From the IMG/VR virus record IMGVR_UViG_3300026077_000012, positions 1 to 37,122 of that record: DNA of 37,122 nt. One strand, written 5' to 3'. Shown in pieces: positions 1 to 37,122 of this stretch (position 1 is its first letter; the number at the start of each line of letters is the position of its first letter). Source of the DNA: a virus. A model generated the notes under the pieces. It saw only the letters and a program-made list of their open reading frames with translations. It was not told the origin of the DNA and searched no databases. The translations under genes and the position numbers were made by a program.

Positions 1-1
1 A

Positions 2-238
2 AATACTGTTGGTGCTGCAACTAGTTTTGATAATGCAACTTGTGTTCGTTTAGTAAACATTGACAACAGCGATGGCAGAACTGTTACTATTGCAGCTGAT
101 AATAGTGGTAACACTACTATAGGATCTTTTGCATTATTAGCACAACAAACAGAAATCATAGAAAAGAAACCAACAGATGTTATTTACGTTGGTGGTGGAA
201 CTGATGTAAAGGGAACACCAATAGGATATACAAACTAA
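2..238 (+). CDS. Partial small probable virion protein (3' end only)
   Basis: The frame is open from the window edge to a TAA stop, giving 78 residues of a C-terminal part. The visible protein is rich in Thr, Ala, Gly, Asn and Val, with short alternating beta-like segments such as CVRLVNIDNSDG and GSFALLAQQTEIIEKKPTD. It has no Cys pair, membrane segment or catalytic motif. The composition resembles the small beta-sandwich structural proteins that cyanomyoviruses carry near their neck and tail genes, and it lies upstream of the packaging module. That assignment is inference from composition and position. The start lies outside the window. Confidence 0.55.
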   Translation, partial: NTVGAATSFDNATCVRLVNIDNSDGRTVTIAADNSGNTTIGSFALLAQQTEIIEKKPTDVIYVGGGTDVKGTPIGYTN

Positions 239-252
239 CTAAACTGTTAGCA

Positions 253-281
253 TTGCACAACATTTAAAAATATATTATAAT
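253..281 (+). promoter_or_regulatory. Sigma70-type promoter, TTGCAC-N17-TATAAT
   Basis: TTGCAC at 253-258 and a perfect TATAAT at 276-281 are separated by 17 bases, in an AT-rich gap just after the previous stop codon. Transcription would begin near 288, at or past the ATG at 287. This favours the downstream in-frame ATG at 305 as the real start of the next gene. It probably drives the run of small genes up to the terminase. Confidence 0.6.
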
Positions 282-304
282 ATAGTATGGATGCATTGAA
301 ACAT

Positions 305-469
305 ATGAGACTCAATGAAGGAGACGTATACCGTCTCACAAAAGCCTGCGAATTGTATCAGGAACAAACTGGTTCAGAATACATGTGGGATGAATACCAA
401 AAGCTTATTGACAAGGTTAACAAACTTTGTGATCAGGGGTATTGTGCTTTCTCAGAAAGCGGCCCATGA
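305..469 (+). CDS. Small conserved-unknown protein
   Basis: A 54-residue protein if it starts at ATG 305 (MRLNEGDVYRLTKACELY). An in-frame ATG at 287 would add six residues. I prefer 305 because the promoter's -10 box ends at 281, which would leave the 287 start leaderless. The sequence looks mainly helical, with charged residues and many Tyr. It has no enzyme motif that I recognise and a single Cys-containing tail. Its stop overlaps the next start as ATGA, so the two are probably translationally coupled. Proteins of this look are common in cyanomyoviruses. The function is unknown. Confidence 0.55.
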   Translation: MRLNEGDVYRLTKACELYQEQTGSEYMWDEYQKLIDKVNKLCDQGYCAFSESGP

Positions 470-783
470 CTGAAGAAACAATTAAAGCAATCTGTTATAC
501 AAAGGAAGAAGTTGATGCAATGATTGCTGCTGCTGTTGCAGAAGCACGTGCTATTGACGAAGAATCTATGCGTAAGCATAACAGAGATGCAACGATCATT
601 AGTATGATCTTAGGGTTCACTTGTCTCGCATTATTTTTAGATGGATTACTTCGTATACTTGGTATCATTCCACCATTCATGGATCTTGATGTTAATATCA
701 TCGATGATATTGCGGAGAAGACTAAGGTCATTATCGAAAATGACATGATTAAATCTGGTATAACTAAAATACAACGGTGGTAA
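466..783 (+). CDS. Small single-pass membrane protein, unknown function
   Basis: A 105-residue protein read from ATG 466, which overlaps the upstream TGA as ATGA. An upstream in-frame ATG at 442 would add eight basic residues but lies deeper inside the previous gene. Residues about 1-40 are acidic and helical and contain an Ala run (AMIAAAVAEARA). They are followed by one hydrophobic stretch (IISMILGFTCLALFLDGLLR) able to span the membrane, then a charged C-terminal tail of about 40 residues. It could be an inner-membrane protein, but no known holin or spanin signature is evident. Confidence 0.6.
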   Translation: MTEETIKAICYTKEEVDAMIAAAVAEARAIDEESMRKHNRDATIISMILGFTCLALFLDGLLRILGIIPPFMDLDVNIIDDIAEKTKVIIENDMIKSGITKIQRW

Positions 784-788
784 ATTAA

Positions 789-1088
789 ATGCTTTCAACA
801 CAATATCGTTTACGATTAGAAGCAATTTGTAAGGACATTGCTTCAGGTACTGACGTATCAATACAGGATATGATATGGGCAGAAAAATTAGGAAAGGCAA
901 ACACTTCTGCTAGAGGCATGTTAAAGACTGCTAGAAGGATGGCAACAAATCCTAACGAGTCTTTTCTGAATGAGTTGAATATAGGAGACCCCGATCCAAC
1001 TCATCACAAAAGGGGTTTCGGTTCTCCAGATGAAGTTGTGGAATGGTTTCATCAAGAAAGGTCTGACGATTGGAGGCAACGTGATTGA
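789..1088 (+). CDS. Conserved-unknown cyanophage protein next to the packaging genes
   Basis: A 99-residue protein, helical in its N-terminal half (about residues 1-50, with a basic patch around KTARRMA). It has a Pro/Asp-rich turn region (GDPDPTHHKRGF) and ends in an acidic-basic tail (WFHQERSDDWRQRD). I recognise the pattern as one recurring in T4-like cyanophages but know of no assigned function. No separate small terminase (gp16) is recognisable upstream of gp17. The gene's position and helical N-terminus make it one weak candidate for that role, which is speculation. Its last 8 bases overlap the following GTG start. Confidence 0.6.
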   Translation: MLSTQYRLRLEAICKDIASGTDVSIQDMIWAEKLGKANTSARGMLKTARRMATNPNESFLNELNIGDPDPTHHKRGFGSPDEVVEWFHQERSDDWRQRD

Positions 1089-1359
1089 AAAAACTGATAA
1101 GATTATGAAGATGCTTCTGCTCAGTTCACATGAAGCAGACTTCTTATATAAAAAAGAGAACGGTACATTCTATGTGTGTCATCATCGTAAAGATGGTGAC
1201 ACTTTTTCTATACCTGAAATACAACTAGAGTTGTTCCCACCAGAACCACCTAAGAAGATAAAGGTAGGTACAGATGCACCACATCATAATATCTTAGAGA
1301 AATATTATGGTAAGGATTGGAAACCTACACCACAGGAAGGACTTGAGGATCACTACTAA
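1081..1359 (+). CDS. Small unknown protein, GTG start
   Basis: About 92 residues if it starts at GTG 1081, which follows a GGAGG ribosome-binding site at 1072-1076 inside the end of the previous gene. The in-frame ATG at 1030 would instead overlap the previous gene by 59 bases. The protein has a beta-like core (FLYKKENGTFYVCHHRKDGD), a Pro-rich middle (LFPPEPPKK) and a short acidic tail. No motif is recognised. Its stop overlaps the next ATG as TAATG. Confidence 0.55.
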   Translation: MIEKTDKIMKMLLLSSHEADFLYKKENGTFYVCHHRKDGDTFSIPEIQLELFPPEPPKKIKVGTDAPHHNILEKYYGKDWKPTPQEGLEDHY

Positions 1360-1661
1360 TGCATCCTAACGGTTACACCAAAGAGATGATCAGGGAGATA
1401 CTTGGTACATCATGTCCAGAGTGGGATCCAACCCATGAGACTGGTAATCAAATGAGAAAGCGGAAGGGTAGAGAGATGAGGGAAGGTAAGAGACCATACC
1501 CTACATACCCATCAAAGGAGTCTAGGATAGCAGACACTTCAGGTAAGTTTGATGAGAATGGACAATACATCTACCCTGAAGGATCTGGATTTAATTATTG
1601 TCAATGGTTGAAGGATAATCCTGACTCAACAGAAGCTGTATCAAACACAAAAGTATCATGA
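1359..1661 (+). CDS. Small basic unknown protein
   Basis: A 100-residue hydrophilic protein with a strongly basic stretch around residues 30-50 (MRKRKGREMREGKR) followed by Pro/Tyr-rich sequence. It is probably largely extended or disordered. No catalytic or membrane motif is seen. It starts on TAATG overlap with its neighbour and ends in ATGA overlap with a small membrane-protein gene, so it belongs to the same packed transcription unit. The function is unknown. Confidence 0.55.
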   Translation: MHPNGYTKEMIREILGTSCPEWDPTHETGNQMRKRKGREMREGKRPYPTYPSKESRIADTSGKFDENGQYIYPEGSGFNYCQWLKDNPDSTEAVSNTKVS

Positions 1662-1819
1662 GCGAGGTAGTATGGTCTATAAATATAATGATAGCAATAT
1701 TGTTAATAGCAGTAGGCATAGTAATATATTGGATTTTTAAATACGATGACTGGAATGAAACCACCGTCGAGGAAGAGTTGTTACAACTTCCGAGTGACGA
1801 AAGTGAATCGAGTAGTTGA
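1658..1819 (+). CDS. 53-residue single-pass membrane protein
   Basis: An ORF from ATG 1658 (ATGA overlap with the upstream stop) to TGA at 1817-1819. After an eight-residue start comes one strongly hydrophobic segment, IMIAILLIAVGIVIYWIF, then an acidic tail (VEEELLQLPSDESESSS). This gives a typical small N-in or N-out membrane protein with a cytosolic or periplasmic acidic end. Its last 74 bases overlap the thermonuclease start in another frame. Such tiny membrane proteins are common in cyanophages but uncharacterised. Confidence 0.55.
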   Translation: MSEVVWSINIMIAILLIAVGIVIYWIFKYDDWNETTVEEELLQLPSDESESSS

Positions 1820-2198
1820 TGGTGACACTATTGATGTAACTATTGATCTTGGATTTGATTTAACAAAGAAAGAAAGAGTAAGGGTGGCTGGTATAGACAC
1901 TCCAGAAAAAAGGACTCGTGATTTAGAGGAGAAAGCTCTTGGGATTGATGCAACGAATTGGCTCAAGGAAAGGTTGGATGGTGTTATTAAAAGTTCTGAT
2001 GATCTCGTCATTAGGACTGAACTTGTTGGTGGTATGGGGAAGTACGGCCGTCTTCTTGGTTGGTTATACATTGGGGACTCAAACTTGTCCATCAACGAAC
2101 AAATGATTCAACTGGGATATGCATGGGCATATGATGGTGGTACTAAGAAAAAAGATTTCAACGAACTAAAGAAAATTCGTGGTATTTTGAATGGGTAA
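1746..2198 (+). CDS. Staphylococcal-nuclease-like thermonuclease
   Basis: A 150-residue member of the SNase family (calcium-dependent cleavage of DNA or RNA). The family's key residues are present in order. The DGDT loop (D25, D27) and VRVAGIDTPE supply R46, D51, T52 and E54, equivalent to R35, D40, T41 and E43 of the S. aureus enzyme. GRLLGW supplies R102, equivalent to R87. No signal peptide is seen, so it acts inside the cell, perhaps on host DNA or during genome processing. It sits directly before terminase and overlaps it by 8 bases. The start is uncertain: ATG 1746, ATG 1755 and a later GTG are all in frame, and the first 74 bases overlap the 53-residue membrane-protein ORF. Confidence 0.85.
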   Translation: MTGMKPPSRKSCYNFRVTKVNRVVDGDTIDVTIDLGFDLTKKERVRVAGIDTPEKRTRDLEEKALGIDATNWLKERLDGVIKSSDDLVIRTELVGGMGKYGRLLGWLYIGDSNLSINEQMIQLGYAWAYDGGTKKKDFNELKKIRGILNG

Positions 2199-3843
2199 GA
2201 CTGAGGTATATCTCGGTAACCCGAACCTGAAGAAGGCTGGTACTGAGATACAATTTACTAAGAAGCAAGTAGAAGAATGGATCAAATGTAAAAGTGATCC
2301 ACTCTACTTTGCTATGACTTATATGCAGATCATCAACCTTGATGAAGGTCTTGTACCTTTTAAGATGTATGATTTTCAGCAAAAGATTCTAACAGACTTC
2401 CATGAAAACAGATTCAACATTGCGAAACTTCCTAGACAGACTGGTAAGAGCACCACTGTGGTCGCCTATCTTCTTCATTACGCTATCTTCAACGATAGTG
2501 TTAACATTGGTATTCTTGCAAACAAGGCATCTACCGCTAGGGAACTCTTAGGCAGACTACAACTTGCTTATGAGAATCTACCAAAGTGGATGCAACATGG
2601 TGTATTGGTATGGAACAAAGGATCTCTGGAGTTAGAAAATGGGTCTAAAATCATGGCTGCTTCAACCAGTGCTAGTGCTGTTCGAGGAATGTCTTTCAAT
2701 ATACTCTTCCTCGATGAGTTTGCTTTCGTCCCTAACCATGTTGCCGAGCAGTTTTTTGCTAGTGTGTATCCTACTATTACTTCTGGTAGGTCTACAAAAG
2801 TTATTATAATATCTACGCCAAATGGCATGAACCACTTCTATAAGATGTGGGAGGATGCTAGGAATGGTAAGAATGGTTATGTAACAAACGAAGTACATTG
2901 GTCTCAAGTTCCAGGCAGAGATGCTAAGTGGAAAGAAGAGACTATGAAGAACACGTCCAAGAGACAGTTCGCTCAAGAGTTTGAATGCGACTTTCTTGGA
3001 TCTGCTGATACTCTTATATCGCCAGCTAAATTACAAGCGATACCATTTAAAGATCCATTACAAAGCAATGCAGGACTTGACATTTACGAACGGTCACAAG
3101 ACGATCACGAATATATTATTACTGTCGATGTTGCCAGAGGAATTGGTGGCGACTATAGTGCTTTCATCGTGTTTGATATCACCACTCTCCCGTATAAAGT
3201 TGTTGCCAAATACCGTGATAATGAGATTAAACCTATCATGTTTCCGTCCGTCATTTTTGGAGTAGCAAAGAATTATAATTTTCCATACATCCTTGTAGAG
3301 GTAAATGACATTGGTGATAGTATAGGAGCAATGTTAAACTTTGACCTTGAGTATCCTAACGTACTCATGTGTGCTATGAGAGGTAGAGCTGGTCAGATAG
3401 TAGGTCAAGGGTTCTCAGGTAACAAGACACAGTTAGGTGTTAAGATGAGCATCACTGTGAAGAAGCAAGGTTGTGCAAACCTTAAAGCAATTTTAGAAGA
3501 AGATAAATTAACCTTCTGTGATTTTCATATACTTCAAGAGTTAACAACATTCATCCAGAAGAAACAAGCATGGGAAGCAGATGAAGGATACCATGATGAT
3601 CTTGTAATGTGTCTGGTACTATTCTCTTGGTTGGTCATGCAAGACTACTTCAAAGAGATGACTGACAATGATGTCAGACGAAGGATATATGAAGAACAAC
3701 GGAATCAGATTGAACAGGACATGGCTCCATTTGGATTCATTGATGATGGATTAGGTGATGATACCTTCATAGATGGTGATGGTGAGATGTGGGCTTATGG
3801 TGATAAGGAAGAGTCTGTGACTTATATGTTGCCTGATTTGTGA
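2191..3843 (+). CDS. 17: Terminase large subunit gp17
   Basis: A 550-residue packaging motor and headful nuclease (T4 gp17 is 610). The N-terminal ATPase shows Walker A PRQTGKST (81-88), Walker B ILFLDE (171-176) and the coupling motif STPNG (208-212). The C-terminal RNase H-like nuclease shows TVDVARG with D313, ILVEVND with E370 and HDD (D469/D470), matching the catalytic acidic residues of T4 gp17. It docks on the gp20 portal and pumps DNA into proheads. The start overlaps the thermonuclease stop by 8 bases. The acidic C-terminal tail (GFIDDGLGDDTFIDGDGE) probably serves protein contacts. Confidence 0.96.
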   Translation: MGKTEVYLGNPNLKKAGTEIQFTKKQVEEWIKCKSDPLYFAMTYMQIINLDEGLVPFKMYDFQQKILTDFHENRFNIAKLPRQTGKSTTVVAYLLHYAIFNDSVNIGILANKASTARELLGRLQLAYENLPKWMQHGVLVWNKGSLELENGSKIMAASTSASAVRGMSFNILFLDEFAFVPNHVAEQFFASVYPTITSGRSTKVIIISTPNGMNHFYKMWEDARNGKNGYVTNEVHWSQVPGRDAKWKEETMKNTSKRQFAQEFECDFLGSADTLISPAKLQAIPFKDPLQSNAGLDIYERSQDDHEYIITVDVARGIGGDYSAFIVFDITTLPYKVVAKYRDNEIKPIMFPSVIFGVAKNYNFPYILVEVNDIGDSIGAMLNFDLEYPNVLMCAMRGRAGQIVGQGFSGNKTQLGVKMSITVKKQGCANLKAILEEDKLTFCDFHILQELTTFIQKKQAWEADEGYHDDLVMCLVLFSWLVMQDYFKEMTDNDVRRRIYEEQRNQIEQDMAPFGFIDDGLGDDTFIDGDGEMWAYGDKEESVTYMLPDL

Positions 3844-4070
3844 TGGAACTCGATGAACAGTTCGGTTTAGAACACCTACTATTCAGAGAAAGAACGTGTC
3901 GAGTCTGTGGTAGAGACAAAGACTTGATGAATGATTTTTATTTAATAAGAAAAAATAAGAGAGGTAACCCATCTGGTTATTCATATGAATGCAAGGTGTG
4001 TACTATAGAAAGGATTGTAAAGAACAGAAAGAAAAAACCTGTGTTCGAAGAGTCTTATCCAGACTGGTAG
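3843..4070 (+). CDS. Small zinc-ribbon protein between gp17 and gp18
   Basis: 75 residues from ATG 3843, which overlaps the gp17 TGA; a GTG one codon upstream is the alternative. Two CxxC pairs, TCRVCGRDKDL and YECKVCT, about 30 residues apart, form a probable four-cysteine zinc-binding site. They are followed by a basic helix (ERIVKNRKKKP). The layout resembles HNH-type or zinc-ribbon nucleic-acid-binding proteins, but no clear HNH histidines are present. Cyanomyoviruses commonly carry such a gene here. A role in packaging or late transcription is only a guess from position. Confidence 0.7.
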   Translation: MELDEQFGLEHLLFRERTCRVCGRDKDLMNDFYLIRKNKRGNPSGYSYECKVCTIERIVKNRKKKPVFEESYPDW

Positions 4071-4110
4071 TATGTTCATGCATTGTTTCCCCACTCAAAA
4101 TACCTGTAGA

Positions 4111-4118
4111 GATAAATA
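4111..4118 (+). promoter_or_regulatory. Late promoter box GATAAATA for gp18
   Basis: GATAAATA lies in the 86-base gap between the zinc-ribbon gene and gp18. It matches the T4 late consensus TATAAATA at 7 of 8 positions. It lies 38 bases before the gp18 start codon, and an AGGGG ribosome-binding site follows. It would be read by gp55-bound RNA polymerase with the gp45 clamp. Confidence 0.6.
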
Positions 4119-4156
4119 ATTTCAGGTAATTTGAATCATCTATAGGGGTTAAAAAC

Positions 4157-6556
4157 ATGGCAAGTCAAATCTCGCCTGGTGTAGTTCTTAGAGAACGTGA
4201 TCTGTCAAACGCAGTTATTGTTGGCACTTCTAGCCAGACAGCAGCGTTTGCTTCATCTTTCCAGAAAGGTCCAATTGGAGAGGTCGTAAAGATCCAGAAC
4301 CAACAGGATTTATTATCAGTATTTGGTAAGCCAGTTGATGCTAATGCAGAAGACTGGTTTGTTGCATCTGAATATCTGGGATACGGTGGACAACTCGCAG
4401 TTGTTCGTGCAGAAACAGGAGCACTCAATGCGGTAGATAGCGGTGCAGCAGTTCTAGTTAAGAACACTGCTGACTGGGAAGGAGGCACAGGCTCGTCTAA
4501 GAAGTTCGTAGCACGTGGTGCTGGAACACTAGGTAACTCACTCAAGGTCGTCGTCGTTGATAGCGGTGCTGATCAATACGTTACATTCGCAGCAACTCCA
4601 GCAGGTGTTGGTGTTGATGACACACTTACATTTACAGGTGGAGCAACAGGAAAGGTTCTTTCTTGGGTTCCTGCAACTAAAACTGCTGCTGTTGTTTTAA
4701 CAAACCCTGGAACAAAGATTACAACTTCTGATACACTTGACATTCCTGATACAGGAGTCGGTGCAACTACCACAACATTGGTTGGTGGTACTGGATACAC
4801 CTCAGCAACTGCTGCTGCAACAACTGGTGGATCTGGAACAGGATTAACAGTAGACACAGTTGTTGGTGCTGGTGTTCCTAATGCAATCACACTCACATCT
4901 GGTGGTAGTGCATATGCAACAGGTGCTGGAATCGCAACCACAGGTGGTGGCGGTACAGGATTAACAGTTGACGTTGTTGTCGCTGGTGGTGTTGTTCAGA
5001 CTGTAGCAATCAATACTGCTGGTACTGGATACACTGTTGGTGCAACTGTAACTATCGTTGGTGGTGGTTCAAACGCAACCTTCACTGTTGATGCAGCAAC
5101 TGGTGCTGTAACAGCAGTTACAATCAACGCTGGTGGTACTGGTTACCTCGTTGGAGATACAGTCACAGTTTCTGGTGGAGGTGGAGATTCAACATTCGAC
5201 ATCGCTTCTGTAACTGATACACAGATTGCAATCTCTTCTGTTAGTGACTGGTATACTAACACAGAAATTGCTGGTACTGGACTTAAGTTAAGTGCAATTG
5301 GTCCTCGTCCTGGTACATCTGCATTCGCTGCTGATAGAAGTCTTTCTGGAGACGAAGTACACGTAGCAGTGATCGACACAACTGGTGATGTGTCTGGTGC
5401 TTCTAGCACAATCGTTGAACGTCTTACATATCTTTCAAAACTCTCTGATGCAAAATCAACTGAGGGTGGAAATGTGTACTACAAGTCAATCATCAACTCA
5501 GAATCTGGTTATGTCTATCATGGTTCTGCTTTAGCAACAACAGTTTCTGGTGCTGTATGGAACGCTGCTTCTGGTAGTGTATCTGGAGCACTTGCTATTG
5601 GTGGTGCTATTGAAACAACTCTCTCATCTGGTACAGATGACTACAGTTATACTGCTGGTGAGATTAGTGCAGCATACGATGAGTTTGCTGACAGTGAAAA
5701 CACTAATGTTAACTTCATCCTTATGGGTGGATCATTAGGTAACGAATCTGATACTAAGAGTAAGGCACAAAAGGTTATTGCTGTTGCTGCTGGTCGCAGA
5801 GACGCAATTGCATTTGTCTCTCCTTTCAGAGGAAACCAAATCGGTACATCTGGTTCTCTAACTGCTAGACAGCAGAAGGATAACACTCTTGGATTCTTTA
5901 GTGGATTAACTTCTACATCGTTCGCAGTATTCGATAGTGGATACAAGTACATCTATGACCGCTTTAACGATGTATATCGTTACATCCCAACTAACGGTGA
6001 CATTGCTGGTCTATGTGTTGCTACATCATCCTCATTAGATGACTGGTTCTCTCCTGCTGGATTAAGCAGAGGTGGAATCCGTAACGCTGTTAAGTTAGCA
6101 TACAACCCATCTAAAGCAGATAGAGACGAGCTTTATCAGAACAGAATCAACCCTGTTGTTTCTATTTCTGGAAGTGGTATTACACTCTTCGGTGATAAGA
6201 CTGCTCTCGCATCACCATCTGCATTTGATAGAATCAATGTTCGTAGATTGTTCCTCAACATTGAGAAGCGTGTAGAGAACCTTGCTAAGGGTGTTCTATT
6301 CGAACTCAATGATGAACTCACACGTTCAAACTTCAGTTCTGCTGTTAACTCTTACTTGAATGAAGTTCAGGCAAGACAAGGTTTAACTGACTTCTTGGTT
6401 GTTTGTGATACATCTAATAACACACCTGATGTTATAGACCGCAATGAGTTTGTTGCAGAATTATTCCTGAAGCCAACTCGTTCCATCAACTACGTAACAG
6501 TGACCTTCACTGCAACACGTACTGGTGTTTCGTTCGCTGAAGTAGTCGGACGCTAA
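4157..6556 (+). CDS. 18: Tail sheath protein gp18 with inserted repeat domain
   Basis: A 799-residue contractile tail sheath subunit (T4 gp18 is 659). The N-terminus (SQISPGVVLRERDLS) and the section after residue 380 (IGPRPGTSAFAADRSLSGDE) through the C-terminus (FVAELFLKPTRSINYVTVTF) match the cyanophage gp18 pattern. The C-terminal arm takes part in the intersubunit mesh of contractile sheaths. Residues about 210-351 are an insertion of Gly/Thr/Val-rich repeats of about 39 residues, which accounts for most of the excess length and probably projects from the sheath surface. It is preceded by its own late promoter and followed by another before gp19. Confidence 0.95.
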   Translation: MASQISPGVVLRERDLSNAVIVGTSSQTAAFASSFQKGPIGEVVKIQNQQDLLSVFGKPVDANAEDWFVASEYLGYGGQLAVVRAETGALNAVDSGAAVLVKNTADWEGGTGSSKKFVARGAGTLGNSLKVVVVDSGADQYVTFAATPAGVGVDDTLTFTGGATGKVLSWVPATKTAAVVLTNPGTKITTSDTLDIPDTGVGATTTTLVGGTGYTSATAAATTGGSGTGLTVDTVVGAGVPNAITLTSGGSAYATGAGIATTGGGGTGLTVDVVVAGGVVQTVAINTAGTGYTVGATVTIVGGGSNATFTVDAATGAVTAVTINAGGTGYLVGDTVTVSGGGGDSTFDIASVTDTQIAISSVSDWYTNTEIAGTGLKLSAIGPRPGTSAFAADRSLSGDEVHVAVIDTTGDVSGASSTIVERLTYLSKLSDAKSTEGGNVYYKSIINSESGYVYHGSALATTVSGAVWNAASGSVSGALAIGGAIETTLSSGTDDYSYTAGEISAAYDEFADSENTNVNFILMGGSLGNESDTKSKAQKVIAVAAGRRDAIAFVSPFRGNQIGTSGSLTARQQKDNTLGFFSGLTSTSFAVFDSGYKYIYDRFNDVYRYIPTNGDIAGLCVATSSSLDDWFSPAGLSRGGIRNAVKLAYNPSKADRDELYQNRINPVVSISGSGITLFGDKTALASPSAFDRINVRRLFLNIEKRVENLAKGVLFELNDELTRSNFSSAVNSYLNEVQARQGLTDFLVVCDTSNNTPDVIDRNEFVAELFLKPTRSINYVTVTFTATRTGVSFAEVVGR
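4784..5210 (+). repeat. In-frame tandem Gly-rich repeat array in gp18
   Basis: Three full units and one partial unit, starting at about 4784, 4901, 5018 and 5132 (residues 210, 249, 288 and 326), spaced 117, 117 and 114 bases. Each opens with a G/A-G-x-G/A-Y core (GGTGY, GGSAY, AGTGY, GGTGY). Each continues through a Gly cluster and a short beta segment such as GLTVD or FTVD. Units 1 and 2 are closest to each other (TTGGSGTGLTVD against TTGGGGTGLTVD), suggesting recent duplication. Confidence 0.8.
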
Positions 6557-6565
6557 TTCGTTACA

Positions 6566-6572
6566 CTAAATA
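6566..6572 (+). promoter_or_regulatory. Late promoter box CTAAATA for gp19
   Basis: CTAAATA followed by TAAAC lies in the 37-base gp18-gp19 gap, 21 bases before the gp19 start. An AAAGGA ribosome-binding site lies in between. CTAAATA is the variant late box reported for cyanophages and recurs before several virion genes here. Confidence 0.6.
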
Positions 6573-6593
6573 TAAACACAAAGGACAAGACTA

Positions 6594-7175
6594 ATGGCAA
6601 ACATAAGAAGTAACGTCTCAGATTTCCTGGCTAAGGTTGCTCAGGGCGTTAAGCCTAATATGTTTGAGGTGGAGATAAACTTTCCATCTCAAGATGCAGA
6701 GAGTTCAACTCTAGTTAACACGTTATGTAAGTCAGCTGCTTTACCTGCTTCAAGTTTGGGAACTATCGAAGTTCCCTTCAGAGGTAGAACTGTAAAGATT
6801 GCTGGAGACAGGACATTCGATAACTGGACAGCAACCTTCATCAACGATAAGGACATGAAGATTCGTGGACTCTTTGAGAAGTGGTTAAACCAAATGAATT
6901 CTCATAAGGGTAACACTGCTGAACTGTTCAACCCTGCTGCTGGAGATTCTAGATACAGTGCTGACATCTTTGTTACTCAACTAGAAAAAGATGCTGGTGA
7001 TTACGGAACAAACTTAAGGAGATACAAACTCTGGTATGCGTTCCCAGTATCTGTTTCACAGATTGACCTTGCTTATGACAGCAATGATCAGATTGAAGAA
7101 TTCTCAGTTGAATTCCAATATTCATACTGGACAGTTGAATCTACTGACGCAAAGAACTCTGACGCTATTGCATAA
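6594..7175 (+). CDS. 19: Tail tube protein gp19
   Basis: A 193-residue inner tail tube subunit (T4 gp19 is 163). Recognisable tube-fold sequence includes MFEVEINFPSQD, CKSAALPASSLGTIEVPFRG, FDNWTATFINDKD and the C-terminal beta stretch IEEFSVEFQYSYW. Hexameric rings of this protein stack inside the gp18 sheath and conduct DNA into the host. It has its own late promoter and ribosome-binding site. It is followed by an inverted repeat that may end its message. Confidence 0.94.
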   Translation: MANIRSNVSDFLAKVAQGVKPNMFEVEINFPSQDAESSTLVNTLCKSAALPASSLGTIEVPFRGRTVKIAGDRTFDNWTATFINDKDMKIRGLFEKWLNQMNSHKGNTAELFNPAAGDSRYSADIFVTQLEKDAGDYGTNLRRYKLWYAFPVSVSQIDLAYDSNDQIEEFSVEFQYSYWTVESTDAKNSDAIA

Positions 7176-7180
7176 TCCAC

Positions 7181-7215
7181 TTTTTCCTATCGTATAAATA
7201 CTTGCGTAGGAAAAA
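7181..7215 (+). terminator. Perfect 9-bp inverted repeat after gp19
   Basis: TTTTTCCTA (7181-7189) and TAGGAAAAA (7207-7215) are exact reverse complements around a 17-base loop. The AT-rich stem could act as a weak bidirectional terminator or processing site for the gp19 transcript. The loop contains the gp20 late promoter box. The stem has few G-C pairs and no U-run after a GC stem, so terminator function is uncertain. Confidence 0.45.
7193..7200 (+). promoter_or_regulatory. Late promoter TATAAATA for gp20
   Basis: An exact match to the T4 late consensus TATAAATA, 26 bases before the gp20 ATG, in a 51-base intergenic gap. It is the best late box in the window and sits inside the loop of the inverted repeat at 7181-7215. 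Confidence 0.75.
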
Positions 7216-7226
7216 ATATTATTGTT

Positions 7227-8948
7227 ATGAGTCAGTTATTTGGCTTTCAAATTAATAAGAAGCAGGAACGGAAGGGACAATCCCCCGTTCCTCCTTCTGC
7301 TGACGAACCCGTTGCAGTAGCTGCAGGGGGTTATTTTGGTACTTACGTCGATATGGACAACAGTGCCAGAGATGAGTTTGAACTCATTCGTCGTTACCGA
7401 GACATGGCACTCCATCCAGAAGTGGACAGTGCTGTTGATGAGATTGTTAATGAGTTCGTTGTTAATGACACAAATGATAGTTGTGTAGAAATCAATCTAG
7501 ACAACCTTGAAGTTGGAAAGGGTGTCAAGAATAAAATTCGTGATGAGTTTGATTATATAAAACGCTTACTCAATTTTGAAAAGAGAGCACATGAGCTTAT
7601 TCGAAATTGGTATGTGGATGGTAAGTTAATTTACCACAAAGTAATAGACCTTGCTCAACCTAAGAAGGGTATCTTAGAACTTCGCTACATCGATCCCCTT
7701 AAGATCAAGAAGGTCAGACAAAAACTTTCAAGTAACAATAGACAACTAACTCCAGACGAGAAGCAATCTGCTAAGGCATACGAGTGGGGTGAGTTCGTAG
7801 ACTATTGGTTGTACAACCCTAAAGGATACCTTAGAGGTGGTGCATTAGGTCCAGTTGGAGACATGTCCAACAATCAAGGTGTCAAGATGGCGGTAGATTC
7901 CATCACCTTTGTTAACTCTGGACTACAAGATTTAAACAAAAGACTTGTACTAAGTTTCTTACACAAAGCAATCAAGTCACTCAATCAACTTAGAATGATT
8001 GAAGATGCTCTGGTTATCTACAGATTATCAAGAGCACCAGAAAGAAGAATCTTTTACATTGACGTAGGAAACCTTCCAAAGGTTAAAGCGGAACAGTATC
8101 TACGTGATGTAATGTCTCGTTATAGAAATAAACTAGTCTATGATGCAAAGACTGGTGAGATTCGTGACGACAAAAAGCATATGAGTATGCTAGAAGATTT
8201 TTGGTTACCTCGTAGAGAGGGTGGGCGTGGAACTGAGATCACCACCTTACCTGGTGGACAGAATCTAGGAGAGCTCAAAGATGTTGAGTACTTTAGGAAG
8301 AAACTTTATAACAGTCTCAATCTTCCTCCTTCCCGTCTCACAGATGATAACAAGGGATTCAATCTTGGTAAAACCACTGAAGTCCTTAGAGACGAGCTTA
8401 AGTTCACCAAGTTCATTGGACGTTTACGTAAAAGATTTGGAGAATTATTCCTCGACATACTCAAGACACAACTCATTCTCAAGGGAGTAATCACTCCTGA
8501 AGACTGGGATGAGATGCAGGAGCATATCCAGTTTGACTATCTCTTTGATAATCATTTCAATGAGTTGAAAGAACTTGAGATGGTCACACAAAGAATGGCA
8601 ATGGTCGCACAGATGGATCCATTTGTGGGTAAGTACTTCTCTGTTGAACATATCCGTAGACATATTCTACAGCAGAATGAGATGGAGTATAAAGAACTTG
8701 ATAAGCAAATGAAAGCAGAGATCGAATCTGGTCTTGCTATGGATCCTATTGATGTTACAACATTGGATACAATGGATCGTCAGAACGTTGCTTATCAACC
8801 AGAGATTGATGCTGCTGCACAGGACAATCAAGCGGTCTTAGATCAAGCAAGAGCTGATGATGACCACAAGAAGGAGATGCAGAAAATTAAGGCCACGCCT
8901 AAACCAGCACCTGCTTCCGCATCTAAACCTGCGAAAACAACTAAATAA
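7227..8948 (+). CDS. 20: Portal vertex protein gp20
   Basis: A 573-residue portal subunit (T4 gp20 is 524). The sequence carries the characteristic T4-type portal stretches FELIRRYRDMALHPEVDSAVDEI, with NEFVV after it, and the region containing LPGGQNLGELKDVEYFRKKL and LPPSRL. Twelve copies form the ring at the unique capsid vertex that nucleates head assembly and binds gp17. The C-terminus (after about residue 535) is a disordered Ala/Pro/Lys tail (KATPKPAPASASKPAK). The stop codon lies within the late box of the next gene. Confidence 0.96.
   Translation: MSQLFGFQINKKQERKGQSPVPPSADEPVAVAAGGYFGTYVDMDNSARDEFELIRRYRDMALHPEVDSAVDEIVNEFVVNDTNDSCVEINLDNLEVGKGVKNKIRDEFDYIKRLLNFEKRAHELIRNWYVDGKLIYHKVIDLAQPKKGILELRYIDPLKIKKVRQKLSSNNRQLTPDEKQSAKAYEWGEFVDYWLYNPKGYLRGGALGPVGDMSNNQGVKMAVDSITFVNSGLQDLNKRLVLSFLHKAIKSLNQLRMIEDALVIYRLSRAPERRIFYIDVGNLPKVKAEQYLRDVMSRYRNKLVYDAKTGEIRDDKKHMSMLEDFWLPRREGGRGTEITTLPGGQNLGELKDVEYFRKKLYNSLNLPPSRLTDDNKGFNLGKTTEVLRDELKFTKFIGRLRKRFGELFLDILKTQLILKGVITPEDWDEMQEHIQFDYLFDNHFNELKELEMVTQRMAMVAQMDPFVGKYFSVEHIRRHILQQNEMEYKELDKQMKAEIESGLAMDPIDVTTLDTMDRQNVAYQPEIDAAAQDNQAVLDQARADDDHKKEMQKIKATPKPAPASASKPAKTTK
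8941..8947 (+). promoter_or_regulatory. Late promoter box CTAAATA before the core-protein gene
   Basis: CTAAATA overlaps the final codons and stop of gp20 and is followed by another TAA-rich stretch, 22 bases before the ATG of the gp67-like gene. It shares sequence and spacing with the gp19 box. Because it is partly coding, the match could be coincidental. Confidence 0.45.
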
Positions 8949-8969
8949 TAAACACACTATGTAAAAATT

Positions 8970-9191
8970 ATGGCAGATCCAGTGGAGCAACCGCCAGAGG
9001 CAGTACTTGATACGGCTGATTTGATTGCAAATAATAAAAGAGCAGAAGCAATTGATGCAATACAAGATCTCTTGTATGCACGTGCAAATGATGCTATGGG
9101 TTCATATAAGAAAACTGTAGCAGGTACTTATTTCAATGAACCAAAAGAGGTAGAGGAACCATCCAATGAAACTGATAACGGAAGCAATTGA
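8970..9191 (+). CDS. 67: Prohead core protein, gp67-like
   Basis: A 73-residue acidic protein between portal and prohead protease, exactly where T4 has gene 67 (80 residues). The central helix LIANNKRAEAIDAIQDLLYARANDAM is followed by a Lys/Thr segment and an acidic disordered tail (EPKEVEEPSNETDNGSN). In T4, gp67 is part of the internal scaffold and is cut by gp21. The assignment rests on position, size and the AEAIDAIQDLLYARA pattern rather than a catalytic motif. The last 26 bases overlap gp21. Confidence 0.65.
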   Translation: MADPVEQPPEAVLDTADLIANNKRAEAIDAIQDLLYARANDAMGSYKKTVAGTYFNEPKEVEEPSNETDNGSN

Positions 9192-9810
9192 AACCATTGA
9201 GGTTATAACCGAAGAGAAGGACGGTAAGAAACAGTTATACATAGAAGGCGTTTTTCTTCAGTCTGAACTGAAGAATCGCAACGGTCGTGTATATCCATTC
9301 AGCGTCCTTGAAAAAGAAGTCAATCGCTACAACGAAGAATACATTAAAACAAGTCGTGCTTTGGGGGAGCTGGGCCATCCTGATGGTCCTACTGTCAACC
9401 TTGACAGAGTATCCCACAGAATTACCAACTTGCGAGCAGAAGGTACAAACTTTGTTGGGAAGGCGATGATCTTAGGAACACCTATGGGTCAGATCGCTAG
9501 TAACCTATTAGGTGAAGGTGTGAAACTTGGTGTTTCATCCAGAGGTATGGGTTCTATCGATAAGCGTGAAGATGCAAACTATGTTTGCGATGACTTTATG
9601 CTTGCCACTGCTGCTGACATTGTTGCTGATCCATCCGCACCTGATGCATTCGTAAATGGAATCATGGAAGGTAAAGAGTGGGTCTGGGATAATGGCATAT
9701 TGAAGGAGCAAAAGATTGCTAAATATAAGAGTTACATTGACGATGCAACTCGCCAAAACCTAGAGGAGAGAACACTTGAAGTGTTCAATAGCTTCCTCCA
9801 AGGCTTGTAA
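9166..9810 (+). CDS. 21: Prohead core serine protease gp21
   Basis: 214 residues, nearly identical in length to T4 gp21 (212). It is a herpesvirus-assemblin-like serine protease of family S77. The catalytic His lies in ALGELGHPDG (H71) and the catalytic Ser in LGVSSRGMGS (S124 or S125). The segment between carries the conserved VNLDRVSHRITNL and GKAMILGTPMG. It matures the prohead by cutting gp22, gp23 and other core proteins. The start overlaps the upstream gene in another frame, suggesting coupled translation. Confidence 0.94.
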   Translation: MKLITEAIETIEVITEEKDGKKQLYIEGVFLQSELKNRNGRVYPFSVLEKEVNRYNEEYIKTSRALGELGHPDGPTVNLDRVSHRITNLRAEGTNFVGKAMILGTPMGQIASNLLGEGVKLGVSSRGMGSIDKREDANYVCDDFMLATAADIVADPSAPDAFVNGIMEGKEWVWDNGILKEQKIAKYKSYIDDATRQNLEERTLEVFNSFLQGL

Positions 9811-9812
9811 TT

Positions 9813-9820
9813 AATAAATA
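9813..9820 (+). promoter_or_regulatory. Late promoter box AATAAATA for gp22
   Basis: AATAAATA in the 47-base gap after gp21 matches the T4 late consensus at 7 of 8 positions. It lies 37 bases before the gp22 ATG, the same distance as the gp18 box. A purine-rich ribosome-binding site (GGGAAGA) follows. Confidence 0.55.
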
Positions 9821-9857
9821 AACATAGATAATTCATCAATTTACGGGAAGACTTAAA

Positions 9858-11021
9858 ATGTCAGACATGTTAAACGAAAAGTTTGAGGAATTCGCATCTG
9901 AGCAAAAGGATGTTCTCAAAGAATACCAAGATCCTATGCCCACAGTTACCGCAACTGTGATACCTGGTACAGGTAGCGACCCAACTCAGGTTTCGGGTGA
10001 TCCCCAACAGAAGAGTAGCGGAAAGGATGAACCATCAGGTTCTTCACCAACCGTTCCACCTGCTGTTGCTAATGGACAATCTGTAAACGATCTAGGAGGA
10101 TCTTCAACACCACCACTCCATGCTAAGAAGGAGAAGGGGGAAGAAAATCCTGGTGCTAAAGCATCTGCACCTATCTCTCAAGATAGCAGTGCATCATCTC
10201 CATCTGGTAAAGGTGGTGACGAAGCTGGTGCTAACACACTCGGTGCTGAAATTACACACGGAACTTCTAAAGGTCCAGATGTACAGTACCCAATCAAACC
10301 ATCGTTCGAAGAAGTTGAATTATCTGACGACGTAAAAGCCCTCCTTGAGGGAACAGAACTCTCTGATGAGTTTGCCGAGAAAGCGAAGACTATCTTCGAA
10401 GCGGCTGTTAAAGCAAAACTTTCAGAAGAGTACGACAAGCTTGTAGAGCACTTTGCCAAACAAACTGAAGAGAAACTCGCTGCTGCTAAGGCAGAACTCA
10501 ACGAGGAAGTTAATGGCACAGTGAACTACGCCGTGACTCAATGGATCGAAGAGAATCAAATCGCCATTGATCGTGGAATCAGAAATGAGATTACAGAAGA
10601 CTTCATTGTAGGTCTGAAGAATCTCTTTGAAGAGCACTACATTTCTATCCCAGACGACAAAGTGGATGCGGTAGAAAGTATGGCTGAATCAATTCGTGAA
10701 ATGGAAGGACGCTTAGACGAACAGGTCAAAGCTAATGTGAAACTTCAGAATCGTCTTAACGAGTCTGCAAAAACTGTAATTCTGAAACAAGTTTCAGAAG
10801 GATTGGCAGAAACTCAGAAGGACAAACTATCAGCTCTCGCTGAGGGTGTTGAGTTCAAATCAGAGGAAGAGTATTCCAAGAAACTCACCACAATTAAAGA
10901 GTCATATTTCCCTAAAGAAAAGGCTCAGGTCAGCGAAGTATCTGACGAAACACCAGTTGAAGCAGAAGACATGTCACCAGCAATGGGATCATATCTAGAT
11001 GCTTTGAATCGCTGGAATTGA
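9858..11021 (+). CDS. 22: Prohead scaffolding core protein gp22
   Basis: 387 residues (T4 gp22 is 269). Residues about 25-145 are low-complexity Pro/Ser/Gly/Thr sequence, the source of the extra length. Residues about 150-350 form the expected charged helical scaffold (for example AKTIFEAAVKAKLSEEYDKL and MAESIREMEGRLDEQVKANV), probably coiled coil. The acidic C-terminus ends in MGSYLDALNRW. In T4 this scaffold shapes the prohead and is degraded by gp21. Its order between gp21 and gp23 supports the call. Confidence 0.9.
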   Translation: MSDMLNEKFEEFASEQKDVLKEYQDPMPTVTATVIPGTGSDPTQVSGDPQQKSSGKDEPSGSSPTVPPAVANGQSVNDLGGSSTPPLHAKKEKGEENPGAKASAPISQDSSASSPSGKGGDEAGANTLGAEITHGTSKGPDVQYPIKPSFEEVELSDDVKALLEGTELSDEFAEKAKTIFEAAVKAKLSEEYDKLVEHFAKQTEEKLAAAKAELNEEVNGTVNYAVTQWIEENQIAIDRGIRNEITEDFIVGLKNLFEEHYISIPDDKVDAVESMAESIREMEGRLDEQVKANVKLQNRLNESAKTVILKQVSEGLAETQKDKLSALAEGVEFKSEEEYSKKLTTIKESYFPKEKAQVSEVSDETPVEAEDMSPAMGSYLDALNRWN

Positions 11022-11056
11022 ATTTAATAATATAACACTTTCTATAGAGAAAACAA

Positions 11057-12439
11057 ATGTTTAACGCAAAAGCTCTAACAGAAAAGTGGTCACCTGTTCT
11101 AAGTCATGAAGGGTCTACTCCCATCAAAGACAACTATAGAAAGGCTGTAACTGCTGTACTGTTAGAAAACCAAGAGAAATTCATACGTGAAGAGCGTGGA
11201 ATGCTCAACGAGGTAGCAGTAAACTCTGCTGGTGCTATCGGAACAAACGCACTTTCTGGTAGTGGACTAGACACTAAGACAGGTGGATTAGCAGGTTTCG
11301 ACCCTGTACTAATCAGCTTGATTCGTCGTGCTATGCCTAACCTAGTTGCTTATGATATCTGTGGTGTCCAGCCTATGTCTGGTCCTACTGGATTGATCTT
11401 CGCAATGAAGGCACATTACGAGAATCGTACTGGCCCCGAAGCATTATTCAACGAGCCAGATTCAAACTTCTCTGCTGGATCAGATAACACTAAGGGTGCA
11501 TATAACCCTGCTAATGATGCAACAGATGGTTCGAACCCTGCTCTACTTAACGACGCATCACCTGGAACTTATGAGCGTGGTGTTAAGCCAATGGCTCGTA
11601 ACGTTGCTGAAGAATTGGGAGAAACAACTCAGTTCCGTGAGATGGCATTCAGCATTGAGAAGACTGCTGTGACTGCACAGTCCAGAGCCCTCAAGGCAGA
11701 GTACACTCTAGAACTAGCCCAAGACTTGAAAGCTATTCACGGTCTAGATGCAGAGCAAGAACTTGCTAACATTCTTTCTAGTGAGATCCTTGCTGAAATC
11801 AACCGTGAGGTTGTACGTACAGTTTACACAATTGCAAAACCTGGTGCTGCTAACAACGTAGCAAACGCTGGTCGTTTTGACTTAGACGTAGACTCAAACG
11901 GAAGATGGTCTGTTGAGAAATTCAAAGGACTTATGTTCCAAGTCGAGCGTGATGCCAACGCAATCGCACAAGAGACTCGTCGTGGGAAGGGTAACTTCAT
12001 CGTCACATCTGCTGACGTTGCTAGTGCTCTTGCTATGTCTGGTACTCTAGACTACTCTTCAGGTCTTACTGGTGCTGGTGGTCCTTCCATCGGTGAGGTA
12101 GATGACACTGGAAACCTACTTGTAGGTACAATGAACGGACGTATCAAGGTATACGTTGATCCTTATTCTGCAAACATTGCTGACAAGCATTACTACGTTG
12201 TAGGATACAAAGGAACTTCTCCTTATGACGCTGGTCTGTTCTACTGCCCATATGTACCTCTCCAAATGGTCAGGTCTATAGGTCCAGATACCTTCCAACC
12301 CAAAATTGGATTTAAGACACGTTACGGAATGGTTGCTAACCCATTCGTTACACAGGCAAACGGCACTCCTGATGCTGAAGCCCTTACAGCGAATCGTAAC
12401 CAGTACTACAGACGTGTACAGGTTGAAAACCTTATGTAA
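11057..12439 (+). CDS. 23: Major capsid protein gp23
   Basis: 460 residues (T4 precursor 521), HK97 fold. Diagnostic stretches are IRRAMPNLVAYDICGVQPMS and PTGLIFAMKAHYENR, used widely as a myovirus marker, together with EMAFSIEKTAVTAQSRALKA and the C-terminal MVANPF. The protein forms the hexamers of the head. The N-terminal roughly 52 residues look like a propeptide removed by gp21; LNE at residues 50-52 is a possible cleavage site, which is inferred. No separate gp24 vertex gene is seen nearby. A strong terminator follows directly. Confidence 0.96.
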   Translation: MFNAKALTEKWSPVLSHEGSTPIKDNYRKAVTAVLLENQEKFIREERGMLNEVAVNSAGAIGTNALSGSGLDTKTGGLAGFDPVLISLIRRAMPNLVAYDICGVQPMSGPTGLIFAMKAHYENRTGPEALFNEPDSNFSAGSDNTKGAYNPANDATDGSNPALLNDASPGTYERGVKPMARNVAEELGETTQFREMAFSIEKTAVTAQSRALKAEYTLELAQDLKAIHGLDAEQELANILSSEILAEINREVVRTVYTIAKPGAANNVANAGRFDLDVDSNGRWSVEKFKGLMFQVERDANAIAQETRRGKGNFIVTSADVASALAMSGTLDYSSGLTGAGGPSIGEVDDTGNLLVGTMNGRIKVYVDPYSANIADKHYYVVGYKGTSPYDAGLFYCPYVPLQMVRSIGPDTFQPKIGFKTRYGMVANPFVTQANGTPDAEALTANRNQYYRRVQVENLM

Positions 12440-12463
12440 ATCTCTATTCGAGAACAATGACAG

Positions 12464-12489
12464 AGGGAACCTTCGGGTTCCCTTTTTTT
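12464..12489 (+). terminator. Intrinsic terminator after gp23
   Basis: The stem AGGGAACC pairs exactly with GGTTCCCT around the stable TTCG tetraloop (12472-12475), followed by a run of T to 12489. This is a textbook Rho-independent terminator 25 bases after the gp23 stop, closing the packaging and capsid module. Confidence 0.93.
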
Positions 12490-12500
12490 ATGATACATAC

Positions 12501-12548
12501 TATAATAGAAATGCCAGTTTGCATAGTGGCATACTCATATGGTAGAAT
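12501..12548 (+). promoter_or_regulatory. Promoter region with inverted repeat after the gp23 terminator
   Basis: A perfect TATAAT lies at 12501-12506 but has no recognisable -35. TTGCAT (12519-12524) and TAGAAT (12543-12548) form a second candidate with an 18-base spacer, although its start would fall on the ATG of the next gene. Between them, ATGCCA (12511-12516) and TGGCAT (12527-12532) are an exact inverted repeat. Some promoter is expected here because the upstream message ends at the terminator. Confidence 0.4.
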
Positions 12549-12554
12549 TAGAAC

Positions 12555-12719
12555 ATGAATGGTAGACTATCTAAAGTTGATATGACATCACGACTTTTGA
12601 AAATCAAAGCAGGTATTGCCGACAAGTACTGGTATCCTAATTGGGATGATAAAGAAAGATCGGCAGCTCAACAAGCCCTCAATAACGCACTGGAGATTCT
12701 AGATGAATATCATTACTAA
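12555..12719 (+). CDS. 54-residue conserved-unknown protein
   Basis: An ORF from ATG 12555 to TAA at 12717-12719. The protein is helical: MTSRLLKIKAGIADKYWYP, then a charged helix ending ALNNALEILDEYHY. This pattern (a small helical pair ending in a Leu-Asp-Glu-Tyr-Tyr-like tail) recurs in cyanomyoviruses. It is the first gene after the gp23 terminator and overlaps the next gene by 17 bases. The function is unknown. Confidence 0.6.
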   Translation: MNGRLSKVDMTSRLLKIKAGIADKYWYPNWDDKERSAAQQALNNALEILDEYHY

Positions 12720-12954
12720 CCCAGATGGGTCAAAGGAATATACCAACCCATTCATTAAAGAAGGTACTGATCTAACAGAAGATCAACTTCAACTAAGAGC
12801 ATTCTTGCTCGGTTCATTTTGGCGTAACGAGATTACTATCACAGAAAAATCATATCGTTTCTGTGATGATTGGATTAAAAATGAAGATGCAGAAATTGCA
12901 TCTAAGGAAAATGCAGACACATTGCTCAAGGAGGCTTATGCAACTTTTAAGTAG
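12703..12954 (+). CDS. Small unknown protein
   Basis: 83 residues, acidic, helical in the second half (WRNEITITEKSYRFCDDWIK, then EIASKENADTLLKEAYATF). No motif is recognised. The start overlaps the stop of the 54-residue gene by 17 bases, and the C-terminal end overlaps the next start. This is typical of a co-translated string of small early or middle genes. Confidence 0.55.
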   Translation: MNIITNPDGSKEYTNPFIKEGTDLTEDQLQLRAFLLGSFWRNEITITEKSYRFCDDWIKNEDAEIASKENADTLLKEAYATFK

Positions 12955-13129
12955 TTACTTCAGTGAAGATGAAGTAAGACATGCAAAACTATTTCGCATC
13001 GAAGATTTTGATCAGAGACCATATCAGTTCAGAGTTTTTACTACAGATGCAGATTTAGCAGACTGTAAAGATTTCATACATACAACTGAAGCAGAAGATT
13101 TTGCTGAGAACTTTGTATTGAATGCATGA
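12938..13129 (+). CDS. Small acidic unknown protein
   Basis: 63 residues if translated from ATG 12938, which follows AAGGAGG at 12928-12934 with short spacing. An in-frame ATG at 12863 would force a 92-base overlap. The sequence, with YQFRVFTTDADLADCKDFI and a final acidic helix, looks like a compact alpha/beta protein with one Cys. No known family is recognised. The stop overlaps the next start as ATGA. Confidence 0.5.
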   Translation: MQLLSSYFSEDEVRHAKLFRIEDFDQRPYQFRVFTTDADLADCKDFIHTTEAEDFAENFVLNA

Positions 13130-13299
13130 ATCCACTTTATAAAATATTGATGGGTGTTGGAATACCAGGAACTGTTGCTTCTGTGGTGGTAATTTTTAAT
13201 GCTTTGAAGAAAAAACCTACTAAGGTTACCTTTGAAGATGACGATGATGACGACTTTGGTGGGCCTGGTGAAGGTCCATATTGGTGGTACACTAAATAG
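13126..13299 (+). CDS. 57-residue membrane-anchored acidic protein
   Basis: An ORF from ATG 13126 (ATGA overlap) to TAG at 13297-13299. An N-terminal hydrophobic segment (ILMGVGIPGTVASVVVIF) is followed by a Lys patch, a run of six Asp, and a Gly/Pro/aromatic end (GPGEGPYWWYTK). This is a plausible single-pass membrane protein. No homologous function is known to me. The last bases contain a CTAAATA box for the downstream structural gene. Confidence 0.55.
   Translation: MNPLYKILMGVGIPGTVASVVVIFNALKKKPTKVTFEDDDDDDFGGPGEGPYWWYTK
13292..13298 (+). promoter_or_regulatory. Late promoter box CTAAATA
   Basis: CTAAATA ends one base before the small membrane gene's stop is complete, and 22 bases before the GTG start of the tail-tube-fold gene. 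The spacing equals that of the gp19 and gp67-like boxes, as expected for a gene encoding a virion protein amid early genes. Confidence 0.5.
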
Positions 13300-13320
13300 T
13301 AAGTAGCTTGGGAAGTTATT

Positions 13321-13833
13321 GTGGCTGCTGAATGGTATAAAGAACAACCTACGAATAGAAATTTTCTATCTCCAGTAGGGTTTCAGTTTGATCTGGAACT
13401 CTTTTCGGGGGTAGATTTTTTCTGTCAGTCAGTAAACCTTCCTGATATTACAATGACTGTTGCTGAGATTCCTAACAAGTTTCGATCTATACCTATAGCA
13501 GGTAGTGGTGGTGTGCAGTTTGGTGATTTGAACGTTACCTTTCTGATAGATGAAGATCTCAAGAACTACATGTCTATTCAAAATTGGATCAGGGAATTCG
13601 GCCTCGCAGAAGGTCATTCATCTGGGTTGGATACAAAATCAAGGGGAACCTTACAGGTTCTTACCTCCTCTTTTAATGGAAATTTCTACGTTAACTTCGA
13701 AGAACTATTTCCAGTCGGATTGACAGGGGTTACCTTTGATGCTACTCCTGCTGATATTGATTATGTAACTGCAACTGCAACATTCAAATACACAAGATAT
13801 AAAGTACAGACAGAAACTGGAACTAATTTATGA
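13321..13833 (+). CDS. Tail-tube-fold protein, candidate tail completion protein gp3
   Basis: 170 residues with a GTG start at 13321, the only sensible start since the sequence before it is non-coding. The beginning (NRNFLSPVGFQFDLELFSGV, CQSVNLPDITMTVAEIP) and the end (VTATATFKYTRYKV) resemble the gp19 tail-tube family. Cyanophages place a protein of this size between gp23 and uvsY that is often annotated gp3, the tail completion or sheath-stabilising protein (T4 gp3 is 176). I cannot separate a gp3 role from a gp19 paralogue by eye. A late box precedes it, supporting a virion role. Confidence 0.7.
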   Translation: MAAEWYKEQPTNRNFLSPVGFQFDLELFSGVDFFCQSVNLPDITMTVAEIPNKFRSIPIAGSGGVQFGDLNVTFLIDEDLKNYMSIQNWIREFGLAEGHSSGLDTKSRGTLQVLTSSFNGNFYVNFEELFPVGLTGVTFDATPADIDYVTATATFKYTRYKVQTETGTNL

Positions 13834-14303
13834 AATTTGGTGATCTCCTTAATAATTTTGACAAACTAAAAGAAGACTGGGCAGAGGATAGTCGTGTAGA
13901 CTTTCAATTTAAAAACAAAGAGTACAGTGCTGATCTAGGACAACTAGCACTTGACATTCCCTACCAGCATAATAAATACTTAAACCACTACACTGACATT
14001 CAAGCAGTTAAAACTTCATTAGAGTTTGAGATTCGCAAACTCATTAGAGATAAGCGTGAGTACTATGGAGGTGAAGCTGACGCTAAAACTTATGCCAAAA
14101 AACCTTTTGGTGGTAAGATATCAACTCAAGATAAGATGAAAGTCTATGTAGAGTCTGATGATGAAGTTATTAATCTAGAAGCAAAAATCAAATACCTAGA
14201 TCAAATGCTTTATTGGTTGGATCAGGTAATGAAACAAATCTCTAATAGAGGTTTTCAAATCAAGAGTGCTATCGAGTGGGAGAAATTTATTAATGGACAG
14301 TAA
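13830..14303 (+). CDS. uvsY: Recombination mediator UvsY
   Basis: 157 residues (T4 UvsY is 137). The charged helical sequence (LNNFDKLKEDWAEDS, YLNHYTDIQAVKTSLEFEI, KYLDQMLYWLDQVMKQI, AIEWEKFINGQ) fits cyanophage UvsY. UvsY hexamers load the UvsX recombinase onto gp32-coated single-stranded DNA. Its position directly before uvsW matches cyanophage synteny. ATGA overlap upstream and TAATG overlap downstream indicate coupled expression. Confidence 0.87.
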   Translation: MKFGDLLNNFDKLKEDWAEDSRVDFQFKNKEYSADLGQLALDIPYQHNKYLNHYTDIQAVKTSLEFEIRKLIRDKREYYGGEADAKTYAKKPFGGKISTQDKMKVYVESDDEVINLEAKIKYLDQMLYWLDQVMKQISNRGFQIKSAIEWEKFINGQ

Positions 14304-15766
14304 TGACACACCTCTCAGTAAAGAAAAAGAATGAAGTCTATGTTACTATAGATTCTAAAGAAGAACATGTCCACAAAGAACTAGCAGACTACTTCACATT
14401 CGAAGTACCTGAAGCAAAATATTTAAAAAAGAATCCAAGATACAGACACTGGGATGGAACCATTAGGTTGTACTCTCCTGCCACTGGTGATTTGTATGCT
14501 GGATTATTCACGCATCTAAAAGGGTTTGCCTATGATCGTGATTATACCATGGAACTAAAAAAGGATGACTGGTATGGTCATCCTATTGAAGTAAATGATT
14601 TTGTATCACCACGTGGTATTAAAGTCTTTATGGATAAGATCACCCATGTAAAACCTAGAGACTATCAGTACGCAGCAGTTTATTCTGCTATTAAGAACAA
14701 TCGTAAGTTACTACTTTCTCCTACTGGATCTGGTAAGTCTCTTATGATCTACTCCCTCGTCAGATACTATTGCTCCACCAGCAAGAAAACGTTGATCATT
14801 GTTCCCACTACGAGTCTCGTCGAGCAGATGGTCAATGACTTCTGTGACTATGGATGGAATGCGGAGGATCATGTTCATAAGATTTATGGTGGGAAAGATA
14901 AAGTAACGGATAAACCTGTCATCATATCTACTTGGCAATCGATCTACAAATTTCCCAAGAGATACTTTGACGATATAGAATGTGTCATCGGTGATGAAGC
15001 ACATCTGTTTAAGAGTAAGTCCCTGACTGGCATCATGACCAAGTTACACAATGCTAAGTATAGGTTTGGATTTACTGGAACACTGAACGGAACCAAGACC
15101 CACAAGTGGGTACTCGAAGGTCTATTTGGTTCCTGTGATCAGGTAACGAAGACGGATGACCTCATCAAACGTGGTTACCTGTCTAAGTTTAGGATCAAAA
15201 TACTGCTTTGTAAACACCCTGCTCAACACTTTGAAACGTTTCATGATGAAATGGATTACCTTGTTGCTCATAAGGGTAGGAATAATTTGATCAAAAATTT
15301 AGTTAAAGACTTAAGTGGCAACACACTTGTTCTCTTTAATTATATCGAGAAGCATGGAGAACCGTTGTTTGAAATCATAAATAATTCTATAGATAAAGAT
15401 CGTAAGATCTTTTTTGTTCACGGTGGTACGGAAGTACAAGACCGTGAAGAAGTTAGATTAATCACGGAGCAAGAAAACAATGCAATCATCGTTGCGTCCT
15501 ATGGGACTTTTTCTACTGGTATCAATATTAAGCGTTTGCACAATATCATCTTTGCAAGCCCATCCAAATCACGGATCAGAAATCTTCAATCAATCGGAAG
15601 AGTTCTTCGTAGAGGAGAAGGAAAATCATTAGCAACATTATATGATATATCTGACGACATCGGCGGTCAAAATTACACCCTCCGTCACTTGAACGAGAGG
15701 GTAACAATTTACAACGAGGAAAATTTTAAGTATGAAGTTATTAAAGTAAATCTTACAGCAAGTTAA
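14303..15766 (+). CDS. uvsW: Recombination helicase UvsW
   Basis: 487 residues (T4 UvsW is 503), superfamily 2 helicase. It has a small N-terminal UvsW-type domain (residues 1-115, containing YRHWDGTIRLY). Motif I is LSPTGSGKS (138-146), motif II DEAH (231-234), motif III region FTGTLNG, and motif VI QSIGRVLRR (429-437). UvsW unwinds R-loops and branched DNA, shutting origin-dependent initiation and promoting recombination-dependent replication. It follows uvsY without a gap. Confidence 0.94.
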   Translation: MTHLSVKKKNEVYVTIDSKEEHVHKELADYFTFEVPEAKYLKKNPRYRHWDGTIRLYSPATGDLYAGLFTHLKGFAYDRDYTMELKKDDWYGHPIEVNDFVSPRGIKVFMDKITHVKPRDYQYAAVYSAIKNNRKLLLSPTGSGKSLMIYSLVRYYCSTSKKTLIIVPTTSLVEQMVNDFCDYGWNAEDHVHKIYGGKDKVTDKPVIISTWQSIYKFPKRYFDDIECVIGDEAHLFKSKSLTGIMTKLHNAKYRFGFTGTLNGTKTHKWVLEGLFGSCDQVTKTDDLIKRGYLSKFRIKILLCKHPAQHFETFHDEMDYLVAHKGRNNLIKNLVKDLSGNTLVLFNYIEKHGEPLFEIINNSIDKDRKIFFVHGGTEVQDREEVRLITEQENNAIIVASYGTFSTGINIKRLHNIIFASPSKSRIRNLQSIGRVLRRGEGKSLATLYDISDDIGGQNYTLRHLNERVTIYNEENFKYEVIKVNLTAS

Positions 15767-15771
15767 AAATT

Positions 15772-16170
15772 ATGATGGAAGATGAATTCTACGCTACAAT
15801 AAAGTTAACAACTGGAGAGGAACTAGTGTCTAAGGTTTCCTACATGCCAGATGATGATAGTCTTGTGCTAGATAATCCTTTGGAAGTTGTACCTGTACAG
15901 CAGCAACGATCCCCAGAAATACAAGTCAACGGGTTCGCCCTCCAGGAATGGATTAAGTCAACCTTTGATCAAATGTTTGTACTACCTCGTAAGCATGTTC
16001 TTACTATGACTGAGACAGACAAAAAAATAGAGCACTTCTATTTGAAGACGCTCAAGAAAATGCATATGGGCCTAGACAACAATAAGTTTACGAGACAGAT
16101 GGGTCGTTTAGGTTCTGTACTTGAAACAAAAAAATATCTAGAGAAAATATATAAGCTACCATCCCCTTGA
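15772..16170 (+). CDS. Unknown protein with Sm-like N-terminal segment
   Basis: 132 residues from ATG 15772 (a second ATG follows immediately). The first 40 residues (FYATIKLTTGEELVSKVSYM, then DDSLVLDNPLEVVPV) look like the first beta strands of an Sm/Hfq-type barrel. A similar motif opens the protein at 31202. The rest is helical and basic (HFYLKTLKKMHMGLDNNKF). It is a conserved cyanophage type of unknown function; an RNA-binding role is only suggested by the fold-like pattern. It ends just before a sigma70 promoter region. Confidence 0.6.
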   Translation: MMEDEFYATIKLTTGEELVSKVSYMPDDDSLVLDNPLEVVPVQQQRSPEIQVNGFALQEWIKSTFDQMFVLPRKHVLTMTETDKKIEHFYLKTLKKMHMGLDNNKFTRQMGRLGSVLETKKYLEKIYKLPSP

Positions 16171-16206
16171 ACCCTTGACAGAGTTAGTCTACTGTTAATC
16201 CTGCAT

Positions 16207-16237
16207 CTTGTCAACCCCCCATATTGACAAGTGTCAA
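16207..16237 (+). repeat. Nested TTGACA inverted repeats upstream of gp55
   Basis: CTTGTCAA (16207-16214) and TTGACAAG (16223/16224-16231) are exact reverse complements around a C-rich 9-base loop. The same TTGACA also pairs with TGTCAA (16232-16237). A further TTGACA lies at 16175-16180. The central copy is the promoter -35, so the repeats could serve as an operator or as a weak hairpin. Confidence 0.55.
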
Positions 16238-16252
16238 ATTCAATGGTATACT
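16224..16252 (+). promoter_or_regulatory. Consensus sigma70 promoter for gp55
   Basis: TTGACA (16224-16229), 17-base spacer, TATACT (16247-16252). The start site would be near 16259, leaving a leader of about 20 bases to the gp55 ATG. Identical hexamers and spacing occur at 23344 and 31150. It is likely an early promoter read by unmodified host polymerase. Confidence 0.85.
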
Positions 16253-16278
16253 TCTAGTAGTAGCAAGCAATCTATGAT

Positions 16279-16776
16279 ATGGCAATGGTAAAAAAGAAAA
16301 CAGAGTACTACGTAAATAATAAGGAATTTCTAGAAGCGATCACTATATATCGTAACTCTGTTATTGCTGCGAAGGATTCGGGTGAGACCCGTCCTCGTGT
16401 GCCGAACTATATCGGTGACTGCTTCTTAAAGATAGCTACACATCTATCATACAAACCAAACTTTGTCAACTACATGTTCCGAGAGGACATGATTTGTGAT
16501 GGGATCGAGAACTGCTTGCAATACATAGACAACTTCGATCCAGAGAAATCTAAGAATCCTTTTGCCTACTTCACTCAGATCATTTACTACGCATTCTTGA
16601 GACGGATCCAGAAAGAGAAAAAACAACTAGAGATCAAGAATAAAATTTTAGAACGGTCAGGATATGATGAAGTTATGCACACTGACACGTTTGAAGGTAC
16701 AATGACAGGTATGAACCCATCCCAATCAGACATGGGATCTATAAAGGAAAACATCGAAACTAAAATGAACAGATAA
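16279..16776 (+). CDS. 55: Late-transcription sigma factor gp55
   Basis: 165 residues (T4 gp55 is 185), a minimal sigma factor. The N-terminus YYVNNKEFLEAITIYR and the region PNYIGDCFLKIATHLSYKPN are typical of cyanophage gp55. FDPEKSKNPFAYFTQIIYYA with FLRRIQKEKK corresponds to sigma region 2, which binds the polymerase clamp and recognises the late -10 box. It directs host polymerase to the late boxes before the virion genes, with gp45 as co-activator. ATG 16279 and ATG 16285 are both possible. It has its own strong early promoter and overlaps pyrE by one base. Confidence 0.92.
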   Translation: MAMVKKKTEYYVNNKEFLEAITIYRNSVIAAKDSGETRPRVPNYIGDCFLKIATHLSYKPNFVNYMFREDMICDGIENCLQYIDNFDPEKSKNPFAYFTQIIYYAFLRRIQKEKKQLEIKNKILERSGYDEVMHTDTFEGTMTGMNPSQSDMGSIKENIETKMNR

Positions 16777-17354
16777 TGGAACCATATCAAAATGCTATCG
16801 TACCAGAAGGTATGAAATTCAGACAGACCCTGCTTGAATTGCTAAGAGAGAAAGCATATAAGCATGGTCAGTTTACTTTATCATCAGGTCAAGAGTCAGA
16901 ACATTATGTGAATTGCAAACCTGTCACTCTGTCATGTGAGGGTAACGCTTTGCTATCTCACCTTATGATTAATCTTGTATGTAAGGATGCTGTTGCAGTT
17001 GGTGGTCTAACACTAGGAGCAGATCCATTAGTATGTGGTGTTGCACAGAAAGCATACTACAAATCCAGAAGGCATATCGATGCACTCATCATACGTAAGA
17101 ATCCTAAAGGCTATGGTACGAAGGAGGTCATTGAAGGACCGAAACCACCTAAAGGATCAGTAGTAACAGTACTAGAAGATGTGACCACAACTGGTGGTAG
17201 TGCAATGACAGCAGTAAATGTACTACGTGATGCAGGATACATTGTGAATCGTGTTGTTACCATTGTTGATAGGATGGATAACCATGCTTTATGGTATAAC
17301 AATAAGATAGATTTCCAATCATTATTCTTATTAGATGAGGTAGCAAATGCCTAG
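16776..17354 (+). CDS. pyrE: Orotate phosphoribosyltransferase PyrE
   Basis: 192 residues, the usual OPRT size. The enzyme converts orotate and PRPP to orotidine 5'-phosphate in pyrimidine synthesis. The PRPP motif VVTVLEDVTTTGG lies at 129-141. The mobile catalytic loop has the OPRT pattern RKNPKGYGTKEVIEG (R107, K108, K111, K116), and GGLTLGADPLV matches the OPRT substrate region. It starts on the gp55 stop (TAATG), so it is co-expressed with the late sigma factor. T4 has no such gene; in cyanophages it is an auxiliary metabolic gene expected to boost pyrimidine supply for phage DNA. Confidence 0.92.
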   Translation: MEPYQNAIVPEGMKFRQTLLELLREKAYKHGQFTLSSGQESEHYVNCKPVTLSCEGNALLSHLMINLVCKDAVAVGGLTLGADPLVCGVAQKAYYKSRRHIDALIIRKNPKGYGTKEVIEGPKPPKGSVVTVLEDVTTTGGSAMTAVNVLRDAGYIVNRVVTIVDRMDNHALWYNNKIDFQSLFLLDEVANA

Positions 17355-17745
17355 AGCAATATACAATGATAACTCTATACTGATTAACCTGAATGAACTG
17401 GTTGCAGTAAGAGGTGAGGTTCTGTTTAAGGAAGATGATGTATCCATGTCGGAGAATCAAATCAACTTCATAGCAGAACGATTAAGAACCGAGTTGACTT
17501 GGGATACATTATACAGTATGGTTGACAGTGCCATACTTCAGTTCTATGATTGTCATGAGCATCCAGAAATCTGGACAGACAAACACTATGGTGAGATTCA
17601 ACCCGAACCAGGACGTGAAGCAGAATTAAATAAAAGGGAAGCAGAAGCAAAGAAGAGAAAGCAGTATTTCGAAAAGAACTTTGAGATGGTTAAGTTGGAA
17701 GGTGGATCTTGGACTATTGATGTTCCTATTAGGAAAAACAAATGA
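17347..17745 (+). CDS. Unknown protein with charged helix
   Basis: 132 residues. The N-terminal third is alpha/beta (AIYNDNSILINLNELVAVRG). The middle is helical (FIAERLRTELTWDTLYSMVD), and a highly charged helix lies near 95-115 (AELNKREAEAKKRKQYFEK). No enzyme motif is visible. The start overlaps pyrE by 8 bases and the stop overlaps the next ATG as ATGA. It is a conserved-looking cyanophage gene without known function. Confidence 0.6.
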   Translation: MPRAIYNDNSILINLNELVAVRGEVLFKEDDVSMSENQINFIAERLRTELTWDTLYSMVDSAILQFYDCHEHPEIWTDKHYGEIQPEPGREAELNKREAEAKKRKQYFEKNFEMVKLEGGSWTIDVPIRKNK

Positions 17746-17936
17746 CAGAAGATCACTTGCCACCACATCTTAATAGTCTTTGGGAAGACATGGATCGACT
17801 CAATGCAATGTATGAAGAACTTATGTGGGATCACGAAGTTCCACTTGAATTTATTGCAGACTACAAAAACAATCGTATTATTATAAAACCTTATGAAACT
17901 TCTAGAAGTACAACTATTAGTGGTACAAAAAATTAG
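17742..17936 (+). CDS. Small acidic unknown protein
   Basis: 64 residues. The N-terminal helix (LNSLWEDMDRLNAMYEELMW) is followed by a beta-like stretch (EFIADYKNNRIIIKP) and a Ser/Thr tail. The pattern is one I associate with cyanomyovirus genes upstream of gp47. The ATGA start suggests coupling to the gene before. The function is unknown. Confidence 0.6.
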   Translation: MTEDHLPPHLNSLWEDMDRLNAMYEELMWDHEVPLEFIADYKNNRIIIKPYETSRSTTISGTKN

Positions 17937-17964
17937 ACAACTATATCCTAATACTAAAGCAGCA

Positions 17965-17970
17965 TATAAT
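17965..17970 (+). promoter_or_regulatory. Possible -10 box upstream of gp47
   Basis: A TATAAT lies 17 bases before the gp47 ATG in the only gap of this cluster. No convincing -35 sits 16-18 bases upstream, so this is a weak candidate, perhaps needing a phage or host activator. Confidence 0.25.
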
Positions 17971-17987
17971 ATCAAGACACGAATGCT

Positions 17988-19028
17988 ATGAAGATCGCAG
18001 TCATTACAGATCAACATCTGGATGGAAGGAAAGGTTCTCTAGCCTTCTGGAATTACTTTAATAAATTTTATAATGAAATATTTTTCCCAACACTTGAGAA
18101 ACACGGTATCGATACCATCCTTAATCTTGGTGACACATTTGATAATCGAAAGTCTATGGATCATAGTACTTTTGCGAGGATTAAAACTGATTATTTCGAC
18201 AGACTTGGAAAGTATGATGTACACATGATCTTGGGAAATCATGATACGTATTATAAGAACACAAACAGAATCAATTCCCCAGAACTATTACTAGAAGAAT
18301 ATGATAACATAACTATCTACTCTGAACCTACTACTCTTAAGTTTGGTAGCAGAGAGTTTCTTATGTTACCATGGATCAATTCTGGTAACCGTGAACTAGC
18401 AGAGAAAGCTATTAAAGAATCTGATGCTGGCATTGCTGCTGGTCATTTAGAGGTTGACGGCTTTGAAGTAATGGCAGGTCACAGATTCAATGGTGGATTC
18501 AAACCTTCAGACTTTAAAAAGTTTAATCGTGTATGGTCTGGACACTTCCATCACAAGTCTAAGCATGGTAACATCCAGTACTTAGGTAATCCATATCAGA
18601 TGTTCTGGAATGATTATGCTGATACAAGAGGGTTCCACATATATGATACAGAGACTGATAGACTGACATATATCAAGAATCCATTTGAGATGTTTGCTAA
18701 GGTATTCTATAATGATAAGACACATGATTATAGAAAGTATGACACCACTGCTCACAAGGATCAGTATGTCAAAGTTGTGGTAGAAGAGAAGACTAGACTA
18801 GATGAATTTGAAAATTTGATTGATGGACTCTACCTCAACGGTGCTCATGATGTAAAGATTGTTGAGACACTGGTTGACAACACGGTAGATGATGATGTAG
18901 AATTGAACGTAAAAGACACCCTAACGTTATTGGGTGAGTACATTGATGAGGTGGACATTCAGGTGGACAAATCCGACCTGAAGACACTGATGCAATCCCT
19001 ATACATAGAAGCGTGTGAAGTATCTTGA
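17988..19028 (+). CDS. 47: Recombination nuclease subunit gp47 (Mre11/SbcD-like)
   Basis: 346 residues (T4 gp47 is 339). The calcineurin-like phosphoesterase metal ligands appear in order: D8 and H10 in TDQHLD, D49 in LGDTFD, N84 and H85 in GNHD, H153 in AGHLE, and H186 and H188 in SGHFHHK. With gp46 it forms the Mre11/Rad50-type complex that resects DNA ends to prepare 3' tails for UvsX. It is followed by a DUF3110-like gene and then gp46, the usual cyanophage arrangement. Confidence 0.95.
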   Translation: MKIAVITDQHLDGRKGSLAFWNYFNKFYNEIFFPTLEKHGIDTILNLGDTFDNRKSMDHSTFARIKTDYFDRLGKYDVHMILGNHDTYYKNTNRINSPELLLEEYDNITIYSEPTTLKFGSREFLMLPWINSGNRELAEKAIKESDAGIAAGHLEVDGFEVMAGHRFNGGFKPSDFKKFNRVWSGHFHHKSKHGNIQYLGNPYQMFWNDYADTRGFHIYDTETDRLTYIKNPFEMFAKVFYNDKTHDYRKYDTTAHKDQYVKVVVEEKTRLDEFENLIDGLYLNGAHDVKIVETLVDNTVDDDVELNVKDTLTLLGEYIDEVDIQVDKSDLKTLMQSLYIEACEVS

Positions 19029-19037
19029 CACCATTCT

Positions 19038-19352
19038 ATGTTTGTCATCACTTTAAAAGACCATCCACAGGGTGTGTATTCCGTTCTGGATGAGGATGAT
19101 GATCGTATCATCCCCATCTTTGAGAACAAGGAGGATGCCTTTAGATACACAGGTCTTCTTGCAGTTGATGAAGAAAACCCCCAACTAGATGTAGTGACTG
19201 TGCAACTTGACCAAATGGTCCAAGCCTGCTCGCTTTCTGGTCAAAGATATAGTATTATAACCACTGACGACTTCATAGTCCCACCCGATACCTATGATCA
19301 CTTTTCGAAAAATCCGTTGGAAGAACCTCCTGAGCACGGGAAACACGTTTAG
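19038..19352 (+). CDS. DUF3110-like cyanobacterial-type protein
   Basis: 104 residues between gp47 and gp46. The section GVYSVLDEDDDRIIPIFENK, then EDAFRYTGLL, resembles the cyanobacterial DUF3110 family pattern (beta hairpin with 'FE(D/N)xxDAxRYAxLL'). The following VVTVQLDQMVQACSLSGQRY fits its second half. DUF3110 proteins are small cyanobacterial and plastid proteins of unknown function, so host origin is plausible. The last 59 bases overlap gp46 in another frame. Confidence 0.6.
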   Translation: MFVITLKDHPQGVYSVLDEDDDRIIPIFENKEDAFRYTGLLAVDEENPQLDVVTVQLDQMVQACSLSGQRYSIITTDDFIVPPDTYDHFSKNPLEEPPEHGKHV

Positions 19353-21039
19353 TGAGATAGATCTCTCTGCAACACGAAATACTTTAATAGTTGGTACTAA
19401 TGGATCAGGTAAGAGTACCATCCTAGATGCACTGACATATACATTGTTCGGAAAACCGTTCCGTAAAATCAATAAGAGTATGCTGGTCAACAGTGTCAAT
19501 CAGGGTAACCTAGTTGCTGAGATTGAGTTTACTGTTGGTAATAATGAGTACAAAGTTATTCGTGGTACTAAACCTAACAAGTTTCATATCTATTGTAATG
19601 GTCAGATGTGGGATCAGGAGTCTACTGTTGTAGAACAGCAGAAGAACTTCGAACAGAATGTTTTGAAGATGAACTACAAGTCTTTCACACAGATTGTAGT
19701 GCTAGGATCTAGTACCTTTGTTCCTTTCATGCGTTTACCCCTGCCCCAACGCCGAGAGATCATTGAAGATATCTTAGACATTCAAGTATTCTCTATCATG
19801 AATGGTAGGTTGAAGGATAGGGTCAGAGAGAATGCTAATGAGATTAAAGATTTAGATTACGAGATCCATCTTCTTACAGAAAAGATTGATCTCCAAAAGA
19901 AATATATGTTTGAATTGGAGAAGAAAAACAAAGAAGAGATCACGAAAAAAGAAGAAAAGATAAAAGAGTATGAGACAGAAAATGAAGAGGCATCGCAAGA
20001 AATTGAGATTTTAGCAAAAGAAGCTCACTTGTTGCATAGAGAGATGGATGATTACGCCCAATCTGTTGACAAGCTTGGAAAATTAAATACTATCTTAATA
20101 AAATTACAACAAAAGTTACACACCTGTGAGAAGGAGCACAAATTCTTTGAAGACAATGATAAGTGTCCTACATGTACTCAACAGATTGAGAAAGAATTTA
20201 AGGATTCTATGATTGGTGATCTGAATGCAAAGATTACTGAAATGTCTGGTGGTAAGTCTGAGTTAGAGAAAGCAATCGAAGAAGAGAAAGAAAGAAACGA
20301 TAAGTTTATAGAACTATCTAAGAAGAGTACTGAAGTTAGTACAACTATGTCTAACGTTAACTATAAGTTGATTGCTATTCGTAAGAACATCAAAGAGATT
20401 GCTGATGAGATTGAAGAACTAGAAGGTTCCAATCCAGATAAGAAAGCAGAGTTTGTAAAACTTGAGACTCTTGTAAATGAGAAGAAAGATGTAAAGCAAA
20501 GCAATCTCAATGCTAAGAAGGATAGGGATGTTCTTAATGCTGCTACTTCTCTATTGAAGGACAGTGGTATCAAGACTAGGATCATCAAGACTTATCTTCC
20601 TACTATGAATAAGATGATTAATAACTTCTTACAGAGTATGGACTTCTATGTTAATTTTACTTTAGATGAGAATTTTGAGGAGACTATCAAGTCTAGATAT
20701 AGAGATGTGTTTTCATACGAGTCTTTTAGTGAAGGAGAGAAAGCTCGTATTGATATAGCACTGTTGCTTACTTGGCGTAGCATTGCTAAGCTAAAGAATA
20801 GCGTGGACACTAACCTTCTTATTCTAGATGAAATCTTTGACAGCTCGCTTGACCAATCTGGTGCTTCTGATCTTGGTTGGATCTTACGTAATTTCGACGA
20901 TAGCACTAATGTTTTTGTGATTAGTCATAAGGAAGCATTGAATGATAAGTTTGACAGAACTATCAATGTGACCAAAGATAAGAACTTCTCCAGACTAGAG
21001 GAGACAGTTCACGAAGTGTCACATGCACTGGTTGGCTAG
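19294..21039 (+). CDS. 46: Recombination ATPase subunit gp46 (Rad50/SbcC-like)
   Basis: 581 residues (T4 gp46 is 560). Walker A GTNGSGKST lies at 34-42. Long coiled-coil arms (about 170-280 and 300-410) flank a zinc hook, CPTC with C291 and C294. The ABC signature is FSEGEKAR (478-485) and Walker B is LILDEIFD, with D512 and E513. It works with gp47 in end resection. The ATG lies inside the previous gene; the conserved N-terminus (FRKIRWKNLLSTGNTFSEI) requires this start, making the 59-base overlap real. Confidence 0.95.
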   Translation: MITFRKIRWKNLLSTGNTFSEIDLSATRNTLIVGTNGSGKSTILDALTYTLFGKPFRKINKSMLVNSVNQGNLVAEIEFTVGNNEYKVIRGTKPNKFHIYCNGQMWDQESTVVEQQKNFEQNVLKMNYKSFTQIVVLGSSTFVPFMRLPLPQRREIIEDILDIQVFSIMNGRLKDRVRENANEIKDLDYEIHLLTEKIDLQKKYMFELEKKNKEEITKKEEKIKEYETENEEASQEIEILAKEAHLLHREMDDYAQSVDKLGKLNTILIKLQQKLHTCEKEHKFFEDNDKCPTCTQQIEKEFKDSMIGDLNAKITEMSGGKSELEKAIEEEKERNDKFIELSKKSTEVSTTMSNVNYKLIAIRKNIKEIADEIEELEGSNPDKKAEFVKLETLVNEKKDVKQSNLNAKKDRDVLNAATSLLKDSGIKTRIIKTYLPTMNKMINNFLQSMDFYVNFTLDENFEETIKSRYRDVFSYESFSEGEKARIDIALLLTWRSIAKLKNSVDTNLLILDEIFDSSLDQSGASDLGWILRNFDDSTNVFVISHKEALNDKFDRTINVTKDKNFSRLEETVHEVSHALVG

Positions 21040-21059
21040 TATTGATTTGTGTGTATACT
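21032..21059 (+). promoter_or_regulatory. Probable promoter TTGGCT-N16-TATACT
   Basis: TATACT at 21054-21059 matches the -10 of the other early promoters here. TTGGCT at 21032-21037 is a partial -35 with a 16-base spacer, overlapping the gp46 stop. An AAAGGA ribosome-binding site lies just before the ATG at 21083. Confidence 0.5.
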
Positions 21060-21082
21060 AGGTATATCAAACAAAGGAAAGC

Positions 21083-23347
21083 ATGTACGATTACTACAGC
21101 AGGAGTATTACAAGACAAGAGATCAAAGGCAATCTCGCAAGACTCCTAGCAACAGAGAATTTAATTGTTGAGCATAGAGGTGATATTCCTACAGCATCTT
21201 TTGATGTAGATCGTAGGGTTCTTCAACTTCCACAATGGGATCAAGCATCTGGTCAGGTTTATGACATGTTAGTTGGTCATGAAGTTGGTCATGCTCTCTA
21301 TACTCCTAACGAAGATTACACTGACTATGTTCAGTGTCCAAAAGATTATGTGAATGTCGTTGAAGATGTTCGCATCGAGAAACTTATGAAGCGTAAGTAT
21401 CCTGGTCTTAAGAAGAGTTTCAATGCAGGATACAAAGAACTAAGTGAGCAAGATTTCTTTCAAGTTAAAGGTGTAGATTACAACACTGTTCTATTCATTG
21501 ACCGTATCAATCTTCACTACAAACTTGGACCTTCTGCAATGGTTCCTTTCAGTTCTGAGGAGCAGTTAATTGTAGACAGAGTTGCAGACACAGAAACTTT
21601 TGAGGAAGTATGTGCCTTAGCAGATGAGATCTATGGTAAAGCGAAAGCAGATCAACCAACAGATCAACAACCAAATTCATCTATGCCTTCTACTGGACAA
21701 GGTGAGGGTGATGGAGATGGTGAAACTGAGCAAGTATATCAGACACCTTCTGAAGAAGGTGATTCATCTGAGTCAAGTAACGATCCTTCATCTGAAGGTG
21801 AATCTGATAGTGAAGGTGAAGATGGTGAAGGTAAAGGAGCAAGCGGTGGTACTGGATCTAGTGGTGGAGCAGGTGCTCAAGGTTCACAAGGATTTCAGGA
21901 CATTGAATCTTCTCAAACACAGAATGCATTTGATTCTGCTGCAAAGAATCTAAGTACAGAGTCAGCACATAACATTGGTTACTTTGAGATTCCATCTAAC
22001 CTTAAGTTGGATGATTATCTTGTTGACTGGCAAGAGGTTCATGACTGGATCGATTCACGTTTCGCATTACAAGAACCACCAAGAGTTTCTATGGGTGAAG
22101 ATGGTACTGTATACTGGAAGCAACATGGTCTAGAGGATGCAGACCAATCCTATAGAGAGTACAGACAATCAGCACAGAAAGAAGTTAACTATCTCGTAAA
22201 AGAATTCGAGTGCCGTAAATCTGCTAGTGCTTATGCTCGTGCTACAACTTCTAAGACTGGAGTTATTGATACAACTAAACTTCATACTTACATGTACAAT
22301 GAAGATATCTTTAAGAAGATCTCTGTAGTACCTGATGGTAAGAATCATGGTTTACTTTTCCTTCTTGACTGGTCTGGTTCTATGTCAGATCAACTTCATG
22401 CAACATTGAAGCAAGTATTAAACTTGACTGCATTCTGCAAGAAGGTTAACATCCCATTCGAAGTTTATGCATTCACAAATGAGTGGAGAGTTGTTAACAT
22501 GATTAAGGATAACAATCCTGAAGCACGTGCTTACTGGTATCATGATGATCCTACTACAAACAAACCTGTAGAAGGTGAGTTTCATATCAGAAAGGGTGAA
22601 TTCAATCTAATGAATATCATCTCATCACGTAGTAATTCACGTGACTATGAGAGACAGTGCAAGAACATCTATCGTTGCACATATGCACATGAGTTACGTG
22701 GATCATGCTACAATGTTCCAGAAGGTATGCAACTATCTGGTACACCATTAAATGAAGCAATCGTAATGCTTAACTACATCATTCCATCTTTCAGAAAGAA
22801 GAATGATCTTGAGAAAGTAAACGTATGCGTTCTTACTGATGGTGAAGGAGCACGTTCAGGTTACGGTAGAAAGACTCATAGGGAATATGAGGATGATAAG
22901 ATCTATGTTAGTTCAATCGGTGTAATGAATGCACTACGTGATCGTAAGACTGGTAGAGTATACAAACCACTTTCAGATAATTACTGTGGTTTAACTAACC
23001 AGTTAATCGTTCAAGTTAGAGATCGTAATCCTGGTGTTAATGTTCTTGGATTTAGAATCCTTAGTGGCAGTCGTCTTAGTGAGTTTGTTAACAGATATTC
23101 TGATAACAACTACAACTACGATAGAATCCAGTCACAGTGGAGAAAGGACAAGTCTTGCATCATCCCAAATCCACTTGGATACACTGCTCTCTATGCTATA
23201 CAGCAAACCGCACTTGACAGTGATACCGAACTCAAGGTAGAATCAGGAGCAAAGAAGGCAGACATCTCACGTGCTTTCAAAAAAATGTTAAAGTCGAAGT
23301 CAACAAACAAGAAACTGTTGAATTCATTTGTGGGGTACGTTGCTTGA
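21083..23347 (+). CDS. CobT-like VWA protein with HExxH peptidase motif
   Basis: 754 residues in three parts. The N-terminal part (1-200) has HEVGHAL (H66, E67, H70), a zinc-metallopeptidase signature. NVVEDVRIE follows about 24 residues later and could supply the third ligand (E94 or E95). The middle (about 205-270) is a Gly/Glu/Ser/Asp-rich linker. The C-terminal part is a von Willebrand A domain with the MIDAS motif DWSGSMS (D429, S431, S433), YAFTNEW and VLTDGEG. The acidic linker plus VWA layout matches CobT and Mg-chelatase D. Its probable partner is the MoxR-type ATPase at 23995. Annotated elsewhere as a peptidase; actual activity is unknown. Confidence 0.85.
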   Translation: MYDYYSRSITRQEIKGNLARLLATENLIVEHRGDIPTASFDVDRRVLQLPQWDQASGQVYDMLVGHEVGHALYTPNEDYTDYVQCPKDYVNVVEDVRIEKLMKRKYPGLKKSFNAGYKELSEQDFFQVKGVDYNTVLFIDRINLHYKLGPSAMVPFSSEEQLIVDRVADTETFEEVCALADEIYGKAKADQPTDQQPNSSMPSTGQGEGDGDGETEQVYQTPSEEGDSSESSNDPSSEGESDSEGEDGEGKGASGGTGSSGGAGAQGSQGFQDIESSQTQNAFDSAAKNLSTESAHNIGYFEIPSNLKLDDYLVDWQEVHDWIDSRFALQEPPRVSMGEDGTVYWKQHGLEDADQSYREYRQSAQKEVNYLVKEFECRKSASAYARATTSKTGVIDTTKLHTYMYNEDIFKKISVVPDGKNHGLLFLLDWSGSMSDQLHATLKQVLNLTAFCKKVNIPFEVYAFTNEWRVVNMIKDNNPEARAYWYHDDPTTNKPVEGEFHIRKGEFNLMNIISSRSNSRDYERQCKNIYRCTYAHELRGSCYNVPEGMQLSGTPLNEAIVMLNYIIPSFRKKNDLEKVNVCVLTDGEGARSGYGRKTHREYEDDKIYVSSIGVMNALRDRKTGRVYKPLSDNYCGLTNQLIVQVRDRNPGVNVLGFRILSGSRLSEFVNRYSDNNYNYDRIQSQWRKDKSCIIPNPLGYTALYAIQQTALDSDTELKVESGAKKADISRAFKKMLKSKSTNKKLLNSFVGYVA

Positions 23348-23372
23348 CAACTTCCCCTTTCGGCTTTATACT
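23344..23372 (+). promoter_or_regulatory. Consensus sigma70 promoter TTGACA-N17-TATACT
   Basis: TTGACA at 23344-23349 overlaps the stop of the VWA gene. TATACT lies at 23367-23372 with a 17-base spacer. The expected start near 23379 is 24 bases before ATG 23403. This rules out the in-frame ATG at 23328 as the main start of the next gene. Confidence 0.85.
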
Positions 23373-23402
23373 AATTCAAACAGGCCAAATCTCACAAAAT
23401 CT

Positions 23403-23930
23403 ATGAGAAAACTCAAACAGTTGTGCAGAGAGTATCGCCAATATGAAACTCTTCATAATGGAAAGATACTTGTCCATGCACTAAAAATGCAAATTCGTCA
23501 ACGTCCTAACGGAACTCAGATAAGATTTCTGAAGAAGGCTGCCAAGTCATACTTCAGGGAAAACTATCCTACTGCATTCGATGAAATGACAGAGAAGGAT
23601 TGGGATGACGTAGCAAAGCGTCTTAGTTATATCTGGAATACAACTAAGAATGAAGATCCTATCTTCAAAGACTACCGAATATCACACCCTTCATACTTTG
23701 CTGGTTCCAAGCAAGTATCAGAAGAGCAGATTAAACTCCCCTTCGATATATACGAGGAGGTAACTCTTCCAGTAGAGAAGAAACAAGCACCCCAACCTGT
23801 ATATGCTTTCAAGCAGGATATTACACCACCTACACCCGATGCATTCTCTGTTGTAGATCGTATCATTGATAGGTTCACTGAAGCAACTGTAACCACAAAA
23901 GATGGTACAGTGATCCAGTTGAAAAAGTGA
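23403..23930 (+). CDS. Unknown protein between VWA protein and MoxR ATPase
   Basis: 175 residues from ATG 23403, chosen because a consensus promoter lies between it and the upstream in-frame ATG at 23328. The N-terminal half is basic and helical (RKLKQLCREYRQYETLHNGK, FLKKAAKSYFRENYPTAFDE). The C-terminal half has a Pro-rich linker and ends in a beta hairpin (TVTTKDGTVIQLKK). No known motif is seen. It is a monocistronic unit: its own promoter in front and an intrinsic terminator directly behind. The function is unknown; neighbours suggest a link to the chelatase-like pair. Confidence 0.65.
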   Translation: MRKLKQLCREYRQYETLHNGKILVHALKMQIRQRPNGTQIRFLKKAAKSYFRENYPTAFDEMTEKDWDDVAKRLSYIWNTTKNEDPIFKDYRISHPSYFAGSKQVSEEQIKLPFDIYEEVTLPVEKKQAPQPVYAFKQDITPPTPDAFSVVDRIIDRFTEATVTTKDGTVIQLKK

Positions 23931-23935
23931 CACAC

Positions 23936-23958
23936 ACCCCCTTCACAGGGGGTTTTTT
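23936..23958 (+). terminator. Intrinsic terminator
   Basis: ACCCCCT (23936-23942) pairs with AGGGGGT (23947-23953) around a TCAC loop, followed by a run of six T to 23958. It lies a few bases after the stop codon of the preceding gene and separates it from the MoxR-type ATPase gene. Confidence 0.9.
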
Positions 23959-23994
23959 CTTGCTATCATAAGTACATAACAAACAACAAAGCAA

Positions 23995-25074
23995 ATGCCA
24001 GCAAAGAACCCACTGACAACTAAGACATTAGTCAACTACCTTACCAAGAAGAATGGTACAGAAGTAAATGCAGATCATGTACGTGAAGCAGCAGCACATT
24101 TTGGATTGAAGTATGCATCTACAACCAAAAGGTTGCGTAAGTTTTATGTTAAGCGTGGTACATGGTCACTTGAAGAAGTAAAAGAAAATCTTGAGCGTCA
24201 GATCAGTGCTCCTGCTGTGATTCCACAGGAAGTACAGAACCTAGTACCAGCAAAGGATCCAAACTTTGTTCCTTTCGGTAACTTCTCTGATGTAAAGAAG
24301 ATCATTAACAGTAAGCTCTTCTATCCTACATTCATTACTGGACTCTCTGGTAATGGTAAGACTCTAGGTGTAGAACAAGCATGTGCTCAACTAAATAGAG
24401 AACTCATTCGTGTTAACATTACCATTGAAACAGACGAAGATGATCTCATTGGTGGATTCAGACTTGTTAATGGACAAACTGCATGGCACAATGGTCCTGT
24501 GGTAGAAGCACTAGAGAGAGGTGCAGTTCTACTTCTTGATGAAGTTGACCTCGCATCAAATAAGATTTTATGCTTGCAATCTATCCTAGAAGGTAAGGGT
24601 GTATTCCTTAAAAAGATTGGTAGGTATGTAAAGAGAGCACCAGGTTTTAATGTTATTGCAACAGCAAATACCAAAGGTAAAGGATCTGAGGATGGTAGAT
24701 TCATTGGTACTAATGTATTGAATGAAGCATTCCTTGAGAGATTTGCTTTGACATTCGAACAGGAGTATCCATCTGTTAAGACAGAACAAAAGATTCTTGA
24801 GAAGGTTTCAGGTAATCTAGGTGCTCTTGATGAAGAGTTCTGTGTACACCTTGCTAACTGGGCAGACATCATCCGTAGGACATTTAAGGATGGTGGTATC
24901 GATGAGGTTATTTCAACTCGTAGATTGGTACACGTGATTCGTGCATTCGCAATCTGGCAGGATCGTATGAAAGCAATCAAACTTTGCATCAATCGTTTCG
25001 ATGATGAGACTAAGCAGTCATTCTTAGATCTTTATGATAAGATTGACGGTGATGTAGAGCAGGAGGAGTCATGA
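23995..25074 (+). CDS. cobS: MoxR-type AAA+ ATPase, cyanophage 'CobS'
   Basis: 359 residues. An N-terminal helical domain of about 90 residues is followed by an AAA+ module. It has Walker A GLSGNGKT (116-123), Walker B VLLLDEVD (178-185) and sensor 1 ATANT (222-226), with TNVLNEAFLERFALTF as the arginine-containing segment. The sequence pattern is that of the protein annotated cobS in nearly all T4-like cyanophages. CobS is the ATPase of aerobic cobaltochelatase, but MoxR relatives more often remodel protein complexes with a VWA partner, and such a partner lies just upstream. The cobalamin role is therefore inherited annotation, not shown by the sequence. Confidence 0.9.
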   Translation: MPAKNPLTTKTLVNYLTKKNGTEVNADHVREAAAHFGLKYASTTKRLRKFYVKRGTWSLEEVKENLERQISAPAVIPQEVQNLVPAKDPNFVPFGNFSDVKKIINSKLFYPTFITGLSGNGKTLGVEQACAQLNRELIRVNITIETDEDDLIGGFRLVNGQTAWHNGPVVEALERGAVLLLDEVDLASNKILCLQSILEGKGVFLKKIGRYVKRAPGFNVIATANTKGKGSEDGRFIGTNVLNEAFLERFALTFEQEYPSVKTEQKILEKVSGNLGALDEEFCVHLANWADIIRRTFKDGGIDEVISTRRLVHVIRAFAIWQDRMKAIKLCINRFDDETKQSFLDLYDKIDGDVEQEES

Positions 25075-25238
25075 TCAAACAAACAGATTGTAGATTCATA
25101 GGCAGTGTCATCTCCCTTAAGGGAGGTGCGTCTGCTAGGGTACTCAATGTCCATGACGATAAGATTTCAATATTAAATCTTGACGGTTCGGAGAAAGAGT
25201 GCTATTATAAAGACATTAATTATGTATGGACACCTTGA
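25071..25238 (+). CDS. 55-residue beta-rich unknown protein
   Basis: An ORF from ATG 25071 to TGA at 25236-25238. A strong AGGAGGAG ribosome-binding site precedes the ATG, which overlaps the ATPase stop as ATGA. The sequence (CRFIGSVISLKGGASARVLN, then KISILNLDGSEKECYY) suggests a small five-stranded barrel. It is translationally coupled to the MoxR-type ATPase, so it may be an accessory factor, but no family is recognised. Confidence 0.6.
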   Translation: MIKQTDCRFIGSVISLKGGASARVLNVHDDKISILNLDGSEKECYYKDINYVWTP

Positions 25239-25546
25239 TGAAATACAATGAAGCAGAACTGCTGAAGGAGATCGGTGACTATATCAGTCAAACTTACAGA
25301 GGTCATTATTCTGTCGGTAACGTTCAGACTCTTGACCTTATTGATTCTGTAGGTGATGCTGAAGCATTCTGTAGGAGTAACGTCCTCAAGTATGCGTCAC
25401 GATATGATCGTAAAGGATCAGCACGTAAGGACATTATTAAGATCATCCATTATGGTCTTCTCCTACTACACTTTAATGACAAGGCTGCTAAAGCAGCATC
25501 CATGCAAACTGGATCCACATCATTCACAGTTGATTACGACAAATGA
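25238..25546 (+). CDS. DUF3310-like small protein
   Basis: 102 residues from ATG 25238, which shares one base with the previous TGA; an upstream in-frame ATG at 25226 would add four residues. It is mainly helical, with the end motif LKYASRYDRKGSARKDIIKI followed by IHYGLLLLHF. This resembles the DUF3310 family found in many phages next to nucleotide and replication genes (pattern 'YxxRxxxKGxxxxDlxKaxhYlxll'). The function is not known. It leads directly into gp45 (ATGA overlap). Confidence 0.65.
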   Translation: MKYNEAELLKEIGDYISQTYRGHYSVGNVQTLDLIDSVGDAEAFCRSNVLKYASRYDRKGSARKDIIKIIHYGLLLLHFNDKAAKAASMQTGSTSFTVDYDK

Positions 25547-26211
25547 GTCAAGTAACTCTATCGACACAAACATTAAACGTACTTAAAAATTACAGTACGA
25601 TTAATTCTTCTATCGTTTTTAGGAAAGGTAATGTTATCAGAACCATCAGCAATGCCGAAAACATCCTTGCTAAGTACACCAGCGAAGAAAGCTTTCCAAC
25701 TGACTTCGCTATATATGATCTTGGCCAGTTTCTTTCAGGTATTTCTTTGTTTGACAATCCTCAACTGGACTTCACCTCTGGGGATTTTGTCACTATTCGT
25801 AGCGGTGGTCGCTCTGCTAAGTATTATTTTAGTGACCCTGAGATTACGCTCAAGTCTGCACCTGAGAAAAATGTAAAGTTTCCTGGTGGAGATATCTCCT
25901 TTGACATTAGTGCTGAGGATTTGTTTGCTTTACAGAAAGCATCATCTGTATATGATCTACCTGATCTTACATTTGATACTACAGACGGAAGCATCAGATT
26001 GATTCTTAGAGATAAGGAGAATGATACCAGCAATACATTCGAGCAGAATGCATCTGGAGATTTTCAGGGTGAGTTCTCACTTGATGTAAAGATTGAGAAC
26101 ATTCGATTAGTACCAGGTAATTATTCTGTGAAGGTATCTTCTCAGTTGATTTCTGAGTGGACTAATCGTGATACAGATCTCACATACTACATTGCACTAG
26201 AACCAGCATGA
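25543..26211 (+). CDS. 45: Sliding clamp gp45
   Basis: 222 residues (T4 gp45 is 228). The N-terminus (LNVLKNYSTINSSIVFRKGN), FAIYDLGQFLSGISLFDNP and the C-terminal half fit the T4-type trimeric clamp fold of repeated PCNA-like domains. It tethers gp43 to DNA and also contacts gp55-bound polymerase to activate late transcription. Its placement before gp44 and gp62 agrees with T4 order. ATGA overlaps on both sides. Confidence 0.93.
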   Translation: MSQVTLSTQTLNVLKNYSTINSSIVFRKGNVIRTISNAENILAKYTSEESFPTDFAIYDLGQFLSGISLFDNPQLDFTSGDFVTIRSGGRSAKYYFSDPEITLKSAPEKNVKFPGGDISFDISAEDLFALQKASSVYDLPDLTFDTTDGSIRLILRDKENDTSNTFEQNASGDFQGEFSLDVKIENIRLVPGNYSVKVSSQLISEWTNRDTDLTYYIALEPA

Positions 26212-26783
26212 GTTTAAAATATCCTCATCTTAAAGATTACATTTTTAAAATGAATCTTCTACCAGAGGATGTATGTGATTCTGTAATCAAGAGATTAGAT
26301 AAGAGAGATAGGTGGGAAGATCATGGTTGGTACGATGCAAAGGAAAAATCTTCTTATAGTAAAGGAGATTTTCAAACAGTAAAGAATGAAAAGTGTCGCC
26401 AGAAAGTCTTCCCATATATCAGAGATCTTTGTCTAGAATATAACAAAAAGTATTTTGTTAAAGAGAATACCAATTCTGATATTTTCTGGTCAACTACAGG
26501 TGACATGAAGTTCAACAAGTATTCTGTTGGTGAATCTATTGAACCACACCATGATCATATCCATGATATGTTTGATGGTAAGGTTCGTGGTATACCCACC
26601 ACTAGTTTGATTGGTGTACTTAACGATGATTATGAAGGTGGAGAACTTCTATTTTGGAATGAGCATCGGGTAGATTTGAAGAAGGGTGATGTTGTAGCGT
26701 TCCCTTCAGTGTTTTTATTTCCACACGAAGTCACGACAGTGACTAGTGGCATACGTTATTCTTGGGTTACTTGGTGCGTTTAA
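26208..26783 (+). CDS. 2-oxoglutarate/Fe(II)-dependent oxygenase (prolyl-4-hydroxylase-like)
   Basis: 191 residues. The iron-binding HxD lies in EPHHDHIHD (H114, D116) and the distal His in LFPHEVTTVTSG (H173). The 2OG-binding Arg lies in GIRYSWVTW (R183), and GGELLFWN gives the central strand. This is the double-stranded beta-helix family that hydroxylates protein side chains or nucleic-acid bases; the substrate cannot be read from sequence. It sits between clamp and clamp loader with overlaps on both sides, so it is made with the replisome. Such enzymes are frequent in cyanophages. Confidence 0.88.
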   Translation: MSLKYPHLKDYIFKMNLLPEDVCDSVIKRLDKRDRWEDHGWYDAKEKSSYSKGDFQTVKNEKCRQKVFPYIRDLCLEYNKKYFVKENTNSDIFWSTTGDMKFNKYSVGESIEPHHDHIHDMFDGKVRGIPTTSLIGVLNDDYEGGELLFWNEHRVDLKKGDVVAFPSVFLFPHEVTTVTSGIRYSWVTWCV

Positions 26784-27727
26784 TGAACAAAGATTTTTTA
26801 TGGGTCGAGAAGTATCGACCAAAAGTGATTGATGACTGTATACTCCCTCAGACTATCAAGGATGTATTCAAGGGATTCGTCTCTCAAGGCGAACTACCTA
26901 ATCTCCTACTTACTGGATCTGCTGGTGTTGGTAAAACTACCATCGCTAAAGCACTCTGTGATCAGATAGGTGCATCCTATATTATGATCAATGGATCTGA
27001 TGAAGGTAGGTTCCTTGACACTGTGAGAAACAGGATCAGAACATTTGCTTCAACGGTCTCACTGACCTCTGGAGCGTCCCACAAGGTCGTTATTATAGAT
27101 GAAGCAGACAACACAACCAACGATGTTCAACTCTCGCTTAGAGCTGCTGTGGAGGAGTTCCATAATAATTGTAGGTTCATATTTACTTGCAACTTTATTA
27201 ACAAGATCATTGAACCCTTACACTCTAGGTGTACAGTTGTTGATTTTCGTGTAAAGAATGGACAGTCTGTAGTATTACAGGGTCAATTCTTTGAAAGACT
27301 TAGAACTATTTTGAAGAAAGAAGATGTTACATTTGAAGATAAAGTTCTGGCTAAACTTATTAGGAGGTATTATCCTGATTGGCGTAGGCTTATCAATGAG
27401 TGTCAACGCTATGCTGCTAATGGATCCATTGACTCTGCTATACTCGTTGATGTCGCTGATGTTAATTTTGACGATCTTCTTGTATCGCTGAAGCAGAAAG
27501 ATTTTAAGACTGTTAAAACATGGGTGGTTCAACACATGGACAATGACCCTAGCATGATTATGCGTAAGATTTATGACAGTTTGTATGATGTCCTAAAACC
27601 CAATTCAATTCCTGAAGCGGTGTTAGTTATCGCAAAGTATATGCGAGATATCTCAAACGTACCTGATCAAGAGATCAATATGCTTGCTTGTCTGACTGAA
27701 ATAATGATGACTTGCGAATTCCGATAA
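26783..27727 (+). CDS. 44: Clamp loader large subunit gp44
   Basis: 314 residues from ATG 26783 (TAATG overlap); an in-frame ATG at 26762 is less likely because the conserved start is DFLWVEKYRP. T4 gp44 is 319. Walker A GSAGVGKT lies at 45-52, the DEAD box at 106-109, sensor 1 TCN at 135-137 and the SRC arginine-finger motif at 148-150. With gp62 it forms the 4:1 ATPase that loads gp45 at primer ends. Confidence 0.95.
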   Translation: MNKDFLWVEKYRPKVIDDCILPQTIKDVFKGFVSQGELPNLLLTGSAGVGKTTIAKALCDQIGASYIMINGSDEGRFLDTVRNRIRTFASTVSLTSGASHKVVIIDEADNTTNDVQLSLRAAVEEFHNNCRFIFTCNFINKIIEPLHSRCTVVDFRVKNGQSVVLQGQFFERLRTILKKEDVTFEDKVLAKLIRRYYPDWRRLINECQRYAANGSIDSAILVDVADVNFDDLLVSLKQKDFKTVKTWVVQHMDNDPSMIMRKIYDSLYDVLKPNSIPEAVLVIAKYMRDISNVPDQEINMLACLTEIMMTCEFR

Positions 27728-27749
27728 AGTGTGCTAAATTAATATAGCA
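27712..27749 (+). promoter_or_regulatory. Weak promoter with palindrome before dam
   Basis: TTGCGA (27712-27717), 17-base spacer, TAAATT (27735-27740) is a poor but correctly spaced sigma70 match overlapping the gp44 end. TGCTA (27732-27736) and TAGCA (27745-27749) form an inverted repeat across the -10, which could be an operator. Confidence 0.3.
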
Positions 27750-27793
27750 AGTGGAGTTTCCCATGACTGAATTAAAGAGACCAAACCCTTACA

Positions 27794-28642
27794 ATGCCAA
27801 CAACACAAAAATCACTGAAGACACCACTACGCTATCCAGGAGGGAAGAGTCGAGCAGTAGTAAAGCTACTCCAATACCTCCCAGACCTTTCCCAGGTAAA
27901 AGAGTATAGAGAACCGTTCATAGGTGGTGGTTCAGTAGCATTAGAACTTACGAAGAGGTATCCTCATTTACAGATCTGGGTTAATGATCTGTATGAACCT
28001 CTGTATAATTTCTGGTGCGAACTGCAACATGATGGTGAAAAATTACAACAAGAATTGCTGAGTCTGAAGGCTACTTATTGTAACCAAGACTCAGCAAGAT
28101 GTTTGTTTCAATCTATGAAGGAGGTTATTAATGATAAAGAAAAATCGAATTTCGAAAGAGCAGTTGCTTTTTATACTGTTAATAAGTGCAGTTTCAGTGG
28201 TCTCACTGAGTGCTCCTCATTTTCAGGGCAAGCATCGGATTCCAACTTCTCCATTCGAGGGATTGAAAGACTCGTGGGATACCAAGAGCTCATCCAAAAC
28301 TGGATCATTACCAACCACTCCTACGAAAGACTTCTAACAGCAGACTGGGATAGGAAGGGTCATTTTGTATACATGGATCCACCATATGATATCAAAGACA
28401 ATCTCTATGGTAAGAAGGGTGGTATGCATAAAGGATTTGACCATGATAAGTTCGCAAAGGACTGTGATGAATACACCTCACCTATGCTGATCTCTTACAA
28501 TTCTGATCAAATTGTTAAGGACAGGTTCAAGGAGTGGACAGTTGCGGAATTTGCACATACATACACCATGAGGTCTGTGGGGTGCTATAATAAAGATCAA
28601 GCGTCCCGTAAGGAGTTAGTCCTTTTAAATTATGAAATGTGA
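27794..28642 (+). CDS. dam: DNA adenine methyltransferase, Dam family
   Basis: 282 residues, N6-adenine methyltransferase of the D12/Dam class. LRYPGGKSR (12-20) and FIGGGSVALEL (42-52) form the AdoMet-binding region, and MDPPYD (D195 to Y198) is the catalytic DPPY motif. EcoDam-type enzymes methylate GATC, and GATC is plentiful in this window, which fits self-methylation. The exact target is inferred. The start ATG 27794 lacks an obvious ribosome-binding site; an overlapping 48-codon frame begins at ATG 27763 with a GGAG in front. It is part of an accessory block between gp44 and gp62. Confidence 0.9.
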   Translation: MPTTQKSLKTPLRYPGGKSRAVVKLLQYLPDLSQVKEYREPFIGGGSVALELTKRYPHLQIWVNDLYEPLYNFWCELQHDGEKLQQELLSLKATYCNQDSARCLFQSMKEVINDKEKSNFERAVAFYTVNKCSFSGLTECSSFSGQASDSNFSIRGIERLVGYQELIQNWIITNHSYERLLTADWDRKGHFVYMDPPYDIKDNLYGKKGGMHKGFDHDKFAKDCDEYTSPMLISYNSDQIVKDRFKEWTVAEFAHTYTMRSVGCYNKDQASRKELVLLNYEM

Positions 28643-28775
28643 AGTAAAACTATACGTTGCTGGAACAGTCTTTACAGAGACAGTACAGGCACGTGACTAT
28701 CAAGAAGCAAGACAAGTCGCACTTGCTCGTAATCCTAACGCTAAAGTTATGGGTGTGAATGCATCATTCAAATGA
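28632..28775 (+). CDS. 47-residue conserved-unknown protein
   Basis: An ORF from ATG 28632 to TGA at 28773-28775, overlapping the dam end by 11 bases. The sequence MKCEVKLYVAGTVFTETVQA, then RDYQEARQVALARNPNAKVM, reads as strand-strand-helix-strand. It is a pattern I recognise as recurrent in cyanophages. Compact, neutral and without known function. The stop overlaps the next start as ATGA. Confidence 0.65.
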   Translation: MKCEVKLYVAGTVFTETVQARDYQEARQVALARNPNAKVMGVNASFK

Positions 28776-28870
28776 GTAACTTAAAGGAAAAAATTAAAGT
28801 AGCAGAAGATCGTATCAAAGAACTTCTCTTACTAATCAAACACTGGAAAAAACAGGAGGATTCCAAATGA
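28772..28870 (+). CDS. 32-residue helical micro-protein
   Basis: An ORF from ATG 28772 to TGA at 28868-28870. The whole product is one amphipathic charged helix (LKEKIKVAEDRIKELLLLIK), probably a short coiled coil. ATGA overlaps on both sides place it firmly within the co-translated string. AGGAGG near its end is the ribosome-binding site of the next gene. Very small, but the overlap pattern and recurrence of such micro-proteins in cyanophages support it. Confidence 0.5.
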   Translation: MSNLKEKIKVAEDRIKELLLLIKHWKKQEDSK

Positions 28871-29118
28871 TATTTCTATCAAACCCACCAGTATATTTCT
28901 TACCAGGAACATGGGTAAAGAATGCTGATGGTACTATCATCCCACACGGTCATCTAGCAGCTGGTCCTGCCTTTGCAGTTTTCATGGGTTTGTTTGTGGT
29001 GGTACTTATGGCCTATGGTATCTACATGACGTTTGGATCTGGTGGTAAGGATCTCAGAGATGAGATTGCAGAACATTCTAAGATGCACGAACTGGGTATA
29101 GCACACAAGCACGACTGA
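28867..29118 (+). CDS. psbN: PsbN-like membrane protein
   Basis: 83 residues with one membrane segment (about 33-57, AFAVFMGLFVVVLMAYGIYM) followed by TFGSGGKDLRDEIAEHSK. Cellular PsbN (about 43 residues) has the same order: a hydrophobic helix, then GYALYTAFGxPSxxLRDPFEEH. The match in YxxFG-x4-LRD-x4-EH is strong by eye. PsbN takes part in photosystem II assembly and repair, and psbN-like genes are reported in some cyanophages. Here it carries a 30-residue N-terminal extension (VYFLPGTWVKNADGTIIPHG) and a His-rich tail. An AGGAGG site precedes the start. Confidence 0.72.
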   Translation: MIFLSNPPVYFLPGTWVKNADGTIIPHGHLAAGPAFAVFMGLFVVVLMAYGIYMTFGSGGKDLRDEIAEHSKMHELGIAHKHD

Positions 29119-29119
29119 C

Positions 29120-29515
29120 ATGTATCAACTTAAAGATTATTTGTACTCCATCAATCAATCGAAGAAGAACCTGATGGATGGTGATGTTGATGCTGAGAAA
29201 AAATACACCCCTTACATCGTGAACAGATGTCTTTCATCGTTCACTGATGCTATTCTTTATGCCAATGAAATCAATAAGTCTTCCCATCTTCCTAAGAAGA
29301 TGCAGTATGACTTTTACATAAATAGTTTGAAGCCTAGAAAGCGTTTTTCGCCATGGGCACGTAAAGATTCTATTGATTATCTTGATGTAGTTAAAGAGTA
29401 TTATGGTTATAATGATGATAAGGCTCTACAAGCACTCAGAATTCTCACAAAGGATCAACTTGAACATATCAAATATTCATTGAGAAAGGGTGGCAAAAAT
29501 GAGCGTCGAAACTGA
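29120..29515 (+). CDS. 62: Clamp loader small subunit gp62
   Basis: 131 residues (T4 gp62 is 187). The all-helical sequence with IVNRCLSSFTDAILYANEIN, MQYDFYINSLKPRKRFSPWA and ILTKDQLEHIKYSLRKGG fits cyanophage gp62, and RFSPWAR corresponds to the T4 'RYGKWAK' stretch. It is the non-ATPase subunit of the gp44/62 loader. Unlike T4, it is separated from gp44 by about 1.4 kb of accessory genes. Its stop overlaps the regA start by 17 bases. Confidence 0.85.
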   Translation: MYQLKDYLYSINQSKKNLMDGDVDAEKKYTPYIVNRCLSSFTDAILYANEINKSSHLPKKMQYDFYINSLKPRKRFSPWARKDSIDYLDVVKEYYGYNDDKALQALRILTKDQLEHIKYSLRKGGKNERRN

Positions 29516-29924
29516 GATCCAGTGGAAACAATCAGACATGATTGAAGTATTACTGAGTGAACCTGATGATTTTTTAAAGGTCAGAGAGACTCTAACTAGG
29601 ATTGGTGTAGCATCTCGTAAAGAAAAAAAGATTTATCAGTCCTGTCATATTCTACATAAGCAGGGCAAGTATTTTATAGTTCACTTCAAAGAACTGTTCG
29701 CACTTGATGGTAAGAAAACAAATTTAAGTACTAACGATGTACAACGTCGTAACAGAATTATCCAGTTGTTATCTGACTGGGGTTTGATTAAGATATCTGA
29801 TGCTGATAAGGTCGTTGACCTAGCACCTCTCAATCAAATTAAGGTTCTAGCATTCAAAGAAAAGGATGACTGGACATTAGAAAGTAAGTATAATATTGGT
29901 AGGAAGAAGACAGACCCTTCATAA
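29499..29924 (+). CDS. regA: Translational repressor RegA
   Basis: 141 residues from ATG 29499; a GTG at 29490 would add three. T4 RegA is 122. The alignment by eye is close: SEPDDFLKVRETLTRIGVAS, YQSCHILHKQGKYFIVHFKE, LLSDWGLIKI and the end WTLESKYNIG mirror T4 'FLKVKETLTRMGIA', 'YQSCHILQKKG', 'LLEDWGLIEI' and 'WKLVPKYTIG'. RegA binds start regions of early mRNAs and blocks ribosome entry. Clustering with gp62 and before gp43 is as in T4. Confidence 0.94.
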   Translation: MSVETEIQWKQSDMIEVLLSEPDDFLKVRETLTRIGVASRKEKKIYQSCHILHKQGKYFIVHFKELFALDGKKTNLSTNDVQRRNRIIQLLSDWGLIKISDADKVVDLAPLNQIKVLAFKEKDDWTLESKYNIGRKKTDPS

Positions 29925-30655
29925 TGCAAATCATTGATAATGATCTTAATCATCTTGTAATTCATAAACAAACTGATAAGATACACCGTTGGAAAACTTG
30001 GGAACCTAAATCACCATTTGCACCTTACGTAGATGCACATGTTTTTTGTGATGAGTATGATTCTTTACTCGCAAAAGAAATAAGAGTCATAGCAAACCAG
30101 TCTTACTTGGGTCAGATAGAGGAGTCAAAGTTTCTATCTGCTGCTAACTGGAAATCTTTATGGACTAAGTACAATCTTTTTACTTGGTCTCATTCAGTCT
30201 TTAAAATATTAAGAGATCGTATCTACGATAGTTACGATGAGTATTGTAAAGGTGTTGATATAAAACCTTTAGATAGAAAAGATATATGGATTAGAGGATG
30301 GTTTGCTAGAGTAGAACCAGGACAAAATATTGGAATGCATTCCCATGCCTTACATGAGAATGCTTTTGTTAGTGGAAACATGGCATTACATAACCTTAAT
30401 CCATGGACTACTACAGACTATTGGATACCATTGTTCAGTTTATATCATGGGTATTTCCAAGTTAAGAATGAACCAGGTGTTGTCACTTTATTTCCTTCAT
30501 GGTTACAGCATAGAGTTGATACTAATCAAAGTTCTAAGGTTCGGTATACCCTAGCTTTCGATCTTTTTAATGAATACAACTTCAAATATATCAGGAAAAC
30601 CGAAACTTCTGATACGGATCTTGCGAAAATAATCCTGTTGTCAACTAAGTTGTAG
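29924..30655 (+). CDS. Second putative 2OG-Fe(II) oxygenase
   Basis: 243 residues. The C-terminal half has the beta-helix oxygenase pattern: VEPGQNIGMHSHALHENAFV (H139, H141), SGNMALHN, EPGVVTLFPSWLQHRV (H196) and a following Arg in KVRYTLAFDLF (R207). The HxH rather than HxD arrangement, and the LFPSWLxHxV and RYTLAFD signatures, match the TIGR02466-type putative oxygenases common in cyanophages. The N-terminal 120 residues are Trp-rich and helical. It overlaps the RegA stop by one base. The substrate is unknown. Confidence 0.75.
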   Translation: MQIIDNDLNHLVIHKQTDKIHRWKTWEPKSPFAPYVDAHVFCDEYDSLLAKEIRVIANQSYLGQIEESKFLSAANWKSLWTKYNLFTWSHSVFKILRDRIYDSYDEYCKGVDIKPLDRKDIWIRGWFARVEPGQNIGMHSHALHENAFVSGNMALHNLNPWTTTDYWIPLFSLYHGYFQVKNEPGVVTLFPSWLQHRVDTNQSSKVRYTLAFDLFNEYNFKYIRKTETSDTDLAKIILLSTKL

Positions 30656-30660
30656 TGTGA

Positions 30661-30667
30661 TTAAATA
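30661..30667 (+). promoter_or_regulatory. Possible late-type box TTAAATA before hsp20
   Basis: TTAAATA, within TGATTAAATA, lies 53 bases before the hsp20 start. It differs by one base from the CTAAATA box used before virion genes. The same ten bases occur before the gene at 31202. No -35 is visible. Confidence 0.35.
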
Positions 30668-30670
30668 GTA

Positions 30671-30689
30671 GTGTCGCCGTAAGGGACAC
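30671..30689 (+). promoter_or_regulatory. Leader hairpin with GTAA loop before hsp20
   Basis: GTGTC (30671-30675) pairs with GACAC (30685-30689) and CC with GG, with one bulged G, closing a GTAA tetraloop of the stable GNRA type. It lies about 30 bases before the start codon, upstream of a near-perfect AAGGAG ribosome-binding site (30707-30712). It may stabilise or regulate the hsp20 message. Confidence 0.5.
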
Positions 30690-30719
30690 AAACACACTCG
30701 CTTAATAAGGAGAACTATC

Positions 30720-31148
30720 ATGGGTAACATAACAAGGTATCATGCTGCGGATTTACCACAGCTACTAGACAGAATTAATAAGAACTCCATCGGAATGGAA
30801 GATTTTTTCGATGGGTTTTTTAATGCAACAACAGATAACTATCCACCATATAATCTGGTATCTGTAAACAACATCGAATCCAAACTAGAGATCGCTCTTG
30901 CTGGTTTCAAGAAAGAAGAGGTTGCAGTTTACACAGAGTATGGTAAACTACATGTGGAAGGTAAGAAAGAACCCACAGACACAGAAACAGAATACCATCA
31001 CAGAGGACTAGCACAGAGATCTTTCAAGAGGTCGTGGACTATTTCAGATGATGTAGAAATTACGTCTGTAGAGTTTCAAGATGGTCTTCTATCTGTTAGA
31101 CTAGGCAAAATCATTCCAGAGCATCATGCAAGGAAAGATTGGCTTTGA
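30720..31148 (+). CDS. hsp20: Small heat-shock protein Hsp20
   Basis: 142 residues, alpha-crystallin family. The N-terminal region MEDFFDGFF and YPPYNLVSV leads into the crystallin domain (LEIALAGFKKEEVAVYTEYG, KLHVEGKK). It continues through HHRGLAQRSFKRSWTISDDV and FQDGLLSVRL, the GxLxVxL signature, and ends with an IIPE tail resembling the I-x-I/V oligomer motif. It is an ATP-independent holdase that oligomerises around unfolding proteins. A typical cyanophage gene, probably aiding virion folding or photosystem protein stability. It has a 5' leader with hairpin and strong ribosome-binding site. Confidence 0.94.
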   Translation: MGNITRYHAADLPQLLDRINKNSIGMEDFFDGFFNATTDNYPPYNLVSVNNIESKLEIALAGFKKEEVAVYTEYGKLHVEGKKEPTDTETEYHHRGLAQRSFKRSWTISDDVEITSVEFQDGLLSVRLGKIIPEHHARKDWL

Positions 31149-31149
31149 C

Positions 31150-31178
31150 TTGACAACTGATTAAATATACTGTATACT
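31150..31178 (+). promoter_or_regulatory. Consensus sigma70 promoter TTGACA-N17-TATACT
   Basis: TTGACA (31150-31155) starts two bases after the hsp20 stop. TATACT (31173-31178) follows after 17 bases, and the ATG at 31202 lies 23 bases downstream. Hexamers and spacing are identical to those at 16224 and 23344. The spacer contains TGATTAAATA, the late-like sequence also found before hsp20. It probably drives the DNA polymerase cluster. Confidence 0.85.
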
Positions 31179-31201
31179 ATAAAAACCGTAGAAATTAAAT
31201 T

Positions 31202-31654
31202 ATGACGGATTCAGCTGCTGGTGCAGCCACTGCACCAATTCAACACAATATTCGCATCGTTACATTAGCGTCAGGAGAGAACGTTATCTGCAACTTCTCT
31301 CAGGTTCGTGAGGATGATAAGTTTGTAGCATATCAAATGCTATATCCTTTGATCACAGAACTTGAGGTAGAAGGTGTTGAAGGGACTCCCGAAGCTCAGT
31401 ATCGTGTGAACTATCGCCGTTGGAATGTCTTCACACCCTATGAAGATTTCCGACTAAACCCACAACATGTGGTGACTGCCATGCCTCCAAACCAAGAGAT
31501 CATGGTAAACTATGTACAGAAATTGAAGGAGGCTGGAGTTGATCTAAGTTTCCTACCTAATAATGGAGAGGACATTTTAAATGGCGGAGGAACAACAGGA
31601 GAATCGAGTGCAGCTGCTGCTACTGCGGGACCAGTGGATAGTAGCGAGAGTTGA
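31202..31654 (+). CDS. Unknown protein with Sm-like N-terminal half
   Basis: 150 residues. The core IRIVTLASGENVICNFSQVR, followed by MLYPLITELE, has the strand-turn-strand pattern 'LxTGExVxxxV' also seen at the start of the 15772 protein, suggesting a shared Sm-like barrel. The middle (VNYRRWNVFTPYEDF) and NQEIMVNYVQKLKEAGVDL are conserved-looking. The Gly/Ser/Ala tail after residue 120 is probably disordered. It is expressed from a strong early promoter ahead of gp43. The last 74 bases overlap the next gene. Confidence 0.65.
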   Translation: MTDSAAGAATAPIQHNIRIVTLASGENVICNFSQVREDDKFVAYQMLYPLITELEVEGVEGTPEAQYRVNYRRWNVFTPYEDFRLNPQHVVTAMPPNQEIMVNYVQKLKEAGVDLSFLPNNGEDILNGGGTTGESSAAAATAGPVDSSES

Positions 31655-31847
31655 GGAACTGGGTGGGGTAGAGTTTGGTGATCCAGACTGTGTACTATCC
31701 CACCCTAAACAGGTAAAAGATGACGGTGAATTAATATCATGGCCTCCTTATTCTGAGGACAATGAAGTTGTTATACGATCATCTGATATACTAGTCTTGG
31801 TAGACCCAAGTAAAAAAGTGCTCGCTCGCTACATTGAATCTGAATGA
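31581..31847 (+). CDS. Small unknown protein, Sm/SH3-like
   Basis: 88 residues. LLLLRDQWIVARVEELGGVE, then GDPDCVLSHPKQV, and the end SSDILVLVDPSKKVLARYIE read as beta strands of a small barrel. The ATG lies 74 bases inside the previous gene but follows GGAGAGG with suitable spacing, and the upstream tail is low-complexity, so the overlap is believable. An ATGA overlap couples it to gp43, an arrangement I have the impression is common in cyanophages. The function is unknown. Confidence 0.62.
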   Translation: MAEEQQENRVQLLLLRDQWIVARVEELGGVEFGDPDCVLSHPKQVKDDGELISWPPYSEDNEVVIRSSDILVLVDPSKKVLARYIESE

Positions 31848-34333
31848 AGTTCTACACAAACGTTGAACAAGCTGGCAATCGTTTGCTAGTGCGTGGTTAT
31901 GAAGCAGGTAGTGCGTTCGCATACAGGGTGAGTTTTAATCCCACCCTGTATGTTCCTACAAAGAATTATTCTGAGTGGCGTACACTCGAAGGGGATTGTG
32001 TGGAACCTATGAAGATGGGTTCCATCAATTCTGCTAAAGAATTTATTAAAGACTATAAGGAAGTTCCCGACTTTGATATCTATGGGAACACTCGGTATCT
32101 TTATCAGTATATTACTGAAGAACATCCAGAGGATGAGATCAAGTATGATACGTCAAAGATACGTGTATTTAACATCGATATTGAAACTGCTGCTGAGAAT
32201 GGGTTTCCCGATATCGATTCAGCAGACCAAGAAATATTAGCGATCAGTATTAAGGACTCTTACACTGGTCGCATTGTTGTCTTTGGTGCAAGACCATTTG
32301 ATAACAAGCATGATGATGTAGATTACATGCACTTCAGAACAGAAGAGTCCATGTTGACAGCATTTTTGCAGTATTGGAATGAGAATTGTCCTGATGTTAT
32401 TACGGGTTGGAACGTACAGCTGTTTGATATTCCCTATATCGCTAGGCGTATTGACAGGATACTCGGTGAAAAAGCTGCTAAGTCTCTTAGTCCTTGGAAG
32501 CTTATATCTTCGAGGGAAATCTACATTAAAGGAAGGAGACAAATCGCTTACGATCTTCCAGGAATTTCAACTCTGGACTATCTCGAACTATACAGGAAAT
32601 TCACTTATACAAACCAAGAAAGCTATAGGTTGGATCACATCTGTATGGTTGAACTTGGAGCAAGAAAGTTAGATCACTCTGAGTTTGATACATTCAAAGA
32701 GTTCTATGAAAAGGACTGGCAGAAGTTCATTGATTACAACATCCATGACGTTAGGTTGGTAGACCAACTTGATGACAAGATGAAACTCCTTGAACTTGCA
32801 TACACTATGGCATATGATGCTAAGGTGAACTATGAGGATGTATTTTCACAGGTAAGAATGTGGGACAACTACATTTATTGTGAATTAAATAAAAGAAAGA
32901 TTGCTATTCCTCCAAAGAAGGAAGCAACAAAGGATGCCAAATACGCAGGTGCTTATGTCAAGGAACCAAAAACGGGACGCTATGATTGGGTGGTCAATTT
33001 TGACCTCAATAGCCTGTACCCTCATCTTATTATGCAATATAACATCTCACCAGAGACCCTCTGGGAGACTAGACACAGTAGTGCCAATGTTGAAGGGATC
33101 TTAAAGAAAGAGACTGAGATAGATGGTGAGTTTGCTGTGTGTGCTAATGGAGCACAGTACAGGAAGGACGTGCAGGGATTCCTGCCGTTGATGATGCAGA
33201 AGATGTATGACTCTAGGGTCATATTCAAGAAGAAAATGATTAAGGCGAAGCAAGAGTATGAGAAGAATCCATCAGTTGAACTCACGAAAGAGATTGCTAG
33301 GTGTAATAACATTCAGATGGCAAAGAAGATCTCTCTTAATTCTGCTTATGGTGCTATCGGTAATGAACACTTCCGTTATTATCGTCTCGCTAATGCCGAA
33401 GCAATCACTTTATCTGGACAGGTCTCAATCAGGTGGATTGAGAACAAGATGAATGAGTATCTAAATAAACTACTCTCTACAGATAAAGTGGATTATGTCA
33501 TTGCGTCAGACACCGACTCAATATATCTTAATCTCGGACCTGTTGTTACTAAATTTTTTGGTAATAAGTCTGACGATAAGAATAAAATTGTTGAGTTACT
33601 TGATAAGGTCTGCCAAGATAGGTTGGAACCGTTCATTGAGAAGTCCTATCAGGAGCTTGCGGATTATGTTTCGGCGTATGATCAAAAGATGATCATGAAG
33701 AGGGAGAACATTGCTGATAGAGGTATATGGACTGCCAAGAAAAGATACATACTTAACGTGTGGGACTCGGAAGGAGTCCGATACAAAGAACCCAAGATGA
33801 AGATCATGGGATTGGAAACAGCGAGGTCTTCAACACCTCAGTATTTCAGGGATAAATTATATGCAGCATTTAAGATCATTATCGGCAAAACAAATGATGA
33901 ACTTATCTCATTTGTCAATGACGTGCGAACAGAGACAAGTAATAGACCCTACGAGGAAGTCGCATTCCCAAGAGGTGTTAACAACCTTGAAAAATATAAG
34001 CACAGAACTGACATCTATAGTAAAGGCACACCGATCCACGTCAGGGGAGCACTCCTCTACAACCACTACTTGAAAAAGTATGGGATCGAAAACAAGCATC
34101 AACGGATACAGGAAGGTGAGAAGATCAAGTTCATGTACTTGAAGACACCAAATCCTATCCATGAGAACTGCATCAGTTTTTTTACTGAGATTCCAGATGA
34201 GTTTGGTATCCAGAAGTATGTGGACTATCAAACACAATACGAGAAATCCTTCCTCGAGCCCTTGAAAAATGTGCTAGAGTGTGTAGGATGGACACATGAA
34301 AAGAAAATTACATTAGGGAGCTTTTTTGAATGA
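31844..34333 (+). CDS. 43: DNA polymerase gp43
   Basis: 829 residues (T4 gp43 is 898), family B with proofreading. The exonuclease starts with FNIDIETA (D112, E114, the same positions as in T4), with a second motif in ITGWNVQLFDIPYI. Polymerase motif A is DLNSLYP (D387), motif B KISLNSAYGAIGNEH and motif C ASDTDSIY (D556, D558). The C-terminal tail (WTHEKKITLGSFF) is the probable clamp-binding peptide. It replicates the genome with gp45, gp44/62 and gp41. No intein or split is present; it is one continuous gene. Confidence 0.97.
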   Translation: MKFYTNVEQAGNRLLVRGYEAGSAFAYRVSFNPTLYVPTKNYSEWRTLEGDCVEPMKMGSINSAKEFIKDYKEVPDFDIYGNTRYLYQYITEEHPEDEIKYDTSKIRVFNIDIETAAENGFPDIDSADQEILAISIKDSYTGRIVVFGARPFDNKHDDVDYMHFRTEESMLTAFLQYWNENCPDVITGWNVQLFDIPYIARRIDRILGEKAAKSLSPWKLISSREIYIKGRRQIAYDLPGISTLDYLELYRKFTYTNQESYRLDHICMVELGARKLDHSEFDTFKEFYEKDWQKFIDYNIHDVRLVDQLDDKMKLLELAYTMAYDAKVNYEDVFSQVRMWDNYIYCELNKRKIAIPPKKEATKDAKYAGAYVKEPKTGRYDWVVNFDLNSLYPHLIMQYNISPETLWETRHSSANVEGILKKETEIDGEFAVCANGAQYRKDVQGFLPLMMQKMYDSRVIFKKKMIKAKQEYEKNPSVELTKEIARCNNIQMAKKISLNSAYGAIGNEHFRYYRLANAEAITLSGQVSIRWIENKMNEYLNKLLSTDKVDYVIASDTDSIYLNLGPVVTKFFGNKSDDKNKIVELLDKVCQDRLEPFIEKSYQELADYVSAYDQKMIMKRENIADRGIWTAKKRYILNVWDSEGVRYKEPKMKIMGLETARSSTPQYFRDKLYAAFKIIIGKTNDELISFVNDVRTETSNRPYEEVAFPRGVNNLEKYKHRTDIYSKGTPIHVRGALLYNHYLKKYGIENKHQRIQEGEKIKFMYLKTPNPIHENCISFFTEIPDEFGIQKYVDYQTQYEKSFLEPLKNVLECVGWTHEKKITLGSFFE

Positions 34334-34509
34334 ATAAACGCCTTTGGGTGGTGAGTTGGACTAACGATCAAGTATCCACCACAGACTCAAGCAACCTTAA
34401 ATGCTTTGAGGAACAGGATATTGCTAGATCATATGCAAAATTGATGAGTAAGGACTACTCATACGTAAATATGTACTTAAGTGAGGTAACCGATGGGATT
34501 CCTAGATAG
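34330..34509 (+). CDS. 59-residue unknown protein between gp43 and uvsX
   Basis: An ORF from ATG 34330 (ATGA overlap with gp43) to TAG at 34507-34509, overlapping uvsX by 17 bases. The sequence [20 protein letters not shown], then [18 protein letters not shown], reads as strand-helix-strand. Overlaps on both ends bridge what would otherwise be a 160-base gap, which supports a real gene. The function is unknown. Confidence 0.6.
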
Positions 34510-35506
34510 TGTAATCAAAGATAGTGGGAATGAATTTGCAAGTAGAGTCAGTGACGGAGTGGCTGCAGGAGATACATCCAGTTTTGTCGATACTGGCTCT
34601 TATATTTTCAACGCTGTCGTTAGTGGTTCTCTTTTCGGTGGTATCCCCTCTAACAAAGTCACAGCACTCGCTGGAGAATCCTCAACAGGAAAAACTTTCT
34701 TTGCACTTAGTGTTGTACGTAACTTTCTTACTAACAACAGCGACGGTGGGGTTATTTATTTTGAGTCTGAGTCTGCTCTCAGCAAAGACATCATTGAATC
34801 AAGAGGAATTGATTCTAAGCGTATGGTCATCTTCCCTGTTGCTACGATAGAAGAGTTCAGGACTCAAGCAACAAGGATTGTTGACAAGTATATGAAGGAA
34901 CCAAAGGATAAGCGTCAACCATTGATGTTTGTTCTTGACAGTCTTGGTATGCTTAGTACATCAAAGGAGATGGAAGACATCACCAATGATAAACAGGTCA
35001 GGGACATGACCAAATCACAGTTAATTAAGGGTGCTTTTAGAGTATTGACCCTTAAATTAGGACAGGCAGGTATTCCTATGCTAGTGACCAACCACACTTA
35101 TGATGTGATTGGGAGCTATGTGCCAGCTAAAGAAATGGGCGGTGGTGCTGGACTAAAGTACGCTGCATCTACTATAATATTCTTAACCAAATCAAAAGAG
35201 AAGGAAGGAACAGACTTGGTGGGTAACATCATTAAGTGTGAGTCCAAGAAATCTCGCTTTACTAAGGAGGGTTCTAAAGTTGCTACCAGATTATTCTTTG
35301 ACGAACGTGGATTGGACCGCTATTACGGACTCTTGGAGCTTGGTGAGAAGTATGGAGTATTCAGTAGGGTGGGGAACCGTATCAAAATTGGTGACTCTAA
35401 TGTTTATCCTAAGTCTATACTCAGTGATCCTGAGAAATACTTCACAGACGAAGTAATGGCACAACTAGAAGAAGCAGCACAACAGGAGTATTCTTATGGC
35501 AACTGA
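34493..35506 (+). CDS. uvsX: Recombinase UvsX (RecA-like)
   Basis: 337 residues (T4 UvsX is 391). Walker A GESSTGKT lies at 61-68 and the Walker B stretch is [12 protein letters not shown]. The DNA-binding loops lie around [20 protein letters not shown] and [18 protein letters not shown]. It forms filaments on single-stranded DNA for strand exchange, loaded by UvsY, using tails made by gp46/47. Its acidic C-terminus ([14 protein letters not shown]) is expected. It overlaps gp41 by 11 bases. Confidence 0.95.
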
Positions 35507-36878
35507 AAGGATTGAGGAAACTATTTTACGTAACCTTCTCTTCACTGAGGAGTTCTATCGTAAGGTAGTTCCTTTCCTTAAGCCTGATTATTTTCAAGAA
35601 TATCATGAGAAAGTTATCTTCGAAGAGATTTCTGACTTCTCTGCAAAATATGATAAGGTTCCTACTCAGGAAGTTATCATTATTAATTTACAGAATCGTA
35701 CTGATCTAACTGAAGATACATTTAACCAATCACTTGAGGTTATACGTGGACTCACTGACGAATGGGTGGATTTTGAGTGGATGGTGGACGCTACAGAAAA
35801 GTGGTGTCAAGACCGTGCTATATATCTTGCACTCATGCAATCGATCAAGATTGCTGACGGTGGAGACAGCAAGCTAGACAAGGGTGCTATCCCTAGCATC
35901 CTTCAAGATGCTTTGGCTGTCTCTTTTGATGAACATATAGGACATGACTACATTGAACAATCTGAAGATAGATATGCTTTCTACCATAAAACAGAGGAAA
36001 AAATTCCCTTTGATCTGGAAAAGTTTAACTATATTACGAAAGGTGGTCTACCTAATAAGACTCTCAACATCGCTCTTGCTGGTACAGGTGTCGGGAAAAG
36101 TCTATTCATGTGCCACATGGCTAGTGCCTGTCTCACAGAGGGCAGCAACGTTCTCTACATTACATGTGAGATGGCAGAGGAGAAAATTGCTGAACGAATT
36201 GACGCAAATCTTTTAAACTGTAACATCAAGGATATACCAGAACTACCAGAGGTTCTGTATAAGTCTAAGGTACAGGAGATTGCTAGAAAGACTCAGGGTA
36301 AACTAATCATTAAAGAATATCCTACTGCATCAGCACATGCTGGTCATTTCAAGGCACTTTTATCTGATTTGAATCTTAAAAAAGATTTCAAACCACATAT
36401 AATATTCATTGATTACCTTAATATCTGTGCTAGTTCCAGATATAAAGGTGCTGTTGTTAATTCTTACACTTATGTTAAAGCGATTGCTGAGGAGCTTCGG
36501 GGTCTTGCTGTCGAGCATAACGTACCGATTGTTAGTGCTACTCAAACTACTCGTGCTGGTTATGGGTCTAGTGATCCTGACCTCACTGACACTTCAGAAT
36601 CCTTTGGACTCCCTGCTACTGCTGATCTTATGTTCGCTCTCATATCTACTGAGGAATTGGAATCCCAAAACAGATTGTTAGTTAAGCAACTAAAGAATCG
36701 TTACAATGATCCTACCTCTAACAAGAAATTCTTGATAGGTATTGACAGATCTAAGATGAGGCTGTATGATGTTGCTGAGGATACATCAGTTCTAAATTCA
36801 TCTGCTGAAGAAGAAGAGATGCCTCAGTTCTCTGAAACAAAAAATCGATTAAGTAAATTCGCTGAATGGAACGTATAA
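35496..36878 (+). CDS. 41: Replicative helicase gp41 (DnaB-like)
   Basis: 460 residues (T4 gp41 is 475). The N-terminal DnaB-type helical domain (1-150) is followed by a RecA-like motor with Walker A AGTGVGKS (195-202), [16 protein letters not shown], Walker [11 protein letters not shown] and the H4-type region [12 protein letters not shown]. As a hexamer it unwinds the fork and, in T4, partners the gp61 primase. The ATG at 35496 lies within the uvsX end. The Glu-rich stretch near the C-terminus is typical of flexible tails. Confidence 0.95.
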
Positions 36879-36881
36879 ATT

Positions 36882-37122
36882 ATGACTGTAGATTTTGATA
36901 AGTACACTGATTTCGTGGATGCTGTCACAAGCAATAGTTCTAAGGATTTTGTCAGTCTTGCTGACCGTCTGGGTGAACTTGACCGAGAGGGTGCAAATAT
37001 TGAACGTCTTACCACTGCTGGCGTTGGGCTTGCTGCTGAGTCTGGTGAGTTTCTTGAGATTGTTAAGAAGATGGTGTTTCAAGGTAAACCTTGGAATGAC
37101 GACAATCGAGAGCATCTTATTA
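36882..37122 (+). CDS. mazG: MazG nucleotide pyrophosphohydrolase, N-terminal part
   Basis: The first 80 residues of a gene cut by the window end. RLTTAGVGLAAESGEFLEIV, then KKMVFQGKPW, carries the MazG-type EExxE metal-binding helix (E53, E56, E60). Cyanophage MazG is usually about 130-150 residues, so about half is visible. MazG hydrolyses nucleoside triphosphates; in cyanophages it is proposed to act on dGTP/dCTP from host DNA or to affect the starvation response. The start is three bases after the gp41 stop, so it is cotranscribed with the helicase. Confidence 0.88.
   Translation, partial: MTVDFDKYTDFVDAVTSNSSKDFVSLADRLGELDREGANIERLTTAGVGLAAESGEFLEIVKKMVFQGKPWNDDNREHLI

Follow-up and report, generated by a model that had tools for sequence, protein, structure and literature searches.

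The locus lies in a window of 37,122 nucleotides spanning virus record IMGVR_UViG_3300026077_000012, and all of its features are on the plus strand. The first gene (21083..23347) encodes a protein of 754 residues, which falls in phrog_459, 'peptidase', and in T4-GC 146 in annotated cyanophages. It is followed by a 200-residue open reading frame (23328..23930; likely start ATG at 23403), a terminator-like GC hairpin with a T-run (23936..23953) and the gene for a 359-residue MoxR-type AAA+ ATPase (23995..25074), which belongs to phrog_249 and is annotated as cobS / porphyrin biosynthesis. A previous reading of the sequence alone had described this ATPase as coupled to a 55-residue protein, and we could confirm the arrangement; the small gene (25071..25238), a weak phrog_4819 match, overlaps the ATPase stop codon as ATGA and has homologues in 47 loci. 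Only 14 close loci have a 200-residue frame like that found here, and the gap between the two main genes in relatives has a median of 89 bases. Terminator-like sites were more frequent in the region than expected (12 observed, 2.7 expected), with the hairpin at 23936-23953 containing the most G-C pairs. Since the additional reading frame and this strong hairpin separate them, the two genes may be separate transcription units in this phage.

Nearly all marine T4-like cyanophages carry the pair, filed under vitamin B12 enzymes. In surveys cobS is counted among the vitamin B12 auxiliary metabolic genes, and it serves as a community marker. It is a near-universal cyanomyophage gene, for which cobalamin production was stated as unknown (PMC9983427).

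Domains of the 754-residue protein

The sequence-only reading had proposed that this protein joins a HEVGH motif, an acidic linker and a VWA domain with a MIDAS, and all three were recovered. The HEVGH motif, a predicted zinc-binding site, spans residues 66-70 (21278..21292) of an N-terminal zincin-like domain (residues 1-190; 21083..21652). A candidate third zinc ligand, E94, is found beside D95 (21362..21367) on an EDxRIE helix, which follows the active-site helix in the model. Conservation of the motif had been suggested as a check, with a poorly kept motif counting against the reading, and the outcome was favourable: among the phage homologues with an intact N-terminus H66, E67, H70, E94 and D95 were identical in 126/126. 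The subset recovered by a C-terminal query alone gave the same picture, with H66, E67, H70 and E94 kept in 35/35. The MIDAS D/S/S residues were present in 135/135 homologues, and this combined invariance argues that the motif did not arise by chance. The cultured phages P-HM1, P-SSM3, S-PM2, Bellamy, P-RSM1, S-SSM7, HTVC008M and DLP6 also have an intact HExxH+E and MIDAS. Phages infecting Gordonia, Rhodococcus, Vibrio, Rhizobium and Bacteroides, together with plasmids of Enterobacteriaceae and Acinetobacter, retain HExxH in a different context.

An AlphaFold2 model of residues 1-190 had a mean pLDDT of 90.4, and its PDB fold matches at Z ≥5 were all zincin-family metallopeptidases, each of moderate strength (best Z 6.5, Foldseek E 0.04). 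CobT was absent from this list, which says nothing either way. The minigluzincins and other small zincins (selecase, jannalysin, ArdC, IrrE/PprI and Wss1) share the zincin fold with HExxH at Z 4.5-6.5, but are without a VWA domain or MoxR partner, and sequence identity to them is 6-15%. Searching PDB sequences with the family profiles returned no real match. A DUF2201_N metallopeptidase identity was rejected, the 754-residue protein giving no match. In a profile comparison the T4-like and plasmid N-terminal domains aligned with E 1.7e-12, their HExxH and EDxRIE motifs falling in the same register. The domain thus has HExxH, a downstream third-ligand candidate and a zincin fold, as expected of a zincin-type metallopeptidase, and is probably an active one. 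An intact HExxH is by itself no proof of proteolysis.

The linker (residues 190-276; 21650..21910) contains 21 D/E and one K/R among its 87 residues and appears disordered, with pLDDT below 50 across residues 194-271. At the C-terminal end is the VWA domain (residues about 420-754; 22340..23344), where we observed a full MIDAS comprising D429-x-S431-x-S433 (22367-22381), T554 (22742-22744) and D586 (22838-22840). The closest solved folds are the midasin MIDAS (Z 15.8) and the NorD VWA (Z 15.5). NorQ/NorD and midasin (Rea1/MDN1) also have ATPase sequences among the closest solved; unlike the phage pair they have no metallopeptidase domain, and midasin is one chain.

Relation to CobS, CobT and CobN

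The ATPase has Walker A (GLSGNGKT, residues 116-123; 24340-24363) and Walker B (VLLLDE, residues 178-183; 24526-24543) motifs, and matches AAA_5 (5e-19) and, above the cut-off, CbbQ_C. The CbbQ_C match prompted us to consider Rubisco activation by a CbbQ/CbbO-like system, which we rejected because homologous pairs occur in elements of Pelagibacter, Stenotrophomonas, Vibrio and E. coli, hosts known as non-autotrophs. The nearest PDB sequences to the ATPase are midasin, CobS and NorQ.

Others have proposed, for tailed viruses (PMC8651126), or taken for granted, in work on cyanophages (PMC2984593, PMC9983427), that the genes encode a viral CobS/CobT cobaltochelatase, which would use host CobN to raise cobalamin output. 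The ATPase is distantly homologous to CobS (E 2e-21 against PDB CobS), in keeping with this proposal. However, it scored only 68.4 bits against the curated CobS model, NCBIfam TIGR01650, far under the cut-off of 558.55, and in our tree it fell outside the cellular CobS clade with support of 100/100, the deep branches being poorly resolved.

The partner protein presents a similar picture. CobS/CobT (PF06213, PF11775, TIGR01650; solved in 9uka and others) likewise combine an AAA+ ATPase with a protein in which a related N-domain and an acidic linker precede a VWA domain at the C-terminus, but the phage proteins lie below or outside the curated models, and the HExxH kept by all of them was found in 0/109 true CobT sequences, whose related domain retains the third-ligand Glu. 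The 754-residue protein matched no Pfam family at E 1, and so neither PF06213 (CobT) nor PF11775 (CobT_C); both models are also absent from the 25 families listed for about 60 homologues. Phage-plasmid homologues do match the two models, one HExxH-bearing protein reaching E 3e-27 against PF06213, and on account of these matches kinship with CobT is real, a point in favour of the chelatase. Compared directly by profile, the T4-like N-domain and CobT gave a weak match (E 0.086), and the link goes via the plasmid proteins (E 0.001).

The sequence-only reading had noted no CobN-type large subunit in the window, which has no open reading frame above 829 residues and therefore encodes no complete CobN. 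Synechococcus elongatus has a PF02514 (CobN/ChlH-family) gene that may be ChlH, and in S-SSM7 and P-SSM3 cobS has phycobilin (tetrapyrrole) genes next to it, both points that would suit a chelatase. Against this, homologous pairs occur in mobile elements of E. coli, some of them plasmids, although this host gave no CobN match. The pair is also present in pelagiphage HTVC008M, and apart from HIMB59 no cobalt ion transporter is recognised in SAR11 (PMC4771312). The phage pair falls outside strict definitions of CobS/CobT and, with a MoxR-clade AAA+ ATPase encoded beside a VWA protein with a complete MIDAS, probably works like a MoxR-VWA remodelling system. These results support the earlier suggestion of proteolysis or metal handling under control of the ATPase, rather than or in addition to cobalt insertion.

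Gene neighbourhood and proposed function

Homologues of the 754-residue protein were found in 463 phage records. Of the 139 loci with a match or with 3 kb or more of sequence downstream, 138 have the ATPase gene following on the same strand. In 81/87 loci gp46 is upstream and in 62/67 gp45 is downstream, and both here and in relatives the pair belongs to the replication block, with gp46 on one side and gp45/gp44 on the other, away from structural genes. Homologous zincin-VWA/MoxR pairs are spread over phages, phage-plasmids and conjugative plasmids, and most adjoin replication or recombination genes, such as dnaE; ssb/bet/exo; uvsX, helicase and DNA polymerase; or primase and helicase. Gordonia phage Kvothe and Rhodococcus phage ReqiDocB7 had no clear DNA-replication neighbours within the stretch read. 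The ATPase of Staphylococcus phage Stab20 has no recognisable adjoining partner, its neighbour g054 being without HExxH or MIDAS. Gene neighbourhood is only suggestive of function, and the T4-like synteny is inherited. A role in anti-phage defence was set aside, as PADLOC gave no convincing match and one weak DrmE match, to a plasmid homologue.

We hypothesise, with somewhat better than even confidence, that the product of the two genes is a MoxR-VWA machine for handling proteins, with a tethered metallopeptidase, and not a cobalt chelatase. The ATPase would form a hexameric AAA+ ring, as in its family, on which the 754-residue partner may dock through its VWA domain; fold and residue conservation suggest that the MIDAS metal would, as in midasin and NorD, capture an acidic group on the target protein. 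The long acidic linker is predicted to tether the zincin-like domain with its intact HExxH + Glu zinc site, and with ATP turnover the captured protein would be unfolded or detached and handed over to the peptidase. The likeliest targets may be proteins acting on DNA in replication or recombination, because such genes surround the pair in the majority of the unrelated mobile elements that we looked at; this is the weakest step. A more specific version, which we hold to be rather unlikely, is that the pair is an ATP-driven metalloprotease extracting and cutting DNA-bound proteins at sites where phage or plasmid DNA is replicated or recombined, a functional analogue of Cdc48-Wss1/SprT, with CobT a zinc-site-less offshoot of the mobile-element family.

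Most characterised MoxR-VWA pairs carry out remodelling without proteolysis. It is conceivable, if unlikely, that the zinc site only binds metal and the domain serves as an adaptor without proteolytic activity, the pair acting in remodelling alone like RavA-ViaA, NorQ-NorD and CbbQ-CbbO. CobT keeps the domain and not the motif, so the domain can be useful without HExxH. However, the catalytic E67 shows the same invariance as the histidines (126/126), and metal binding alone does not need it.

A peptidase with a chaperone could also process structural proteins during virion assembly, the role proposed for the MoxR ATPase and metallopeptidase-vWA pair of group 2.2 jumbo phages by Iyer et al. 2021 (PMC7824862), who assigned cyanophages to group 2.1. 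As described, that pair has the same architecture, a MoxR AAA+ ATPase adjoining a VWA protein whose N-terminal domain is a metallopeptidase, and Acidianus two-tailed virus reportedly depends on a MoxR-vWA pair for its tails (cited in PMC7824862). The cyanophage pair differs in being near-universal and in lying in the replication block, not among structural genes, and zincin-VWA homologues occur on conjugative IncC and IncHI-like plasmids, which make no virions. We regard virion assembly as quite improbable.

The metallopeptidase-ATPase reading is thus not wholly new (PMC7824862), and it is the opposite of that in PLoS Biology 2021, where the cyanophage protein was called a misannotated CobT (PMC8651126). 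The cobaltochelatase is the explanation to which we give least credence. The evidence shifts the pair from B12 metabolism to protein handling, and we suggest re-examining 'cobT/cobS' labels where they occur on phage-plasmids and conjugative plasmids and in many Alphaproteobacteria without CobN. Half of the sampled CobT-bearing Alphaproteobacteria were without a CobN match. In Pseudoalteromonas phage XG4 the VWA and zincin domains are encoded on two separate, overlapping open reading frames, which is consistent with a module of partner domains.

Conservation and gene pairing in T4-like loci

The window carries a T4-like cyanophage replication block. Its gene order is gp47, gp46, the 754-residue VWA protein (21083-23347), a 200-residue ORF, the MoxR-type ATPase annotated cobS (23995-25074), a 55-residue ORF, a 106-residue ORF (25226-25546; kept in 62 of 67 loci), gp45, a 2OG-Fe(II) oxygenase-like ORF and gp44. 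The gp names were assigned by recognising the sequences and from annotated relatives in which the order is identical. The coordinates, HEVGH motif and MIDAS that the sequence-only reading had given for the 754-residue protein were all correct. Absent from that reading were the 200-residue ORF between the VWA and ATPase genes, present at 14 loci in close relatives only, and a strong terminator-like hairpin just before the ATPase gene (23936-23953), which a promoter-like site overlaps (together 23936-23969). It is possible that the two genes are transcribed separately in this phage. Within the same block we also observed an ORF at 27794-28642 whose N-terminal sequence, on inspection by eye, resembles that of a D12-class DNA adenine methylase.

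Homologues were collected in three scans of viral contigs, the first two using patterns from the whole 754-residue protein, one including HExxH, and the third using its C-terminal half as sole query. The HExxH motif proved to be conserved: H66, E67 and H70, together with E94 and D95, occur in all 126 homologues with an intact N-terminus, the other 10 of the 136 unique proteins having no aligned N-terminus, apparently clipped by the sequence start, and lying outside this count. The same site is found in 35 of 35 loci first reached by the C-terminal query, and in eight cultured phages that infect Prochlorococcus, Synechococcus, Pelagibacter and Stenotrophomonas. MIDAS residues D429, S431 and S433 are kept in 135 of 135 homologues. 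At 138 loci the ATPase follows the VWA protein on the same strand; 18 have no downstream ATPase, 17 of them with less than 3 kb of downstream sequence. The phage collection holds the VWA protein in 463 records and the ATPase, at 60-80% identity, in 453.

Predicted fold and relatives in other elements

The N-terminal 190 residues were modelled with a mean pLDDT of 90 and contain a small three-stranded sheet. The modelled active-site helix (57-73) bears HEVGH and the next helix (87-105) bears EDVRIE. All matches at Z >= 5 are zincin-family metallopeptidases (ArdC, BlaR1, jannalysin, abylysin, ZMPSTE24, IrrE/PprI, selecase and a putative Zn-dependent peptidase); Wss1 scored Z 4.7, and the Foldseek E value was only moderate (0.04). 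The model thus places the domain in the zincin fold class. In the full-length model the acidic linker is disordered. The VWA domain is nearest in fold to the MIDAS of midasin (Z 15.8) and to NorD (Z 15.5), both of which partner with MoxR-type AAA+ modules, and the nearest solved sequences to the ATPase are midasin, CobS and NorQ.

The same architecture, in which HExxH is followed by an E/D motif, an acidic linker and a C-terminal VWA domain, with a MoxR ATPase adjacent, recurs in a wider family. Its members include SSU5-like phage-plasmids from E. coli and from Acinetobacter, an IncHI-like plasmid, and phages Rhizobium N2_6, Gordonia Chidiebere, Vibrio ICP2, Rhodococcus ReqiDocB7 and Bacteroides BS162P1. 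Profile comparison shows the N-domains of the T4-like and plasmid proteins to be homologous (E 1.7e-12). In Gordonia phage Kvothe the ATPase is at a distance of three small genes, and both Kvothe and ReqiDocB7 have a longer distance from HExxH to the acidic motif. Pseudoalteromonas phage XG4 (L022:4890-7147) encodes the VWA and zincin (HExxH) parts as two overlapping ORFs in reversed order. A Staphylococcus kayvirus (L023:4863-5981) has a MoxR-type ATPase, with neither HExxH nor MIDAS in the next gene. On one IncC plasmid and one Alcaligenes plasmid the VWA protein adjoins DUF3150, with no MoxR gene listed within the stretch read. At three loci on plasmids, some of them conjugative (L027:2516-5674, L028:1388-5860, L030:1062-4276), an HExxH-VWA protein next to DUF3150, with MoxR as well in L028, lies directly downstream of bet/exo-type recombination genes.

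Relationship to CobS and CobT

The sequence-only reading had proposed proteolysis or metal handling instead of, or in addition to, cobalt insertion, and our comparison with CobST favours the peptidase interpretation: HExxH is invariant in the phage proteins and absent from CobT, and neither phage protein reaches the cut-off of the corresponding model. CobT models gave no match in the 754-residue protein and none was listed for 60 relatives, while the ATPase scored 68 bits against the CobS model (cut-off 558). HExxH occurs in 0 of 109 unique alphaproteobacterial CobT proteins, which carry residues of the type ALRRRYHDD at that position; CobT of solved cobaltochelatase entries has ALRQARHNPRI. 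All 110 aligned CobT rows have Glu at the position corresponding to E94. CobT retains the glutamate of the candidate third-ligand position but lacks HExxH, whereas the phage proteins keep both. Judged by sequence, CobT and the HExxH proteins are kin, since an HEVAH-bearing protein from a phage-plasmid of E. coli hits PF06213 (E 2.9e-27), and the simplest history would be loss of the zinc site on the CobT line. In the ATPase tree cellular CobS forms a 100/100 clade with the phage proteins outside, the deep branches being unsure.

A PLoS Biology 2021 study treats the "peptidase" label on cyanophage cobT as a mistaken annotation and has viral CobST hijacking host CobN (PMC8651126); a 2023 survey states the cobalamin function of cyanophage cobS as unknown (PMC9983427). 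Cobalt insertion is disfavoured by the hosts as well: E. coli, in which phage-plasmids carry homologous pairs, gave no CobN/ChlH-family match, and the sole potential cobalt ion transporter of SAR11 is CorA, in HIMB59 only (PMC4771312), yet pelagiphage HTVC008M bears the pair. Among 289 alphaproteobacterial genomes (G001-G291), some perhaps incomplete, CobT (PF06213) occurs in 216, CobN/BchH (PF02514) in 115, and CobT without CobN in 105; the control Caulobacter vibrioides likewise has CobT without CobN. Cellular CobST may therefore often have a role other than cobalt insertion.

Gene neighbourhood and possible role

Under the favoured peptidase interpretation the HExxH domain would bind zinc, the ATPase would form a hexamer, the VWA domain would dock, and ATP-driven delivery would bring substrates, possibly DNA-linked, to proteolysis. 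For jumbo phages of group 2.2, Iyer et al. 2021 described MoxR paired with a metallopeptidase-vWA protein and proposed a role in virion assembly; they assigned cyanophages to group 2.1 (PMC7824862); as a general role, virion assembly is disfavoured by the gene location and the plasmid members.

At T4-like loci gp46 lies upstream in 81 of 87 and gp45 downstream in 62 of 67. Neighbours in other elements include dnaE; ssb-bet-exo; a lambda-type exonuclease; UvsX with polymerase and helicase; ligase with a replication protein; a DnaB-type helicase; and primase with helicase. No such neighbours were seen within the stretches read of Gordonia Kvothe and Rhodococcus ReqiDocB7. Because the sample was a non-random choice, with counts given without a null, this DNA-metabolism neighbourhood is a lead to the role of the pair and not a test of it. 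Phycobilin reductase genes adjoin cobS in cyanophages S-SSM7 (L024:9378-10025) and P-SSM3 (L288:6732-7421).
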